DNA of 64,000 bases from the NCBI GenBank assembly GCA_026625625.1, contig CP113055.1, forward strand, positions 1,118,501-1,182,500, read 5' to 3'. The stretch comes from Blastomonas sp. SL216. GTDB taxonomy: Bacteria; Pseudomonadota; Alphaproteobacteria; Sphingomonadales; Sphingomonadaceae. The translations under genes and the position numbers were made by a program. The notes beneath the pieces were generated by a model that did no database searches, had not been told where the DNA came from, and saw nothing but the letters and a program-made list of their open reading frames with translations. The first letter of the stretch is position 1. Each line of letters starts with the position of its first letter. Of this stretch, positions 1-64,000 are shown in pieces.

Positions 1-45
1 GAATGCGTCCCAGGCCGATGTCGCGGCAATGTTCGTCGAGGGAAA

Positions 46-122
46 TGGTGCGCCCGACAGGATTCGAACCTGTGGCCCCCAGATTAGGAATCTGATGCTC
101 TATCCTGCTGAGCTACGGGCGC
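46..122 (-). tRNA. tRNA-Arg (anticodon CCU)
   Basis: On the minus strand the sequence folds as a cloverleaf. The acceptor arms GCGCCCG (116-122) and CGGGCGC (50-56) pair perfectly, a TTCGAAT T-loop is present, and the anticodon loop TTCCTAA gives CCT, reading AGG codons. The 3' CCA (46-48) is encoded. It sits downstream of the minus-strand DUF1178 gene. Confidence 0.95.
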
Positions 123-187
123 GCACGGCGCGGGTTTAGCCAAGGCGGTGCAGCAAGGCAACGGCCTTGGCTGCAATCAATCCGCTA

Positions 188-688
188 TCAGTTCTTGATG
201 TCGGGCGGGACTACCGGAAATGGTAAGGGCGCGACGGCCACGCCTTCCTCGATCAGCGCGGCGGCTTCTTTCGCATCGGCCTGGCCGTGGATCAGCGCGT
301 GGTCTTCCTCGCCATAATGCATCGCGCGGGCACGGTCGGCGAAACTGCTGCCGACCCAGGTGGATTTTTCCAGCGCCCTCGCCTGTACCTCTGCCAGGGC
401 CTGGAGCACGGCCTGCACCTTGGCGATATCGGCCGGCGCGGGGGCGTTGCTGACGCTGACCGGAGCCGGATCGCTGGCTGGCGCTTCGATCGTCGCCGGC
501 AGTTGCGCTGCGCGCTGATTGCCCTTGGCGTTGAGCCTGGGCGCCATCACCGCCTTGCTGACCTTGGTCGAACCGCAAAAGGCGCAAGCGACCAGGCCGC
601 GCGCGCGCTGCTCTTCATAAGCCTGGCTCGAGGCGAACCAGACCTCGAACACATGGTCGCTCTCGCACTTCAAGTCATAAACGATCAT
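188..688 (-). CDS. DUF1178 family protein
   Basis: The 166-residue product begins MIVYDLKCESDHVFEVWF, the typical opening of DUF1178 proteins, which are common in alphaproteobacteria and of unknown function. One CxxC-type pair (CAFCGS, about residues 32-36) suggests a small metal site. The start at 688 is chosen because the family opening begins there and because the ATG overlaps the stop of the upstream nitrilase gene as ATGA, implying translational coupling. The middle is Ala/Pro-rich and the C-terminus, ending PPDIKN, is acidic and hydrophobic. The gene order glutaredoxin, nitrilase, DUF1178 suggests one transcript. No function is inferred beyond the family. Confidence 0.9.
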   Translation of the reverse strand: MIVYDLKCESDHVFEVWFASSQAYEEQRARGLVACAFCGSTKVSKAVMAPRLNAKGNQRAAQLPATIEAPASDPAPVSVSNAPAPADIAKVQAVLQALAEVQARALEKSTWVGSSFADRARAMHYGEEDHALIHGQADAKEAAALIEEGVAVAPLPFPVVPPDIKN

Positions 689-1512
689 GGCCGTACCGCT
701 TCGGCCACCGGCCTGCGGTTGGCGATCACCGGAACCCGCGCGCGGACATCGGCGATGCGCGCCAGATCGAGCTCGGCAAAGCCCAGGCCGGGCACCTCGC
801 CCATGTCGAGCAGCACATCGCCCCACGGGTCGATCACCAGGCTGCGGCCATAAGTGCTGCGGCCATCGGCATGCGTCCCGGTCTGCGCGGCAGCAACGAC
901 AAAGCATGCGCTCTCGATCGCCCGCGCCCGCAGCAGCACATGCCAGTGCGCCTGACCGGTGGGCACGGTGAACGCCGCCGGTACCGCAACAATGTCCGCC
1001 CCTGCCCGGCTCAGCGCCGAATAGACAGCGGGAAAGCGGATGTCGTAGCAGATCGACAGACCGAGCACCGCGCCGGGCAGTTGCACCGCCACAGCCCTGT
1101 CGCCGCCTTCATAGACTGAGGATTCGCGCCAGCTTTCTCCGCTCTGCAGATCGACATCGAACAGATGGATCTTGTCATAGCGTGCCGCGATGCTGCCATC
1201 GGGTGCGATCACGACGCCACGGTTGCGCCATTTAGCGTCGGGCAAATCGCCTTTCACGGCAAGCGAACCCAGATGTACCCATATTCCCGCCTCAACCGCC
1301 GCAGAACGGATCGCTGCCAGCACCAGGTCTTCGTCTTCGCTGCGGATCGTCTCCGCCGCCCTCACCCGATTGCGGTCGAGCATGTTCGACATTTCAGGCG
1401 TGAACAGCATGTCCGCCCCGCCCGCCTTCGCATCGCGCACGGCCTGGGCCAGCACGGCCGCATTCTCCGCAGGGTCGAACCCTGCGGTCATCTGCAGGAC
1501 AGCGATTTTCAT
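685..1512 (-). CDS. carbon-nitrogen hydrolase (nitrilase superfamily, Nit-like amidase)
   Basis: The 275-residue product shows the nitrilase-superfamily triad context: a Glu in LFTPEMSN near residue 45, a Lys in YDKIHLFDVD near 115, and Cys in LSICYDIRFP near 155. This matches Nit2/deaminated-glutathione amidase-like enzymes, which hydrolyse small amides in the cytoplasm; the exact substrate is not determined. The ATG at 1512 is preceded by AGGCGG. A GTG at 1533 overlapping the glutaredoxin stop is an in-frame alternative that would add seven residues. It lies between glutaredoxin and DUF1178 in a coupled minus-strand run. A link to glutathione metabolism is plausible from the neighbour but inferred. 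Confidence 0.9.
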   Translation of the reverse strand: MKIAVLQMTAGFDPAENAAVLAQAVRDAKAGGADMLFTPEMSNMLDRNRVRAAETIRSEDEDLVLAAIRSAAVEAGIWVHLGSLAVKGDLPDAKWRNRGVVIAPDGSIAARYDKIHLFDVDLQSGESWRESSVYEGGDRAVAVQLPGAVLGLSICYDIRFPAVYSALSRAGADIVAVPAAFTVPTGQAHWHVLLRARAIESACFVVAAAQTGTHADGRSTYGRSLVIDPWGDVLLDMGEVPGLGFAELDLARIADVRARVPVIANRRPVAEAVRP

Positions 1513-1529
1513 CAACGTACCGCCTGTGC

Positions 1530-1787
1530 TCACAGTCCCAGCAGCGGATCGAGCTTGCCCGCCCGATCGAGCGCGGCAAGATCATCGGACCCGCCGATAT
1601 GCTGTCCATCGATGAATATCTGCGGCACGGTCGTGCGGCCACCGGCGCGGCGGATCATCTCGGCCTTGGGATCACCGCCCATCGATACCTCGACCTCGTC
1701 GAATTCCACGCCCTTGCCGCTCAACAGCGACTTGGCCCGGAAACAATAGGGGCAGGTAAATTTGGTGTAGATTTCGACCTTGGCCAT
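1530..1787 (-). CDS. grxC: glutaredoxin 3 (GrxC)
   Basis: The 85-residue protein has the dithiol site CPYC (residues 12-15, in TKFTCPYCFRAK), the TVPQIF cis-proline motif and the GGSDD glutathione-binding segment. Length and motifs match class I glutaredoxins, cytoplasmic glutathione-dependent disulfide reductases. The start at 1787 is preceded by a strong GGAGGA ribosome-binding site. It is the first gene of a run with the nitrilase-like hydrolase and DUF1178. Confidence 0.95.
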   Translation of the reverse strand: MAKVEIYTKFTCPYCFRAKSLLSGKGVEFDEVEVSMGGDPKAEMIRRAGGRTTVPQIFIDGQHIGGSDDLAALDRAGKLDPLLGL

Positions 1788-1855
1788 GAATGCGTCCTCC
1801 GCCTTCGATATTTGGAGGTTTTGCGCGGAAATGCAACCGTCACGCCACAGGTCTG

Positions 1856-2602
1856 TCACATGGCGAGCCCCTCATCGCCGTCGCGCAGCACCCGTGCCCA
1901 GCAGAAGATCGTCACCTCCGCGGCGCCTGCCTGTTTCAACAGCCTGACACAGGCGCGCGCGGTGGCACCGGTGGTATAGACATCATCGATCAGCAGCACG
2001 TGCCTGCCCTCGATGCGATCGCGCCGGTCGGCGGGAATGGCGAACACCCCGCGCACCGCCTGCCCGCGCTGCTTGCGCGTCATGCCCTTGAGCGGCGGCG
2101 TCGCGCGGACGCGGCGCAGCAGATTGGTTTCCACCCGAAGGCCGCGCGGTCGCGCCAGTTCTCGCGCGATCAGGATCGACTGGTTGAAGCCGCGTCGCCA
2201 CAGCCGCCAGCGGTGCAGCGGAACCGGGATCAGCACGACATTGTCGGCTTCCTCGGGCAGATACCGCTGGAGATGCTGCGCGACCAGCCGCGCCAGGCCG
2301 ATCTTGCCGCCATGCTTGAGCTTGAGCACGATCGACCGCGAAAGGTCGTCATACAATACCGCCGCCCGAATGCCGTCGTGCAGTGGCGGGTCGGCCAGGC
2401 ACTCGGCGCAGACCAGATCGTTATCGCGCCCTTCCGAAAACGGCTTGCCGCAGGACCGGCAGCTCGGATCGCTGATGAAGCGCAATGCATTCCAGCAGTC
2501 GCCGCAGAACTGCAGGTCGTCGTCGACCAGCACGCCGCACCCGGGGCAGCGCGGGGGCAGCACCAGATCGACCAGCGGGCGGAAGGCAGAGCCAAGCGTC
2601 AT
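1856..2602 (-). CDS. ComF family phosphoribosyltransferase-like protein
   Basis: The 248-residue product has an N-terminal zinc-type region with four Cys pairs (CPGC, CGDC, CRSC, CAEC, residues about 19-75). A type I phosphoribosyltransferase fold follows, with the PRPP loop LLIDDVYTTGAT near residues 205-216. This is the ComF/GntX architecture; in naturally competent bacteria ComF takes part in DNA uptake, but many members have no known role. It is divergent from the methyltransferase gene at 2644, with only about 40 bp between the starts. Confidence 0.9.
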   Translation of the reverse strand: MTLGSAFRPLVDLVLPPRCPGCGVLVDDDLQFCGDCWNALRFISDPSCRSCGKPFSEGRDNDLVCAECLADPPLHDGIRAAVLYDDLSRSIVLKLKHGGKIGLARLVAQHLQRYLPEEADNVVLIPVPLHRWRLWRRGFNQSILIARELARPRGLRVETNLLRRVRATPPLKGMTRKQRGQAVRGVFAIPADRRDRIEGRHVLLIDDVYTTGATARACVRLLKQAGAAEVTIFCWARVLRDGDEGLAM

Positions 2603-2643
2603 GCCCTCTTGTCGCGCGGCGCGCGCCCCGGCACAAGGCCGCG

Positions 2644-3516
2644 ATGAGCCAGGATACCGCGCCCCGCATGCTGTTTTCCCCCACCCGCCGCCGCCAGGCG
2701 ATGGCGCGCGGACAGCGGCTGGCAGAGCGGCATGGAGCGTTTCTGGCAGAGCATATGGCCGAAGAGGTAATCGAGCGGCTGCAATGGGTTACGCGCGATT
2801 TTGTCGATGTGCTGGTGCTGGGCATGGCCCCGCCAGCGCTGCTTGCCGCGCTGCACGCCAAGGGCATGCGGGTGACCCATGCCGGCCCGGCGGGCCGCGA
2901 CCTCACTTGCGACGAAGACCATCTGCCCTTCGATCCGGCAGGGTTCGATCTGGTGATCGCGCTGGGCACACTCGACAGCGTCAACGACCTGCCCGGTGCG
3001 CTGATCCAGATCAACCGCGCGCTGCGCCCCGATGGCCTGATGATGGCCGCGATGATCGGCGCAGGTTCGCTGCCCAGGCTCAAGGCGGCAATGCTCGCCG
3101 CTGATGAGGCCGGAGGGCGCGGTGTTGGTGCGCGCATCCATCCGCAAGTCGATGTGCGGGCTGCGGGCGATCTGCTGCAGCGTGCCCGGTTCGCGATGCC
3201 GGTGGCCGATAGCGATACGTTGACCGTGCGCTATTCGTCGCTGCCCGCACTGATCGCCGATCTGCGCGCGCATGGCTGGACCAACACGCTCGTCTCGCCT
3301 GCACCGCCGCTGGGCAAGGCCGGACTGATCGGTGCGCTGCAGGCCTTTGCCGAAGCCGCTGATGCCGATGGCAAGACAGCGGAGCGCTTTGAAATCCTGT
3401 ATCTGAGCGGCTGGGCCCCCTCGCCCGATCAGCCCAAACCGGCCCGGCGCGGCAGTGGGTCTGCATCGCTGGCCAGCGTGCTAGGCAAGGCGAAAAAGAA
3501 TGAGGCCGGGGGCTGA
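2644..3516 (+). CDS. SAM-dependent methyltransferase (BioC/NDUFAF5-like)
   Basis: The 290-residue product begins MSQDTAPRMLFSPTRRRQAM. It has a class I methyltransferase core: VDVLVLGMAPP (motif I region), a DEDHLPFDPAGFDLVIALGTLDSVNDLPGAL-like span typical of Methyltransf_11 proteins, and LRPDGLM before the motif III strand. The N-terminal layout and chain length resemble the NDUFAF5 family, which hydroxylates a complex I arginine in mitochondria; the substrate here is unknown. The ATG at 2644 is preferred because homology starts there and longer frames run into comF. Confidence 0.8.
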   Translation: MSQDTAPRMLFSPTRRRQAMARGQRLAERHGAFLAEHMAEEVIERLQWVTRDFVDVLVLGMAPPALLAALHAKGMRVTHAGPAGRDLTCDEDHLPFDPAGFDLVIALGTLDSVNDLPGALIQINRALRPDGLMMAAMIGAGSLPRLKAAMLAADEAGGRGVGARIHPQVDVRAAGDLLQRARFAMPVADSDTLTVRYSSLPALIADLRAHGWTNTLVSPAPPLGKAGLIGALQAFAEAADADGKTAERFEILYLSGWAPSPDQPKPARRGSGSASLASVLGKAKKNEAGG

Positions 3517-3524
3517 CCCCCGGC
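3505..3524. terminator. bidirectional hairpin between convergent genes
   Basis: Perfect 8-bp arms (GCCGGGGG and CCCCCGGC) around a CTGA loop overlap the methyltransferase stop codon and lie just beyond the helicase stop. There is no T-run, so strength as an intrinsic terminator is uncertain. Confidence 0.6.
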
Positions 3525-3538
3525 ACCGGTCGCGCCGT

Positions 3539-4960
3539 TTATTCGGTGCCGAAGCCGACCGAAAGGAAATCCGGCATCGGTCCGTTCCAGCCATCGTCTG
3601 GACCATCGTCCCTGTCGTCGCGGCGGGTGCGCGAACTCGGCTTGCGACGATCGTCGCGCGGCTTTTCGGTCCGCGGCTTCTCGTCACGGGCCTTATGGTC
3701 GCGCGGCCTGTCTTCGCGGGGCCTGTCGTCGCGAGGCGTCTCTTCGCGGGCCTTGCGCGGCGCGGGCTTGCGCTCTTCGCTGCTCCGGCTGCTGCGACCC
3801 TTGGCGGGGCGTTCGCGCGGCCTTTCGTCCTGCGGCGCGGCTTCGACACCTTCGACCACCACTTCGGGAATGGTCGTGCCGATCAGCTTTTCGATATTGG
3901 CCAGCGCCTCGGCATCTTCTTCGGTGATGAAGGTATATGCCTTGCCGGTTGCGCCTGCGCGACCGGTGCGGCCGATGCGGTGGACATAATCGTCCGGATG
4001 CCAGGGCGCATCGAAATTGAACACATGGCTGACGCCCTTGATGTCTAGCCCGCGCGCGGCAACGTCCGATGCCACCAGGATGTTGATCGTGCCGTCCTTG
4101 AACCGGTCAAGCTCGGCGATGCGGGCGCTCTGTTCCATGTCGCCATGAATCTCGCCCGAATCGAACCCGCCCTGCCGCAGCGCCTTGTTGAGATCGCGCA
4201 CCGTGGACTTGCGGTTGCAGAAGATGATCGCGTTCTGCACGCCGGCATCCAGCATCTGGAACAGCGTGTCGCGCTTGCGCCGCGACGAAACGCGCACCTT
4301 GCCCTGCTCGATCGAGGCATTGGCGCTCGCGGGCCGGGCAACCTCGATATATTTCGGGTTGGACAGGAACTTGTCCGCCAGCTTCTTGATCGGCGGCGGC
4401 ATGGTCGCCGAGAACAGCAGCGTCTGCCGCGTCGCGGGAAGGCGGGTACAGATCGTCTCGATATCGGGGATGAAGCCCATATCGAGCATGCGGTCGGCCT
4501 CGTCGATCACCAGCAGTCCGCAACCGGTCAGCAATATGTTGCCGCGGTCATAGAGATCCATCAGGCGTCCGGGCGTCGCGATCAGCACGTCAACGCCCTT
4601 TTCCAGCGCCTTGACCTGATCGCCCATCGACACGCCACCGATCAGCAGCGCCATCGATAGCTTGTGATACTTGCCGTATTTTTCGAAATTTTCCGCGACC
4701 TGCGCGGCCAGTTCGCGCGTCGGCTCCAGGATCAGCGAGCGCGGCATCCGCGCGCGGCTGCGACCCTCGGCCAGGATGTCGATCATCGGAAGCACGAAGC
4801 TTGCCGTCTTGCCGGTCCCTGTCTGCGCAATGCCGATCAGGTCGCGCATCATCAGCACGGGAGGGATCGCCTGCGCCTGGATCGGCGTCGGCGATGTATA
4901 GCCGGAATCGGTCACCGCCTGTATCAACTTGTCGGAAAGGCCGAGATCGGCAAATATCAT
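3539..4960 (-). CDS. DEAD-box RNA helicase (RhlE-like)
   Basis: The 473-residue protein contains the full DEAD-box set in order: Q motif (YTSPTPIQ), Walker A AQTGTGKT, PTRELA, TPGRLMD, DEAD, SAT, then domain 2 with HGDMEQSAR, ARGLDIKGV and HRIGRTGRAG. A tail of about 90 residues rich in Arg, Asp, Glu and Lys with RPRD-type repeats follows, a common RNA-binding extension in RhlE-type helicases of ribosome assembly and RNA decay. The ATG at 4960 starts MIFADLGLS, the usual family opening; an upstream in-frame start adds only 11 unmatched residues. Confidence 0.93.
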   Translation of the reverse strand: MIFADLGLSDKLIQAVTDSGYTSPTPIQAQAIPPVLMMRDLIGIAQTGTGKTASFVLPMIDILAEGRSRARMPRSLILEPTRELAAQVAENFEKYGKYHKLSMALLIGGVSMGDQVKALEKGVDVLIATPGRLMDLYDRGNILLTGCGLLVIDEADRMLDMGFIPDIETICTRLPATRQTLLFSATMPPPIKKLADKFLSNPKYIEVARPASANASIEQGKVRVSSRRKRDTLFQMLDAGVQNAIIFCNRKSTVRDLNKALRQGGFDSGEIHGDMEQSARIAELDRFKDGTINILVASDVAARGLDIKGVSHVFNFDAPWHPDDYVHRIGRTGRAGATGKAYTFITEEDAEALANIEKLIGTTIPEVVVEGVEAAPQDERPRERPAKGRSSRSSEERKPAPRKAREETPRDDRPREDRPRDHKARDEKPRTEKPRDDRRKPSSRTRRDDRDDGPDDGWNGPMPDFLSVGFGTE

Positions 4961-5093
4961 AGAATATCCGAAATAAAGGCAGTGGCGCGGCACATTTCGT
5001 CACGCCATCGTTGCCGGGCCATTGGCCACGCACGCGCCATGCGCAAACATCGCCGGAAAGTCAACCTTAGTGCGCCGAACGGCGGAGCGACAG

Positions 5094-5630
5094 TCAGTCC
5101 TCTGGGACAAGCTGGCGCAGCTTGTTGACCTCGCATTTGCTGCCCGACCGGGCCTGCAGCAGATCGCGGTCGACGCACAACCGTCCATCGCCGCTGCGCT
5201 CCATGTAAAAGCCCTGATAGAATTCGCGCGCGCTGCACGACCGCTCGAGCTCCGCTTCGATCATCCGCTGATCGCGCATGAACAGCACCAGCATGTCATC
5301 GTTGATCACACGCACGCCCGAGACATCGCGCATCGCAAGGCACTTGCCGACCTTGCGCCGTTCGAATTTCTGCGGTTCGGGTCGGGGCGCGCGACGCGGC
5401 GGCGGCGGCGCGGGCATCAGCGCGGATCGTGAGAAGGACTGGCGCGGAACGCGGATGATGATCCGCTGCTCGATCCGGACCTGCGCAGCAACCTCGGGCG
5501 CCGGGTCGAGCACATCGCCGACCAGTGCGGGCACGGCTGTCTCTGCGTCGCGCGCAGCAACGGGAGGCTCGTCTGCCCATGGCAGCGAGCTGAGCAACAT
5601 CAACCCCAGCAAGGTTTCGACATATGCCAT
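5094..5630 (-). CDS. conserved secreted protein of unknown function
   Basis: The 178-residue product begins with a hydrophobic stretch (VETLLGLMLLSSLPW) that looks like a signal sequence. A proline-rich linker follows (PAPPPPRRAPRPEP, about 73-87), then a C-terminal domain with four Cys (KCLAM, RSCSA, LCVDRD, KCEVN) that could form two disulfides. I do not recognise a named family; the C-terminal domain pattern is the kind seen in uncharacterised sphingomonad periplasmic proteins. It is divergent from the FAD oxidoreductase gene across 195 bp with no other gene. Confidence 0.75.
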   Translation of the reverse strand: MAYVETLLGLMLLSSLPWADEPPVAARDAETAVPALVGDVLDPAPEVAAQVRIEQRIIIRVPRQSFSRSALMPAPPPPRRAPRPEPQKFERRKVGKCLAMRDVSGVRVINDDMLVLFMRDQRMIEAELERSCSAREFYQGFYMERSGDGRLCVDRDLLQARSGSKCEVNKLRQLVPED

Positions 5631-5825
5631 GGCCGCGCGCGGCGATCCTCCAGACCCGTTTACCCCGTCGCTCCCGGGTTAGCCCGGGCGATTGAACCGC
5701 CGATTAACGATGGCGGGGCAGCGCGCGCAAGCCCCGTTTTGTCGCTGACTGTGCCATTTCTGCCACCACGTTTGCGCAGGCTGCACGCGATTGTCGCTCC
5801 GGCTTCGGCGGTGTAACAGACGGTC

Positions 5826-7262
5826 ATGACCGAGACTCTTTCCAACCCTGACCTGATCGACCGCCTTGCATCCCTGCTGGGACCCAAGGGCGTCACCACC
5901 GACGCGACCGATCTGGCGCCCTGGCTGACCGATTGGCGCGGGCGCTATCACGGGGCCGCGCTGGCGATGATCGCCCCTGCCAGCACCGCAGAACTGGCGG
6001 ATGTCGTCAAGCTCGCGGCAGAAACCGGTACGCCCATCGTACCGCAGGGCGGCAACAGCGGCATGGTCGGCGGCGCCACGCCCGACGCCCATGGCGGCGC
6101 GCTGCTGCTCAGCACGCGGCGGATGATCACCATCCGGTCGATCGATCCCGCCGCCCGCACCGTGGTCGCCGAAGCAGGCGTGGTGCTGCAGACGCTGCAT
6201 GAGGCGGTCGCGGCGCAAGGCCTGCGCTTCCCCCTGACGCTGGGCGGCAAGGGTTCGGCAACGGTCGGCGGCCTGGTCTCGACCAATGCGGGCGGCACGC
6301 AGGTCCTGCGCCATGGGACGATGCGTGCGCTGGTCGAGGGGCTGGAGGCGGTGCTGCCCGACGGTTCGATCTATCGCGGCCTGGCGACGCTCAAGAAGGA
6401 CAATCGCGGCTATGACATCCGCCACCTGCTGATCGGCGCGGAAGGCACGCTGGGCATCGTGACCGCCGCAACGCTGAAGCTCGTGCCTGCGCTGATCGAC
6501 CGCGCAGTGGTGTGGGCCGGGGTGGAATCGCCGCTGGCCGCACGCGCGCTGCTGCTGATGCTGGAGGCGCGCGCGGGCCGCGAGATGGAGGGGTTCGAGA
6601 TCGTGCCCCAGCGCTGCCTGAACAATGTGCTGCACCACATCCCCGGCACCCGCGCGCCCCTGGCCAGCGCGCATCCCTGGCATGTGCTGATCGAATTTGC
6701 GCGCGACGACGCTGCGGCCAGCCCGCCGCAGGAACTGGCAGAAGCGCTGATGGCCAAAGCGTTCGACAAGGGCCTGGTGCAGGATGCCGCGATATCCTCA
6801 AGCGAATCGCAGGCCGAGGCCTTCTGGAAGCTGCGCGATTCCATTTCGGAAGCCGAGCGTGCGGAAGGCGCGGCGATGCAGCACGATATCAGCGTGCCGG
6901 TCGCCGATATGCCGCGCTTCATCATCGAGGCGGGGGCCGAGGTGGAAGCCCGCTTCCCCGGCACCGAGGTAGCCGCCTTCGGGCATATGGGTGACGGCAA
7001 TGTCCACTTTCATGTTGCAGCCCCCAAGGGTGCGGATCGCGCCACCTGGCCGGACAATCCTGGCAAGGAAATCAGTGGCTTCGTCCATGATCTGGTGGTG
7101 GCTGCGGGCGGATCGATCAGCGCCGAGCACGGCATCGGCCAGATGAAGCGCGACGAACTGGCCCGGCTCAGCGATCCTGCACGCACCATGGCGCTGCGCG
7201 CGATCAAGCAGGCGATGGACCCCAGGGGCATCATGAACCCGGGCAAACTTGTTCCGCTTTGA
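5826..7262 (+). CDS. FAD-binding oxidoreductase (D-2-hydroxyglutarate/D-lactate dehydrogenase type)
   Basis: The 478-residue protein has a PCMH-type FAD domain (PQGGNSGMVGG near residues 75-85, GGLVSTNAGG, GAEGTLGIVT) and a C-terminal cap with the metal-binding HMGDGNVHFH motif near 396 and SAEHGIGQMK near 435. This is the D2HGDH/glycolate oxidase GlcD/D-lactate dehydrogenase family, which oxidises D-2-hydroxyacids and passes electrons to a carrier such as ETF or a cytochrome. The substrate cannot be fixed from sequence. It appears monocistronic. Confidence 0.88.
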   Translation: MTETLSNPDLIDRLASLLGPKGVTTDATDLAPWLTDWRGRYHGAALAMIAPASTAELADVVKLAAETGTPIVPQGGNSGMVGGATPDAHGGALLLSTRRMITIRSIDPAARTVVAEAGVVLQTLHEAVAAQGLRFPLTLGGKGSATVGGLVSTNAGGTQVLRHGTMRALVEGLEAVLPDGSIYRGLATLKKDNRGYDIRHLLIGAEGTLGIVTAATLKLVPALIDRAVVWAGVESPLAARALLLMLEARAGREMEGFEIVPQRCLNNVLHHIPGTRAPLASAHPWHVLIEFARDDAAASPPQELAEALMAKAFDKGLVQDAAISSSESQAEAFWKLRDSISEAERAEGAAMQHDISVPVADMPRFIIEAGAEVEARFPGTEVAAFGHMGDGNVHFHVAAPKGADRATWPDNPGKEISGFVHDLVVAAGGSISAEHGIGQMKRDELARLSDPARTMALRAIKQAMDPRGIMNPGKLVPL

Positions 7263-7365
7263 TCTGCGCCGAACGTGCAGTCCCTCTTGCGCAGGGCCGA
7301 TGCGCAACTTAAGGCGCTTTTTCCGGTTTTACCGATAAAATCACAATGTCAGCGGAGAATAATTC

Positions 7366-8151
7366 ATGGCCAGTGCGCCGCAAGCCACCAACCTGCCGGT
7401 CCTTTTCAACGACCTGGTGCCGCTCAATTCGCAGGACCATGCAAAGTTCCGCTCGCGGACGCTGGAAGGTGCGCATTTCCTGAAGAACCAGCACGCCATT
7501 CCGCTGACCGCCGAGGAATTCTCGCAGGCCCAGCGTCATTATCCGATCATCTTCTCGGCTGGCCCCGATCCCGTGCCGCTGGCGCTGATGGGCATGAACG
7601 AAGGCGTGAACGTCTATCTCGACGATGACGGCAAGTACCGCAAGCCGGCCTATGTGCCTGCCTATGTCCGCCGCTACCCCTTCATGCTGGCGCGCCTGCG
7701 TCCGGATTCGCAGGAGCTGTCGCTCTGCTTCGATCCGACCTGCGAAGCGCTGGGTGAATTCGAGGAAGGCGAAGCGCTGTTCGACGGCGACCAGCCGAGC
7801 GAGACCACCAAGAACATCCTGTCGTTCTGCGAAGATTTCGAGCGCGCCGTTCAGGGCACCGCCTTCTTCATGGAAGAGCTCAAGAAGCACGACCTGCTGA
7901 TGGACGGCGAACTGAAGATCGAGCACCCCACCCTGGCCCAGCCCTTCGTCTATCAGGGCTTCCAGATGGTGAACGAGGAAAAGCTGCGCGAACTGCGCGG
8001 TGACGAGCTGCGCAAGCTGAACCAGAACGGCGCTCTGCCGCTGATCTATGCGCACCTGTTCTCGCTGCAGGTGATGCGCGACCTGTTCGCCCAGCAGGCT
8101 GCCGACGGTAAGGTACCGAACCTGCCGGCACAGGCTGGCACGGTCAACTGA
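7366..8151 (+). CDS. SapC family protein
   Basis: The 261-residue product has the SapC (PF07277) pattern: an N-terminal HYPIIFSAGPDPVPLALMGM segment, the YVPAYVRRYPFML motif near residues 98-110, and ELSLCFDP. SapC was named in Campylobacter surface-array loci, but the family is widespread in alphaproteobacteria with no established role there. An AGCGGAG ribosome-binding site precedes the ATG. It is convergent with moaE. Confidence 0.88.
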   Translation: MASAPQATNLPVLFNDLVPLNSQDHAKFRSRTLEGAHFLKNQHAIPLTAEEFSQAQRHYPIIFSAGPDPVPLALMGMNEGVNVYLDDDGKYRKPAYVPAYVRRYPFMLARLRPDSQELSLCFDPTCEALGEFEEGEALFDGDQPSETTKNILSFCEDFERAVQGTAFFMEELKKHDLLMDGELKIEHPTLAQPFVYQGFQMVNEEKLRELRGDELRKLNQNGALPLIYAHLFSLQVMRDLFAQQAADGKVPNLPAQAGTVN

Positions 8152-8168
8152 TCGCATGCAATGCTCAG

Positions 8169-8192
8169 CGGGCGCTGATCGATCAGCGCCCG
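8169..8192. terminator. 24-bp perfect palindrome between sapC and moaE
   Basis: The arms CGGGCGCTGATC and GATCAGCGCCCG are exact complements with no spacer. The palindrome lies 18 bp past the sapC stop and overlaps the moaE stop, so it could end transcription from both convergent genes. No T-run is present. Confidence 0.55.
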
Positions 8193-8656
8193 TCTGACGG
8201 ATGATCCCACCGCGCGGCGTCGGCATAGTCCGCGTCGCGCGGTTCGATCCACGTCTTCCCGCCTGCGCCAGTTTCGCTTTTCCAGAACAGCGCGCGGCTC
8301 TTCAGGTAGTCCATCAGATAGTCCGCTGCCTCGAACGCGGCGCGGCGATGTGCGCTCGCAGTCGCGACCAGCACGATCGGGTCATGCGGCGCCATGTCCC
8401 CCACCCGGTGGATGACCAGCACCGCCTCCAACGCCCAGCGCTCCGCGGCATCGTCCAGCATCGCCTCGATCCCGCGTTCGGTCATGCCGGGATAATGCTG
8501 CAGGCTGAGCGTGCTGACCTGGCCGTCTTCGCTCGACGGGCGGACCTGCCCGGTAAATGTCACGACCGCGCCCGATTGCGTCAGTGCACTGCGGAACGCT
8601 GCAATCTCGGCCTCGGGATCAAAGGCTTGGTCGGCAATGCGGACTTGCCTCAGCAT
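8183..8656 (-). CDS. moaE: molybdopterin synthase catalytic subunit MoaE
   Basis: The 157-residue protein carries MoaE signatures: GAVVTFTGQVR near residue 30, LQHYPGM, VIHRVGDM and, near the C-terminus, the Lys-containing KSRALFWKSE. MoaE with thiocarboxylated MoaD converts cPMP to molybdopterin. The chosen ATG (8656) lies one base past the moaD stop (TGACATG). A GTG at 8668, overlapping moaD by 11 bp, is an alternative start. It is the last gene of moaA-moaD-moaE. Confidence 0.93.
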   Translation of the reverse strand: MLRQVRIADQAFDPEAEIAAFRSALTQSGAVVTFTGQVRPSSEDGQVSTLSLQHYPGMTERGIEAMLDDAAERWALEAVLVIHRVGDMAPHDPIVLVATASAHRRAAFEAADYLMDYLKSRALFWKSETGAGGKTWIEPRDADYADAARWDHPSDGR

Positions 8657-8657
8657 G

Positions 8658-8906
8658 TCAGCCGCCACTTACCGGGGGCAGAAAGGCCAGCTCGTCATCC
8701 TGTTCGACCAGCGCCTCGGCATCGACGATCATCCCGCCCAGCGCATAGCGCACGCGGCTCTCCAGCAGCGCGCTGCCCAGCAGCGGATCGCTGGCTTCCA
8801 GCACCGCGATCAGCTCGCGCACCGAATGCGGATGCGACAGGTCCAGGGTCCGTTCGATGCCGCCGGCCAGATCACCGAGCCGCCCGAAAAACAGCAGTTT
8901 CGCCAT
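8658..8906 (-). CDS. moaD: molybdopterin synthase sulfur carrier subunit MoaD
   Basis: The 82-residue ubiquitin-fold protein ends in the diagnostic Gly-Gly (LPPVSGG), which is adenylated and thiocarboxylated to carry sulfur for molybdopterin synthesis. The N-terminal MAKLLFFGRLGDLAG strand matches MoaD. It sits between moaA (7-bp gap) and moaE (1-bp gap) in a tight operon. Confidence 0.95.
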   Translation of the reverse strand: MAKLLFFGRLGDLAGGIERTLDLSHPHSVRELIAVLEASDPLLGSALLESRVRYALGGMIVDAEALVEQDDELAFLPPVSGG

Positions 8907-8913
8907 GGCGCAA

Positions 8914-9924
8914 TCAGCCGCCCGTCATCGACATGTGCCGCGCAAGCGCAGGCGCAGCGCCCGGCGCATCGATGCGGAATTCGTGCCGTTCGGGCTTGGC
9001 GCGGATCGCACGGGTCAGCGCGGCATCCAGCGCGGCATCGCTATCGGGTCCGCGCATCGCCGCGCGCAAATCGACCCGGTCGTTCTGCCCCAGACACATG
9101 TAGATCTGCCCGGTCGCGGTGACTCGAACACGGTTGCAACCCGCACAGAAATTGTTGGTCAGCGGCGTGATCAGACCCAGCCGCCCGCCGGTTTCAGCGA
9201 CATCGAAATAGCGCGCAGGCCCGCCGGTCCTGTGGTCGCTGGGGCTGAGGGTCCAAAGCTTCTCGAGTCCGTCGCGCACCTCGGTCAAGGGCAGATAGTG
9301 GTCGAACCGGTCTTCCTCGACCTCACCCAGCGGCATCACCTCGATTAGCGTCACATCATGCCCGCGCGCATGCGCCCAGCCGATCAGTGCCGGCAGTTCG
9401 GCCTCATTCAGGCCCTTGAGCGCAACCGTGTTGATCTTGACCTTCAACCCGGCGCGGTCCGCCGCCTCGATTCCTGCCAGCACCTTGTCGAGCGCATCGC
9501 GCCGCGTCAGCTGCGTGAACAGCGCGCGGTCCAGCGTGTCGAGCGACACGTTGATCCGGCGCACCCCTGAATCGGCGAGCGCGGCGGCATGCTCGGCCAA
9601 TTGGGTTCCGTTGGTGGTCAGCGTCAGCTCGTCGAGCCCCTGCCCGATTTCGCGACCCAGCCGGCTCACCAGCGTCATCAGATCGCGCCGCACCAGCGGC
9701 TCGCCACCGGTGAGCCGGATCTTGCGGACGCCGCGTTCGATAAAGGCCAGCGCGAGCCTGTGCAGTTCCTCGAGGCTCAGCACCTCGGCCTTGGGCAGAA
9801 ACTGCATGCGTTCGGGCATGCAATAGGCACATCGCAGGTCGCACCGGTCGGTCACCGACAGGCGGACATAGCTGATGCGGCGAGCAAAGCTGTCGATCAG
9901 CGGGCGGTTGGCGACCTCGGTCAT
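8914..9924 (-). CDS. moaA: GTP 3',8-cyclase MoaA (radical SAM)
   Basis: The 336-residue enzyme has the radical-SAM cluster CDLRCAYC (CxxxCxxC, residues 28-35), TGGEPL for SAM binding, the second 4Fe-4S region FCAGCNRVR with a later Cys in YMCLGQ, and the C-terminal Gly-Gly. It catalyses the first step of molybdenum cofactor synthesis from GTP. It leads the moaA-moaD-moaE operon. No moaC or moaB is in the window, so those lie elsewhere. Confidence 0.96.
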
Positions 9925-9963
9925 GACCGCAGGACTAGCGCACTGGCCATGGAGTTCCCACCC

Positions 9964-10485
9964 TCAATTTTGAGACGGCTCGCTGCCGGGCATCTTGTTG
10001 GGCACCGGCACGATCAGCGGCGCATGCCGCCAGCGCACCAGCAGCCGTACCAGATCGAGCCCGGACAGTCCGAGGGTCGCGGTGTTGCGCAGCGGATGGA
10101 CATTGACGCGCGGCTGCGCGGCCAGCACCTCGTCCAGCACCAGTTGCACCTTGCCCGCCTTGTCGTTGAACGCCGCAAGCGGGGTCACCGAACCGGGGGT
10201 GATGCCGAGCAGCGCGACCATGTCGTCGCCCGAGCCAAAGCTGAAGCGCCCGGCCCCCACCAGATGCCTGAGCGCGCCCAGATCGACCTGCTTTTCCGCG
10301 AGCACGGTGACCAGATAGAACTGACCGCCCGCATCCTTGAGGAACAGGTTCTTGGTATGCGCGCCCGGTATCGCGCGTTCGATCGCGCTGCTTTCCAGCA
10401 CGGTGAAAACCGCCTCATGCTCGACCTGGTCGAAGGTGATCCCTGCCGACTTGAGTTCGGCATGAAGGCGGCTGTCATCGATCAC
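9964..10485 (-). CDS. YbaK/ProX-type aminoacyl-tRNA deacylase
   Basis: The 173-residue protein matches the free-standing prolyl-tRNA editing domain: HEAVFTVLE near residue 23, the TKNLFLKD segment with the key Lys near 45, and a C-terminal HPLRNTATLGLS span (about 133-144). Such proteins hydrolyse mischarged Ala- or Cys-tRNA(Pro). The start codon is GTG. The serine hydrolase gene ends 10 bp downstream of this start on the same strand. Confidence 0.88.
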   Translation of the reverse strand: MIDDSRLHAELKSAGITFDQVEHEAVFTVLESSAIERAIPGAHTKNLFLKDAGGQFYLVTVLAEKQVDLGALRHLVGAGRFSFGSGDDMVALLGITPGSVTPLAAFNDKAGKVQLVLDEVLAAQPRVNVHPLRNTATLGLSGLDLVRLLVRWRHAPLIVPVPNKMPGSEPSQN

Positions 10486-10495
10486 GCAAGGCCTC

Positions 10496-11686
10496 TCAAT
10501 TCGCCGCCATGGCGAGCTTCTGGAAGAACTGCAGTTGGGGAATGCGCAGGTCCGCGCCGCTGGCCTTGGGCCAGTTGCTCACCACCGCCACGACAAGATT
10601 CTTCTGCGGCACGATCAGGATCGCTTGGCCGAAAATGCCCTGCCCGCCCCAGGCACCGCCGGGATAGGTCCACCACTGATAGCCATAGCCAAAGCCGGGA
10701 AGGCCGATAGGCGCCTGTTCCTTGCCCGCCTCGGCGAACCAGCCTTCGGGCACCTGGCCCTTGCCCCCTTCGAGCGCGAAAAGACCCATCCGGGCATAGT
10801 CGGCCAGCCGGATCGACAGACAGCAGCCGCCGACATTCTGTCCGGCGGAATCGACCATCCAGAACAGGTCGCCTTCAAAGCCCGCCGGCTTGACGATCTT
10901 TTCCTGGGCATATTCGCTCAAGGTCTTGCCGGTGGCGCGCTGCACGATCACACCAATCAGGTTGGTCTCACCGGTCTTGTAAACCCATTTGGTACCCGGC
11001 TCCGCCTCGCGCGGCAGTGTCTTCAGATAGGCGGTATTGGGGTCCTCGCCCGGTCCGACGGGAACCGAGAGCATCTTGACCACATCGCTATTGGGGTCGG
11101 TATAGTCCTCGTTCCACTTGACCCCCGAGGTCATGGTCAGGATCTGCTTGACGGTGACGCCGTCATAGCCGCTGCCCTTCAGTTCGGGCACATATTTGGT
11201 CACCGGGTCGTCGACCGATGCGATAAGGCCATCCTTGACCGCCGCGCCGACGAGCGTCGAGGTGAACGACTTGGCCACCGAAAAGCTGGTCCAGCGGTCT
11301 TCGGGCTTCATGCCGAGGCCGTATTTCTCAAGCCGCACCTTGCCGTCCTGAATCACCATCAGCCCGGCGACATTCTGCGCCGCCATGAAGGCATCGATCT
11401 CGGCATCGGTGATGCCGAGCGGTTCGCCCTTGGGCAGCGCGCGCGGAGTGCCTGCCTTTGCGGTCGTGCCGGGGAACTGCGCCTCCATCGCGCGGAAGTT
11501 GGCGGCGCGCTGCGCATCCGACCAGAACAGGATCTGCGCGCCTGCCGTGCGAACCTTTTCGAGCTCAGCAGGGCTCATCTGCGTGATCGACTTGACCGCA
11601 GGCGCAGCCTCATCCTTTGCGATGGCAACGCCGCCCGCACCGATGGCCAGCGCACAGGCCGCCGCCAGAGTTTTCCAGACCCGCAT
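10496..11686 (-). CDS. exported serine hydrolase, beta-lactamase / NylB-like family
   Basis: The 396-residue product begins with a signal peptide (RVWKTLAAACALAIGAGGVAIA). The S-x-x-K motif SVAK lies near residue 139 in WTSFSVAKSFTST, with a candidate second-motif Tyr in WVYKTGETN. The YQWWTYPGGAWGGQG region resembles class C-type hydrolases of the 6-aminohexanoate-dimer hydrolase group. It likely cleaves an ester or amide in the periplasm; the substrate is unknown. The ATG at 11686 follows GAGGAGAGAAGG. Just upstream lies phr. Confidence 0.85.
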   Translation of the reverse strand: MRVWKTLAAACALAIGAGGVAIAKDEAAPAVKSITQMSPAELEKVRTAGAQILFWSDAQRAANFRAMEAQFPGTTAKAGTPRALPKGEPLGITDAEIDAFMAAQNVAGLMVIQDGKVRLEKYGLGMKPEDRWTSFSVAKSFTSTLVGAAVKDGLIASVDDPVTKYVPELKGSGYDGVTVKQILTMTSGVKWNEDYTDPNSDVVKMLSVPVGPGEDPNTAYLKTLPREAEPGTKWVYKTGETNLIGVIVQRATGKTLSEYAQEKIVKPAGFEGDLFWMVDSAGQNVGGCCLSIRLADYARMGLFALEGGKGQVPEGWFAEAGKEQAPIGLPGFGYGYQWWTYPGGAWGGQGIFGQAILIVPQKNLVVAVVSNWPKASGADLRIPQLQFFQKLAMAAN

Positions 11687-11700
11687 AACCTTCTCTCCTC

Positions 11701-13095
11701 TCATGTTTTTATGGTCGCGTGTGCGGCCAGCGCCCGTTCTCGGGCTTCCTTGTGGCCGATAATCTTCCTGGGATAGCCCTTCACGAACTTGCCCGCCGAC
11801 TCCGGATCGTGGATCGCGCTGTCGGACAGCGCAGCAAGCTCGGGCACCCATTGCCGGATATAGCCCGCCGCATCGAACTTTTCCGACTGGGTAAGCGGGG
11901 CCATGATCCGCACGAACATGTTCGAATCGACGCCCGTGCCCGATGTCCACTGCCAGTTGGTGGCGTTGCTCGCATAATCGGCATCGACCAGCGTGTCCCA
12001 GAACCACTGCTCGCCGACACGCCAGTCGACCAGCAGATGCTTGATCAGGAACGATGCGGCGACCATGCGGACACGGTTGTGCATCCAGCCGGTCGCCCAG
12101 AGCTGGCGCATTCCGGCATCGACCAGCGGATAGCCGGTGCGCCCCTGCTGCCAGGCCTTGATGTCGCGCGCCACGGCCTCATCGGACGGATCGCGCCATG
12201 GAAAGCGGTCAAACCCGTCGCGGGCGTTGGCCTTGCCGTAATCGGGGTACTGCGCGATCACGTTCTGCGCATAATCGCGCCAGACCAGTTCCTTGAGGAA
12301 GGTCTCGACCGATCCCCCGGCATCCATGGTCGCATGCCAGACCGTGGCAGGGGAAATCTCGCCGAAATGCAGATGCGGCGACAGGCGCGAGGTGCCTTCG
12401 CGCGAGGGCAGGTTGCGCTGCTCCTCGTAGAGCCGGGCGCGCGACAGGAATGCATCGAGCCGGTCCGCCGCCCCCGGCTCGCCCGGCTTCCATTCCTCGG
12501 CAAAGCCCTTGGCCCAATCCGGACTGGTCGGCAGCAGCGCCCAATCGGCGAGACTATCGGATTCGGGCCAGACATCGGGCGCGTCCAGCACCTTTGGCGC
12601 GGCCCCAGGTTTGCCCGGCGGCATGTGCTGCGCCAGCGCGCGCCAGAAGGGCGTGTAGATCTTGTACGGCTGGCCGCTACCGGTGGTCACCGATCCGGGC
12701 GGCATCAGGTAATTGCCGTCATGCCGTTCGAGCGTGCACCCTTCGGGCAGCGCGGCCTTCAGCGCCTTTTCGGCGTTGCGCCACCAGGGCTCGTAATGGC
12801 GCAGACAGTGAACCGCCGCCGCGCCGGTTTCCCGCGCGAGATCTGCCAGCACGTCGGCTGCAACGCCGCGCTTCAGCACCAGCCTTGAACCCAGCTTTTC
12901 CAGGTCCGCAGCAAGCGAGGCCAGGCTGTGGTGGAGCCACCAGCGCGAGGCTCCGCCCATCCTGCGATGCCGGGGCGTCTCGTCATCGAGCACATAGACC
13001 GGGATCACCGGGCCAGATTTGGCGGCGGCGGCAAAGGCCGACTGATCGGCGAGCCTGAGGTCTCGGCGCAGCCAGACGATGACGGGGCGGGTCAT
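11701..13095 (-). CDS. phr: deoxyribodipyrimidine photolyase
   Basis: The 464-residue protein has the photolyase N-terminal domain (VIVWLRRDLRLADQ) and the C-terminal FAD domain with LSPHLHFGEISP, WRDYAQNV, GYPLVDAGMRQLWATGWMHNR and VDADYASNATNWQW. The Trp-rich C-terminal motif and length fit class I CPD photolyases, which repair UV dimers with blue light. It overlaps the upstream membrane gene by 4 bp and is followed closely by the serine hydrolase. Confidence 0.95.
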   Translation of the reverse strand: MTRPVIVWLRRDLRLADQSAFAAAAKSGPVIPVYVLDDETPRHRRMGGASRWWLHHSLASLAADLEKLGSRLVLKRGVAADVLADLARETGAAAVHCLRHYEPWWRNAEKALKAALPEGCTLERHDGNYLMPPGSVTTGSGQPYKIYTPFWRALAQHMPPGKPGAAPKVLDAPDVWPESDSLADWALLPTSPDWAKGFAEEWKPGEPGAADRLDAFLSRARLYEEQRNLPSREGTSRLSPHLHFGEISPATVWHATMDAGGSVETFLKELVWRDYAQNVIAQYPDYGKANARDGFDRFPWRDPSDEAVARDIKAWQQGRTGYPLVDAGMRQLWATGWMHNRVRMVAASFLIKHLLVDWRVGEQWFWDTLVDADYASNATNWQWTSGTGVDSNMFVRIMAPLTQSEKFDAAGYIRQWVPELAALSDSAIHDPESAGKFVKGYPRKIIGHKEARERALAAHATIKT

Positions 13096-14054
13096 GGTTG
13101 TTCCTTCACATCGACAATGACCGTGAACCGGTCGGCTATCGGTGAACTGTCAAACCGCGCGTCGCGCAGCACCACCCTTTTGCCTCCCGATATGTCGGTC
13201 AGCCGTGCATATGGCATGCGCGCCCAGAACAAAAAGGCCTGCGCATCAGAGTTTTGTGCCGCCGCCCGCGCGACCCAGGGGCTGGTCATGTTGTTTGCGG
13301 CGCTTACCGGCTGCAAGGTCAGCGCGGGAGCGCCAAGCGCATCATAGCCACCGCGACCGATCAGCCCATCGGCGCGCCACAGCATCGCGCGCTGCCAGAA
13401 CAGCACCGGCACGGCATTGGCGACGACAAGCTCGGGCTTCAGCCCGCGCTCAGCCTCGATCCTGGCGGCGGTCTGCTGCTCGGCATGCGCGGACAGCGCG
13501 AAATTGCCCGCGATATAGATGAGCGCAAAGGCCAGCGCGGCCTGTGCAGGCCGCTCCCAGCCTGTTTTCCCTGCGGCCTCCCGCTTGCGCGACAGCCAGA
13601 TGCCAAACGGCAGTACGGTCCACAGCACCGCATCAACAATGAACAGCGTGTCGCCATAGAACCAGCGCGGCGAGAACGGCTCCAGCAGGCGGATGCCGTA
13701 ATTGTTGAGGAAATCGAACGCGGGATGCGAAAGGGTGCCGATATAGGCGAGCAGCAACAGCGCGCCCGGACGCACCGGCAGCCGATCACGCGGCCGTTTA
13801 CGCCTTCGCACCTGCCATCGATCGAACCAGACCATGGCCACGGTCAACAGCAATGGCAGCACCAGCAGCGCAATCGGACCATGGGTCAGACCACGGCGCA
13901 ATGCCAGCGACTGCGTGCCCAGCACGCTCAGCACCGCGTCGATATCGGGCAGGTTCGCGCCGATGATCAGCGTCGGCACAGCAAGCCCGGTCAGCCGCTT
14001 CAGCCCTGCCTGGCCCAGCGCCCATCCGGCGAGGCTGTGGGTGAAATTGTCCAA
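13092..14054 (-). CDS. YdjM-like metal-dependent membrane hydrolase
   Basis: The 320-residue membrane protein has the metal-binding arrangement of the YdjM/DUF457 family: MDNFTHSLAGWALG with His near residue 6, an LPDID pair near 35, RRGLTHGP near 55, and LSHPAFDFLNNYG near 109-121. About five hydrophobic segments follow or intervene. LexA-regulated inner-membrane relatives occur in Enterobacteria, but no substrate is known. The start codon is TTG, accepted because the family motif begins at the first residues. It overlaps phr by 4 bp. Confidence 0.85.
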   Translation of the reverse strand: MDNFTHSLAGWALGQAGLKRLTGLAVPTLIIGANLPDIDAVLSVLGTQSLALRRGLTHGPIALLVLPLLLTVAMVWFDRWQVRRRKRPRDRLPVRPGALLLLAYIGTLSHPAFDFLNNYGIRLLEPFSPRWFYGDTLFIVDAVLWTVLPFGIWLSRKREAAGKTGWERPAQAALAFALIYIAGNFALSAHAEQQTAARIEAERGLKPELVVANAVPVLFWQRAMLWRADGLIGRGGYDALGAPALTLQPVSAANNMTSPWVARAAAQNSDAQAFLFWARMPYARLTDISGGKRVVLRDARFDSSPIADRFTVIVDVKEQP

Positions 14055-14058
14055 GCGC

Positions 14059-14988
14059 CTAGTCCTTCATCGCCGGAAAGCGGGCGAAGCGCACATTTTC
14101 CATCACCGCGCGGTCACACGAGCGATGCCCTTCGGAAGGATCGATCACCGTGATGGTGCCTGAACCCACGGGGTGACCTGTCTCGTGCCCGATGTCGAAC
14201 ACGAAGCCGGTATCCTCGTCGACGCCCACGCCGGTCACTGCCTGAGCCTCGATACAGGCGACCGCGCGCACCAGCCGGGGCAGCCGGCCCCGCTCGCTGA
14301 AATGCTGGTCGAAGACGATGCCCGGCAGAAAGCCCAGCCCGCGCCCAAGCACCAGCGGAACCTGGCCTGCATCCTCTTCCTTGCCCTCGCAGCCCTGAAG
14401 ATCGCGGGAGACTGGCGCGGTCAGCGCAACATCGGGACTGCCGCAGGCGATCATGTGCTCGCCCATCACCGCAGCGCCTGCGCTGGTGCCGCCAACCACC
14501 GCGCCGTCTTCCAGCCGCTTGCGGATGGTCGCCAGCATCGGGCTATCGCTGCCATCGGGATTGAGCAGAGCCGCGATGATCCGCAGCTGATCACCGCCGA
14601 GGAACCAGATGAGCCCGGCATCGGCTAGCTTGGCGATCTCATTGGAATCGCTCGCCCCAGAGGCCCAGCGCGATTCATCCAAATCTGCGGTGTCGGGGTC
14701 ATCGACCATGGCCACATGGGCGGTGCGAATACGCGAAGGGGCGATACCGTGCGCGACAAAGGCCTGGGTCGCGCGGGGGACGGAGCGTCCGATAATGCCC
14801 GATGCTGCAGGGATGATCACCACATTTCCGGTGCCCTTGGGCATCGCATCGATCATCGCGCGATAAACAGTGGCATTGTCATCCAGAAGCGCGCCGCCGA
14901 CGACCACGACCGTCCCCGGATCCGCCAGCGCAGGAGCCGCCATCAAACCCAGACACAGCGCCCCCCAGAGCCGCATCAGCCGGGCCAT
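14059..14988 (-). CDS. cyanophycinase-like S51 peptidase, exported
   Basis: The 309-residue product has a signal peptide (RLWGALCLGLMAAPALA) followed by a class I glutamine-amidotransferase-like fold with VVVVGGALLDD, FLGGDQLRI and the nucleophile elbow GGTSAGAAVM (Ser near residue 170), as in cyanophycinase and peptidase E. Extracellular cyanophycinases release dipeptides from cyanophycin, but many bacterial homologs lack that activity. The gene overlaps the HAD gene by 13 bp. Confidence 0.85.
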   Translation of the reverse strand: MARLMRLWGALCLGLMAAPALADPGTVVVVGGALLDDNATVYRAMIDAMPKGTGNVVIIPAASGIIGRSVPRATQAFVAHGIAPSRIRTAHVAMVDDPDTADLDESRWASGASDSNEIAKLADAGLIWFLGGDQLRIIAALLNPDGSDSPMLATIRKRLEDGAVVGGTSAGAAVMGEHMIACGSPDVALTAPVSRDLQGCEGKEEDAGQVPLVLGRGLGFLPGIVFDQHFSERGRLPRLVRAVACIEAQAVTGVGVDEDTGFVFDIGHETGHPVGSGTITVIDPSEGHRSCDRAVMENVRFARFPAMKD

Positions 14989-15632
14989 GGTTCGGCACGG
15001 CCCAGCAACGCGCGCAGATCGGCAAGCGCCTGCGCCTCCTCCGTCACCTTGATCGCGGCCATGCCAAGCGCGGCGGCGGGTTTGCAGTTCACGCCCAGGT
15101 CGTCGAGATAGATACAGGCATCAGGGGCAATATCGATGGCCTCGCACATCATCGCATAGATGCGCGGGTCGGGCTTGCGCACACCCGCCTTGCTGCTTTC
15201 GATGACATGATCGAAGCGGGCCATGATCGCAGCAATTTCAGTTGCGCGGGCATCATCGAACACCATCGCCGATCCCTTGCCTGCGCGGACGTTGTTGGTG
15301 ATGCACCCGATGGTCAGACCTTCCGCCTTCAACGCATCGAGCGCCGCAACCATCCGGGGGCGGACATCGCCAGCCAGGCAGGAAATGACATCGCTGCCGC
15401 TGATCGCCAAGCCCAGCGCCGCGGCCTCTTCGGCAAAGGCGGTGTCGAACGCCGCAGCATCGATCTCTGCGCGCTCGAACCTGGCCCAGGCATTGTCGTC
15501 CTGATTGGTGGCGTTGATCCGGCGGATACAGTCGCGCGGCAGGCCGCGTTCGGCCTCCATCCGGTTGAACGCCTCAAAGGGCGACGAAGTAATGACCCCG
15601 CCGAAATCGAAGATGACAGCCTGGAAGCTCAT
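14976..15632 (-). CDS. HAD-IA family hydrolase
   Basis: The 218-residue protein has HAD motif I FDFGGV (residues 9-14), motif II CITNN, a Lys in AGVRKPDPRIY (motif III) and motif IV YLDDLGVNC. The first nucleophile is followed by Gly (DFGG) where a phosphatase would have Asp at +2 (DxD). That pattern belongs to the ACAD10/epoxide-hydrolase N-domain type of HAD, so phosphatase activity is uncertain. Its start overlaps the DUF2855 stop as ATGA. Confidence 0.85.
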   Translation of the reverse strand: MSFQAVIFDFGGVITSSPFEAFNRMEAERGLPRDCIRRINATNQDDNAWARFERAEIDAAAFDTAFAEEAAALGLAISGSDVISCLAGDVRPRMVAALDALKAEGLTIGCITNNVRAGKGSAMVFDDARATEIAAIMARFDHVIESSKAGVRKPDPRIYAMMCEAIDIAPDACIYLDDLGVNCKPAAALGMAAIKVTEEAQALADLRALLGRAEPWPG

Positions 15633-16732
15633 GGAACGATGACCAGCCCCGTCTTCGCATCGGCCTTGCCTGCGACCGTTTCATCATAAGCGGCGAGCGC
15701 CGCATCGGCCCCGGTGCGCTTGTCGATCGCAAGCAGCCGCGGTGCCAGATCGGCAAAGCCCAGCCAGGCCGCTTCCAGCTTCTGGCGGAAGCCATCGGGA
15801 CCCCATTCGCCGATCCGCTTTTCGCTGCGGCCCGGCGCGAAGAACATCTGGCGCGGCGGGCCCGCCAGCTGTCCGGCATCGTCATTTGCATCCCAATGCG
15901 ATTTGCCCACGACGATCGAAGCCTTGAGCGCATCGCCGAAATGGTTGTGGACGGATGCTGCGACCTGCGGGTTGCCCGCCATATCGACCATGGCGCTCGG
16001 CACCGCGCTATCCATGCTGCCCACCGCATCATAGGGCACGACTTCATCGTACAGGCCCAGCTGCTCGACATAGGCGACATTGCCAGCGCTCGTCAGACCG
16101 ATGACCCTGGGGCGATCGGCGCGCTGCTGAAGCGCATGCGCCAGGCCGATGGCGGTCTTGCTCGATGCGCTTGCGACCAGAATTTGCTGCGCAGCATAAT
16201 CGCCCTCATCCTCCAGCTGATCGGCGATAAGCCAGCCGGTCAGGAACAGCGGGCGGAAGACGGGCCAGTAGTCATGGTCCTCGGCGCGATAGTCGCCCAG
16301 GGCATCGACGCGCTGATACTGGTTGTAGATGATCGGCAGCGTCGACCGGCGCGGCGTCATGTCGGTAAAGCCATGCGCGCTGACCCGGCCCGGGTGCAGC
16401 ACCGCATGGCTGGCCATCGGGTAATAGCCGTAAAGCTGGGTACCTACCGGCACGCCTTCATGATTGCTGCGGCTCACCGTGGCAAAGCCCCAGACCGGCA
16501 GGCGACCGGGCGCTTCGCGCTCGGCAAAGAAATCCCAATAGCCCTGGTCGTTGCCGAACAGGCCGAGCGGCTTGCCGAACACGGCATAGGTCACGTTGTT
16601 GGCCGTCATCGCATAGAGGTTGATCGCAACCTCGATCGCGCCTTCAGGCAGCGTGGTTTCGGCCTCGTCGACAATGCGCGCCTCAGTGATCTGATCGCGG
16701 TCGATATCGATGGCCCAGCGTGGATTGGTCAT
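15629..16732 (-). CDS. DUF2855 family protein (MDR-like)
   Basis: The 367-residue protein resembles DUF2855 members, which are distantly related to medium-chain dehydrogenases: an N-terminal LYAMTANNVTYAVFGKPLG segment (GroES-like), YGYYPM, and an ILVASASSKTAIGLA segment in place of the usual NADP Rossmann motif. Function is not established. The upstream 118-bp gap holds palindromic repeats. The HAD gene is translationally coupled downstream. Confidence 0.8.
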   Translation of the reverse strand: MTNPRWAIDIDRDQITEARIVDEAETTLPEGAIEVAINLYAMTANNVTYAVFGKPLGLFGNDQGYWDFFAEREAPGRLPVWGFATVSRSNHEGVPVGTQLYGYYPMASHAVLHPGRVSAHGFTDMTPRRSTLPIIYNQYQRVDALGDYRAEDHDYWPVFRPLFLTGWLIADQLEDEGDYAAQQILVASASSKTAIGLAHALQQRADRPRVIGLTSAGNVAYVEQLGLYDEVVPYDAVGSMDSAVPSAMVDMAGNPQVAASVHNHFGDALKASIVVGKSHWDANDDAGQLAGPPRQMFFAPGRSEKRIGEWGPDGFRQKLEAAWLGFADLAPRLLAIDKRTGADAALAAYDETVAGKADAKTGLVIVP

Positions 16733-16770
16733 TCAGTGCTCCCTCAATTCTTCCATCTCATTCGTCGGCA

Positions 16771-16843
16771 CCCCGGCGAAGTCGGGGGCGCCGCTCGTTT
16801 CGCCTTGCACTGCGCAGAAGCGGGGTTCCCGCGTTGGCGGGAA
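16771..16843. repeat. pair of intergenic palindromes (REP-like)
   Basis: Two stem-loops lie in the 117-bp gap: CCCCG/CGGGG at 16771-16787 and a perfect 7-bp TTCCCGC/GCGGGAA hairpin at 16826-16843 with a GTTG loop. The G/C-palindrome pair resembles dispersed intergenic repeats of sphingomonad genomes; copy number cannot be judged from one window. Confidence 0.5.
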
Positions 16844-16849
16844 GGAGGT

Positions 16850-17767
16850 TCAGGCGTTCAGGTAATTCAGCTTCGCCCCGCTGCGCGGCCAGTCCATCTT
16901 CACCAGCCTGCCGGTTCCCGACAGCGTGATATAGGCCGTTTTCAGGTCCGGCCCGCCAAAGCAGATATTGGTGGTGAAGGGATCATCGGTGGCCACGAAT
17001 TCGACCAGTTCGCCTTCGGGCGATACCACCGAAATGCCGCTCTGGCCGATAGTGGCCACGCAGACATTGCCCTCACCATCCACGCCCAGTGAATCGAAAA
17101 AGGTGTAGCCCGGCGGGCTGTACAGGAACGTACCGCTCGGCCCGAGCAGGCCCTGGCTGAACGCGATCTCGCCGGGTCCGGCAATGTCATAGGCCCAAAG
17201 CTTGCAGGTATAGGTTTCGGCGACATAGAGCCGCTTGCCGTCGGGCGAAAGGCCGATGCCGTTGGGATTTTCCATCGGGAAGATCACTTCCTTGAGCAGC
17301 GATCCATCGGCCCGGGCATAGAAGACCCCGGTCACATCGCGCTGGCGTGGCCGGGTCTTGCCGTGATCAGTGAACCAGAAGCCGCCGGCATTATCGAACA
17401 CGATGTCATTGGGGCCGCGCAGGGTGCACCCGAAATCGCCATCCTTGTACAGCGTCTCGACCGCGCCGGTTGCCAGATCGACCCGCTCGATCCGCCCGCC
17501 AGAATAATTGTCCGGCTGGCCGTGCGGGACGAGCAATCCGGCACGCTCGATATAATGGAAGCCGCCATTGTTGCAGACATAAAGCTTGCCATCGGGACCG
17601 ATTGCGGCGCCATTGGGCCCGCCACCCAGTTCCGCCACGACCTGCTGCGTCCCATCGGGCAGGACGCGCGTCACGCAGCCGCGCTCGATCTCGACCAGCA
17701 CCACGCTGCCATCGGGCATCGCCACCGGACCTTCGGGAAAGCGAAGACCGTCGGTTACCAGTTCCAT
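16850..17767 (-). CDS. SMP-30/gluconolactonase family protein
   Basis: The 305-residue beta-propeller protein has the SMP-30/LRE metal-site pattern: an early Glu in RFPEGP (residue about 12), GPNDIVFD with the Asn/Asp ligands, and [13 protein letters not shown]. The family hydrolyses sugar lactones or similar esters using Ca2+ or Zn2+. The start matches the usual [13 protein letters not shown] opening. No signal peptide is seen. A sugar-acid pathway role is possible but there is no neighbouring evidence. Confidence 0.87.
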
Positions 17768-17910
17768 CCAGAATCCCTCCCGCTTACATTCTTGTCAGCG
17801 CGCATCATTGCGGCAGTCGCGCCGCCTGTCCACCGCCAAAACCGCCGTGGGTTCGTCAGGCAAAACACGCCTTGAGCCAAAGCCGATTCGGTCCTAGACG
17901 CTCGCCTTTA

Positions 17911-18915
17911 ATGACATCGCCAGACACGCCTTCCGCCCGCCGCCCTGCCAGCGATTATCCGCCCGGCAGCATGGCCTTTCCGCACCGGCACCTGCTGGGA
18001 ATCGCAGGGCTTCAGCCCTGGGAGATCGAGTTCCTGCTCGACGAGGCCGAACAATGGGTCGATCTCAACCGCCAGGCGAGCAAGCATGACGACCGCCTGG
18101 CCGGGCTGACGCTGATCAACGCGTTTTTCGAAAACTCGACGCGCACGCTGCTGTCGTTCGAGATCGCGGGCAAGCGCCTCGGCGCGGATGTGGTCAACAT
18201 GCACGCGGCGCAATCGAGCGTGAAAAAGGGCGAGACGCTGATCGACACGGCAGTGACGCTCAATTCGATGCGCGCGGACGCCATCGTCATCCGGCATGGC
18301 AGTTCCGGCGCGGTGCAGCTGATCGCCGACAAGGTCGGCTGCCCGGTGCTGAACGCAGGCGATGGCACGCACGAGCACCCGACCCAGGCGCTGCTCGACG
18401 CGCTGACCATCCGTCGCCGCAAGGGGCGTATCGCGGGTCTTCGTGTCGCGATCTGCGGCGACATCCTGCACAGCCGCGTGGCGCGATCGAACATGATCTG
18501 CCTGTCCACCCTGGGCGCTGACGTGCGCGTCGCGGGGGCGCCGGCGCTGATGCCGCCTGCGGTTGAGTCCATGGGCGGCACCCCCTGCCGCAGCTTTGCC
18601 GAAGCGCTCGACGGCGCCGATGTGGTGATGATGCTGCGCCTGCAGAACGAACGGATGCAGGGCCAGTTCATCCCCTCCCCCCGCGAATTCCGCCACCTTT
18701 ACGGCCTTACCGATGCCAAGCTGGCGCTCGCCAGGCCCGACGCACTGGTTATGCACCCCGGCCCGATGAACCGGGGGATCGAGATCGACAGCCATATCGC
18801 CGACAATGTCCAGCGCTCTGCAATCACCGATCAGGTCGAAATGGGCGTTGCCATGCGGATGGCATGCCTCGACGTGCTGACGCGCAGACGGCGCGGCGTG
18901 GAGGGCTGGGCATGA
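17911..18915 (+). CDS. pyrB: aspartate carbamoyltransferase catalytic subunit
   Basis: The 334-residue protein has the carbamoyl-phosphate motif [12 protein letters not shown] (near 70-81), RHGSSGAVQ, the HPTQALLD loop and the HPGPMNRG motif near 283. It makes carbamoyl aspartate in pyrimidine synthesis. The ATG at 17911 is chosen; a second in-frame Met at 17971 is possible but would remove 20 N-terminal residues. The stop overlaps the next gene as ATGA. The coupled partner is a catalytically dead dihydroorotase, as in noncatalytic PyrC'-dependent ATCase holoenzymes. Confidence 0.96.
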
Positions 18916-20165
18916 GCAAGACACCGCACACCCCGCTGAGCATCATCAACGGCCGCCTGGTCCTGCCAGGCGAGGCCGAGCCCGTCCCCGGCGGCATCCG
19001 CGTGCTGGGCGACCGCATTGCCGAGATCGGCGCGATCACACCCGGCACGGACGACCGTATCCACGACGCCAGGGGCGCTCTGATCGCCCCGGGGCTGGTG
19101 GACCTGGGCGTGTTCGCGATCGATCGCCCCGCCTTCCATTTTGGCGGCATCACCCGAGCTGCGCTGATGCCCGATCAGAACCCGCCGCTCGATCATCCGG
19201 CGCGGGTGCGCTTTGCTGCCTATTCGGGAAAGCCCGATTTCTGGGTCCACCCGCTCGCCGCAGCGACACGCGATCTGGCCAGCACCGAAATGGCTGAGAT
19301 CGCGCTAATGCAGGAGGCTGGCGCGCGGGCTGTCGCCACTGGACGGCGCTGGATCACCGATACCGGTGTGATGCACCGGCTGATGCAATATTGCGCGATG
19401 CTCGATCTGCCACTGATCGTGCACAGCCAGGACCACGGCCTGTCGGGCAATGCGGTCGCGACTTCAGGCGAGATGGCAACCCGGCTGGGCCTGCCGCAAG
19501 CCCCTGCCGAGGCTGAGAGCATCGCCATCGCGCGCGATCTGGCGCTGGTGCGGATGACGGGCGCGCGCGTCCATTTCCGCCAGGTGACGACACGCGCCGG
19601 GCTGGCGCTGATCCGGGCGGCCAAGGCCGAAGGGCTGAGCGTCACCGCCGGGATCACGCCTGCCCACCTGTTCCTGTCGGACGTCGCCCTGGGCGGCTTT
19701 CGCACCTTTGCACGGCTTTCGCCGCCGCTGCGATCCGAAGACGACCGTCAGGCTGCGCTGCAGGCGGTGAAGGACGGCACGATCGATATCATCGCTTCGG
19801 GCCACGATCCGCGCGGTCCCGAAGACAAGCGCCTGCCCTTTGCCGATGCCGCGCCCGGCATGGCGGGAGCGGAAACGCTGCTGCCGTTGTCGCTGGGGCT
19901 GGTGCGCGATGGCCTGATCTCGACCGAACGGCTGTTCGACCTGATCGCGGCCAACCCCGCCCGGCTGCTCGGCGTGCAGGCAGGGGCGCTGCGGACGGGA
20001 CATGAGGCGGACATCGTACTGGTCGATCCCGACCGGCCCTGGCAGGTGGATTCGGCGAAGATGGCGGCAAGCGCGGGCAATACCCCGTTCGACAAGCTGC
20101 CGGTCCAGGGTCGCTGCGTCGCGCTGTTCAAGGGCGGAAGGCTGGTCGACCAGATCAGCGGCTGA
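18912..20165 (+). CDS. inactive dihydroorotase-like subunit (PyrC')
   Basis: The 417-residue protein has overall dihydroorotase/amidohydrolase sequence but lacks the metal site. The usual D-x-H-x-H segment after PGLVD reads DLGVFAID (64-71). The later metal-ligand position in HFRQVTT (221-227) has Gln where active enzymes have His. The catalytic Asp motif (DHAPH) reads SGHDPR (296-301). It begins with an ATGA overlap on pyrB. In Pseudomonas-type ATCases a defective PyrC' is structurally required for PyrB; a similar scaffold role is inferred here. An active dihydroorotase must be encoded elsewhere. Confidence 0.9.
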
Positions 20166-20177
20166 TGCCGCGCCGGC

Positions 20178-21491
20178 CTAATGCAGCTTGAGCTTGGGCC
20201 GCACGATCTGGTTCACATGGCCGATGACGATCAGCGATATGCCGCGCCACCAGCCGTGGATCGCGATCAGGTGCATGCGATAGAGCGACTGGTATGCCCA
20301 GCGCGCCAACCGGCCCTCCACCGCCATGCGCCCGCCGACCAGATTGCCCATCAGGCTGCCCACGGTCGAAAACCGGCTCAGCGACACCAGCGAGCCATGG
20401 TCCTTGTAGACAAAGTCCTTGAGCGGCTTGCCCGCCTGCATCCGGCACAGATTGTCGAAGATATGGGTCGCCATCTGGTGCGCCGATTGCGCGCGCGGCG
20501 GAATGGGTCGATCCTCCCCCGGCAGCAGGCATGAGGCGCAGTCGCCCAGCGCGAAGATATGGTCGTCGGCCGTCGTCTGCAGCGTCGGCCTGACCACGAA
20601 CTGGCTCAGCCGGTTGAGTTCCAGATCGCTCATCTCGGTGACGCCGTCCGCACCCTTCACGCCTGCCGCCCAGACGATCAGGTCGGCGGGGATCACCTCG
20701 CCCAGCTTGGTTTCGACCGAATGTTCGGCGACGCTGACAACCTGCGTGTTTTCGCGAACGCTGACTCCCAGCTGCTCCAGCTCGTGCTTTGCCACGCCAG
20801 CAAGTTCAGCATCGATCTGCGGCAGGATGCGCGGGCCTGCCTCGACCAAAGTGACCTCGAGCTTGGATTCGTCGAACACCTCCAGCCCATAATTTCTCAG
20901 CGCCTTGGCCGCGTTGTACAACTCGGCTGAGAGCTCCACCCCGGTCGCGCCGCCACCGATGATGCAGATGCGCACGCGGGCCTCGGGGTTACCGGTATTG
21001 TGCTCGTGATTGGCGCGCAGACACGCATTGAGCAGCCGCTGGCGGAAGCTGTCCGCCTGGGCCCGATGTTCGAGGAACTGAGCATTCTCGCGCACCCCGG
21101 GGGTGCCAAAATCATTGGATACGCCGCCAAACGCCAGCACCAGATAATCGTAGCGGATCTGGTGCCGCCCAATCACTTCGCGGCCCTGATCGTCGATCAA
21201 TGGCGCAGTGGTGATATGCCGTGTCGTGCGGTCGATGCTTTCGAGCGCGCCGTTGAAGAAGCGATACCCCCATCGCACCGCATGGCCGCCATAGCCGACC
21301 TCATCGAGATTGGCGTCGAGCGACCCTGCCGCCACCTCGTGCAGCAGCGGCTTCCAGATATGGGTGAGGTTACGATCGACCAGAATGATGTCGTGCTTTT
21401 CGCGGCCGTACTTGCTGCCGAGACGTCGTACCAGCTCGAGCCCGCCAGCGCCTCCGCCCACCACGACTATCTGCGTCTTCTGGTCGCTCAC
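20178..21491 (-). CDS. ndh: type II NADH dehydrogenase (NDH-2)
   Basis: The 437-residue flavoprotein has two dinucleotide folds: IVVVGGGAGGLELVRRLG at the N-terminus for FAD and ICIIGGGATGVELSAEL near 175 for NADH. It also has ALGDCAS near 320 and RAQSAHQMA near 340, diagnostic of NDH-2, a single-subunit quinone reductase. A C-terminal hydrophobic/amphipathic region (LIAIHGWWRGISLIVIGHV) likely anchors it to the membrane. A GTG at 21491 preceded by GGGGGAA is chosen. It converges on pyrC' with 12 bp between the stops. Confidence 0.92.
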   Translation of the reverse strand: MSDQKTQIVVVGGGAGGLELVRRLGSKYGREKHDIILVDRNLTHIWKPLLHEVAAGSLDANLDEVGYGGHAVRWGYRFFNGALESIDRTTRHITTAPLIDDQGREVIGRHQIRYDYLVLAFGGVSNDFGTPGVRENAQFLEHRAQADSFRQRLLNACLRANHEHNTGNPEARVRICIIGGGATGVELSAELYNAAKALRNYGLEVFDESKLEVTLVEAGPRILPQIDAELAGVAKHELEQLGVSVRENTQVVSVAEHSVETKLGEVIPADLIVWAAGVKGADGVTEMSDLELNRLSQFVVRPTLQTTADDHIFALGDCASCLLPGEDRPIPPRAQSAHQMATHIFDNLCRMQAGKPLKDFVYKDHGSLVSLSRFSTVGSLMGNLVGGRMAVEGRLARWAYQSLYRMHLIAIHGWWRGISLIVIGHVNQIVRPKLKLH

Positions 21492-21577
21492 GCCGTTCCC
21501 CCGAAAAAGTGTCAAGCAAAGTTAACACATATTGCCCCGGCACCAAGCGTTTTGGCGCGATGGTGCCGATTTATGCG

Positions 21578-22057
21578 TCAGGCGCGGGCAAAAGGCCGAT
21601 TGAGCTGCACGATCTTGGCGTTGAGCATCGCGGCAAAGCTGACCCAGGCGAGATAGGGCACGATCAGCCAGCTCGCGAGCTCCGAATAGGGCCGCAGCCA
21701 CACGCACATCGCGAACACCGAAGCCCAGAGGAACACCACCTCGATCAGCGCCAGATCAGGCCGCTTGAACTTGAAGAACAGCGGCGACCAGAGCAGATGG
21801 AAGACGAAATTTGCGACGTAGAGCGCAATGACGATCATCCGGTCGCCTTCGGTTTGCGTGCCGTTCCACGCCAGCACCGCGGCCCAGGCGGCCAGACCCA
21901 GAATGATCGTCCAGGCCGGGCCGAACAGCCAATCGGGTGGCTGCCAGCTCGGCTTATTGAGTTGCTTGTACCAGGCGCCGATTTCCGTCAGCAGCCCTCC
22001 AGCCCCGCCCAACAGAACGGCCCAGGCGATTGCGGCGATGACGGGGGTGCTGAACAT
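21578..22057 (-). CDS. TspO/MBR family protein
   Basis: The 159-residue, five-helix membrane protein is Trp-rich with the family motifs KPSWQPPDWLFGPAWT (35-50) and LLWSPLFFKFKRPDLALIE (near 88-106). Bacterial TspO binds porphyrins and affects tetrapyrrole and stress responses; in Rhodobacter it modulates pigment genes. No tetrapyrrole genes are adjacent, so its role here is open. Confidence 0.93.
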   Translation of the reverse strand: MFSTPVIAAIAWAVLLGGAGGLLTEIGAWYKQLNKPSWQPPDWLFGPAWTIILGLAAWAAVLAWNGTQTEGDRMIVIALYVANFVFHLLWSPLFFKFKRPDLALIEVVFLWASVFAMCVWLRPYSELASWLIVPYLAWVSFAAMLNAKIVQLNRPFARA

Positions 22058-22189
22058 GGGTCAGCACATGGGGTCCATTGGATAGAATAACAATGCCGCG
22101 CAGCCGCGATGGCCATATCTGTACTTGCCGCGTTGATGCCAGGCTGCTGATATGGTTGCCATTGTTACGAAGACAAAAGGGGTTTCCAG

Positions 22190-23794
22190 ATGCCTATCCA
22201 TCACCTGTTGCTGGCCAGCAGCCTCGCCGCCATGACCGTGCCAATGCCGCAGGCCGCGCACGCGCAGGAGGTGGTCAAACCGTCGCTGACGATCAAGGCG
22301 GCCAAGGCGCAGTTCCGCCCCGTCAGCTTTGCCGCTACCCTTCCCGCCGCCTCAGGAACTTTGGTGCTGCCACTTGGCAGCGAAGCGGATCTCGCCAGCC
22401 GCGCGAGCGTGCTCCCTGATGCCGAGCGCGCAGCGATCTCACGAGCCCTTGCCGCAGCGGAATTCGATTACAAGACCGGCGCGCTCAGCCTGCGCGGCAT
22501 CGGCGGCTGGGACCGCATCCACGTGATCGGCACGGGCAAGGACTTGAGCGCCGCGGCAGTACAGAAGCTGGGCACCATCGCCGGGCGCGCGCTGATGAAG
22601 GACAAGGGGCCGCTTGCGGTTCTGGCCACCGGCCTGCCGGCAGAAGCCGTTGCGGAACTGGCCACCGGCATGGGCATCGGCGAATATCGATCGGACCTTT
22701 ACCAGGCCAAGGCGCGCGAGGCGTCTGCCATGGCCGGGACGACAATCGTCTCCGAAAACGGCCAGGCTGCGCGCGCACTGTATGAAGGCCGGGGCAAGGC
22801 GTTGATCGAGGCCATGGCCTTTGCGCGCGATCTCTCCAACGAGCCCGCCAATGTCATCTATCCCGAAAGCTTTGTCGAGCGCACGCGCGCAGCGTTTGCC
22901 GGCGTGGCGGGCGTCAGCATCGAGGCGCTCGATGTTCCTGCAATGGAAAAGCTCGGCATGGGCTCAATCCTCGGTTCGGGCCGGGGCTCGGCGCGCCCGC
23001 CGCGCATGCTGATCGTGCGCTATACCGGGCGCGGCGCACCATCTGCCGGGCCGGTGGTGCTCGCAGGCAAGGGCATCACCTTCGATAGCGGCGGCATTTC
23101 ACTCAAGGCGGGGGCGGGCATGGGCGACATGAAGTTTGACATGTCGGGCGCGGCCAGCGTGGTGGGCGCGGTGCTTGCGCTCGCCAGGTCGCAAGCGCCG
23201 GTCGACGTCGTCGCCATTGCCGCGCTGTCGGAGAACATGCCCGATGGCAATGCCGCGCGCCCGGCAGACGTGCTGCAGGCAATGAACGGCAAGACCATCG
23301 AGATCAACTCGACCGATGCCGAGGGTCGGCTGGTGCTGGCCGATGCAGTTGCCTATGCCGATGCCAGGCTCAACCCCGCAGCGATCGTCGACATGGCCAC
23401 GCTGACCGGATCGATCATGACCGCGCTGGGCGATGATTATGCCGGGCTGTTCAGCCGTCACGATCCGCTGGCCGATCAGCTGGTCAAGGCAGGCGATGTC
23501 AGCGGCGATGCGCTCTGGCGGATGCCGCTGCACCCGAGCTATGCCGAGGACACCAAGTCGACCATTGCCGATATCAAGAATTCCGGCGCCAGCGGTGCAG
23601 GCGCCGGAGCGGGCGCGCATTTCATCGGCGCGTTCGTGAAGCCCGAAACACCCTGGGCGCATATCGACATTGCCGGCATGGCCTGGGGCGGCGCGAACGA
23701 TCTCAAGCCGGCTGGCTCGACCGGCTACGGCGTGCGCCTGCTCGAACAGTTCGTCCGCAATTTCCAGCCGGTGCCCAAGGTGGCGGGCGAATAA
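22190..23794 (+). CDS. exported leucyl aminopeptidase (M17)
   Basis: The 534-residue product has a signal peptide (HHLLLASSLAAMTVPMPQAAHA) and an M17 catalytic domain. The metal and catalytic motifs are KGITFDSGGISLK near residue 293-305, the DMSGAASV Asp, and NSTDAEGRLVLAD near 369. The family is usually cytoplasmic, but an exported form is common in sphingomonads and would act on periplasmic peptides. A Gly/Ala-rich SGASGAGAGAGAHF loop precedes the last active-site segment. It ends at a hairpin shared with the convergent thiolase gene. Confidence 0.92.
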   Translation: MPIHHLLLASSLAAMTVPMPQAAHAQEVVKPSLTIKAAKAQFRPVSFAATLPAASGTLVLPLGSEADLASRASVLPDAERAAISRALAAAEFDYKTGALSLRGIGGWDRIHVIGTGKDLSAAAVQKLGTIAGRALMKDKGPLAVLATGLPAEAVAELATGMGIGEYRSDLYQAKAREASAMAGTTIVSENGQAARALYEGRGKALIEAMAFARDLSNEPANVIYPESFVERTRAAFAGVAGVSIEALDVPAMEKLGMGSILGSGRGSARPPRMLIVRYTGRGAPSAGPVVLAGKGITFDSGGISLKAGAGMGDMKFDMSGAASVVGAVLALARSQAPVDVVAIAALSENMPDGNAARPADVLQAMNGKTIEINSTDAEGRLVLADAVAYADARLNPAAIVDMATLTGSIMTALGDDYAGLFSRHDPLADQLVKAGDVSGDALWRMPLHPSYAEDTKSTIADIKNSGASGAGAGAGAHFIGAFVKPETPWAHIDIAGMAWGGANDLKPAGSTGYGVRLLEQFVRNFQPVPKVAGE

Positions 23795-23809
23795 CCGATC
23801 GGAATCTGC

Positions 23810-23839
23810 GCGTCACCCCCGTGAAAGCCGGGGTGACGC
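23810..23839. terminator. 10-bp-stem hairpin between pepA-like and thiolase genes
   Basis: The arms GCGTCACCCC and GGGGTGACGC pair perfectly around a 10-nt loop between two convergent genes, followed by TTCATT. It may terminate both transcripts. The GTGACGC-type palindrome also resembles dispersed intergenic repeats. Confidence 0.6.
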
Positions 23840-23868
23840 TTCATTGCGCAGCCCTGGACAATCCAGCG

Positions 23869-25071
23869 TCACACCCGCTCGATCAGCATCGCAATCCCCT
23901 GCCCGACGCCGATGCACATGGTCGCGATGGCATAGCGCGCGCCGGTGCGCTGCAGTTCCTCGGTGGCAGTCAGCGCCAGACGCGCGCCCGACATGCCAAG
24001 CGGATGGCCCAGCGCGATCGCGCCGCCATTGGGGTTCACATGCGGGGCATCATCCGCAAGGCCGAGCTGGCGCAGCACCGCCAGCCCCTGCGCGGCAAAG
24101 GCCTCGTTGAGCTCGATCACATCGACCTCGCCCAGCGTCACGCGCGCCCGCGCCAACAGCTTCTGGACCGCAGGTGCCGGGCCGATCCCCATGATGCGCG
24201 GAGGCACGCCAGCCACAGCGGTGCCGATGATCCGCGCACGCGGGGTCAGCCCGTGCCGCGCAGCGGCAGCTTCGGACGCGACGATGAGCGCCGCCGCTCC
24301 ATCATTCACGCCGCTGGCATTGCCTGCGGTGACCGTGCCGCCGGGGCGGACAATCGGCTTGAGCGCGCTCAGCGCCTCGATCGAGGTCATGCGCGGATGC
24401 TCGTCGGTATCGATCACCAGCGGCTCGCCCTTGCGCTGCGGGATGCTGACCGGCACGATCTCCGCTGCCAGCCGTCCCGAGGCTTGCGCGGCTGCCGCCC
24501 TCTGCTGGCTGCGCAGCGCGAAGGCATCCTGGTCGGCGCGCGCGATGCCGAAATCCTCGGCAACATTCTCGGCCGTCTCGGGCATCGAATCGACGCCGTG
24601 CACCGCCTTCATCAGCGGATTGACGAAACGCCAGCCGATGGTGGTGTCATAGACCGCATTGTCGCGCGCAAAGGCGCTGCCCGCCTTGGGCATCACGAAC
24701 GGCGCGCGGGTCATGCTCTCGACTCCGCCAGCGATCATCAGATCGGCATCGCCTGCGCGAATGGCGCGCGCGGCGCTTCCTACCGCATCCAGCCCTGATC
24801 CGCAAAGCCGGTTGATGGTCGCGCCGCCCACCGTCTCGGGCAGGCCGGCGAGCAGCGACGCCATGCGTGCGACATTGCGGTTGTCCTCACCGGCCTGATT
24901 GGCGCAGCCCATCAACACATCATCGATCGCGGATGCATCCAGCCCGGGATTACGGCTGGCCAGCGCGCGCAGCACGACAGCGGCCAGATCATCGGGCCGC
25001 ACAGTGGCCAGCCCGCCGCCATAGCGCCCGATCGGCGTGCGCACTGCGTCGCAGATAAAGGCTTCGGTCAT
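23869..25071 (-). CDS. acetyl-CoA acyltransferase, 3-oxoadipyl-CoA thiolase type
   Basis: The 400-residue thiolase has the acylated Cys in [12 protein letters not shown] (near 90), the His in [19 protein letters not shown] (near 353) and the C-terminal Cys in [10 protein letters not shown]. The segment [18 protein letters not shown] (near 52-69) is the hallmark of PcaF/PaaJ thiolases, which cleave 3-oxoadipyl-CoA in aromatic or phenylacetate degradation. No other pathway gene is adjacent, so general beta-oxidation use is not excluded. The ATG at 25071 follows GAGAGGA. Confidence 0.9.
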
Positions 25072-25109
25072 GGGAAATCCTCTCAACTCTTGACGCCGGT
25101 GGCCTGGGT

Positions 25110-25838
25110 TCAGCCCCGGAAATTGTCCTTGGCGGCGCGACGCTCGGCGAGTTCTTCGGCAGAGCGTGCACGCATGAACGGGTTGGTCGCGCGTTCGAGC
25201 GCAATCGTCGTCGGCACAGTCGGCTCACCACGCGCGCGCATGGCCAGCACCTGCTCCATCCGCTTAGCCAACGCCTGATTGTCCGGCTCTGCGACAAGCG
25301 CATAGCGGCCATTCGATTCGGTATATTCGTGCGCACAATAGACTGCAGTGTCACCCGGAAGCGCCGCCAGCCGCGTCATATTGTCGAACATCTGCTCCGC
25401 CGTCCCCTCGAACAGCCGACCGCAGCCCATGGCAAACAGCGTATCGCCGACAAAGATCGCCTGCTCATCGGGCAGATGATAGGCGATATGGCCGGCGGTA
25501 TGCGCAGGCACATCGATCACCTGTGCCCTCAGGGACCCCAGATGCACGACATCGCCGCCCTTTACCGTGGTATCAAAGGTGGCGATCCGTTCACGTTCAG
25601 CCTCGGGGCTGGTGATCGCGCAGCCGGTGGCGGCCTTGATGCCGGCATTGCCGCCAACATGGTCGGGATGCCAGTGCGTGTTCCAGATCTGCGTGATCGT
25701 CCATCCGCGCGCGCTGGCTTCGGCCAGCACCGGCTCTGCTTCGGCAGGGTCGATGACCACTGTCTCGCCGCTGACCGGCTCATGCACCAGCCAGATGTAA
25801 TTGTCGGACAGGGCGGGGATGCGGGCAATCTCTATCAT
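25110..25838 (-). CDS. gloB: hydroxyacylglutathione hydrolase (glyoxalase II)
   Basis: The 242-residue metallo-beta-lactamase-fold enzyme has the [10 protein letters not shown] zinc motif (near 54-63), the HTAGH His, [15 protein letters not shown] and the C-terminal NPFMR glutathione-binding segment. It hydrolyses S-lactoylglutathione. The start at [17 protein letters not shown] is the standard family start; longer frames run towards the neighbouring integrated element. It is the last chromosomal gene before that element. Confidence 0.95.
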
Positions 25839-25916
25839 GCGCGCGTTGTGCCCAATCGCACCTTGATTGCCAAGCACCCTGTGGGGCGCAAGGCCCCAAT
25901 CCTGTATGGAAAGAAA

Positions 25917-25938
25917 GGGGGTGGTGGACAGGGATGGA
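25917..25938. repeat. attL: 22-bp direct repeat, left copy
   Basis: This segment (GGGGG followed by the 17 bases TGGTGGACAGGGATGGA) is identical to 35822-35843. The 17-base part is the complement of the last bases of tRNA-Tyr including CCA, so this is the displaced original tRNA 3' end. Sequence identity stops on both sides. Confidence 0.92.
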
Positions 25939-25951
25939 CTGGAGCAATTCA

Positions 25952-26032
25952 GGTTAGCCAAAGGCTTAGGCTGGCTAACCCCCGTTTGCGCCCTACGCAA
26001 AACCTTGGCTGTACAGGGGGCAAAGGCTAACC
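25952..26032. repeat. GGCTAACC elements near attL (possible integrase arm sites)
   Basis: GGTTAGCCA (25952-25960) and TGGCTAACC (25972-25980) form a perfect 9-bp inverted repeat with an 11-bp spacer, and a third GGCTAACC lies at 26025-26032. The same heptamer recurs twice near attR (35756-35762 and 35780-35787). A role as integrase or excisionase arm sites is inferred from position only. Confidence 0.5.
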
Positions 26033-26064
26033 ATGCGCACGCCCCCGAGCCTCGCCAGCCTGTC

Positions 26065-26346
26065 GCCAGACAGTGCCAGACAGTTCCTACGCCCTGCGGG
26101 CTTCAAATGGCGTCCATCCCTCCCGATTGGAGCTGATCGAACGCCCCCGCCAGGGCGGGGTGCGGGGTGGCGAGCCTCAAAACTGTCTGACTGTCTGAAA
26201 TCACCAGACAGTTCGAACCGCAGAAATCTGCGGCTTGGGGACGGTTGCCAGACAGTCAGAACGTTTCTGCGCTTTCCGGTCATGCGTGCGCCTAGGTGCA
26301 TATGCGTAGTTCCGCAAAAACTGTCTGACTGTCTGAAAACTGTCTG
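26065..26346. repeat. iteron-like array, octamer CAGACAGT / ACTGTCTG, nine copies
   Basis: Exact octamers occur at 26067, 26077, 26182, 26190, 26205, 26249, 26320, 26328 and 26339 (first base), in both orientations. Three pairs are direct and closely spaced: an exact 10-bp tandem (26065-26084) and two 8-bp head-to-tail pairs (26182-26197, 26320-26335). Irregular gaps rule out a CRISPR. This arrangement is typical of initiator or repressor binding clusters. Confidence 0.85.
26145..26160. repeat. GC-rich hairpin inside the iteron region
   Basis: CCCCGCC and GGCGGGG form 7-bp arms around AG. It lies between the first and second groups of CAGACAGT octamers. Confidence 0.5.
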
Positions 26347-26395
26347 ATTGGGGATATTGAGAGGGAAGCTAAATGGTTGATTTTTCGTCGCCGAC

Positions 26396-26705
26396 CCTTC
26401 CACGGAAGGCTGGCAGAATGCCTCAAAATCCAAAATGGAAGGATGAAAAGCGCAAGTTTTTCAATGCCTTCCTGCGTCTTTGGAAGGATGGAAGGCGTTT
26501 GCGTACCCCTATATATATTCGCGTACCAAACGACACATGCGAGAGAGTATCAGATTTCCCTTCCATCCTTCCGTTTCTTCCAAAGGAAGAGAGGATTATG
26601 GAAGGTATATATCTGTATCTTCTAGGTTTTTCGCATTTTTTGCAAAACCTCCAAAACCTTCCGATCCCTGAAAACCGCCCTTTCCGCGCATTTTTGCGCG
26701 GAAGG
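26396..26705. repeat. second repeat family, GGAAGG / CCTTCC, eleven copies
   Basis: The hexamer occurs at 26396, 26404, 26437, 26467, 26482, 26490, 26559, 26567, 26600, 26657 and 26700 within 310 bp. Several copies extend to GGAAGGAT(G). Three pairs have starts exactly 8 bp apart (26396/26404, 26482/26490, 26559/26567), the same spacing seen in the adjacent octamer array. The stretch ends 32 bp before the first gene of the element. Confidence 0.75.
26682..26703. promoter_or_regulatory. hairpin upstream of the first element gene
   Basis: Perfect 9-bp arms TTCCGCGCA and TGCGCGGAA surround a TTTT loop, 33 bp before the ATG at 26737 and overlapping the last GGAAGG repeat. It could be a leader terminator, an operator or an origin structure. 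Confidence 0.5.
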
Positions 26706-26736
26706 ATGATCTTTGTTCGAGCTGTAGGAGACTGAA

Positions 26737-27510
26737 ATGGGCAAGGTTGTTGCCGTAGTTGCTACCATTGCGCTGGCCGTCGCTGTCGCCGCGTTCGCCC
26801 CCGCGCTGGGCACTGCCTTCCTGACAGCAGTAGGAACACAAGCCGCCACCACTTTGGCCACCGCTGCAGCTACTGGATTGGCCGCTAGTGTCATGTCGCT
26901 AGCCGGTGGCTTGCTGATACAACAGATCGGCAGCAACCCGGCACGCCTGCCCGATGGCAGGCATTGCCCGAGCTGGACCCCCACGCAGGCCCGTTCAGCT
27001 ATCCGCGTGCAAGAGAACTGGCGCTGGAAAGACATTCCGCAGCCTGCCCCCGCGCCGCTGCCTATCGGCCCGGTGCAGATCAACCCATTCCGTACCCCGT
27101 TACTGGCACTGGTGATTTGGGGCGCGACGTGGCTTTACGGCACGCGGTTTTGGCTGGTGCTCAACGCTGGCGACTGCATGGAACCGATGCTGCCCAAGGG
27201 CCATTGGGTGCTGATCGACAACGCCAGGGCAGCCCAGCCCGGCGATGCTATCAGCTTCATGACCGATGACCTGTTCATCAACTGGACTGAAGACCTGTCA
27301 CTTGCCGAACGGTTGCGGTCTTGCGGCATGATCAAGCAATATCTTGGACTGGCTGACGACGGGCAGGTGATGGTCTTTCGATCGATGAATGACCCTGTGA
27401 CCGGCCATACTGGCATAGCGCGCCTGCAATATCTGCACGTGGTGCGCTCGACGCACGCCACGTGGTTCGCCGCCATCGGCGCGCTGATCAAGGCCGCGTG
27501 CCGTGGCTAA
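26737..27510 (+). CDS. S24/S26 signal-peptidase-like protein with hydrophobic N-terminal domain
   Basis: The 257-residue protein has three parts: an Ala-rich hydrophobic N-terminus (residues 1-65), reminiscent of the start of phage tail-tip/fibre proteins; a linker; and an S26-like domain. The domain motif NAGDCMEPMLPKGHWVLID (143-161) matches the serine-protease box GDSMxP except that the nucleophile position is Cys147. MIKQYLGL supplies a candidate Lys200. A second hydrophobic segment at 122-140 precedes the motif. A TAGGAG ribosome-binding site precedes the ATG. It overlaps the HNH gene by 8 bp, so it belongs to the packaging operon. It may be a membrane protease, a noncatalytic regulator or a fused tail remnant. 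Confidence 0.72.
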   Translation: MGKVVAVVATIALAVAVAAFAPALGTAFLTAVGTQAATTLATAAATGLAASVMSLAGGLLIQQIGSNPARLPDGRHCPSWTPTQARSAIRVQENWRWKDIPQPAPAPLPIGPVQINPFRTPLLALVIWGATWLYGTRFWLVLNAGDCMEPMLPKGHWVLIDNARAAQPGDAISFMTDDLFINWTEDLSLAERLRSCGMIKQYLGLADDGQVMVFRSMNDPVTGHTGIARLQYLHVVRSTHATWFAAIGALIKAACRG

Positions 27511-27865
27511 GTGGCCGTACAACACCACGGCATGGCGCAAGCTGCGCGCATTGCACCTTGCCCTGCACCCGTTCTGCGAAAATTGTTTGTCGATCGATAG
27601 GCATGTGGTGGCCAATACCGTCGACCACCGTACGCCTATCAGCCAGGGCGGCGCACCCTTCCCCGGCCATGATGGCTTGGCCAGCTACTGCGCATCCTGC
27701 CACTCGGCCAAGACAGCGCGCGGCCCCGAGGCTGGCAGCGCCAAGACGTGGAAGCCGCGCAAGGGCTGCAACGCCGATGGCACGCCCCTTGATCGCCGCC
27801 ACCCTTGGCACGAAAAATCGCTCAGAGCTAAGCGGCCAAAACCGCCGTCGAAAGTCGGAATATAG
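27503..27865 (+). CDS. HNH endonuclease (terminase-associated)
   Basis: The 120-residue protein has a zinc-binding HNH core: CENC (25-28), VDHRTPISQGG (40-50) and GLASYCASCHSAKT (59-71). HNH proteins encoded directly before the large terminase are common in HK97-like phages and cooperate with TerL in DNA cutting. It ends 39 bp before terL, where a small terminase gene would often sit; none is present. A tail of basic residues follows the domain. Confidence 0.92.
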   Translation: MAKWPYNTTAWRKLRALHLALHPFCENCLSIDRHVVANTVDHRTPISQGGAPFPGHDGLASYCASCHSAKTARGPEAGSAKTWKPRKGCNADGTPLDRRHPWHEKSLRAKRPKPPSKVGI

Positions 27866-27904
27866 TTAGTTGGGTTTGGAAAATGGCAGAAAACCGGGGT
27901 TTTT

Positions 27905-29554
27905 ATGGGTAAGCGGGGACCGGGAGCGGGTAGGCAGAACGCGGTTGCGAAGCTGGCGCAGACGCCAGGGCGCGACCTTTTCAACCTCAACCCCACCGCG
28001 CCAGCGGTGCACCCTTGGGAGCTGCCAGGCCTGACCCGTGGCGAGCGCGTGGTGGCGTTTATCGAGAGCCTGCCGGTCACCAAGGGCTTTGGCGCGGGCG
28101 AGACAATCTGCCTGGAGCCGTTCCAGCGCGACTGGCTGCTGTCGATCTATGCGGACGGCCCCGACCAGCTGCGCCAGGTGCGCACCGCACTGCTGAGCGT
28201 GGCACGCGGCAATGGCAAGACAGTGCTATGCGCAGGGCTGGCGCTGGCGCACCTGATCGGCCCCGAGAGCGAACCGCGCGGCGAATGCTACAGCGCCGCC
28301 GCCACCAAGGAACAATCCGCCCTGATCTTTGCGGAAATGGACGCGATCATCATGGCCACCCCCTGGATGGCCCAGCGCCTGAACGTGAAGGCGTTCCACA
28401 AGGAAATCACCGACCACCAGACTGGATCGATCTACCGCGCACTCGCCAGCGACGGCAAGAGCGTGCACGGGCTGGCGTCGTCGTTCGTCGTCTGCGACGA
28501 GCTGGCGCAGTGGAAGCGCCGCGAGCTATTCGACGTGCTGCGCACGTCGATGGGCAAGCGCGAGCAACCCCTGTTGCTGGTGATCGGCACGCAGAGCCCG
28601 CACGCTGAAAACGTCATGTCCGAGCTAGTCGATTACGCGGCCCGGATCGAATCGGGGGAGATCGAGGACAAGAGCTTTCACGGCGCGGTCTATGCCGTGC
28701 CCGAGGACATGGACGCATTCGACCCGGCCAACTGGAAGCTCGCCAACCCCGCGCTAGGCGTGTTCCGCAGCGAACGCGAGCTGGCGGAGGAGGCCGAACG
28801 CGCCAAGCGGATGCCGACATTCGAACCGGCCTTCCGCAACCTGTATCTTAACCAGCGTGTCGATGCCGAGCCGAAGGCGATCAACCCGGCGGAATGGGCG
28901 CTATGCGGGGATCCGGTCGAGCGCCGGGCGTTGGCCAAACGCAAGTGCTTTGCGGGGCTGGACCTGTCGAGCACACGCGACCTTTCCGCGCTGGCGCTGT
29001 ACTTCCCCGATGACGGCGGCGCGGTGCTGCTGCACGCATGGTGCCCGAAGGACAACATGGCCGAGCGGGAAGAGAATGACCGCGTGCCCTATCGCCTGTG
29101 GGCGCAGCAAGGGCTTATCGAGCCGACGCCGGGCAAGGCGATCGACAAGCAATTTATCGCCGCCAGGCTGGCGCAGATCGCCCAGGAGTTCGATTTGCAG
29201 GGCGTGGCCTATGACCGATGGGGGATCAATGACCTTCGCGTGATCCTGAACCATGAAGGGGTGCAGCTGCCCCTGATCGAAATGGGCCAGGGCTATCGCG
29301 ATATGGGACCGGCGGTGGACGCGTTCGAAACCGCCTTGCTATCCGGCAAGATGCGCCATGGCATGAACCCGCTGCTGCGCTGGAGCGCGGGCAATCTGGT
29401 GTTCGAGATGGACCCGGCGGGGGCGCGCAAGCCCAGCAAGAACCGTTCGATCGACCGCATCGACCCGATGGTGGCGCTGATCATGGCAATCGGGCTGGCG
29501 GCGCGCGACACCGGCCCGCCGGTCTACATGGGCACGGGTATCAGCTGGCTTTAG
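27905..29554 (+). CDS. phage terminase large subunit
   Basis: The 549-residue protein has an ATPase with Walker A SVARGNGKT (Lys105), Walker B VVCDE (Asp198-Glu199) and the coupling motif IGTQSP (228-232). A RNase-H-like nuclease follows with Asp353 in AGLDLSSTRDLSALAL and a C-terminal DRIDPMVALIMA motif. It packages DNA into preformed heads. Length is normal for the HK97-like YmfN/Terminase_1 group. Its stop overlaps the convergent RHH gene by 4 bp. Confidence 0.95.
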   Translation: MGKRGPGAGRQNAVAKLAQTPGRDLFNLNPTAPAVHPWELPGLTRGERVVAFIESLPVTKGFGAGETICLEPFQRDWLLSIYADGPDQLRQVRTALLSVARGNGKTVLCAGLALAHLIGPESEPRGECYSAAATKEQSALIFAEMDAIIMATPWMAQRLNVKAFHKEITDHQTGSIYRALASDGKSVHGLASSFVVCDELAQWKRRELFDVLRTSMGKREQPLLLVIGTQSPHAENVMSELVDYAARIESGEIEDKSFHGAVYAVPEDMDAFDPANWKLANPALGVFRSERELAEEAERAKRMPTFEPAFRNLYLNQRVDAEPKAINPAEWALCGDPVERRALAKRKCFAGLDLSSTRDLSALALYFPDDGGAVLLHAWCPKDNMAEREENDRVPYRLWAQQGLIEPTPGKAIDKQFIAARLAQIAQEFDLQGVAYDRWGINDLRVILNHEGVQLPLIEMGQGYRDMGPAVDAFETALLSGKMRHGMNPLLRWSAGNLVFEMDPAGARKPSKNRSIDRIDPMVALIMAIGLAARDTGPPVYMGTGISWL

Positions 29555-29787
29555 ATGGGATCGCCAAGGCGCGACGGAAGTTCTTTGATGCCCCGCGAGG
29601 CCACCGTGCGGCCCCAAGCGTGTTCCAGCAATTGCCGAATTGCTTCAGGCCGGGAGAATCGCCCCCCGTCATCCTCAATCCATTGGTCTAGCCGTTCGAG
29701 CTGATCGGGCTGCAAGCGGACACTGATAGGCACGCCCTTGCCGGTGGCAGGCCTGCCTTTTCTTTTTGTGGTGGCACGAATTGACAT
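29551..29787 (-). CDS. ribbon-helix-helix DNA-binding protein
   Basis: The 78-residue protein has an Arc/CopG-type core: VPISVRLQPDQLERLDQWIEDDG (strand and helix 1) then RFSRPEAIRQLLEHAW (helix 2), with a basic N-terminus. It is the only minus-strand gene of the element, sits opposite the downstream gene block, and starts 4 bp from a perfect palindrome (29792-29811), suggesting autoregulation. No toxin partner is visible, so a phage-type repressor is more likely than an antitoxin. Confidence 0.85.
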   Translation of the reverse strand: MSIRATTKRKGRPATGKGVPISVRLQPDQLERLDQWIEDDGGRFSRPEAIRQLLEHAWGRTVASRGIKELPSRLGDPI

Positions 29788-29791
29788 AAGG

Positions 29792-29811
29792 ATTTTATGC
29801 TGCCATAAAAT
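29792..29811. promoter_or_regulatory. perfect 8-bp inverted repeat, likely RHH operator
   Basis: ATTTTATG and CATAAAAT flank CTGC in the 91-bp divergent region, 4 bp upstream of the RHH gene start. RHH proteins commonly bind such A/T-rich dyads in their own promoter; binding is inferred. Confidence 0.65.
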
Positions 29812-29818
29812 GCGAGCC

Positions 29819-29844
29819 GACGCAAGGATTAGGCCCCTTGCGTC
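29819..29844. promoter_or_regulatory. second inverted repeat in the divergent region
   Basis: GACGCAAGG and CCTTGCGTC pair perfectly around an 8-nt spacer, 35 bp before the ATG of the rightward gene. It may be a second operator or a leader hairpin. Confidence 0.5.
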
Positions 29845-29878
29845 AGCTCTAACCGCTAACCGTCACTAGGAGACGATT

Positions 29879-30238
29879 ATGGCTTCCCGAGCTTTAGGGC
29901 AGGATTCTGCCCGCAGCAATGTCATTCCCCTTCGCCCCGCAGCGCCATCGCTGCCCCGCGTTCCGCGCTTCGACCCTTCCAATCCGCAGCACGTGCAGTT
30001 CTGGGAGGCGGCTTGGGACGTGGCGTTCAACATGGGCGATATCTACCGCCCCCGCATCGAGCGCCAGGTCGAGCGCGGCATTGCCTTGCTGGACGCGATC
30101 GATGGCGACCCCGACCTAGAGGACGGCGACGAGGACAGTTGCCCCGCCTATGATGACCATGGCGGCGCGCCGCTGATCGGTCGCTTTGCGACGTTCGGCC
30201 CCGGCGACCCCGAGGACGCCGAGGACGACGCAGCGTGA
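29879..30238 (+). CDS. small acidic protein of unknown function
   Basis: The 119-residue product has a Pro-rich N-terminus, a central helix-forming segment (NPQHVQFWEAAWDVAFNMGD), then IALLDAIDGDPDLEDGDEDS and a very acidic tail (DPEDAEDDAA). DAIDGDPDLE-type tails are common in uncharacterised alphaproteobacterial proteins. An AGGAGA ribosome-binding site precedes the ATG. It is first in the rightward block after the RHH gene. I do not recognise a function; the negative charge leaves DNA mimicry possible but unsupported. Confidence 0.7.
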   Translation: MASRALGQDSARSNVIPLRPAAPSLPRVPRFDPSNPQHVQFWEAAWDVAFNMGDIYRPRIERQVERGIALLDAIDGDPDLEDGDEDSCPAYDDHGGAPLIGRFATFGPGDPEDAEDDAA

Positions 30239-30259
30239 GACTTGTCACGCATTGCAAAT

Positions 30260-30275
30260 CGTGATAGCTATCACG
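30260..30275. promoter_or_regulatory. 16-bp perfect palindrome, likely operator of the MerR-like gene
   Basis: CGTGATAG and CTATCACG abut with no spacer immediately before the ATG at 30278, and a TTGTCA lies 18 bp upstream. Placement at the start of a HTH-regulator gene suggests autoregulation. Confidence 0.6.
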
Positions 30276-30277
30276 TC

Positions 30278-30976
30278 ATGAGCATGACCTTGACCCTGAC
30301 CACGTTCACCCCGGCAGAGGCAGAAGCCATTACCGGCGTTTCCACCGCGTCCCAGCGTGATTGGCGACGCCGAGGCTTTCTAGCGTCCGGTGATGGTCAT
30401 GCGCGGTTCGACGCCTTCGACCTTGCACGAATGCTGGTGATCCGGCTGCTGTCTGATCGGGGAATCGGCCCCACACAGACCGCGCAAGCCCCTTCACTTG
30501 CTTTCGGAGACATTGCCTCGATTTGCGCAGTCGGTGCCTTGAGCAACGCATTTTCTTGGGTCGATGCTTGGGAAGGCGATTTGGACGAAATACCGACATC
30601 CATGACAATTCCCGAGGATGCCGAGGCAGAGTCATTCGTTCTGGAAATTATCAGCAGCAACCGAAGCGAAAACATCGCGACCGTTTTTCACAAGCAGTCA
30701 GTGCCCCAATGGCGCGCCAAGAAACGATACCTAATCAAGCAACTTTGGCGGGAGCGTTCAATTCCGCTGGTTACGCCAGGCAGCATGTTTATTTGGTGGG
30801 CGAACGGAGAACACAAGTTTGCCAATTCTCTTGAAAGTGAGATGGCGCAGATGTTCAGTTCTGACCCGCGCACTTGCGGACCTATCGTAGTGCTTGACTA
30901 CAATTCGCTGGCTTCAATGCTGATTGAACGCAGCGGGCGCGCCTTGTGTCACGTCGAGATCGCGAGCGATCGATGA
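30278..30976 (+). CDS. MerR-like helix-turn-helix regulator
   Basis: The 232-residue protein starts with a winged-HTH resembling MerR N-domains: FTPAEAEAITGVSTASQRDWRRRGFL (about 8-33), then ARFDAFDLARMLVIRLLSDRGIGP. The remaining 150 residues match no family I know. Base composition in the second half is more A/T-rich than in neighbouring genes, suggesting separate acquisition. The ATG at 30278 lies 2 bp after a perfect palindrome. The stop overlaps the next gene as ATGA. Confidence 0.75.
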   Translation: MSMTLTLTTFTPAEAEAITGVSTASQRDWRRRGFLASGDGHARFDAFDLARMLVIRLLSDRGIGPTQTAQAPSLAFGDIASICAVGALSNAFSWVDAWEGDLDEIPTSMTIPEDAEAESFVLEIISSNRSENIATVFHKQSVPQWRAKKRYLIKQLWRERSIPLVTPGSMFIWWANGEHKFANSLESEMAQMFSSDPRTCGPIVVLDYNSLASMLIERSGRALCHVEIASDR

Positions 30977-31620
30977 ATCCGCCCACCCCTGAGGCCGCGC
31001 CGCGCGGCCAAGAACAGACAGCCCGAGGCACGGGCGGCGCACCCGCTCCTTTGGGTGGACCGATGTGCTTCGCATCGGGCAACGCGGCAATCCTTTCGCC
31101 CGAAAATGAGGCTGCGCCGCGCGGCCAACAGCGGGAAGCCCGAGGCCAGGGCGGAGCGGCTGACATTCCGTTTTCCAAGGGCTTCGCATCGGGCAACGCG
31201 GCACTTCGACGCATGGGGCCTACCAGCCACCTGTCTTTCGAAGAGCAGGAGGCCGAGTCGAGGCGCTTTGAAGGGGTGCCGCTGATGCGGATCGCAAGGC
31301 CAGTGGACGAGGCGCGCCTGCAAGAGCTAGCCCTGCTGCAAGCGGCTGCGCTGGACGCCCAGCGCATCGCTCGCCACGAGGGGAACGACGCCACCTATAT
31401 CGAGGCGGGGCGGGACTATGGCGGCTATGAGGCCGAAATCCAGTTGTTGCTGCCCGATGACCCGGACCAGCGCCGATATCTGCGCCAAGTTACCACCCGC
31501 CAGATGAATGCGGAACGCGAGCGCCTGCGCCTTGTGGACAGGATGATGCGCGCCGCCGCACGAGCAACAACCGAACAACCAACGCCGCGAGGCAGTGGGC
31601 AATCTCAAGCCGGGGCATGA
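30973..31620 (+). CDS. unknown protein with two tandem repeats in its N-terminal half
   Basis: The 215-residue product holds two copies of a motif of the form EAAPRGQ...ARGxGGA...FASGNAA, encoded by 30991-31089 and 31108-31203. A helical, charged C-terminal half follows (RDYGGYEAEIQLLLPDDPDQ). No family is recognised. Position just before the capsid gene would suit a scaffold or connector, but no such homology is seen. It starts with an ATGA overlap on the MerR-like gene and ends in a palindrome (31609-31629). Confidence 0.65.
   Translation: MNPPTPEAAPRGQEQTARGTGGAPAPLGGPMCFASGNAAILSPENEAAPRGQQREARGQGGAADIPFSKGFASGNAALRRMGPTSHLSFEEQEAESRRFEGVPLMRIARPVDEARLQELALLQAAALDAQRIARHEGNDATYIEAGRDYGGYEAEIQLLLPDDPDQRRYLRQVTTRQMNAERERLRLVDRMMRAAARATTEQPTPRGSGQSQAGA
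30991..31203. repeat. two imperfect ~97-bp direct repeats inside a coding region
   Basis: Units begin at GAGGC(C/T)GCGCCGCGCGGCC (30991 and 31108) and end at CTTCGCATCGGGCAACGCGG, a period of about 117 bp. The ends are much better conserved than the middles, which suggests a dispersed repeat element read through in frame rather than a protein domain duplication. Confidence 0.7.
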
Positions 31621-31629
31621 TGCCCCGGC
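31609..31629. promoter_or_regulatory. perfect 10-bp inverted repeat before the capsid gene
   Basis: GCCGGGGCAT and ATGCCCCGGC flank a single G; the upstream stop codon lies inside. It is 21 bp before the capsid ATG and could act as an attenuator or RNA-processing hairpin adjusting capsid expression. No T-run follows. Confidence 0.5.
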
Positions 31630-31650
31630 GAGTTAGAAGGATGGTACGTC

Positions 31651-32889
31651 ATGACCAAATTGAGTGAGCTTCTGGAACGCCGCAGTGCCGCAGTGGCAGC
31701 GATGAAGGCCGCCGAGGAAACCGGCGGCGAAGCGTTCGACAAGGCCAAGGCCGACTATGACGCGGTGCAACCGCTGATCGAAAGGGCACAGGTGATCGAC
31801 CAGGCCGAAAGACAGGAACGCGGACGCCAGGTGCATGGCGACCCGAAGCTGACGGGCGAGCTGCGCAGCAAGTTCAGCATCGCGCGTCTGATCGCCGGGC
31901 ACATCAACCCCGGCAGCGTCGATGACGGCTTCGAGCGCGAAATGCAGGGCGAGCTGGCACGCCGCGCGGGCAAGGCAGCGCAAGGCCTGTATATCCCGAT
32001 GGAATGCTTCGAAAAGCGCGTCCTGACCAGCACGGGCGACGGCTCGGCAATCGTGCCCACCGACCACCGCCCCGAGCTGTATATCGACGCCCTGACCGCC
32101 GCGACGATCGTGCGGACGCTTGGCGCAACGGTGCTGACCGGACTGACCGGCAATGTCGAAATCCCGCGCGAGGCCGATTCGCCCAATGTCGGATGGGTGG
32201 CGCAGAATGCGGCTATCAGCGCCAGCGACCCGGACTTCGACCAGGTAACGCTTTCGCCCAAACACGCGGGCGCGATTACCGAGTACAGCCGCAACATGGT
32301 GATGCAGTCATCGCCGCAGATCGAGGCGCTGGTACGCCGGATGATGGCGCGCGATTTGGGCATTGCGATCGACCGCGCCGCGATCAAGGGCGGGGGCACG
32401 AATGAGCCGGTCGGCATTCTGTCGACCAGCGGAATCCAGACCCAGGCCTATGCCGCCAGCCTGCACAACACCTCGGCGGAAATGATCGCCAAGGCGCATA
32501 TCGCCAATGTCGATCCTGCCAGCGCGTTCCTTTCAACGCATGGCGTCGAGAAGATCGCCATGAAGGCGCTGGACCTGAACAACCAGCCGGTGCCGCTGGC
32601 CAGCATCTTCCACAACAAGCCCACCAATTTCAGCAACCAGGTGCCCAGCAACCTTGGCACGGGCACGGATGAATTCGGCCTGATCTATGGCGACTGGTCG
32701 GAGCTGCTGATTGGTATCTGGTCCGAAATCGACGTGCTGGTGAACCCGTACGAATCGACGGCCTATAGCAAGGGCAATATCAGCATTCGCGCCATGGCGA
32801 CGGTGGACTGCGCACTGCGCCACCCCACCGCGTTCGTATCGGCAACCGGGGTGGATGCGGACAGCATCGCCCTTCCGGCAGCTGCCTGA
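31651..32889 (+). CDS. HK97-family major capsid protein
   Basis: The 412-residue protein has an N-terminal coiled-coil-like scaffolding (delta) region of about 100 residues. The HK97 fold core follows: TDHRPELYIDAL, LGATVLTGLTGNVEIPREADSPNVGWVAQNAA split over strands, KHAGAITEYSRNMVMQSSPQIEALV, and a C-terminal LLIGIWSEIDVLVNPYESTAYSKGNISIRA stretch as in phage HK97 gp5 relatives. Full length and intact. It leads the order capsid-protease-portal, reversed compared with HK97. Its stop shares a base with the protease start (TGATG). Confidence 0.95.
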   Translation: MTKLSELLERRSAAVAAMKAAEETGGEAFDKAKADYDAVQPLIERAQVIDQAERQERGRQVHGDPKLTGELRSKFSIARLIAGHINPGSVDDGFEREMQGELARRAGKAAQGLYIPMECFEKRVLTSTGDGSAIVPTDHRPELYIDALTAATIVRTLGATVLTGLTGNVEIPREADSPNVGWVAQNAAISASDPDFDQVTLSPKHAGAITEYSRNMVMQSSPQIEALVRRMMARDLGIAIDRAAIKGGGTNEPVGILSTSGIQTQAYAASLHNTSAEMIAKAHIANVDPASAFLSTHGVEKIAMKALDLNNQPVPLASIFHNKPTNFSNQVPSNLGTGTDEFGLIYGDWSELLIGIWSEIDVLVNPYESTAYSKGNISIRAMATVDCALRHPTAFVSATGVDADSIALPAAA

Positions 32890-33428
32890 TGACGGCGGCG
32901 CACCTTGAACGCCGCACCTTTAGCGAGTTCCGGGCGGACCCGTCCGCCCGGAAACTTGAAGGCTATGCGGCCACGTTCGGCAGCGAGGCGAACCTTGGTT
33001 CGATCATCGAGACGATCGAGCCGGGCGCGTTCCGCGCGTCATTGTCGGGCGATATCGTCGCCCTGATGGACCATGACCAGGCGCTGGTTTTGGGGCGGAC
33101 GCGATCGGGCACGCTGCGCCTTTCCGAAGACTCGCGAGGGCTGGCCTTCAGTCTGGATCTTCCCGACACCCAAGCCGGGCGTGACGTGCTGGCGCTTGCA
33201 GCGCGCGGTGACCTTGGCGGCATGTCGTTCGGCTTTCAGGTGCCCAAGGGCGGTGACCATTGGAGCGGCAACCGCCGCGCCTTGCGCAGCGTCAACCTGT
33301 TCGAGATATCCGTGGTGTCGGCATGGCCTGCCTATCCTGACACCAGCCTTGCCCTGCGCAGCCGTATGCCGCTCGACGAACGCGAGCGCCGCCGCCGGGC
33401 GATCATCATCGCGGAGGCGCAGCTATGA
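32889..33428 (+). CDS. HK97-family prohead protease
   Basis: The 179-residue protein starts HLERRTFSEFRADPSARKLEGYAATFGS, a standard opening, and contains the catalytic His62 in LMDHDQALVLGRT and Ser113 in GGMSFGFQV. It removes the capsid delta domain during maturation. It is coupled both to the capsid gene (1-bp overlap) and to the portal gene (ATGA overlap). Confidence 0.95.
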   Translation: MTAAHLERRTFSEFRADPSARKLEGYAATFGSEANLGSIIETIEPGAFRASLSGDIVALMDHDQALVLGRTRSGTLRLSEDSRGLAFSLDLPDTQAGRDVLALAARGDLGGMSFGFQVPKGGDHWSGNRRALRSVNLFEISVVSAWPAYPDTSLALRSRMPLDERERRRRAIIIAEAQL

Positions 33429-34564
33429 GCCTGCTGGACCGCATTCTTGCCCCCTTGGGCTATGAGCGCCGCAGCATCGATCCGAGCTGGTCGGCGGTCG
33501 GCGCCAATGTCGGCTTTCCCGTGGCGCTGTCCGCACGCGCCGCAGAGAACCTTAGCGCGGTGCTGGCCTGTTCCAGCGCCATTGCATCGGCCCTGTCGTC
33601 CATCCCCGCGCTGATCTACCGCCGCCAGGGCGGGCAGCGCATCGAGGCTGAAAACCACCCGCTGACGCAGCTGACGCGATCGGGCTGGAATGAAGGGATG
33701 ACATGGCCCGAGGGCATGGAGCATCTGGTGGCGTCAACGCTGCTGACCGGCAACGGGCTGGCGGAAATCATGCGCGGCCCGAACGGGGCGCTGACCGGCC
33801 TGCGCTTCATTCCGTGGCAGTGGGTGACGGTGAGCGAGCTGCGCAGCGGACGGCTTGCCTATGACGTATCGGACGGCAAAGGCCGGTCATGGCGGTTGCT
33901 ACAGGGCGAAGTGATCCATTTGCGCGATCGAACCGACGATGGGCTTATCGGTCGATCGCGCCTTAGCCGTGCGTCGCGGACGGTGGAATCGGTGAGCGCC
34001 GCGGCTGAATTCGCCAGCCAGTTCCTGCAGAACGGTGCCCAGCCCAGCGGAGTGATCAAGTCGCCTACGCCGCTGTCGCCTGATCAATTCGCCATGCTGC
34101 GCGAGCAATTCAATAGCCGATATTCGGGCGCGAAGAACGCGGGCAAAACGTTGGTGCTGGACGCCGGGCTTGAATGGGCAGCGGCGCAAATCTCCCCCGA
34201 GGATGCCGAGCTGCTGGAAACCCGCAAATTTGGCGTCGAGGAAATCTGCCGACTGTTTCAGGTGCCCCCGCCGCTGGTGCAGGATTACAGCCACAACACG
34301 TTCACCAATAGCGAAACCGCCGGGCGATGGTTTGCCATGTTCTGCCTGACCCCGTGGGCGCGCAAGATCGAAGCCGAATTCGCCCGCAGCGTGTTCCCGA
34401 CCGGCGGGCCCTTCGAAATGGAAATGGACCTGTCGGGCTTCCTGCGCGGGGATCCAGCCACCCGGTGGAATGCCCACGCGATCGCGCTGGCAAATGGCGT
34501 GCTCGACCCCGACGAGGTGCGCCAGGTCGAGGGGTGGAATCCCCGAGCGGTGCCGAACGTATGA
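33425..34564 (+). CDS. HK97-family portal protein
   Basis: The 379-residue protein has the typical opening (DRILAPLGYE), SARAAENLSAVLACSSAIASALSS, the HPLTQLT segment, GEVIHLRDRTDDGLIGRSRLSRA and the conserved FGVEEICRLFQVPPPLVQD near 270. The family usually runs 380-430 residues, so this is near the short end but not obviously truncated. It forms the DNA entry ring of the head. The stop overlaps the next small gene as ATGA. Confidence 0.95.
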   Translation: MSLLDRILAPLGYERRSIDPSWSAVGANVGFPVALSARAAENLSAVLACSSAIASALSSIPALIYRRQGGQRIEAENHPLTQLTRSGWNEGMTWPEGMEHLVASTLLTGNGLAEIMRGPNGALTGLRFIPWQWVTVSELRSGRLAYDVSDGKGRSWRLLQGEVIHLRDRTDDGLIGRSRLSRASRTVESVSAAAEFASQFLQNGAQPSGVIKSPTPLSPDQFAMLREQFNSRYSGAKNAGKTLVLDAGLEWAAAQISPEDAELLETRKFGVEEICRLFQVPPPLVQDYSHNTFTNSETAGRWFAMFCLTPWARKIEAEFARSVFPTGGPFEMEMDLSGFLRGDPATRWNAHAIALANGVLDPDEVRQVEGWNPRAVPNV

Positions 34565-34749
34565 CCAGCCCGCGCCGCGCCACCTTCAAGCAGATCGACA
34601 TTACCAGAGCGATCCGTGGCGCGCGCGCGGGTGGCGCAGAGCACGTGCGCATTGAGCTGTCCCCTGATGGCCGCATGATCCTTGAAACCGTGCCCAGCAC
34701 GGCCCTGCCCAAGGGCTTCGAGAACGAATGGGATGAAGTGCTGCAATGA
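34561..34749 (+). CDS. 62-residue conserved small protein coupled to the integrase
   Basis: The product begins TSPRRATFKQIDITRAIRGA and ends NEWDEVLQ. The layout (basic helix, then HVRIELSPDGRMILET, then an acidic NEWD end) is a pattern I have seen in short uncharacterised proteins just upstream of tyrosine integrases in alphaproteobacterial phages. It overlaps portal and integrase by ATGA on each side. Size, charge and position fit an excisionase or directionality factor, but there is no direct evidence. Confidence 0.75.
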   Translation: MTSPRRATFKQIDITRAIRGARAGGAEHVRIELSPDGRMILETVPSTALPKGFENEWDEVLQ

Positions 34750-35813
34750 GCCGCACCCTGCCCCGATATGTGACCGAATTTGCAGATCGGCACGGCAAGT
34801 ATCGCCTGCGCTTTCGACGGAAGGGGCAGGCGACACATTATTTTCGCGCCAGCTTTGGCAGCGATGAATTCTGGCAGGAATATGCCGCCTGCCTCAAAGG
34901 TGAGCTTGCGCCCAAGGTGCAGCCCAGCCTGCCCCGCTTCCCCGTCGGTTCGATCGATGACCTGTGCGAGCGGTTCTATCGATCGCCAGGCTGGCAGGGC
35001 ATGACGAAGGAAAGTTCGCGCCGCACATACCGCAGCATCATCGAGCGATTCCGCAAGGCGCATGGCAGCAAGCGCGTGGCGACCGTGAAGGTGGAACACC
35101 TGGACGCGATCCTAGGCAAGATGCGCAGTACGCCGGCGGCCGCGAACAATCTGCGCAAGGTGCTAAAGCGCCTGTTCGCCTATGCCGTGAAACTTGGCTG
35201 GCGGCGCGACAACCCCGCCGAGCTGACGGACGCATTCAAGATCGAGGGCAGCGGCTTCCACGCTTGGACCGAAGCCGAGATCGAGCAATTTCAGGCGCAC
35301 CACCCCATAGGCAGCAAGGCCCGGCTGGCCATGGAGCTGATGCTGTGGACCGGGCAGCGCCGCAGCGACATTATCCAGTTAGGACGCCAGCACGTCGAGG
35401 CAGGCCGAATCCGCATCCGCCAGACCAAGACCGGCGCTGTCGTGCTGGTGCCTATATCCCCCCAGCTGCAACGCGTGCTCGACCGCGTGCCAGCGGGGCA
35501 GCTTTGCTTTCTCGAAACCGAATTCGGCAGACCCTTCACCAGCGCCGGTTTTGGCAACTGGTTTCGCGATCGATGCGACGAAGCGGGCTTGCCGCAGTGC
35601 AGCGCGCACGGCCTGCGCAAAGCGATGAGTCGCCGCCTAGCCGAGAGCGGCGCGACGCATATGCAGGGTAAAGCCGTGACCGGCCATAAGACCGATCGCG
35701 AGTATTCCCGCTATGCCGCGTCAGCCGATCAAGTTGCTATGGCGGACGAGGCGGTGGCTAACGTATCCGCAAAATTCGTGGCTAACCCCGACAAATCAAC
35801 GGAAAACCGTTGA
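34746..35813 (+). CDS. int: tyrosine-type site-specific integrase
   Basis: The 355-residue recombinase has an N-terminal arm-type region, a core-binding SAM-like domain (about 68-155) and a catalytic domain with Arg205 (TGQRRSD), Lys228 (QTKTG), His288 and Arg291 (SAHGLRK), His314 (TGHKT) and the nucleophile Tyr323 (SRYAASADQ). All six residues are present. The gene ends 8 bp from attR, a normal position for an integrase using a tRNA 3' end. Unusually, it is the last gene of the capsid operon rather than having its own promoter region. Confidence 0.96.
   Translation: MSRTLPRYVTEFADRHGKYRLRFRRKGQATHYFRASFGSDEFWQEYAACLKGELAPKVQPSLPRFPVGSIDDLCERFYRSPGWQGMTKESSRRTYRSIIERFRKAHGSKRVATVKVEHLDAILGKMRSTPAAANNLRKVLKRLFAYAVKLGWRRDNPAELTDAFKIEGSGFHAWTEAEIEQFQAHHPIGSKARLAMELMLWTGQRRSDIIQLGRQHVEAGRIRIRQTKTGAVVLVPISPQLQRVLDRVPAGQLCFLETEFGRPFTSAGFGNWFRDRCDEAGLPQCSAHGLRKAMSRRLAESGATHMQGKAVTGHKTDREYSRYAASADQVAMADEAVANVSAKFVANPDKSTENR
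35756..35787. repeat. two GGCTAAC elements near attR
   Basis: GGCTAAC at 35756-35762 and 35780-35787 (24-bp spacing) lie in the 3' end of int, encoding VANV and VANP. They match the three copies near attL. Confidence 0.45.
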
Positions 35814-35815
35814 TT
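35794..35815. terminator. hairpin at the end of int
   Basis: AATCAACGG and CCGTTGATT form a 9-bp stem with an AAAA loop and include the int stop codon. It probably ends the capsid-integrase transcript just before attR, though no T-run follows. Confidence 0.55.
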
Positions 35816-35821
35816 ATGGGC

Positions 35822-35843
35822 GGGGGTGGTGGACAGGGATGGA
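35822..35843. repeat. attR: 22-bp direct repeat, right copy within tRNA-Tyr 3' end
   Basis: Identical to 25917-25938. Seventeen of its bases are the 3' end of the functional tRNA-Tyr gene including CCA; five G residues lie just beyond the tRNA. Confidence 0.92.
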
Positions 35844-35914
35844 TTCGAACCACCGTTCGGCATTACCCGGGCAGATTTACAGTCTGCTGCCTTCAACCAC
35901 TCGGCCACCTGTCC
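35827..35914 (-). tRNA. tRNA-Tyr (anticodon GUA)
   Basis: An 88-nt class II tRNA on the minus strand. Acceptor arms GGACAGG and CCTGTCC pair perfectly, the anticodon stem-loop reads CAGACTGTAAATCTG (anticodon GTA), there is a long variable arm, a GGTTCGAATCC T-arm and encoded CCA. It is the attachment site of the 9.9-kb element and remains intact. Confidence 0.96.
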
Positions 35915-36072
35915 ACGCGCTTAAACCCAGTGCGTTGACCCCTTGGAGGGGGTCGTTCTTGCCGAGAGGCGGTCCCTTGAACAATTCGCGCTTGCCTGTC
36001 AATGGCGACAGGACGAAAAGCTGAAAACTATCAACACCGGCGTTACCCGCGCCCAAGAAAGACATACACACC

Positions 36073-36837
36073 ATGGCAAAACGCGGCGCACGCAACCGGA
36101 ACCGCAAGGCCGGACTCGAGGGCGGCAAGTTTCCGCGATTCTGGGGCACCCATGCCTGCGAGGCCGCGTTCAACAATCCCGAACGACAGATTCGCTGGAT
36201 TCGCGGCACGCGCGAAGCGCTGGCACAATTCGAACTGCCGCAGGGCGTTCCGGTGGAATTCGCCGATGTCGCCGATCTCGCCCGGCTGGTTGCGCGCGAC
36301 GCGCCGCACCAGGGAATCGTGATCGAGGTCGAGCCGCTCGACGACATGCTGCTCGACGATGTGCTGTCGGGCGATCCGCTGCGGCCGCTGGTGGTGCTCG
36401 ATCAGGTGACCGATCCGCACAATGTCGGCGCCATCTTCCGTTCCGCTGCCGCCTTCGATGCCGCCGCGATCATCACGCAGGACCGGCATGCGCCGCCCGA
36501 ATCGGGCACCGTGGCCAAGGCCGCGTCGGGCGCACTGGAAATCGTGCCCTGGGTGCGCGTGGTGAACCTGTCGCGTGCGCTCGAGGAAATGGCCAGCGCC
36601 GGCTATTGGCGCATCGGCCTGGCAGGGGAAGCCGAAGACACGCTGGCGCAGGCGCTGGGCAGCGGCCCGGTCGCGCTGGTGCTGGGCGCGGAAGGCGAAG
36701 GCCTTCGCCATAATGTTGCGGGGCATTGCGACGCCCTTGCCCGGCTGCCGATCAGCAGCGCTATGGAAAGTCTCAATGTGTCGAACGCAGCAGCAATTTC
36801 GCTCTATGCGATTCGGATGGACCGGGGAGAAGGCTGA
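36073..36837 (+). CDS. rlmB: SpoU/TrmH-family rRNA 2'-O-methyltransferase (RlmB-like)
   Basis: The 254-residue protein has an N-terminal RNA-binding region (FWGTHACEAAFNNPER) and a SPOUT knot domain with VLDQVTDPHNVGAIFRSA (motif 1), LVLGAEGEGL (motif 2) and MESLNVSNAAAISLY (motif 3). RlmB methylates the ribose of G2251 in 23S rRNA; specificity is inferred. Its stop shares one base with the next ATG (TGATG). Confidence 0.92.
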   Translation: MAKRGARNRNRKAGLEGGKFPRFWGTHACEAAFNNPERQIRWIRGTREALAQFELPQGVPVEFADVADLARLVARDAPHQGIVIEVEPLDDMLLDDVLSGDPLRPLVVLDQVTDPHNVGAIFRSAAAFDAAAIITQDRHAPPESGTVAKAASGALEIVPWVRVVNLSRALEEMASAGYWRIGLAGEAEDTLAQALGSGPVALVLGAEGEGLRHNVAGHCDALARLPISSAMESLNVSNAAAISLYAIRMDRGEG

Positions 36838-37805
36838 TGCGCATGCGGGGGCAAATCGGATTGCGGATCATCGCGGTGGCAGCGGCCGCCTGCATGCTCA
36901 CCGGCTGTCTGTTATCGCCGGGCAAGTTCACCGCGGACATGACAGTGATGCGCGGCGGCGGGTTCAGCTTCGCCTACAAGGGCGAGATCCATCTGCTGGG
37001 CCTGTCGCAACTGATCGCGATGGGCGCAGCGCTCGATGACAAGGACGCAGAGTTCACCCCGAGCCACTGCTATGGCGAACCTGCCGAGGTCGACGCAGCG
37101 GTGCTGAAGACGGCCGTCGTGCAGGAAGAACAGGAAGAGCAAGGCGAAGGCTGGGCCGAGGAGGCGCTCGAGCGCGAGTGCACGACGGCCGAGATCGAAA
37201 CGCAGAAGGAAGCCTGGGAAGAAGGGCGCGCCGCCAAAAAGGCAGAGGACGCGCGCAACATCGAACTGGTCAAGGCGCTGCTCGGCGGCATCGACCCCAC
37301 CTCCCCCGATGCGATCGACGAGTTCATCGTGCGGATCAAGAAGCAGAAGGGCTGGCGCGAGGTGGTGCACAAGGGCGACGGCCTGTTCAGCGTCGATTAT
37401 GCCATATCGGGCCGCATCGACCAGGATTACAGCTTCCCCACGCTGGAGAAGGTGCAGGGCATCACGCCGTTCATCGTCGCTACGGCGCGGACCAACAACG
37501 CGGTGCGCATCGATGCGCCGGCCTTTGCGGCAGGCGGACAGAGCAGCTTCATGGGCGGCAACATGGGCGGCCTGATGTCGATCTTCCAGGCAGTGGGCGC
37601 AGCGGGCAGCAGCGAGGAAGCCAAGGTCTTCGCCAACCTGCCCAAGCCCGACGGCGTGTTCATCATCCGCACCGATGGCGAAATTCTGACCAACAATACC
37701 GAGGACGGCCCCGGTGTTGCGGGCGCCATGCGCGTGCTCGAATGGAAGGTCAACGCCCGCCGCGACCGCGCGCCCGAGGCGCTCATCTCGCTCAACCCGG
37801 CCTGA
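36837..37805 (+). CDS. lipoprotein of unknown function, paralog A
   Basis: The 322-residue product has a lipoprotein signal (RIIAVAAAACMLTGC; lipobox LTGC) and then LLSPGKFTADMTVMRGGGFSFAYKGEI. It shares its start (LTGCLLSPGKF) and the late motif ILTNNTEDGP with the next gene, so the two are tandem paralogs. The middle is rich in Glu/Lys with a probable coiled coil (EEQEEQGEGWAEEALERECTTAEIETQKE split by Cys). No named family. It likely sits in a periplasm-facing membrane leaflet. Confidence 0.8.
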   Translation: MRMRGQIGLRIIAVAAAACMLTGCLLSPGKFTADMTVMRGGGFSFAYKGEIHLLGLSQLIAMGAALDDKDAEFTPSHCYGEPAEVDAAVLKTAVVQEEQEEQGEGWAEEALERECTTAEIETQKEAWEEGRAAKKAEDARNIELVKALLGGIDPTSPDAIDEFIVRIKKQKGWREVVHKGDGLFSVDYAISGRIDQDYSFPTLEKVQGITPFIVATARTNNAVRIDAPAFAAGGQSSFMGGNMGGLMSIFQAVGAAGSSEEAKVFANLPKPDGVFIIRTDGEILTNNTEDGPGVAGAMRVLEWKVNARRDRAPEALISLNPA

Positions 37806-37855
37806 CACAGGCTGCATACCGGACCAAACGGGTCGCACCTCGAAAGGACCGAGAC

Positions 37856-38662
37856 ATGAAGATGATACGCCTGATCGCCGCGTTGGCGATACCCCTGCTG
37901 CTGACGGGCTGCCTGCTGTCGCCCGGCAAGTTCAATTCCACGCTGGACCTCAAGCGTGATGGCAGTTTCACCTTTACCTATGTCGGCGAAATCGTGGTGA
38001 GTGACCTGTCGCCGCCGCCTGCCGAGTTCTCGGCGAGCCCGTGTTTCAGCGACGAGACCGGCGACGAGCGCGAATGCACCGAGGAGGAACTCGCCCAGCA
38101 GCGCAAGGACTTTGACGAGGCCCAGGCCGCGAACAATGGCGATGCTGGCATGGCGGCCAGCGCGATGGGCGGCGAAATGGGCGGGCTGGGCAGCGATGAA
38201 GGCATCGCCGAACTGGTCGAGCAGCTCAAGAAGCAGGAAGGCTGGAAGAAGGTCAGCTATCGCGGCAATCGCATCATCGATGTCGAATATGCGATCACCG
38301 GCACCAATGCACATGGCTTTGCCTTCCCGCTGGTCGATGGCGGCGCTGCGATCATGCCGTTCGTCACCATAATCAAGCGCAAGGATGGCAGCGTGAAGGT
38401 ATCGGCACCGGCTTATTCGGGCGAGGCTCCCGGCGGCGAGATGGCTGCGCTGGGCGCGATGGCGGGCGCCGGTGACGCCAAGGGCAAGGCGGCACAGCCC
38501 AAGCCCGAAGGCAGTTTCACCATCTCCACCGATGGCCGCATTCTGACCAACAACACCGAAGACGGCCCGACCACGGCCGGAGCGACCTCCACCCTCAAAT
38601 GGGTGGTCAACAGCCGCCTGCCGAAGGGCCCCGAGGCCCTGATCGGGCTTGCCGGTCAATAA
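37856..38662 (+). CDS. lipoprotein of unknown function, paralog B
   Basis: The 268-residue product has signal RLIAALAIPLLLTGC (lipobox LTGC), then LLSPGKFNSTLDLKRDGSFTFTYVGEI and the late ILTNNTEDGP motif shared with the gene just upstream. Between them lies a charged stretch (ECTEEELAQQRKDFDEAQAA) and a conserved KKQEGWKKVSYRGN segment that corresponds to KKQKGWREVVHKGD in paralog A. The duplication appears old, given moderate identity outside these motifs. The function is unknown. Confidence 0.8.
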   Translation: MKMIRLIAALAIPLLLTGCLLSPGKFNSTLDLKRDGSFTFTYVGEIVVSDLSPPPAEFSASPCFSDETGDERECTEEELAQQRKDFDEAQAANNGDAGMAASAMGGEMGGLGSDEGIAELVEQLKKQEGWKKVSYRGNRIIDVEYAITGTNAHGFAFPLVDGGAAIMPFVTIIKRKDGSVKVSAPAYSGEAPGGEMAALGAMAGAGDAKGKAAQPKPEGSFTISTDGRILTNNTEDGPTTAGATSTLKWVVNSRLPKGPEALIGLAGQ

Positions 38663-38684
38663 CCCATCGCGTAGCGGTCCGCGC

Positions 38685-39308
38685 ATGAGCGGACCGCGAC
38701 ACGCAATCCTGGCGCTGGCGGCGCTGGCCATTTTCGCAACATCGGGATGCATCGAGCGTCCCGACGAGGAAATGCTGCGCCCGCCACCCCAGATCACCCG
38801 GGCACTCGAGGCACTGGGCAATCGCTCCGCCGGACAGATCGTGCAGGAGGCTCGCAGGGGTTCGGAGCAGCTGGCGCGCCGCTCGGCCACGCTGACGGCC
38901 CCTGTCCTGGCCCGCGCAATCCGCCATGGCGAGGCGCAGGCGGTGCGTGCAGGTGCCAAGCCGATACCGCCCGCCATGCAGCAGCTGCTCGCCCCCTATT
39001 TCAAGCGCGACACGCTTGCATCGACGCGCTGGACGGTGGGCACAGGCCGGGTGGACCTGGGAACCATCGTCACCGAGCAGTTCATGGATGAAGGCGCGGT
39101 GGCGCTCAACCGTCAGGTCGTGTTCTCCAGCGCGCGGCTGACCGAGAATGTGTGGATGTGGGCGCATGAACTCGCCCATGTAGAGCAGTATCGCCGCATG
39201 GGCATCGACCGCTTTGCTGCGGCCTATGTTGCAGACTGGCGTGCAATAGAACGCGAAGCCTCCGAGCGCGCCGACAAGGTCACTGCCGCTATCCGCAAAT
39301 CGGGCTGA
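38685..39308 (+). CDS. lipoprotein with HELAH zincin-like motif
   Basis: The 207-residue product has a lipoprotein signal (ILALAALAIFATSGC) and a C-terminal WAHELAHVEQYRRMGIDRFAAAYVADW stretch (motif near residue 161-165), followed by EREASERAD. HExxH plus a downstream Glu in an EAxxxAD context resembles the DUF4157/eCIS-core-type putative metallopeptidase domain. Catalysis is unproven. Its RBS region overlaps the preceding lipoprotein's end, so the three lipoprotein genes may share a transcript with rlmB. Confidence 0.75.
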   Translation: MSGPRHAILALAALAIFATSGCIERPDEEMLRPPPQITRALEALGNRSAGQIVQEARRGSEQLARRSATLTAPVLARAIRHGEAQAVRAGAKPIPPAMQQLLAPYFKRDTLASTRWTVGTGRVDLGTIVTEQFMDEGAVALNRQVVFSSARLTENVWMWAHELAHVEQYRRMGIDRFAAAYVADWRAIEREASERADKVTAAIRKSG

Positions 39309-39324
39309 GGCCCGTTTGGCGAAA

Positions 39325-39357
39325 CAAAAAAGGCGGCGCTGTGGGCGCCGCCTTTTC
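39325..39357. terminator. intrinsic terminator (bidirectional) between lipoprotein and HU genes
   Basis: GGCGGCGC (39332-39339) and GCGCCGCC (39345-39352) form an 8-bp GC stem flanked by an A-run (CAAAAAA) and TTTT, the classic form of a bidirectional rho-independent terminator. It serves the rightward lipoprotein genes and the leftward HU gene. Confidence 0.85.
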
Positions 39358-39452
39358 CATGTATCTAGCATATCAACCGGGGAGGGTAATATTGCGACCC
39401 CTGCCCGCTCAAAGCATGCGTCTCGCCCGCCCTGCCGGACGGGCGCAAGCGA

Positions 39453-39725
39453 TCAGTTGACCGCGTCCTTAAGGCCCTTGCCGGCCTTGAACTTGGGCTG
39501 GGTCGAGGCCTTGATTTCCATCTTTTCGCCGGTGCGCGGGTTGCGGCCGGTCGATGCCTTGCGCTTGCTCACCGAAAACGTCCCGAAGCCGACGAGACGC
39601 ACTTCGCTGCCCTTGGCAAGTGCACCACTGATCGAATCGAACACGGCTTCCACCGCCTTGCTTGCATCTGCCTTGGTGATACCGGCCTGTTCGGAAACAG
39701 CCGAGATAAGATCGTTCTTGTTCAT
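39453..39725 (-). CDS. hup: HU-family DNA-binding protein
   Basis: The 90-residue protein has the HU pattern: MNKNDLISAVSEQAGITKADA, VRLVGFGTFSVSKRKA and GRNPRTGEKMEI with the DNA-intercalating NP pair in the beta arm. It bends and compacts DNA. The gene lies downstream of lon on the same strand, separated by 188 bp, a common lon-hup order. Confidence 0.96.
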   Translation of the reverse strand: MNKNDLISAVSEQAGITKADASKAVEAVFDSISGALAKGSEVRLVGFGTFSVSKRKASTGRNPRTGEKMEIKASTQPKFKAGKGLKDAVN

Positions 39726-39913
39726 GCCGTGGGAACCCCCTGATTTTTGTTGAATATTGCTGAATCGCGGCTTTGAGGGGGTTAAGTAAGGACCGATTTT
39801 ATCTCACTGTCAAAGGGAAAAGCGCGCAATTCCGGGCGTTTTGTCGCAATGTTACCGTAATGCGACCTCGGTTGCGCGCTCTCCCAACAGATGCTGCAGT
39901 GCATCATTACTTC

Positions 39914-42310
<2,397 letters not shown>

Positions 42311-42431
42311 GGTCAATTCGGTTCAATCCATCTGGGGTTGGTCACCGGACGTCCGGTGGCATCTCGCCGGCTTATATGGTTGCCGGGTCTATCCACGACA
42401 AGCGATCCTGCACCCACCCAGGTTAACGCAT

Positions 42432-42767
42432 TCAGAACGGCAGCTTGAATCCTGCCGGTAGCGGCAGGCCCTGGGCCATCTTGCTCATCTCTTCCTCGCT
42501 GGCACGATCCGCCTTGGTACGCGCGTCGTTGAACGCTGCAGCGATCAGGTCTTCCAGCATCTGCTTGTCGGCCGGCACCATCAGGCTGTCGTCGATTGAC
42601 ACGCCCAGGATGCGGCCCTTGGCGGTCGCGCGAACCTTGACCAGGCCGCCGCCCGCCGCGCCTTCGACCTCGATCGATTCCAGCTTGGCCTGCGCCTCAT
42701 TCATCTGGCGCTGGACGGTCTGGGCCGCTTCCTGCGCGGCCGCCATCATCTCTTCCATGCTTTTCAT
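42432..42767 (-). CDS. YbaB/EbfC nucleoid-associated protein
   Basis: The 111-residue protein has the YbaB pattern: MEEMMAAAQEAAQTVQRQM helix, VEGAAGGGLVKVRATAKG and DLIAAAFNDARTKAD. YbaB proteins bind DNA as tweezers-like dimers. It is translationally coupled to dnaX by a 4-bp overlap, the widespread dnaX-ybaB arrangement; the usual third gene recR is absent here, with lon following instead. Confidence 0.93.
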   Translation of the reverse strand: MKSMEEMMAAAQEAAQTVQRQMNEAQAKLESIEVEGAAGGGLVKVRATAKGRILGVSIDDSLMVPADKQMLEDLIAAAFNDARTKADRASEEEMSKMAQGLPLPAGFKLPF

Positions 42768-44557
42768 GCCTTGGCACTCCGTGTTGGCAGGGTTTCCTCT
42801 CCATGTGGGGAGATTTCCGCCGCAGTCCAGTCTATTTCCGCATCGGGAAAGGCCGCTTGCGTGGCCTTGACCAGCGGGTGGTTGAGGATTTCATCGCGCA
42901 TCGCCTCTTCGGCGCGCTTCTCCTGCTCGGCCAGGCTCGGCTGGGCCTCGCCCTCGCCGCGTTCGATCTCCCAGCGCCGCCCGGTGATCGCCATCAGCGC
43001 CTCGCGCAGCAAAGGCACATAATCGTCGCGGCCCGTGGCGGACTGGTAGATCAGCCGGTCCTCGCCCAGCTCGATCAGCCGCATGTCGGTCTTGACCTGC
43101 GCCGCGATCAGCCATTTGTTGGCGTGGTCGAGCATGTCGACCAGATCGGCAATGCTGCGCGGAGTATCGGGAACCTGGGCCGCGACAAGCTCTGCCGGTG
43201 CCGCATTCCAGGGCGGGCTTTCCTCGGCGTGCGGCGCTGCGGGCGGCGGCGTCTCGACCGGCGCGGGCGCAGAGACGGGCGTGCCAGCAGGCGCATCGGC
43301 GAGCCTGCGGGCGAGAGTACCGGGATCGGGCAGCGTCGCCGCATAGAGCGCGCGCAGCAGCGCCATCTCGCACGCCTCGCGCGGGACAGGCGCGCTCTCG
43401 ATCTCGTCATGGCCCTTCAGCAGCAGCTGCCACAGCCGGTGCAGGCTGGCATGGCCAAGCTTGCCCGCCCAATCAGCGAGCGCTGCGCGATCTTCCTCGC
43501 CATGCACGGTGCGCACGCGGCCTGCCGACTTGTGCAGCGTGATCGCATGGACCATCGCCAGCAACCCGCGCATCACGCTGACCGGATCGACACCCAGGCT
43601 GTGCTGCGCGTCGAGATCGACCAGCATCGCATCGGCATCGCCGGCGATCAGATGCGCGAACAGCCGCCGCATCGCGCCGCGATCCGACAGGCCGAGCATG
43701 CTGCGCACCTGTTCGGTGCGCACGGCAGGCGCGCCCTCGCCCGCATCACCGCCGAGGTCAGCATGGGCAATCGCCTGGTCGAGGATCGACAGGCCATCGC
43801 GCACCGATCCTTCGGCAGCATCGGCGATCATCGCCAGCGCATCGGCCTCTGCCGTAATCGCTTCCTTGACGCAGATCTCGGCAAAATGGCTGGCGAGCAG
43901 TTCGGACGGAATGCGCTTCAGGTCAAACCGCTGGCAACGCGACAGCACAGTGATCGGCACCTTGTTCACCTCGGTCGTGGCGAACAGGAACTTCACATGC
44001 GGCGGCGGCTCTTCCAGCGTCTTGAGCAGGCCGTTCCACGCCTGTTTCGACAGCATGTGCGCTTCGTCGATGATATACATCTTGTAGCGCGCGGATACGG
44101 CGGCATAGCGCACCGCTTCGGTAATCTCGCGGACATCGTCGATGCCGGTATGGCTGGCGGCGTCCATCTCGATCACGTCGATATGGCGGCCTTCGGCGAT
44201 GGCAACACACGGTTCGCATATTCCGCAGGGCGAGATGGTCGGGCCGCCCTGCCCGTCCGGGCCGATGCAGTTCAAGGCCTTGGCGATCAACCGCGCGGTC
44301 GAGGTCTTGCCCACCCCGCGCACCCCGGTCATCAGGAACGCATGCGCCAGCCGCTCGCGCCGGATCGCATTGCCCAGCGTCTGCACCATCGCATCCTGGC
44401 CGATCAGTTCGGCAAAGGTCTGCGGGCGATATTTACGCGCGAGTACGCGATAGGCCTGGCCAGTCGCGGCTGGTGCAGCCGCGGGCGGCAGGTCCAGCCC
44501 CAGCCCGGGCATGTCTGCCGCATCATTATCCAAGTCTTGGGGCCGGGAATCGTCCAT
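42764..44557 (-). CDS. dnaX: DNA polymerase III subunit gamma/tau
   Basis: The 597-residue protein has a clamp-loader AAA+ domain: YRVLARKYRPQTFAELIGQ, Walker A GVRGVGKTS (near 80), a four-Cys zinc site (LNC...SPCGICEPC), DEAHMLS and the sensor motif SRCQRFDLKR. A Pro/Ala-rich linker and C-terminal tau-like region follow. I see no obvious slippery frameshift site, but did not check it exhaustively. The SRP RNA gene lies upstream. Confidence 0.96.
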   Translation of the reverse strand: MDDSRPQDLDNDAADMPGLGLDLPPAAAPAATGQAYRVLARKYRPQTFAELIGQDAMVQTLGNAIRRERLAHAFLMTGVRGVGKTSTARLIAKALNCIGPDGQGGPTISPCGICEPCVAIAEGRHIDVIEMDAASHTGIDDVREITEAVRYAAVSARYKMYIIDEAHMLSKQAWNGLLKTLEEPPPHVKFLFATTEVNKVPITVLSRCQRFDLKRIPSELLASHFAEICVKEAITAEADALAMIADAAEGSVRDGLSILDQAIAHADLGGDAGEGAPAVRTEQVRSMLGLSDRGAMRRLFAHLIAGDADAMLVDLDAQHSLGVDPVSVMRGLLAMVHAITLHKSAGRVRTVHGEEDRAALADWAGKLGHASLHRLWQLLLKGHDEIESAPVPREACEMALLRALYAATLPDPGTLARRLADAPAGTPVSAPAPVETPPPAAPHAEESPPWNAAPAELVAAQVPDTPRSIADLVDMLDHANKWLIAAQVKTDMRLIELGEDRLIYQSATGRDDYVPLLREALMAITGRRWEIERGEGEAQPSLAEQEKRAEEAMRDEILNHPLVKATQAAFPDAEIDWTAAEISPHGEETLPTRSAKA

Positions 44558-44650
44558 GCAATGCTGATTAGCCGCTGGCGCGCGCGGATGGAAATGAAAC
44601 CGCCAGCCTGTTCAAAACGGGCGGCAGTTGATCGGCGCGGTGATAAGGGA

Positions 44651-44748
44651 TGGTAGGAGCCGGACGACCCGCGGCGAAAATCGTTGTGGCTGCTTCCTTC
44701 CGGACCTGACCAGATTGGCGACGGCTACGTCCGCCCGACTCCCGAGCG
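44651..44748 (-). ncRNA. ffs: signal recognition particle RNA (4.5S, small bacterial type)
   Basis: On the minus strand the conserved tip GGTCAGGTCCGGAAGGAAGC (44692-44711) forms the SRP domain IV tetraloop and symmetric loop bound by Ffh. Flanking segments (GGAGTCGGGCGGACG side and CGTCCGGCTCC side) pair to form the long stem. Ends are approximate. It lies between the ferredoxin gene and dnaX. Confidence 0.9.
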
Positions 44749-44796
44749 CCATATGGCGAGTTGATGACAGAAAAGCAAGCAGGGCTGAAAACGCCG

Positions 44797-45132
44797 TCAC
44801 ACGCCCTGCATGTCGTAGCTTTCGGCGGGGACCCGGCAGGTCAGGCTGCCCCATTCCTCCCGCAGGAATATCTGGCACGACAGGCGGGAAGTGCGAGTCA
44901 CCGCGACCGCGAGGTCCAGCATGTCCTCTTCCATCTCGACCGGATCGGGCAGCTTGGCGAAATCGGCAGGATCGATGATCAGATGGCAGGTCGAGCAGGC
45001 CATCTGCCCCTCGCACGTCCCTTCGAGCGGCTGGCCGTTGGCCTGCGCGACATCGAGCAGCCGGTCGCCCTCCTTGGCCTGAACCGTCTGGCGGCTCTTG
45101 CCGTCCGCGCTGATGAACGTCACCTCGACCAT
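44797..45132 (-). CDS. 2Fe-2S ferredoxin (adrenodoxin/Isc-type)
   Basis: The 111-residue protein has the adrenodoxin-type cluster motif C-x5-C-x2-C as CEGQMACSTC (residues about 40-49) and the fourth Cys in RLSCQI near 84. Such ferredoxins deliver electrons for Fe-S cluster assembly or P450s. It lies three bases downstream of the tandem cysteine desulfurases, which supports a role in Fe-S cluster assembly. Confidence 0.93.
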   Translation of the reverse strand: MVEVTFISADGKSRQTVQAKEGDRLLDVAQANGQPLEGTCEGQMACSTCHLIIDPADFAKLPDPVEMEEDMLDLAVAVTRTSRLSCQIFLREEWGSLTCRVPAESYDMQGV

Positions 45133-45135
45133 CGA

Positions 45136-46263
45136 TCACCCTATCTGCCTGTCGGCCGCATCCAGGATCAAATGCGCGGCGCGGTCGATTTCGTCAACAC
45201 TGGTGTAGCGACCAAAGCCCAACCGGATCGACGAACGCACGGCGGCGCTCGGCAGACCCAGTGCCGTCAGCACATGGCTGGGCCGCCCCGATCCGCTGGC
45301 ACAGGCGGAACCGGCAGAAAAGGCGACACGGCGCACATCGGACATCAGCCGCGCGACATCCAGCCCGTCGCGGCGAAGGTTGAGATTGCCGGCATAGCGA
45401 TGTTCGAGCGATCCATTGACCTGCCAGCCTGCGAACAGCTCAAGCGCCCGCTTCTGCAGCATCGCCACATGCGCCAGATCGCGCTCCATCTGCTCGCCCG
45501 CCAGCCGTGCCGCAGCGCCGAAGCCCGCGCACAAGGCAGGCGAGAGCGTACCCGATCGCAACCCCTGTTCCTGCCCGCCGCCATGGATCAGCGGCTCAAG
45601 CGCGACGCCGTCACGCCGCCACAGCGCTCCGATGCCCTTGGGGCCATGGATCTTGTGCGCGCTGATCGCGATCATGTCGGCCGATTGCGGCAGGCTGGCG
45701 CGGCCAAAGCCCTGCACCGCATCGCACAGGAACAGCGCGCCTGCCTGATGGGCCATCTGCGCAAGCGCTTCGACAGGCTGGATCACGCCGATCTCGTTAT
45801 TGACCAGCATGGCAGCAACCAGCGCGGTATCGGTGGTGATCGCGGCGCGCGCCACATCCAGATCGACCAGCCCGTCGCCGCCCACGGGGAGCAGCACGAC
45901 CTCATGGGCCTGGCTTTCCAGCCAGAGACAGGTATCACGCACAGCGGCATGTTCGGTTGCCAGCGTGACAATGCGCCGGCGCGGAGCCAATGCCGGCAGC
46001 GCGCCCCGGATCGCGAGGTTGAGCGCCTCGGTGGCACCGCTGGTAAAGATCAGCTGCCCCCCCGGCGGCATCAGCGCTTCGATCTGCCCGCGCGCCACCT
46101 CGACCGCCGCTGCCGCCCTGCGCCCCGGGCCATGCGCGCTGTGCGGATTGGCCCAACCGCTGATGCTTTCGGGCCCGCCCAGCCAGGGCTGCATGGCAGC
46201 CAGCGATTCGGGCGCAAGCGGGGTCGTGGCCTGGTAATCGAGATAGATGGGCTGGGCCGCCAT
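45136..46263 (-). CDS. cysteine desulfurase (NifS/IscS family), copy 2 of a tandem pair
   Basis: The 375-residue PLP enzyme has the opening YLDYQATTPLAPE, TSGATEALNLA, EHAAVRDT, the PLP Lys in ISAHKIHGPKGIGAL and the catalytic Cys in FSAGSACASGSG, as in IscS/NifS. It mobilises sulfur from cysteine. Its ATG overlaps the stop of the upstream paralog by one base (TGATG), and the ferredoxin follows 3 bp after, so all three are coupled. Confidence 0.93.
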   Translation of the reverse strand: MAAQPIYLDYQATTPLAPESLAAMQPWLGGPESISGWANPHSAHGPGRRAAAAVEVARGQIEALMPPGGQLIFTSGATEALNLAIRGALPALAPRRRIVTLATEHAAVRDTCLWLESQAHEVVLLPVGGDGLVDLDVARAAITTDTALVAAMLVNNEIGVIQPVEALAQMAHQAGALFLCDAVQGFGRASLPQSADMIAISAHKIHGPKGIGALWRRDGVALEPLIHGGGQEQGLRSGTLSPALCAGFGAAARLAGEQMERDLAHVAMLQKRALELFAGWQVNGSLEHRYAGNLNLRRDGLDVARLMSDVRRVAFSAGSACASGSGRPSHVLTALGLPSAAVRSSIRLGFGRYTSVDEIDRAAHLILDAADRQIG

Positions 46264-47348
46264 CAGCGCCGGGCCCTTGCCGCCATCTCGCGCCACAACT
46301 CGATGAAGCGATAGACATGCGCGCGCGTTGTCGAGGGGCCGAAGCTTACGCGGACCACCTCGCCTGCGGCCTTTTCGTCCCAACCCATCGCGGTCAGCAC
46401 CGCGCTGGTCTTGAGTGTTCCCGACGAACAGGCACTGCCCGCCGATACCGAGACACCGGCGAGATCGAACTGGATCAGCTGCGCATTGGCGGGCACGCCG
46501 GGCATGCGATAGCTGCCGATGCTGGGCAAGCGGGCCGCGTCCTGCGCAACCAGCTCTCCGCCCGATCCGCGGATGGCACTATCGAGTTGGTGGCGCAGGT
46601 CTGCTGCGCGATCGATCCAGTAGCGCGCATGGGTCAGCGCGGCGGCAAAACCCATCGCAGCGGGGACATTCTCGGTCCCGCCGCGATAGCCCTTTTCCTG
46701 CCCTCCAGCAGGATCAAGAAGCCCCAGATCACGCACCAGCAGCGCGCCGATGCCCGGCGGGCCGCCCAGCTTGTGCGCCGACACCACGATCATGTCCGCA
46801 TCGGGCAGCGGCATCTTGCCCACGCTTTGCGAGCAATCGCACAGGGTGATCGCATGGCCCTGCCGCGCCAGATCGGTGATGCTGGCATTGTCCTGGATCA
46901 CCCCGGTTTCGCTGTTGACCGACTGCACCACGACCAGCGGCCGCCCGCTGCTGGCCTCGAGCGCACGCTGCAGGCTCGCCAGCACCAGCCTTCCGTCGAG
47001 ATCGACGGCCAGCCGCATCAGCGATCGGCCTGCGGGGATACGCGCGGTCAGCCGTAACACTGCGTCATGCTCGGTCGGATTGACGATCCAGCCATCGGTC
47101 TTGCCTGCCATCATGGCCAGCGTGATCGCCTCGCTCGCCCCGCTGGTCAGGATCACCTCGCCATCCCAGCCGAGCGCGCCAGCGATCTGCCGCCGTGCCT
47201 CTTCGAGCGCCGCGCGGGCTGCACGGCCATCGCCGTGCGGAGACGACGGGTTGGCCCACTGCTCCATGCCCGCGATCATCGCGGCGCGCACCTCGGGCAG
47301 CACCGGCGTGGTGGCAGCATGGTCAAGATAGATGCGGGGCTGGGTCAT
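46263..47348 (-). CDS. cysteine desulfurase (NifS/IscS family), copy 1 of a tandem pair
   Basis: The 361-residue PLP enzyme has YLDHAATTPVLPEVRAAM, TSGASEAITLA, PTEHDAV, the PLP Lys in VVSAHKLGGPPGIGALL and the catalytic Cys in VSAGSACSSGTLKTS. Both active-site residues are kept in both tandem copies, which differ clearly in sequence and so are an old duplication. One copy opens YLDHAATT and the other YLDYQATT. It leads the desulfurase-desulfurase-ferredoxin group and is divergent from an alpha/beta hydrolase gene. Confidence 0.93.
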   Translation of the reverse strand: MTQPRIYLDHAATTPVLPEVRAAMIAGMEQWANPSSPHGDGRAARAALEEARRQIAGALGWDGEVILTSGASEAITLAMMAGKTDGWIVNPTEHDAVLRLTARIPAGRSLMRLAVDLDGRLVLASLQRALEASSGRPLVVVQSVNSETGVIQDNASITDLARQGHAITLCDCSQSVGKMPLPDADMIVVSAHKLGGPPGIGALLVRDLGLLDPAGGQEKGYRGGTENVPAAMGFAAALTHARYWIDRAADLRHQLDSAIRGSGGELVAQDAARLPSIGSYRMPGVPANAQLIQFDLAGVSVSAGSACSSGTLKTSAVLTAMGWDEKAAGEVVRVSFGPSTTRAHVYRFIELWREMAARARR

Positions 47349-47560
47349 GCGGCCGATCGGCAGGTACGGTCAGGACAACGGTTCATCGCATTCCTCTAAC
47401 CGCAGCCAGCGCCAATTCCACGCATTTTGTTGCTTTTCGCGTCAGGGATTGCGTATAGGCCCCCTTCTTTGGCGGGGGTTCGGCCTTATCTGAAACCCCT
47501 GCCACCGCATTTTTCAGACAGCCGCCACCCAATTCACATCCAGCCGAAAGAGCGCAAAAC

Positions 47561-48217
47561 ATGCCCGCCGTCATCTTTCCCGGTCCCGAAGGCCGTCTTG
47601 AAGGACGCTTCAGCCCTGCCCCTCGTCCGCGCGCACCGGTGGCGATGATTTTACATCCGCACCCGCAGGGCGGCGGCACGATGAACGACCGCATCACCCA
47701 GGCGCTCTACAAGACTTTCGTGCGCCGTGGCTTTGCAACGCTGCGCTTCAACTTCCGTGGCGTCGGCCGCAGCCAGGGTACGTTCGACAACGGCATCGGT
47801 GAACTGTCCGACGCCGCCGCCGCGCTCGACTGGGTGCAGAGCTTCCATCCCGAAGCGCAGACGACCTGGGTCGCAGGATTCAGCTTCGGCGCGCTGATCG
47901 CTATGCAGCTGCTGATGCGCCGTCCGGAAATCCGCGGCTTCATCTCGGTCGCGCCGCCGGCCAACATGTACGATTTCAGCTTCCTCGCGCCCTGCCCCGC
48001 ATCGGGCATCATCGTGCAGGGTGCCGCCGATACCGTGGTGACGCCGGGCGCGGTGCAGAAGCTGGTCGACAAGCTGCGCACGCAAAAGCACATCACCATC
48101 CACCATGACGAGATCAGCCGCGCCAACCATTTCTTCGAGCATGAACTCGATGATCTGATGCACTCGGTCGACAATTATCTCGACATGCGGCTGGCGCCGG
48201 ATTCGCCGATCCGCTGA
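47561..48217 (+). CDS. alpha/beta hydrolase
   Basis: The 218-residue protein has MILHPHPQGGGTMND (oxyanion region), FNFRGVGRSQG and the nucleophile elbow GFSFGA (near 106-111), a late Asp in GAADTVVTPG and a catalytic His in ANHFFEH. Small hydrolases of this type often neighbour Fe-S (suf/nifS) genes in alphaproteobacteria. The substrate is unknown. It is divergent from the cysteine desulfurases. Confidence 0.87.
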   Translation: MPAVIFPGPEGRLEGRFSPAPRPRAPVAMILHPHPQGGGTMNDRITQALYKTFVRRGFATLRFNFRGVGRSQGTFDNGIGELSDAAAALDWVQSFHPEAQTTWVAGFSFGALIAMQLLMRRPEIRGFISVAPPANMYDFSFLAPCPASGIIVQGAADTVVTPGAVQKLVDKLRTQKHITIHHDEISRANHFFEHELDDLMHSVDNYLDMRLAPDSPIR

Positions 48218-48315
48218 ACATCCATGTAACGCAGGCGCGTTACTGACGACCAAATGAATTGCAACGAAGAGGGATTGAGTATAGCCTTTAGATAACACCA
48301 ATATGGAGGCAAACG

Positions 48316-49272
48316 ATGTCGGGTTTCTCCAAGTGTTACAAGGCTATGCTCCTGGCGGCTGCGACGTGTGGCGCAGCCCTTCCCCTGTCTGCCCAGCAAG
48401 CCGATCCCAACCCTGGCGTATCCGCTGCGGAAATCGAAGTCATCGGCCGGCGGCAGACGGAAGCAGAGGTCCGCGCAGAGGCTTTTGATTATGTTCGGCG
48501 CTCTGGCGTCATCAAGGGCGATAGCCCAATCGCGCGGTGGCATAGTCCCGTCTGTCCCAAGTTGATTGGCATCAAGCCGGAATATGCCCAGATTGTTGAG
48601 CGCAAATTCCGCGCCATCGCTGCGATTGCGGAAGTCGAGCTGGCAGATCGCAAATGCGATGCCAATGTGGTCATTGCCTTCACGACCAGCGGCGCCGATG
48701 TCGCCAAGGAAATCGTCAAGCACTCCCCGCTTCAAATCCAGGAAATTCCTCTGCCTCAGCGCCGGGAGTTCCTGGAAGGAACTGCCCCTGTGCGCTGGTG
48801 GTACAGCACGCAGCTCGCCACCAGCGAAGGGATGATCACCGGGTTGGACGGACTCATGGTCGCCGACTACGGATCCTCGGAAGGTGGCGGATCCGTCGTT
48901 TCTGACGAATACCCCATGGTGCGGGTCTACCATTCAAGCCTGATACGGACGCAAGTCATCCGCGTGCTGCGGAGCGCCACTATTATCGTCGACGTGAACC
49001 GGGCCACGGGCGAATCGCTCGACGCTGTCGCCGCTTTTACGGCGATGGTCGGGCTGGCGGAAATCCAGCCGATCACGATGACGCCGCCAAATTCCATTCT
49101 TGGCCTGTTTGATCCGGATGCAAAGATCGGGTCGGCGACTGAATGGGATATCAGCTTCCTCAAGGCTCTTTATGCCATCCCACCCGCACGTTTCGGATGG
49201 AAGCAGAAAAAGATGCTCGCCAACCGCATTGTCCGTGCGGCCGACGCCGCAGGGCAGATTATCGACGAGTAA
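48316..49272 (+). CDS. secreted protein of unknown function, tandem paralog 1
   Basis: The 318-residue product has a signal peptide (CYKAMLLAAATCGAALPLSAQ), then IEVIGRRQTEAEVRAEAFDYVRRSG, RWHSPVCPKLIGIKPEYAQIVE, a paired Cys in DRKCDANVVIAF, and a late NSILGLFDPDAKIGSATEWDI plus FLKALY. The same blocks occur in the next gene. No HExxH motif is present. I cannot assign a family. The layout loosely recalls DUF2927-type exported proteins, but that is a guess. Confidence 0.8.
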   Translation: MSGFSKCYKAMLLAAATCGAALPLSAQQADPNPGVSAAEIEVIGRRQTEAEVRAEAFDYVRRSGVIKGDSPIARWHSPVCPKLIGIKPEYAQIVERKFRAIAAIAEVELADRKCDANVVIAFTTSGADVAKEIVKHSPLQIQEIPLPQRREFLEGTAPVRWWYSTQLATSEGMITGLDGLMVADYGSSEGGGSVVSDEYPMVRVYHSSLIRTQVIRVLRSATIIVDVNRATGESLDAVAAFTAMVGLAEIQPITMTPPNSILGLFDPDAKIGSATEWDISFLKALYAIPPARFGWKQKKMLANRIVRAADAAGQIIDE

Positions 49273-49423
49273 GAATTGCTCCAGGGCTTTCCATGATTGC
49301 CGATGGATCGAGAAGAAAAGTCACCAGACGCACCCATGTGCTGCACATGTCCAACAGCATTTATGATCGCCCGCTTTTGGCTTCGAAGTCATTCAGCGCC
49401 GATGCCCCAGCGGAGATGAGGCA

Positions 49424-50398
49424 ATGATGCGGAAATTCGGCAAGATTACAGGGGCTACCGCGCTGGTCGCGATGATGAGCAGCAGCCCTGTGGGTGCACA
49501 ATCGGGCCCTGCATCGGTGGCAACAGGACGTGGGCCGGAAATCCGCGTCATCGGCCGCTCGGTCACCGAGGCCGAATTGCGCAAACAGGCCAATGATTTC
49601 GTCCGGCGCACCGGCGTGGCCAATCGTTCGGACCCGGTCGCGCGCTGGATAGACCCGGTTTGCCCCAAGGTTGTCGGCATCAAGCCCGAATATGCCGAAA
49701 TCGTCGAGACACGCATGCGAGACATCGCCGCGCTGTCGGGGATCGCAACCGCCCCTCCTGGCTGCCAAAGCAACATCGCGGTGAGCTTCACCACCGACGC
49801 ACGCGGCGTGATGGAGCAGATTGCCAGGAAGTCGCCCAGCCGGCTTTCCGAACTGCAACCGCATCTGCGTGATCGTCTGGTGAACGGCGATGCGCCGATC
49901 CGGTGGTGGTACAACAGCCGCAGCCAGGGCGCGGACTCGATGCGCGTGGGCAATTCGGATTCGCTGCTCATCGGCGCCAGCCCTACCGATGGCTACACAT
50001 TCAGCAGCGGCATTGGCGGAGAATCCGCTGTCGGCAATGGCACCCAGTCGATCCAAGCGTATCGATCCACATTGATCGGCACCTTGGCGGTCCGCGCGCT
50101 GTTCAAGGCAACGGTCGTGATCGACGTCAATCTGGCTCAGGGCCAGTCGCTCGATGCCGTGGCCGCCTATGCAGCGATGGTCGCCTTTGCCGAAACCACG
50201 CCGGTCGATCAGCCCATGCCCAATTCGATCCTCGGCCTGTTCGACCCGGACAATCTCTATTCAGCCCCCACCGATTGGGACATTGCCCTGCTGCGCACCT
50301 TGTACGAAATGCCGCACGACCGGGCCGGCTGGAAACAGCGCCGCATGCTTGTCAGTGGCGTTGTCGGCGCATCGGCTGCACCGGAAGGGCAGCAATAG
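49424..50398 (+). CDS. secreted protein of unknown function, tandem paralog 2
   Basis: The 324-residue product has a signal peptide (KITGATALVAMMSSSPVGA) and the shared blocks IRVIGRSVTEAELRKQANDFVRRTG, RWIDPVCPKVVGIKPEYAEIVE, PGCQSNIAVSF, RWWYNSRSQG and PNSILGLFDPD with LLRTLYEMP. It is clearly a duplicate of the previous gene. The intergenic 151 bp contains a CATGTGC/GCACATG palindrome (49335-49349). Two Cys are conserved, suggesting a disulfide. Function unknown. Confidence 0.8.
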   Translation: MMRKFGKITGATALVAMMSSSPVGAQSGPASVATGRGPEIRVIGRSVTEAELRKQANDFVRRTGVANRSDPVARWIDPVCPKVVGIKPEYAEIVETRMRDIAALSGIATAPPGCQSNIAVSFTTDARGVMEQIARKSPSRLSELQPHLRDRLVNGDAPIRWWYNSRSQGADSMRVGNSDSLLIGASPTDGYTFSSGIGGESAVGNGTQSIQAYRSTLIGTLAVRALFKATVVIDVNLAQGQSLDAVAAYAAMVAFAETTPVDQPMPNSILGLFDPDNLYSAPTDWDIALLRTLYEMPHDRAGWKQRRMLVSGVVGASAAPEGQQ

Positions 50399-50440
50399 CC
50401 CGCGCCTGCAACCGCAACACCAGCATAACAAATCAGCGGT

Positions 50441-51448
50441 TCAGCCGACCCGAACGGTCTGCTCGATCGCGCCGAAGATCGTGTGTTCCTTGTCGTCATG
50501 CACGTCGATGCGGACAGTATCGCCATGCTTCAGGAACGGGGTCTTCATCTCGCCGGTGGTGATCTTCTCGACCATGCGCACCTCGGCAATGCAGCTATAG
50601 CCCAGCCCGCCTTCGCTCACCGGGCGGCCCGGGCCGCCATCGCTGTCGCGGTTGGAGACGGTGCCCGAACCGATGATCGATCCGGCCCGCACCCGCCGCG
50701 TCTTGGCGAGGTGCGCGATCAGCACGCCAAAATCGAAGGTGCAGTCATCCGATGCGACCGCACGGCCAAAGGGCTTGCCGTTCAGATCGACCATCAGCGT
50801 GCGGTGCAGCTTGCCGTCCTTCCAATAATCCCCCAGCGCATCCGGGGTCACGAAGACAGGCGAAAACGCGCTGGCCGGCTTGGACTGGACAAAACCAAAG
50901 CCCTTGGCGAGCTCGTCCGGGATCAGGTTGCGCAGCGACACATCGTTCACCACCCCGACCAGCCGGATATAGCTGCGCGCCTCTTCGGGCGTCACGCCCT
51001 GCGGGACATCACCGGTGACGACGACAATCTCCGCTTCCAGATCGCAGCCCCAGGCTTCGTCCTTGAGGCTGATGGCATCGCGCGCGCCCATCATGTCGTC
51101 CGAACCGCCCTGATACATCAGCGGATCGGTCCAGAAGCTTTCGGGCAGTTCGGCCCCGCGAGCCTTTCGCACCAGTTCGACATGGTTCACATAGGCCGAA
51201 CCGTCCGCCCATTGATAGGCACGCGGCAGCGGTGCTGCGGCATCATGTTCATGAAAGCGCTCGCGCGGGATCGCGGCATGTTCCAGATCGCGCGCCAGCA
51301 CCTCCAGATACGGGGCCATGCGATCCCAATCGTCGAGCGCTGCCTGCAGCGTGGGCACGAGATGGCTGGCATCCGCATACCAGGCCAGGTCGTTGGAAAC
51401 GACGACGAGATGACCGTCACGGCCGCTCTTGAGGGATGCAAGCTTCAT
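50441..51448 (-). CDS. fumarylacetoacetase (FAH family)
   Basis: The 335-residue protein has the bacterial fumarylacetoacetate-hydrolase layout: PRAYQWADGSAYVNHVELVRKARGAE split over two segments, PLMYQGGSDDMMGARDAI, the metal ligands in WGCDLEAEIVVVTGDVP, and GSIIGSGTVSNRD with GGLGYSC. It cleaves fumarylacetoacetate to fumarate and acetoacetate, the last step of tyrosine breakdown. Maleylacetoacetate isomerase lies about 2.7 kb upstream in the same direction, with a MarR gene and a TonB receptor between them. Confidence 0.9.
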   Translation of the reverse strand: MKLASLKSGRDGHLVVVSNDLAWYADASHLVPTLQAALDDWDRMAPYLEVLARDLEHAAIPRERFHEHDAAAPLPRAYQWADGSAYVNHVELVRKARGAELPESFWTDPLMYQGGSDDMMGARDAISLKDEAWGCDLEAEIVVVTGDVPQGVTPEEARSYIRLVGVVNDVSLRNLIPDELAKGFGFVQSKPASAFSPVFVTPDALGDYWKDGKLHRTLMVDLNGKPFGRAVASDDCTFDFGVLIAHLAKTRRVRAGSIIGSGTVSNRDSDGGPGRPVSEGGLGYSCIAEVRMVEKITTGEMKTPFLKHGDTVRIDVHDDKEHTIFGAIEQTVRVG

Positions 51449-51544
51449 GGGATGCGGCTACCTTTTGCTGTTGCCGGAAAGGGAATTTGCTGCGCGCAGC
51501 ATAGTATCATTTGAAACTTGAATGCAAGACCCGGAGGCTGCGGG

Positions 51545-51997
51545 TCAATCATCGGTCAGATCGTCCGCACGCGCCAGCAACTTGCCGAGCAGGCCGGCGA
51601 GCTGCGACCGTTCACGCTCGTCGAGCACCGCCATCACCTGCGCCTCCATCTGCAAGGCGAGCGGCATGATCTCGCCATATAGCGCCTGGCCGGCGGCGGT
51701 CAGCGCCAGGTGGTGCGAGCGACCATCGGCCATGTTGGGCGCACGCTGGATCAGCGCGCGTTCGCCCAGGGTCTTGGTGGCGCGGTTGACGGCGACCTTG
51801 TCCATCCGGGTCGCGGCGACCAGCTCGCGCTGCGTTGCTTCTCCGACATCGCCGAGCACCGCCATCACCCGCCATTCCGGAATCTTGAGGCCGAAGCGCG
51901 TGCGGTATTCGCGCGCGATCAGATCGCTCACCGCGTTCGACGTGATCGAAAGGCGATAGGGCAGGAAATCGGCAAGGCGGGTGATGTTGCGGGTCAT
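51545..51997 (-). CDS. MarR-family transcriptional regulator
   Basis: The 150-residue protein has a MarR winged helix: IPEWRVMAVLGDVGEATQRELVAATRMDKVAVNRATKTLGERALI (helix-turn-helix) and the wing NMADGRSHHLALTAAG. Its place before fumarylacetoacetase suggests an HmgR-like repressor of tyrosine/homogentisate catabolism; the ligand is inferred. The 96-bp gap to the FAH gene could hold a promoter, but I see no perfect operator there. Confidence 0.87.
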   Translation of the reverse strand: MTRNITRLADFLPYRLSITSNAVSDLIAREYRTRFGLKIPEWRVMAVLGDVGEATQRELVAATRMDKVAVNRATKTLGERALIQRAPNMADGRSHHLALTAAGQALYGEIMPLALQMEAQVMAVLDERERSQLAGLLGKLLARADDLTDD

Positions 51998-52012
51998 GTT
52001 CCGGATGTCAGG

Positions 52013-54130
52013 CTATTCAATGTCCAGTTTCACGCCAAGCCAAATCGTGCGCGGCGTTGCGCGTTCTATGATGCCCGGCCCGCTGATACCCGCCTGGACA
52101 GTGGTATCGAACAGGTTTTCCCCGCGCAGTTCGACCAGCAGATTGCGGCTGAGGCGATAGGCGGCGCGGGCATCGAGCGTGATGGCATCATCGAGCGAGA
52201 GCTGGCCCAGATCATCCTCGAACTGCGCGCCGACATAGCGCGCCGTGAGGTTGAGGCCGCTATCGCCGCCTTGCGGGAACCAGCCCAGCGAGCCGGTGGC
52301 AAAGTGCCGCGGCACCTGCGCCGGTCGCCGCCCGTCGATTGCCGCCTGGGCCACGTTACCGCGCACCTCGGCATCGACATAGCTATAGGCCGCGACCAGA
52401 TCGAAATCGCCGATATCGGCGCGCGCCTCCAATTCGATGCCCCTGGCTTCCACGGCCCCCAGATTCTGCCGCTGGCTGAACGTTCCCGCCGCCGACACGA
52501 AGCCGACCCCGGGAAAGGTGCCCGGTCCGCGCGCCAGCGTGACATTGGCAATCGCATTGTCCAACCGGTTCCAGAACAGCGTTGCGCCCAGCTGGATCGT
52601 GTAGATCTCGTAATCGAGTCCCAGTTCCGCCCCTCGGAGGCGTTCCGGCGACAGCGCCGCATTGGCGGCCGTGGCATCGGGGCCGACACGAAACGGGCGA
52701 TACAGCTCGTTCAGCGTGGGCAGTCGCCAGCCGAGATATCCCGCACCGCGCAGCTTGAGCAGCCCGGCCGCATCCCAGGCAAAGCCGGCGCGACCCGTGC
52801 CTTCCCAGCCGCTGCGATCATTGAACAGCGATGTGGTCACCGGGGCGCCGGTGGCCAGCACCGTTTCGCGCAGCCGGCCATTGCTCAGCCGCCAATGGTC
52901 CAGCCGCCCGCCGCCGGTCAGCAGCAGATCGGGCGATGCCTGCCAGCTCGCTTCGGCAAAGGCGCCAATCGTCTCGCTCGCCCCGCCTGCACGGCGCAGT
53001 CGCGTCGGCGCACCGGCCACGAATGTGAACAGCTCGCGCGTCTCGCCGGTGGTGCGACGCCATTCCGCCCCCAGGCGCAGTTCGGAGCCGCTGCCGAGCG
53101 AAGGGCGGATTTCGGCCCGCGCCCCAAGGCCCGTCGAGGGCGTGTTATACTGGTCCAGGCTTTGCGTTGCCGTCCTGCGATCCGCGCTGATCGCGGCAAA
53201 GCTGCTCTCGAAACTGCGGATCTGCACATAGGCCAGCGCCGACCAGGGCAATGTCCCGCGTCCGACCAGCCGGATGCTGGCATCGGCGCCGTCGTTGCGG
53301 TTGTCGCTAAAGGCAAAGCCGCGCTCGCGCTCGTCGGTAAACGCCCGGGCGCTGGCCTGAAGCTCGGTGGTCGCATTCAGCGGAGCGACGAATCGCAGGT
53401 TGACGCCCAGCTGCTCGTAGGGGGCGGGCCGATCGACCGGGCCGCGTTGCGCCGCGATCACCGGGGTGAAGCCGTCGCCGCGCGCATATTGGGCGGACAC
53501 GGTCAGCCCGCCCTGCCCCAGCGACTGGCTGGTGCCGAGGCTCGCCTCGAGCGAATCGCGGCTGCCATAGGCAAGATCGGCATAGACATTCGACTGGTCG
53601 GGCGTGATGCCGGCGCTGTCGAGCTCGATCGTGCCAGCAAGCGCGCCGGGGCCATCGCCGCCTGTGCCCCCGCCACGCCGTACGCGGACCGAGGCCAGGT
53701 TGATCGCGTCATAACCGGGAAAGCTGATCCAGCCGCCGAACGGATCGCTCTGAGGCACCCCGTCGAGGATCATCAACGCGCGGCTGGAAGCATTGCCGCC
53801 CAGGCCGCGCAGGGTGATGCCCTGGCTGGTGGGATTGGCGCTGCGTGCATCGGAGCGGCGGAACTGCTGCAGGCCGGGCACCAGCCGCAGCGCGTTCTCC
53901 AGCCGCTGGCTGGGCTCGTTGGCGAGCATATCGGGCGACAGGACGGTGACGCTATAGGCGCGATCTCCAATGGGTGCGTCCAAAGGCTTGCCGATGACCG
54001 TGATCGGCGCATCGGGCCAGCTGATCGTGTCGCCGGTGCTGGAGCTGTCGGCGGACTGCGCAAGCGCAGGGCCAGCCATCAGGGCGATCATGCCAGCGCC
54101 GGCCGCCAGATTCCGGGCAAGCCTTGTCAC
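52013..54130 (-). CDS. TonB-dependent outer-membrane receptor
   Basis: The 705-residue receptor starts with GTG overlapping the maiA stop (GTGA), then a signal peptide (RNLAAGAGMIALMAGPALAQ). The plug domain carries PITVIGKPLD, RLENALRLVPGLQQF, RGLGGNASSRALMILDGVPQSDPFGGW split over segments and RVRRGGGTG. A C-terminal beta-barrel of about 520 residues ends in a typical aromatic strand (IWLGVKLDIE). The ligand is unknown. Placement inside a tyrosine-catabolic gene group suggests uptake of a related compound or is coincidental. Confidence 0.9.
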   Translation of the reverse strand: MTRLARNLAAGAGMIALMAGPALAQSADSSSTGDTISWPDAPITVIGKPLDAPIGDRAYSVTVLSPDMLANEPSQRLENALRLVPGLQQFRRSDARSANPTSQGITLRGLGGNASSRALMILDGVPQSDPFGGWISFPGYDAINLASVRVRRGGGTGGDGPGALAGTIELDSAGITPDQSNVYADLAYGSRDSLEASLGTSQSLGQGGLTVSAQYARGDGFTPVIAAQRGPVDRPAPYEQLGVNLRFVAPLNATTELQASARAFTDERERGFAFSDNRNDGADASIRLVGRGTLPWSALAYVQIRSFESSFAAISADRRTATQSLDQYNTPSTGLGARAEIRPSLGSGSELRLGAEWRRTTGETRELFTFVAGAPTRLRRAGGASETIGAFAEASWQASPDLLLTGGGRLDHWRLSNGRLRETVLATGAPVTTSLFNDRSGWEGTGRAGFAWDAAGLLKLRGAGYLGWRLPTLNELYRPFRVGPDATAANAALSPERLRGAELGLDYEIYTIQLGATLFWNRLDNAIANVTLARGPGTFPGVGFVSAAGTFSQRQNLGAVEARGIELEARADIGDFDLVAAYSYVDAEVRGNVAQAAIDGRRPAQVPRHFATGSLGWFPQGGDSGLNLTARYVGAQFEDDLGQLSLDDAITLDARAAYRLSRNLLVELRGENLFDTTVQAGISGPGIIERATPRTIWLGVKLDIE

Positions 54131-54759
54131 GCCGGCTTGACCCTTTCGGGATGGGCGGCGGCAAAAGCCGGGATGTCCTGCAATTGGGCGTCGATCCGGC
54201 TCAGGCGCGGATAGGGCGTCATGTCGAGATCGAAGCGCCGCGCATTGGCAACCTGCGGCACCAGGCACACGTCAGTCAGATCGGGCGCATCGCCGCCGAA
54301 CAGCCCGGATTCGGGCGCGAGCGCTTCCAGCGCGACAAAGCCCTCTGCAATCCAGTGGCGATACCAGCTGTCGATGGCCCCCTGGTCCTGCCCCATCTCG
54401 TTCTTGAGATAATGCAGCATCCGCAAATTGTTGACCGGGTGGATATCGGCAATGATGATCATCGCCCGCGCCAGCATGGCGGCGCGTGCTGCCGGATCGG
54501 CGGGGATCAGGCGCGGTTCGGGCCGCGTCGCATCCAGATAGTCGATGATCGCCAGCGACTGGCTGAGATCATGCCCGTCGATGTGGAGCATCGGCACCAG
54601 CCCTTGCGGGTTGCGCGCGACATAATCGGGCGCCTTTTGCTGGCGGGTGAGCAGATCGGTCGGCACCGCCTGATAGGCGATACCCTTGAGATTGAGCGCG
54701 ATGCGCACGCGGTAGCTGGCGGATGAGCGCCAGTAATCGAACAGAATGATGTCGGACAT
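54127..54759 (-). CDS. maiA: maleylacetoacetate isomerase (zeta-class GST)
   Basis: The 210-residue protein has the zeta-GST signature SSASYRVRIALNLKG (residues 12-26), NPQGLVPML, QSLAIIDYL and the C-terminal DVCLVPQVANARRFD. It isomerises maleylacetoacetate to fumarylacetoacetate with glutathione. The ATG at 54759 matches the family start. It is the first gene of the maiA, TonB receptor, marR, FAH series. Confidence 0.94.
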   Translation of the reverse strand: MSDIILFDYWRSSASYRVRIALNLKGIAYQAVPTDLLTRQQKAPDYVARNPQGLVPMLHIDGHDLSQSLAIIDYLDATRPEPRLIPADPAARAAMLARAMIIIADIHPVNNLRMLHYLKNEMGQDQGAIDSWYRHWIAEGFVALEALAPESGLFGGDAPDLTDVCLVPQVANARRFDLDMTPYPRLSRIDAQLQDIPAFAAAHPERVKPA

Positions 54760-54864
54760 GCCGATGGCTCCTTGGGGGCAGGTTGGCCGGGCCGCGCACC
54801 ATATGGCCAAGGGGCGCCGATGCAAGGCTTGTTTCCCTGTGGCGGCGCGCATAAGCCTTGGCTC

Positions 54865-55467
54865 ATGCCCGTGCTGCCCGACCTTGTGCTGTTCGCCAAA
54901 TATCCGCTGCCGGGCTATGCCAAGACGCGACTGATTCCGGCGCTGGGTGCAGAGGGGGCAGCGCAGGTCCACCGGCATCTGGCGCGGCGCACGGTCGATC
55001 TTCTGCTGCAGAGCGGTGCGCCGACTGAAGTCCACTATGCAGGGGCAGAGGAAGCTGCTTTTCGCGACTGGCTGGGCGATGGCCCAGCACTGGTGGCGCA
55101 GGCCGAAGGCGGGCTGACCGAACGTCTGGTCGATGCGTCCAGACCGCACCCGCACGTGTTTTTCGGCGCGGACACGCCCGATCTCGATGCTGGCATGATC
55201 GCCGCCGCCATGACCGCGCTCGCCAACCATGATGTCGTGATCGGCCCGGCGGAAGATGGCGGCTATTATCTTATCGGGATGCGGACGGCGCGGCCCGAAC
55301 TGCTGACCGACATGCCGTGGAGCACCGAGCAGGTCTTTCCCGAAACGCTGCGCCGCTGCGAGGCTCTGGGCCTTGCCATCGCGCTGCTGCCGATGCTCGC
55401 CGATTGCGACCGGCCGGAGGATCTGGAGCGCTGGCCCGATCTCAGGGAACTGGCCCGATGCGCGTAA
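54865..55467 (+). CDS. glycosyltransferase of the TIGR04282 (DUF2064, arsenosugar-type) family
   Basis: The 200-residue protein has the DUF2064 pattern LVLFAKYPLPGYAKTRLIPALG near the N-terminus, FFGADTPDLD (near 92-101) and GPAEDGGYYLIG. This family is encoded next to TIGR04283 proteins, as here, and some pairs occur with arsenic methylation genes. No arsM is in the window, so an arsenic role is unsupported. It overlaps the next gene by 10 bp and is divergent from maiA. Confidence 0.88.
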   Translation: MPVLPDLVLFAKYPLPGYAKTRLIPALGAEGAAQVHRHLARRTVDLLLQSGAPTEVHYAGAEEAAFRDWLGDGPALVAQAEGGLTERLVDASRPHPHVFFGADTPDLDAGMIAAAMTALANHDVVIGPAEDGGYYLIGMRTARPELLTDMPWSTEQVFPETLRRCEALGLAIALLPMLADCDRPEDLERWPDLRELARCA

Positions 55468-56177
55468 CCCTGATGATCCCGGCGCTGAACGAGGCCAAGG
55501 CGCTACCGGCAACGATCGCCAATGTCGCAGCGCTGGTCCCGCAGCCCGACGAGATCCTGCTGGTCGATGGCGGCAGCGAGGATGACACCGTGGAACTGGC
55601 AAGATCGGCAGGGTGGTGCACCACGGTCTCGCCCGAACGCGGACGCGGGCCGCAGATCAATTTCGGCGTGGCCGAGGCGACCGGCGATCTGGTGTGCATC
55701 CTCCATGCCGACAGCCTGCTGCCCCCCGATGCGATAGCGCATATCCGCCAGGTGCTCGGCGACCGCCGCATTGCGCTGGCCACGTTCCTGCCGATCATAA
55801 GGGGGGAAAAGACGCGCTGGTTCACGACCGCGCACAACTGGTGGAAGACCTATTATCCGATCATCACCCATCCGCATCTGTTCGTGCGCGGGGTGCGGTT
55901 GCTGTTCGGCGACCATGCGATGTTCTTCCGCCGCGCCGACTATCTGCGGATTGGCGGCATTCCGGCCGATGCAACGATCATGGAAGAGGCGGACCTGTGC
56001 ATTGGCTTTGCCAGGATCGGCAAGCTGAAGATGACACGCAAGCCGGTCATCACGTCCGACCGCCGCATCGCAGCATGGGGGCCGCTCAAAGCGAACTATA
56101 TCTACCTCAAGGTCGGCCTGGCCTGGACCTTCGGAATGCGCCACCGGTTGAAGGACATGTATCCCGATATCCGCTGA
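55458..56177 (+). CDS. GT2 glycosyltransferase of the TIGR04283 (arsenosugar-type) family
   Basis: The 239-residue GT-A protein has MIPALNEAKALP, the nucleotide-sugar motif LLVDGGSEDDT, RGRGPQINFGVAEATGD, the D-x-D-like HADSLLPPD near 85 and GDHAMFFRRADYLRIGG near 154. It transfers a sugar to an unknown acceptor. A basic C-terminal segment (KVGLAWTFGMRHRLKDMYP) resembles those of membrane-associated members. It is coupled to the preceding gene. Confidence 0.88.
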   Translation: MRVTLMIPALNEAKALPATIANVAALVPQPDEILLVDGGSEDDTVELARSAGWCTTVSPERGRGPQINFGVAEATGDLVCILHADSLLPPDAIAHIRQVLGDRRIALATFLPIIRGEKTRWFTTAHNWWKTYYPIITHPHLFVRGVRLLFGDHAMFFRRADYLRIGGIPADATIMEEADLCIGFARIGKLKMTRKPVITSDRRIAAWGPLKANYIYLKVGLAWTFGMRHRLKDMYPDIR

Positions 56178-56339
56178 ATGGGCCGATATGGACTCAATGG
56201 ACCCATCGCGCCGCGCCAGGCGGATTTCGCAACTTTCGCCGCCGAAATGGGGCCAAGCCTCTATTTCGCACTTGCAACATGAGAGCTTTTGTGCCATCTG
56301 ATAATTGAACGAAAACACTCCTTCTGGGGAAATATCAAA

Positions 56340-56555
56340 ATGAAGATGTTCAAAGCCACTGTGGCCGCGATCGCCCTGACCACCATGGTCGGCGCTCCGG
56401 TTCTCGCCCAGGCCGCCGGTCGCGTATCGGCTGCTTCGAGCGAAGAGAGCGAAGCTGAAGGCAGCACCGGGATCATCATCGGCGTTGTCGCTGCTGCAGC
56501 CGTCATCGGCGGCATCATCGTCATCGCTGACGACGATGAGCCGAACAGCCCCTGA
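56340..56555 (+). CDS. small exported membrane protein with acidic C-terminus
   Basis: The 71-residue product has a signal peptide (MFKATVAAIALTTMVGAPVLAQA), a short Ser/Glu-rich linker, a hydrophobic segment (IIIGVVAAAAVIGGIIVIA) and a DDDEPNSP tail. Short proteins with this plan occur near exopolysaccharide loci in sphingomonads. The preceding 160 bp probably hold its promoter, and a terminator follows directly. Confidence 0.75.
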   Translation: MKMFKATVAAIALTTMVGAPVLAQAAGRVSAASSEESEAEGSTGIIIGVVAAAAVIGGIIVIADDDEPNSP

Positions 56556-56579
56556 TTTCATCAGGCGCAAGCTAAACGA

Positions 56580-56610
56580 AAAAGGGCGGCTCCCAAGGGC
56601 CGCCCTTTTT
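56580..56610 (+). terminator. intrinsic terminator after the small membrane protein gene
   Basis: AAGGGCGGC (56582-56590) and GCCGCCCTT (56599-56607) form a 9-bp stem followed by a T-run, a textbook rho-independent terminator. Confidence 0.9.
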
Positions 56611-56784
56611 TGTTGTGCCTGGCAAGGGTGATGCGAAGTTGGTGAACCCACGGGCCAGACTCTACCGGAATCCGCCCTTCCCCGCCCAGTGCTTACCGGT
56701 TTTTTAACCGGGACACGGCTAAGGCGGAGGACTAAGGGTTCTGGGCGTTGCGCCGCACAGGCCAATCATATCCGGGGATTGAGC

Positions 56785-58086
56785 ATGCTGTCCGAGAAAA
56801 AGCCTGAAGTTTGCGTGTTGGGTCTGGGCTATATCGGCCTGCCGACCGCAGCGATCATCGCGCGCTCGGGCTGCCGCGTCCTGGGTGTCGATGTGTCCGA
56901 ACATGTCGTCAGCACCATTGCCGAAGGCCGCATCCATATCGAGGAGGTCGATCTCGACGGGCTGGTTCAGGGCGTGGTTGCGCGCGGCATGCTGCGCACC
57001 TCGCTTCAGGTCGAACCGTCGGATGTCTTCGTCATCGCGGTACCGACACCGTTCGACGAAAATCACGCGCCCGATATCAGCTACGTCCTCCAGGCCGCGA
57101 GCAGCATCGCTGCCGTTCTCAAGGCTGGCGACTGCATCATCCTCGAATCGACCTCGCCCGTCGGCACGACCGAGGAAATGCGCGACCTGATTGCCAAGCT
57201 GCGGCCCGACCTGAAGGTTCCCGGCCTGACCAGCGACATTCCCGATATCGCCATTGCCTATTGCCCCGAACGCGTGCTGCCCGGCCGCATTCTGGAAGAG
57301 CTGACCAACAATGACCGTTCGATCGGCGGCATCACGCCCCGCTGCGCGCGCAAGGCGCTGACCTTCTATCGTCGCTTCGTGCGCGGCGAGTGCATCACCA
57401 CCGATGCCCGCTCGGCTGAAATGACCAAGCTGGTCGAAAACGCCTATCGCGACGTCAACATCGCCTTTGCCAACGAACTGTCGATCGTCGCCGACCGCAT
57501 GGGCCTGGACGTCTGGGAGGTGATCCGCCTCGCCAACCGCCATCCGCGCGTCAACATCTTGCAGCCCGGCCCCGGTGTCGGCGGGCATTGCATCGCAGTC
57601 GATCCGTGGTTCATCATCCACGGTGCGCCGGACGAAACCCCGCTGATCCGCACCGCCCGCTGGGTGAATGACGGCAAGGTCGACCATGTGCTGGCCAAGG
57701 CCGGAGCGCTGATCGAAGCGAACCCCCAGGCGCGAGTCGCCTGCCTCGGCCTCGCCTTCAAGGCGAATATCGACGATTTCCGCGAGAGCCCGGCCAACAA
57801 GGTTGCGCTGGCGCTGGCCGGGAAATTCGGCGAGCGCATCGCGATTGTCGAGCCTTATGCCCAGGCCCTGCCCCCCGCCTATGACGGCCTGGGCGCGCGG
57901 CTGATCGATGTCGACGATGCGATCGAAAGCTGCGACCTGTTCATCGTGCTGGTCGATCATGACGTGTTCAAGTCGATCCCGCTGGCCGAACGCGCAGCAA
58001 AGATCGTTTACGACACGCGCGGCATCTGGCCCGACCAGCCGGCTTCGCCCGAGCGTCCCAGCGGCCATTTGCGTCTCGCGGGCTAA
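56785..58086 (+). CDS. wecC: UDP-N-acetyl-D-mannosamine dehydrogenase-type nucleotide-sugar dehydrogenase
   Basis: The 433-residue enzyme has an N-terminal Rossmann domain VLGLGYIGLPTAAIIA, the GRIHIEEVDLDGLVQ segment typical of WecC, VPTPFDENHAPDI, a central PNVAYCPERVLPG-like stretch (AIAYCPERVLPG) and the catalytic Cys in GPGVGGHCIAVDPWF (near 271). Such enzymes make UDP-ManNAcA for surface polysaccharide. The start at 56785 is chosen from the family opening. The 229 bp before it contain a CCGGTT/AACCGG dyad (56696-56711). Confidence 0.9.
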   Translation: MLSEKKPEVCVLGLGYIGLPTAAIIARSGCRVLGVDVSEHVVSTIAEGRIHIEEVDLDGLVQGVVARGMLRTSLQVEPSDVFVIAVPTPFDENHAPDISYVLQAASSIAAVLKAGDCIILESTSPVGTTEEMRDLIAKLRPDLKVPGLTSDIPDIAIAYCPERVLPGRILEELTNNDRSIGGITPRCARKALTFYRRFVRGECITTDARSAEMTKLVENAYRDVNIAFANELSIVADRMGLDVWEVIRLANRHPRVNILQPGPGVGGHCIAVDPWFIIHGAPDETPLIRTARWVNDGKVDHVLAKAGALIEANPQARVACLGLAFKANIDDFRESPANKVALALAGKFGERIAIVEPYAQALPPAYDGLGARLIDVDDAIESCDLFIVLVDHDVFKSIPLAERAAKIVYDTRGIWPDQPASPERPSGHLRLAG

Positions 58087-58105
58087 TCGGGCACATCCTT
58101 TACTC

Positions 58106-59104
58106 ATGACCATTCTCGTCACCGGAGCCGCCGGGTTCATCGGCCATGCCCTCACCGCCAGGCTGATGCAGCGCGGCGAGCATGTCGTGGGGATCGACAA
58201 TCTCAATCCTTATTACGACCCCGCGCTCAAGCACGCGCGGCTGGCCAATCTTGCGACGATCAACGCCGGGCGGTTCGACTTTATCGAGCTCGACTTCGCC
58301 GATCATGACGCGCTGGACGCGGCGCTCGCACCCTATGAGCTGAACCAGATCGTACATCTCGGCGCGCAGGCCGGGGTACGCTACAGCATCGACAATCCGC
58401 GCGCCTATGTGCAGTCGAACCTGGTCGGGCATCTCAACCTGCTCGAACTGGCGCGGACACGGCAGTCCGAGCATTTCGTCTACGCCTCGTCCTCCTCGGT
58501 CTATGGCAACAGCGCCGATGCACCTTTCCGCGTCGATGCCCGCGTCGACCATCCGGTATCGCTCTATGCCGCGACCAAGAAGGCCGACGAGCTGATGAGC
58601 GAGACCTATGCCCATCTCTATCGCCTGCCGATGACGGGCCTGCGCTTCTTCACCGTCTACGGGCCCTGGGGCCGGCCGGACATGGCGCTGTGGAAGTTCA
58701 CCAGCGCGATCCTGCAGGGCAAGCCGATCGATGTGTACAACCATGGCGATATGCGGCGCGATTTCACCTATATCGACGACATCATCGCTGGCGTGCTGGC
58801 GGTGATCGATCATCCCCCGGCGGATGATGGCGCGGCCAAGCCCGGCGGTAGCGTGTCGCCGCACAGCCTCTACAATATCGGCAACAACCAGCCCGAACCG
58901 CTGGGCAGGATGATCGAGGTGATCGAGGAAGCGTGCGGCAGGCCTGCGATCCGCAACATGCTGCCGATGCAGCCGGGCGACGTCTACCAGACCTATGCCG
59001 ATATCAGCGCGATCCAGGCCGATCTTGGCTATGCGCCGACCACCGGCATCGACATCGGCATTCCCCGGTTCGTCGACTGGTATCGTGCCTATACCGGCAG
59101 CTGA
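58106..59104 (+). CDS. NAD-dependent epimerase (UDP-glucuronate 4-epimerase type)
   Basis: The 332-residue extended SDR has TILVTGAAGFIGHALTARL, the HLGAQAGVRYSIDNP signature, SSSSVYG (Ser-Tyr-Lys triad completed by YAATKKADE) and RFFTVYGPWGRPDMALWKF, a pattern typical of UDP-glucuronate/galacturonate epimerases. It lies 20 bp after the dehydrogenase and probably shares its transcript for surface polysaccharide precursors. Confidence 0.9.
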   Translation: MTILVTGAAGFIGHALTARLMQRGEHVVGIDNLNPYYDPALKHARLANLATINAGRFDFIELDFADHDALDAALAPYELNQIVHLGAQAGVRYSIDNPRAYVQSNLVGHLNLLELARTRQSEHFVYASSSSVYGNSADAPFRVDARVDHPVSLYAATKKADELMSETYAHLYRLPMTGLRFFTVYGPWGRPDMALWKFTSAILQGKPIDVYNHGDMRRDFTYIDDIIAGVLAVIDHPPADDGAAKPGGSVSPHSLYNIGNNQPEPLGRMIEVIEEACGRPAIRNMLPMQPGDVYQTYADISAIQADLGYAPTTGIDIGIPRFVDWYRAYTGS

Positions 59105-59181
59105 CTTGCGGGCTTCACACAAGCACCGTAACCCTGTGGCGGCACCGGACGACGCTCCGGCAAGGCAGGAGACCATGCGAC

Positions 59182-59484
59182 ATGCTCATCATCGAAGGCT
59201 GGCTGCATTTCGCGCCGGGTGAAATCGACAAGTTCAGCGAGGCCGCAAAGCAGATGGTCGAGGCGACCCGCCAGGAAGAAGGCTGTCTGCATTATGCCTT
59301 TGCCCGCGACATGAACGATCCTGACATCATCCGCATTTCCGAACGCTGGGCCGATGATGCCGCGCTCGAAGCCCATTTCCAGTCGCCGCACATGGCAGCT
59401 TTCGGCGCCGGGCTGGCGCAGGTCGAGCGGCTGGGTTCGGACGTGCGGCTCTATGCGGGCGATGAGGTCCGGCGCATCATGTAG
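59182..59484 (+). CDS. putative antibiotic biosynthesis monooxygenase (ABM domain)
   Basis: The 100-residue protein has the ABM ferredoxin-like fold pattern: EATRQEEGCLHYAFARDM, IRISERWADDAALEAHFQSPHM and AGLAQVE. These small proteins act as cofactor-free oxygenases or as structural dimers such as YgiN-type quinol monooxygenases. Substrate unknown. An AGGAGA precedes the ATG. Confidence 0.85.
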   Translation: MLIIEGWLHFAPGEIDKFSEAAKQMVEATRQEEGCLHYAFARDMNDPDIIRISERWADDAALEAHFQSPHMAAFGAGLAQVERLGSDVRLYAGDEVRRIM

Positions 59485-59523
59485 GTCTTGCAGCGCCTGC
59501 GCCGCTCCACCATATCGCGCCGC

Positions 59524-60087
59524 ATGAGCAAAGACAGCAGCAGCATGCCGGTATGGCATGGAACCACCATCGTCGGCATCCGCAAGAACGGCAAGGCAGT
59601 GATCGCCGGCGATGGCCAGGTATCGATGGGCCAGACCGTGATGAAGCCCAACGCGCGCAAGGTGCGGCGCCTGGGCGACGGATCGGTGATCGGCGGGTTT
59701 GCAGGCGCGACCGCCGATGCGTTCACCCTGTTCGAGCGGCTCGAAGGCAAGCTGGAGCGGCATTCCGGCCAGCTGATGCGCGCTGCGGTCGAGCTTGCCA
59801 AGGACTGGCGGACGGACAAGTATCTGCGCAACCTGGAAGCGATGATGATCGTTGCGGACAAGGAAGTGACGCTGATCCTCACCGGCAATGGCGACGTGCT
59901 GGAGCCGGTCGATGGCGTCGCCGCGATCGGATCGGGCGGCAATTTCGCGCTCGCCGCTGCCCGCGCACTGATGGAATATGAGCAGGACGCGGAAGTGATC
60001 GCGCGCAAGGCGATGAAGATCGCCAGCGACGTATGCGTCTATACGAACGACCAGCTGACGATCGAGACGCTCGACACCGCAGCCTGA
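59524..60087 (+). CDS. hslV: HslV peptidase (ClpQ)
   Basis: The 187-residue protein has [23 protein letters not shown]; the catalytic Thr of the mature form is in the HGTTIVG segment, so about 11 residues form a propeptide. [17 protein letters not shown] and [14 protein letters not shown] complete the family pattern. It forms the proteolytic double ring of the HslUV protease. Its partner hslU is separated from it by an unrelated flavoprotein gene. Confidence 0.95.
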
Positions 60088-60105
60088 CCGCCTAATCTGC
60101 CCGCC

Positions 60106-61215
60106 ATGCTGTGGCAGACGGACAGGCGGGGGATGGTGACGGGCGGCAGTGCCGCGCTGTTGCTGGGTGGATGCGCCACGGGGGCCGCTACGCGTCCGGC
60201 AGCCGCGATTCGCCAGGCCCCTGCGTGCCTGGCCAAGGTGCTGGCTGATCCCAATCGCGTGATCCGCACGGTGGCAGGCCTGCGCCCGTTTCGACCCTCG
60301 GGCTTTGTCGTGCGCGCGCAGGCGCTGGGCGATACGCGGCTGGTGCACAATTACGGCCATGGCGGCGGCGGTATTTCGCTCAGCTGGGGCAGCTCGCGCC
60401 TTGCGACCTCGCTTGGCCTGCCCAGCCATGCAGGACCGGTCGCCGTGATCGGTGCTGGCATCATGGGGCTGACGACGGCGCGGCTGGTCCAGGAGGCGGG
60501 CTATGCCGTGACCCTCTATACCGAGGCGCTGCCGCCCGACACGACATCGAACATCGCCGGCGGCCAGATCTTTCCGACCGGCTATTTCGACGATGATGTC
60601 GCGACGCCCGAATTTCGCGCCCAGGCCGATGCCGCGGCGGATTACAGCCGGCGCAGGTTCCAGATCATGGCAGGCGATGATTATGGCATTCGCTGGCTGC
60701 CGACCTATGACCAGACGCGCGGATCAGGTCCGCTGACGCCCGACCCGCGCTTTCCGGGCAGGGTTCGGCTGACACCGGAAGAGCACCCCTTCCCCGCGGA
60801 AAACGTGGTGCGGTACAGCACCATGTATGTCGAAACGGGCCGGTTTCTGGAGCGGCTGTTGCGCGACATCCGCGTTGCTGGCGGCAAGGTCGCGCTGCGC
60901 AGCTTCCATTCTCCAGCTGACGTTGCGGCACTTCCCGAAAAGCTGGTGTTCAACTGCACCGGCTTGGGCGCGGCAAAGCTGTTCGGTGACACCGAGCTGG
61001 TGCCGGTGCGCGGCCAGCTGGCGGTGCTGATCCCCCAGCCGGAGCTGCAATATGCCTATGCGCTGAGGGCCGGGTACATGTTTCCGCGCGGAGATGGCGT
61101 GCTGCTGGGTGGCACCTATGAGCGCGGCGAATATCTTGCCCAGCCGCAGCCGCAGGATATTGCCGATATCGTCGAATCGCACCGCAGCCTGATGGCCGGT
61201 TGGCACTGCGCTTGA
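60106..61215 (+). CDS. exported D-amino-acid-oxidase-like flavoprotein, circularly permuted
   Basis: The 369-residue protein starts with a twin-arginine-like signal and lipobox (RRGMVTGGSAALLLGGC, Cys23). The segment that is normally C-terminal in D-amino-acid oxidases comes first: AGLRPFRP (57-64) and LVHNYGHGGGGISLSWG (79-95). The Rossmann start VAVIGAGIMGLTTARLV (112-128) follows, then TTSNIAGG, a catalytic core and LVFNCTGLGAAKLFGD (280-295). The chain ends at GTYERGEY and an AGWHCA tail, where normal enzymes continue into the GLRP motif. The frame is continuous. It lies between hslV and hslU; the substrate is unknown. Confidence 0.85.
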   Translation: MLWQTDRRGMVTGGSAALLLGGCATGAATRPAAAIRQAPACLAKVLADPNRVIRTVAGLRPFRPSGFVVRAQALGDTRLVHNYGHGGGGISLSWGSSRLATSLGLPSHAGPVAVIGAGIMGLTTARLVQEAGYAVTLYTEALPPDTTSNIAGGQIFPTGYFDDDVATPEFRAQADAAADYSRRRFQIMAGDDYGIRWLPTYDQTRGSGPLTPDPRFPGRVRLTPEEHPFPAENVVRYSTMYVETGRFLERLLRDIRVAGGKVALRSFHSPADVAALPEKLVFNCTGLGAAKLFGDTELVPVRGQLAVLIPQPELQYAYALRAGYMFPRGDGVLLGGTYERGEYLAQPQPQDIADIVESHRSLMAGWHCA

Positions 61216-61288
61216 AGGCAGGCGGCGCAGCCCCCAATTTGGGCGCGACACCCTTGGGCCATGTTGGCCCGTCCATAGAAGAAGCTGA

Positions 61289-62590
61289 ATGACCGAAACG
61301 CTGACTCCCAAATCGATCGTCGCCGCGCTGGATGCGCATATCATCGGGCAGCAGGATGCCAAGCGCGCCGTCGCCGTGGCGCTGCGCAACCGCTGGCGCC
61401 GCCAGCGTCTGCCCGCCGAGCTGCGCGACGAGGTGACGCCCAAGAACATCCTGATGATCGGCCCCACAGGCTGCGGCAAGACCGAGATTTCGCGTCGCCT
61501 GGCAAGGCTCGCCGATGCGCCTTTCATCAAGATCGAAGCGACCAAGTTCACCGAGGTCGGCTATGTCGGCCGCGATGTCGATCAGATTGCGCGTGATCTG
61601 GTGGAAGATGCGGTGCGGCTGGAAAAGGAGCGCCGCCGCGAGAAGGTGCGCGAGGCGGCGTCCGAAGCGGCGATGGAGCGGCTGCTCAACGCGCTGGTCG
61701 GCGACAATGCCAGCGAAGCCACCCGCCAGAGCTTCCGCCAGCGCATCACCGACAACCACATGAATGACACCGAGGTCGAGATCGAGGTCGAGGCCACGCC
61801 CAACATGCCGATGGAAATCCCGGGCATGGGCGGCCAGGTGGGCATGATCAACCTGTCCGACATGATGGGCAAGGCGTTCGGCCAGAAGCGCACCAAGCCG
61901 CGCAAGATGCGGCTCGCCGATGCGTGGGACAAGCTGATCGAGGAAGAATCCGAAAAGCGCATGGACCAGGATGATGTCGCCCGCGTGGCGCTCGCCGATG
62001 CCGAGGCCAACGGGATCGTCTTCCTCGACGAGATTGACAAGATCGCGGTGTCCGATGTGCGCGGTGGCTCGGTCAGCCGCGAAGGCGTGCAGCGCGACCT
62101 GCTGCCGCTGATCGAAGGCACGACGGTGGCCACCAAATATGGGCCGATGAAGACCGACCATGTGCTGTTCATCGCATCGGGCGCGTTCCACATCGCCAAG
62201 CCGAGCGACATGCTGCCCGAGCTGCAGGGCCGCCTGCCGATCAGGGTCGAGCTGAAAGCGCTGAGCGAGGAGGATTTCTTCCATATCCTTACCCAGACCA
62301 AGGCCAATCTGGCGCAGCAGTACAGCGCGCTGCTTGGCACCGAGGAACTGAAGCTCGAATTCACCGAAGAGGCGCTGCGCGAAGTCGCCCGGATTGCCGC
62401 TTCGGTGAACGAGACGGTCGAGAATATCGGCGCGCGGCGCTTGCAGACGGTGATGGAAAAGCTGCTGGAAGACATCAGCTTCAATGCGGAAGACCATCGC
62501 GGCGAGACGGTCAGCGTCGATGCCGACTATGTGAAGCAGCACCTGAATGGCATCGCCAAGAATACCGATCTCAGCAAATACGTGCTCTGA
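61289..62590 (+). CDS. hslU: HslU unfoldase ATPase (ClpY)
   Basis: The 433-residue AAA+ protein has [25 protein letters not shown], Walker [15 protein letters not shown] (near 59), [10 protein letters not shown], a charged I-domain (about 105-220), Walker [11 protein letters not shown] and the C-terminal KYVL tail that docks into HslV. It unfolds substrates for HslV. The hslV-hslU order is interrupted here by the flavoprotein gene. Confidence 0.96.
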
Positions 62591-62603
62591 TCGTAACGCC
62601 GCA

Positions 62604-62638
62604 CACAGGCCCGCCGAAATTGCAGCGGCGGGCCTGTG
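62604..62638. terminator. 13-bp-stem hairpin after hslU
   Basis: CACAGGCCCGCCG and CGGCGGGCCTGTG pair perfectly around a 9-nt loop, 13 bp after the hslU stop. No T-run follows, but the stem is strong. Confidence 0.65.
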
Positions 62639-62801
62639 CAGCGCGGTCATCCGGCGCTAGTCTGGCAAGGCCTGCCCGGTTTTTCAGCGGCGGTTCATCC
62701 ACGCTGGGCCAGGGGCCCGGGTGCGAGCGAGGGAGTATCGACACATCGCACAGTCAGTGCCAGACGCGCACCGCCCTGCCTTGCCGCAGGTGATTACCCG
62801 G

Positions 62802-64000
62802 ATGGCGGCGCGCCTGCTGGCGCTTTGCGCGGCTGCGATGCTGGCAATCCAGCCTGCTGCCGCACAATCGATCCTGCGGGACGCTGAGACCGAGGCACTG
62901 CTCGCCGACATGTCGCGCGATCTGATCCTCGCCGCCGGCCTGCTCCCTTCCAACGTCAATGTCGTCGTCATCAACGATCGCAGCATCAACGCCTTTGTGG
63001 CGGGCACGCAGGATGTCTATATCCATAGCGGGCTGATCGAGGCGGCGGACAATGCCAACGAGGTTCAGGGCGTGATCGCGCACGAGCTCGGCCATATCGC
63101 GCTGGGTCATTCGATCACCCGGTCCGAAAATGCCTCCAAGGCGGGCAATATCACCATCCTTTCGATGCTGCTCGGCCTGGCCGCCGTCGCGGCAGGCGCG
63201 GGCGAAGCCGGGCTCGGCATCATCGGTGCGGGCCAGCAGGCGGCGATGGGGAATTTCCTGGCGCACACCCGCGGCGAGGAAGCCGGGGCCGATGTCGCCG
63301 GTGCGAAATATCTGTCGATGGCAGGCCTGACCGGCAAGGGCTCGATCGAGTTTTTCAAGAAGCTGCAAAACCTGGAGTTCCGCCTCGCGATCCCGCAGGA
63401 GGACAGCTACAACCGCTCGCACCCGCTCTCGGGAGAGCGCATCACGCTGCTGCAGGAAATCTACCAGAACGACCCTGCTTATGAAGCCCCGCTCGATCCG
63501 CAGCTTGAGCAGCGCTTTCAGCGGGTGAAGGCCAAGCTGGTCGGCTATGTCGCCGAGCCCACCGAGACGCTGCGCGACTATCCCGAAAGCAACCAGAGCG
63601 TTCCGGCGCGCTATGCCCGGGCCTATGCCTGGCACAAGAGCGCCTATCCGGAAAAGGCACTGTCAGAGATCCGCTCGCTGCTCGCCGAATCTCCGGACGA
63701 CCCCTATTTCCTCGAAATCTACGGTCAGATCCTGCTCGAATCGGGCCGCCCGAAAGAGGCGATCGCACCGCTGCAAAAGGCGGTGGCAACCACCAAGGCG
63801 CAATCGCTGATCGCAGGCGTCTATGGCCATGCGCTGATTGCCAGCGAGGATCCGGCCAACCTTCCCGAGGCCGAACGCGTGCTCAAGGCCGCCGTGGCGC
63901 GCGATGCAGAAAATCCGTTCGCCTGGTACCAGCTGGGCGTGGTCTATGCCAATCGCGGCGATACGGCGCGCGCCGCGCTCGCCAGCGCGGAACGCTATGT
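62802..64000 (+). CDS. secreted M48 metalloprotease with TPR-like repeats (3' end beyond window)
   Basis: The frame from the ATG at 62802 is open to the window end (399 codons), so the gene is partial. It has a signal peptide (LLALCAAAMLAIQPAAA), then INAFVAGTQDVYIHSGLI, the zinc motif VIAHELGHIALGHS and the third-ligand region RGEEAGADVAGAKYL of M48 peptidases, as in BepA/YfgC. TPR-like repeats start near residue 265 (ARAYAWHKSAYPEKALSEI). BepA helps assemble or degrade outer-membrane proteins such as LptD. A GTG at 62790 is an in-frame alternative start. Confidence 0.9.
   Translation, partial: MAARLLALCAAAMLAIQPAAAQSILRDAETEALLADMSRDLILAAGLLPSNVNVVVINDRSINAFVAGTQDVYIHSGLIEAADNANEVQGVIAHELGHIALGHSITRSENASKAGNITILSMLLGLAAVAAGAGEAGLGIIGAGQQAAMGNFLAHTRGEEAGADVAGAKYLSMAGLTGKGSIEFFKKLQNLEFRLAIPQEDSYNRSHPLSGERITLLQEIYQNDPAYEAPLDPQLEQRFQRVKAKLVGYVAEPTETLRDYPESNQSVPARYARAYAWHKSAYPEKALSEIRSLLAESPDDPYFLEIYGQILLESGRPKEAIAPLQKAVATTKAQSLIAGVYGHALIASEDPANLPEAERVLKAAVARDAENPFAWYQLGVVYANRGDTARAALASAERY

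Follow-up and report, generated by a model that had tools for sequence, protein, structure and literature searches.

A compact tRNA-Tyr island of Blastomonas is a probable capsid-forming phage satellite of an alphaproteobacterial lineage

Introduction

Phage satellites that form their own capsids are a recently described class. Those known as cfPICIs encode a capsid protein, protease, portal, connectors, both terminase subunits and an HNH protein, and need a helper phage only for tails (PMC10690885); their capsids fall into three radiations (PMC11389934). The Streptomyces phage satellites MulchRoom and MiniFlayer have head and packaging genes of their own (PMC10690885), as does the locus described here.

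We report the analysis of a 9,905-bp island inserted in the tRNA-Tyr gene of Blastomonas sp. SL216, at positions 25917-35843 of the window, the 64,000-nucleotide stretch of DNA that was analyzed. Judged from its sequence, the island is most probably an intact, integrated, capsid-forming phage satellite. The observations behind this reading are a mobile unit with an empty site in related genomes, a complete set of head and packaging genes, the absence of tail genes throughout the family, a constrained size, purifying selection and the circular contigs of relatives. No earlier report of this lineage was found in the literature searched, a body of work that the primary cfPICI survey lies outside.

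Results

Boundaries and integration target

The island lies between two copies of GGGGGTGGTGGACAGGGATGGA, identical over 22 bp and spaced 9,905 bp apart: attL (25917-25938), a repeat of the 3' end region of tRNA-Tyr, and attR (35822-35843), which overlaps the 3' end of the intact target gene, tRNA-Tyr(gta), on the minus strand (35827-35914; ARAGORN; Rfam, 62.2 bits). The longest repeat in shuffled controls was at most 11 bp. The joined outer flanks align gap-free in three congeneric genomes (85.7, 85.2 and 82.8% over ~2.1 kb), and this uninterrupted alignment fixes both ends of the island. In four other congeners, homology ends at the att site and tRNA-Tyr is occupied by other islands with a different integrase. 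The empty site in three genomes and the other islands in four indicate a strain-specific insertion at a hotspot.

Gene content

Six genes for head formation, packaging and integration are all full length and lie on the plus strand. These encode a packaging-associated HNH endonuclease (27503-27865; PF01844, 1e-7; phrog_2323, 1.6e-23); TerL with ATPase and nuclease domains (27905-29554; PF20441, 2.7e-40; PF03354, 7.9e-25; phrog_9, 4.6e-139); an HK97-fold major capsid protein with an N-terminal delta-like region (31651-32889; PF05065, 1.4e-32); an S78 prohead protease (32889-33428; PF04586, 7.2e-39); a portal protein (33425-34564; PF04860, 5.3e-94); and a tyrosine integrase (34746-35813; PF00589, 1e-17; phrog_1, 1.3e-40), the translation of which retains all the catalytic residues, R, K, H-x-x-R, H and Y. 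An AlphaFold model of the capsid protein was too poor for use (pLDDT 45.7).

Outside these six, gene calling yielded small accessory genes only. Upstream of the HNH gene, a 257-aa protein (26737-27510, plus strand) has a hydrophobic N-terminus and a weak C-terminal S24-like match below the cut-off (PF00717, E 0.0037); it is without a counterpart in L005, the nearest relative of the island, and no relatives were found in phages, 200 genomes of the bacterial family or viral contigs. Between TerL and the capsid gene are a minus-strand gene for a 78-aa ribbon-helix-helix (RHH) protein, a candidate repressor (29551-29787; PF01402, 6.4e-5), matched by tblastn in 30 of the 88 relatives, and, on the plus strand, genes for a 119-aa protein (29879-30238) that matches no family and recurs in relatives as a 20-member cluster, a MerR-type HTH protein (30278-30976; PF13411, 9.4e-6) and a 224-aa protein (30946-31620, start position approximate), the C-terminal part of which is common to L005. 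A 62-aa protein encoded 5' of the integrase gene (34561-34749, plus strand), a candidate excision or regulatory factor, is 73% identical to its L005 counterpart and matches no family. The genes are tightly packed, with overlaps of 8 bp between the 257-aa and HNH genes, 1 bp between capsid and protease, and 4 bp at the protease/portal, portal/62-aa and 62-aa/integrase junctions. The six accessory genes, together with the ACTGTCTG array described below, were not listed in the original prediction.

No family for tails, connectors, lysis, primase or a recognizable small terminase (TerS) was matched in the island in Pfam and PHROG searches. The original prediction had described exact 22-bp att repeats beside an intact tRNA-Tyr, an integrase with six catalytic residues, full-length HNH, TerL, capsid, protease and portal genes with 1-8-bp overlaps, and the lack of these same functions; each of these statements was borne out, the first by a repeat search, ARAGORN, Rfam and the empty site.

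Relatives share gene order and size

Whereas a single-sequence capsid search of species genomes returned no matches, a profile search found 71 loci in these genomes and at least 80 in viral contigs; some loci occur in both collections, so that the counts are not independent. Strong capsid matches are patchy, in 9 other genomes of ~200 in the bacterial family. Among loci with at least 8.5 kb of sequence, TerL is upstream of the capsid gene in 88 and downstream in 18, and the order capsid-protease-portal is kept in 86 of the former and all 18 of the latter. The family order is replication gene, HNH, TerL, HTH gene, capsid, protease, portal, (connector), integrase. In the 88 relatives with TerL upstream, which share the tail-less layout that it had been proposed to look for elsewhere, the HNH gene is present beside TerL in 85 and the integrase in 75, mostly after the portal or connector; homology identifies a connector in 47 and head-closure genes in 18.

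In a tree built from 84 non-redundant portal rows, the elements with HNH-TerL first form one clade (62 rows, one of them a re-ordered element; SH-aLRT 100), in which the island and L005 are sisters, near Sphingobium elements. The two share 85-92% identity in head, packaging and integrase proteins (87% in the capsid). Gamma- and betaproteobacterial elements with the cfPICI order form a separate group (support 95). Locus L050 (25330-39761) of E. coli EDL933, which from its gene content we take to be EcCIEDL933, gets no reliable place because of long branches. By gene order and portal phylogeny, the island is a member of a large alphaproteobacterial element family.

The statement that this family is tail-less rests on element size and gene content. 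For 19 att-bounded elements, the length from att to att, taken from the tRNA gene that follows the integrase to its upstream repeat, is 9.8-11.2 kb (median, 10.6 kb), and their targets are tRNA genes for Gln, Arg, Ser, Phe, Lys and Tyr. This span is taken up by genes for replication, packaging, head formation and integration, which leave no room for a tail operon, and tail genes were found in none of the 88 relatives of the same gene order. Among the matches listed (25 families) for 76 non-core proteins of relatives, a PHROG scan gave replication, regulation, head-tail adaptor, terminase and scaffold functions; the terminase and scaffold matches, in L190, probably derive from neighboring phage DNA. 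A 208-aa gene of L005 was considered as a phage tail protein, and no support for this was found.

Two relatives are circular metagenomic contigs. The ends of L144 (10,167 bp) overlap by 24 bp inside the portal gene, the frame of which is continuous across the join once closed, and L201 (~10,030 bp) has a 118-bp terminal repeat. Such circularity could come from either an excised circle or tandem integrated copies.

The replication slot and a small-terminase candidate

In all 17 other measurable elements, the stretch from attL to HNH/TerL holds an open frame of ~260-735 aa, and 8 of 10 slot proteins scanned, drawn from these 17 elements and one further element, match AAA_25 helicase, Prim-Pol/D5, VapE or HTH_36 families. 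The slot of this island is occupied by the 257-aa S24-like protein and an iteron-like array (26067-26346) in which the ACTGTCTG octamer occurs nine times, counting both strands, with no recognized replication gene; the same lack is seen in L005, which has seven ACTGTCTG octamers in the equivalent place. The octamer occurs 10 times in the whole 64-kb window, including the nine of the array, against 0.74 expected. Arrays of other relatives differ in sequence (L042, for example, has eight TCCGCCAA and L081 has eleven GCGTCACC) and are placed within or just after the replication gene. We infer that the ACTGTCTG array, a candidate replication origin or operator, marks an origin, and that the sub-lineage of the island and L005 may have lost the cognate helicase and come to rely on host or helper proteins; alternatively, the array would be the operator of the RHH protein. 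No AlpA-like regulator was recognized in this copy either, and both this and replication genes are present in relatives. The island had earlier been called unusually minimal for want of primase and AlpA genes, and rightly, given that almost all relatives fill the slot with a primase, helicase or initiator.

In most relatives, the gene immediately before the capsid gene begins with a MerR-like or other HTH-like region and varies in sequence, as judged by eye. The small terminase of phage lambda, too, binds DNA through a winged-helix domain. This likeness and the conserved position make a small-terminase role possible for the MerR-type protein of the island; a role as regulator is equally possible.

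Core genes are constrained

Between the island and L005, dS is 0.5-0.9 and dN/dS is 0.085 for portal, 0.09 for TerL, 0.10 for protease, 0.12 for integrase and 0.16 for capsid. The core genes are thus under strong purifying selection, which would not be expected of a relic and counts against reading the island as the decaying remainder of a once complete tailed prophage from which deletions removed the tail and lysis genes. That reading could draw on the missing recognizable connector, TerS and replication genes and on the lack of a detected helper prophage. It is nevertheless very unlikely: all core frames are intact, the tail-less state is common to the whole clade with size and order conserved, relatives are found as circular contigs, and the 19 att-bounded homologs are without tail and lysis modules. 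The original prediction, which favored a satellite and named a relic prophage as the alternative, gains support in the first respect and loses the alternative: homologs with tail or lysis genes at such sites, or relaxed selection without tail-less relatives, would have spoken for a remnant, whereas tail-less relatives exist and the core genes of the island are constrained.

Tails, helpers and the gene transfer agent

A tailed helper prophage had been proposed to be sought in the same genome. None was detected in the complete genome with HK97 capsid, Terminase_6N and PhageMin_Tail searches: PhageMin_Tail had no match, and the one other HK97 capsid and one other Terminase_6N match both fall in an RcGTA-like cluster (3.39-3.405 Mb) that carries its own tail genes. 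EcCIEDL933 was mobilized by phages non-native to its strain, and none of the 17 prophages of that strain detectably did so (PMC11389934); the absence of a resident helper is, therefore, not evidence against a satellite. PF13547 has no match in the GTAs of sphingomonads, this genome's included, which makes GTA co-occurrence unusable by that domain.

The RcGTA-like cluster bears on two further readings. That the host keeps it separately shows that phage head genes are put to such use in this lineage, and the head genes of the island might, by analogy, have been domesticated by the cell for a GTA-like or protein-delivery role. We consider this highly improbable, as the integrase, att sites, empty sites in congeners, patchy distribution and varied tRNA targets are those of a mobile element, and the portal and capsid are only ~30% identical to GTA proteins. 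Equally improbable is that the tails of the satellite come from the GTA of the host, the sole tail-coding locus detected in the genome, rather than from an infecting phage.

Discussion

A capsid-forming satellite at this site would operate as follows, with helper induction, tail capture, the small-head geometry and the replication mode of this copy all inferred. Upon infection by a helper phage, the integrase would excise a ~9.9-kb circle from tRNA-Tyr, which would be copied from the iteron region by replication proteins of the host or helper, these being needed because the island has no recognizable primase. The satellite capsid protein, protease and portal would build a small head, for which the volume of HK97 scales down to roughly T=3, into which TerL and the HNH protein would package satellite DNA. 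Connectors and a tail of the helper would then join the satellite portal, and the hybrid particle would inject into a new sphingomonad. That no tailed helper is needed, the DNA being released in a tail-less head with another entry route or moved otherwise after excision, would agree with the half or so of relatives in which no connector is detectable, but it is the least credible of the readings, since many of the relatives retain genes for a connector (47) or head closure (18), the known use of which is tail joining, and since in HK97-type phages the portal and terminase belong to an injection system that depends on a tail.

Given the missing connector, TerS, AlpA and replication genes, this copy of the satellite may be impaired, or less autonomous than other members of the family; a counterpoint to impairment is that L005 is without the same genes. 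The island serves as reference point for a coherent lineage of alphaproteobacterial elements that have a gene order of their own, a genome tightly limited to about 10 kb, a wide choice of tRNA targets and interchangeable replication modules. As a minimal case, in which none of connector, small terminase and primase is recognized, it lends itself to the study of the parts that a satellite head must supply to accept a foreign tail. The analysis also suggests that some ~10-kb 'incomplete prophages' of sphingomonads and their relatives are complete satellites.

Comparison with known systems

The RcGTA-like agent of the same genome resembles the island in its HK97-type capsid, protease and portal (capsid 28%, portal 31% identity) but differs in the order portal-protease-capsid followed by a full set of tail genes and in having no integrase or att sites. 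MulchRoom has an integrase, no obvious replicase and a virion tail attributed to a helper (PMC10690885), a likeness by description; MulchRoom and MiniFlayer differ from the island in hosts, virulent helpers, terminal repeats and low GC (PMC10690885).

EcCIEDL933 is closer. It is likewise compact and tail-less, with integrase, HK97 capsid, protease, portal, HNH and TerL, and it shares the capsid-protease-portal order, whereas the tailed phages checked have the portal first. Identity is 30% for the portal and 43% for the protease; between the capsids, a pairwise search detected no similarity. In EcCIEDL933, however, HNH-TerL is downstream rather than upstream of the capsid, the integrase is at the opposite end, the size is ~14.4 kb rather than ~10 kb, and connector, head-closure, P27 TerS, AlpA-like and primase genes, not recognized in the island, are present. 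The gamma- and betaproteobacterial elements with the cfPICI order (Pseudomonas aeruginosa PA7, Halomonadaceae, Acinetobacter plasmid pHZE33-1-1 and others; capsid ~36-40% identity) have the same capsid-protease-portal block, followed by HNH, TerS-like and TerL genes and, after TerL, connector and head closure.

Among the features listed for cfPICIs, the island has capsid, protease, portal, TerL and HNH and is free of tail genes; no TerS family was found, and the direct overlap of the portal, 62-aa and integrase genes leaves no connector. From the general PICI set, it has the integrase and att sites, and AlpA and a primase/replication module were not found in this copy. Two listed parts are thus missing and the order differs, so that by the feature list of PMC10690885 the island is filed as a cfPICI variant and not as a member. 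Its gene content suggests that it works like a cfPICI, as a variant of the capsid-forming satellite kind.

Accessory genes and related elements

The closest relative of the window element (L005) encodes at 8151-8777 a 208-aa protein to which no function was assigned and whose kin are present in L134, L169, L183, L186 and L188. Genes of this family repeatedly adjoin those for the portal or connector, and no match to it was detected among phage genomes. Downstream of the portal in one element (L154, 8678-9358) lies a Laminin_G_3 (concanavalin-like) protein, possibly a surface or adhesin-like cargo.

Two related elements (L037 and L038) share a contig of another compared genome (G197), about 46 kb apart, and match Sphingobium wenxiniae loci L061/L090; at the expected place in L038, the second of the pair, the gene caller showed no intact portal frame.

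Occupancy of the target site and other head modules

In congeners (L218-L221), the tRNA-Tyr targeted by the window element is filled by unrelated islands with integrases of 403-408 aa. In addition, L219 encodes a large putative mobilisation relaxase.

The genome that harbors the window element also contains an RcGTA-like gene transfer agent cluster (L003/L004; G000:C1:3389000-3405700) comprising TerL, portal, protease, capsid and tail genes, within which a GTA_TIM match is absent. A head and packaging module in cfPICI order, adjoined by IS elements, is borne by the 132-kb Acinetobacter schindleri plasmid pHZE33-1-1 (L049, 8995-14875).

Octamer array

Within the window, nine copies of the octamer ACTGTCTG span 26067-26346, part of them in tandem with 8-bp spacing, an arrangement reminiscent of both RHH operator boxes and iterons.
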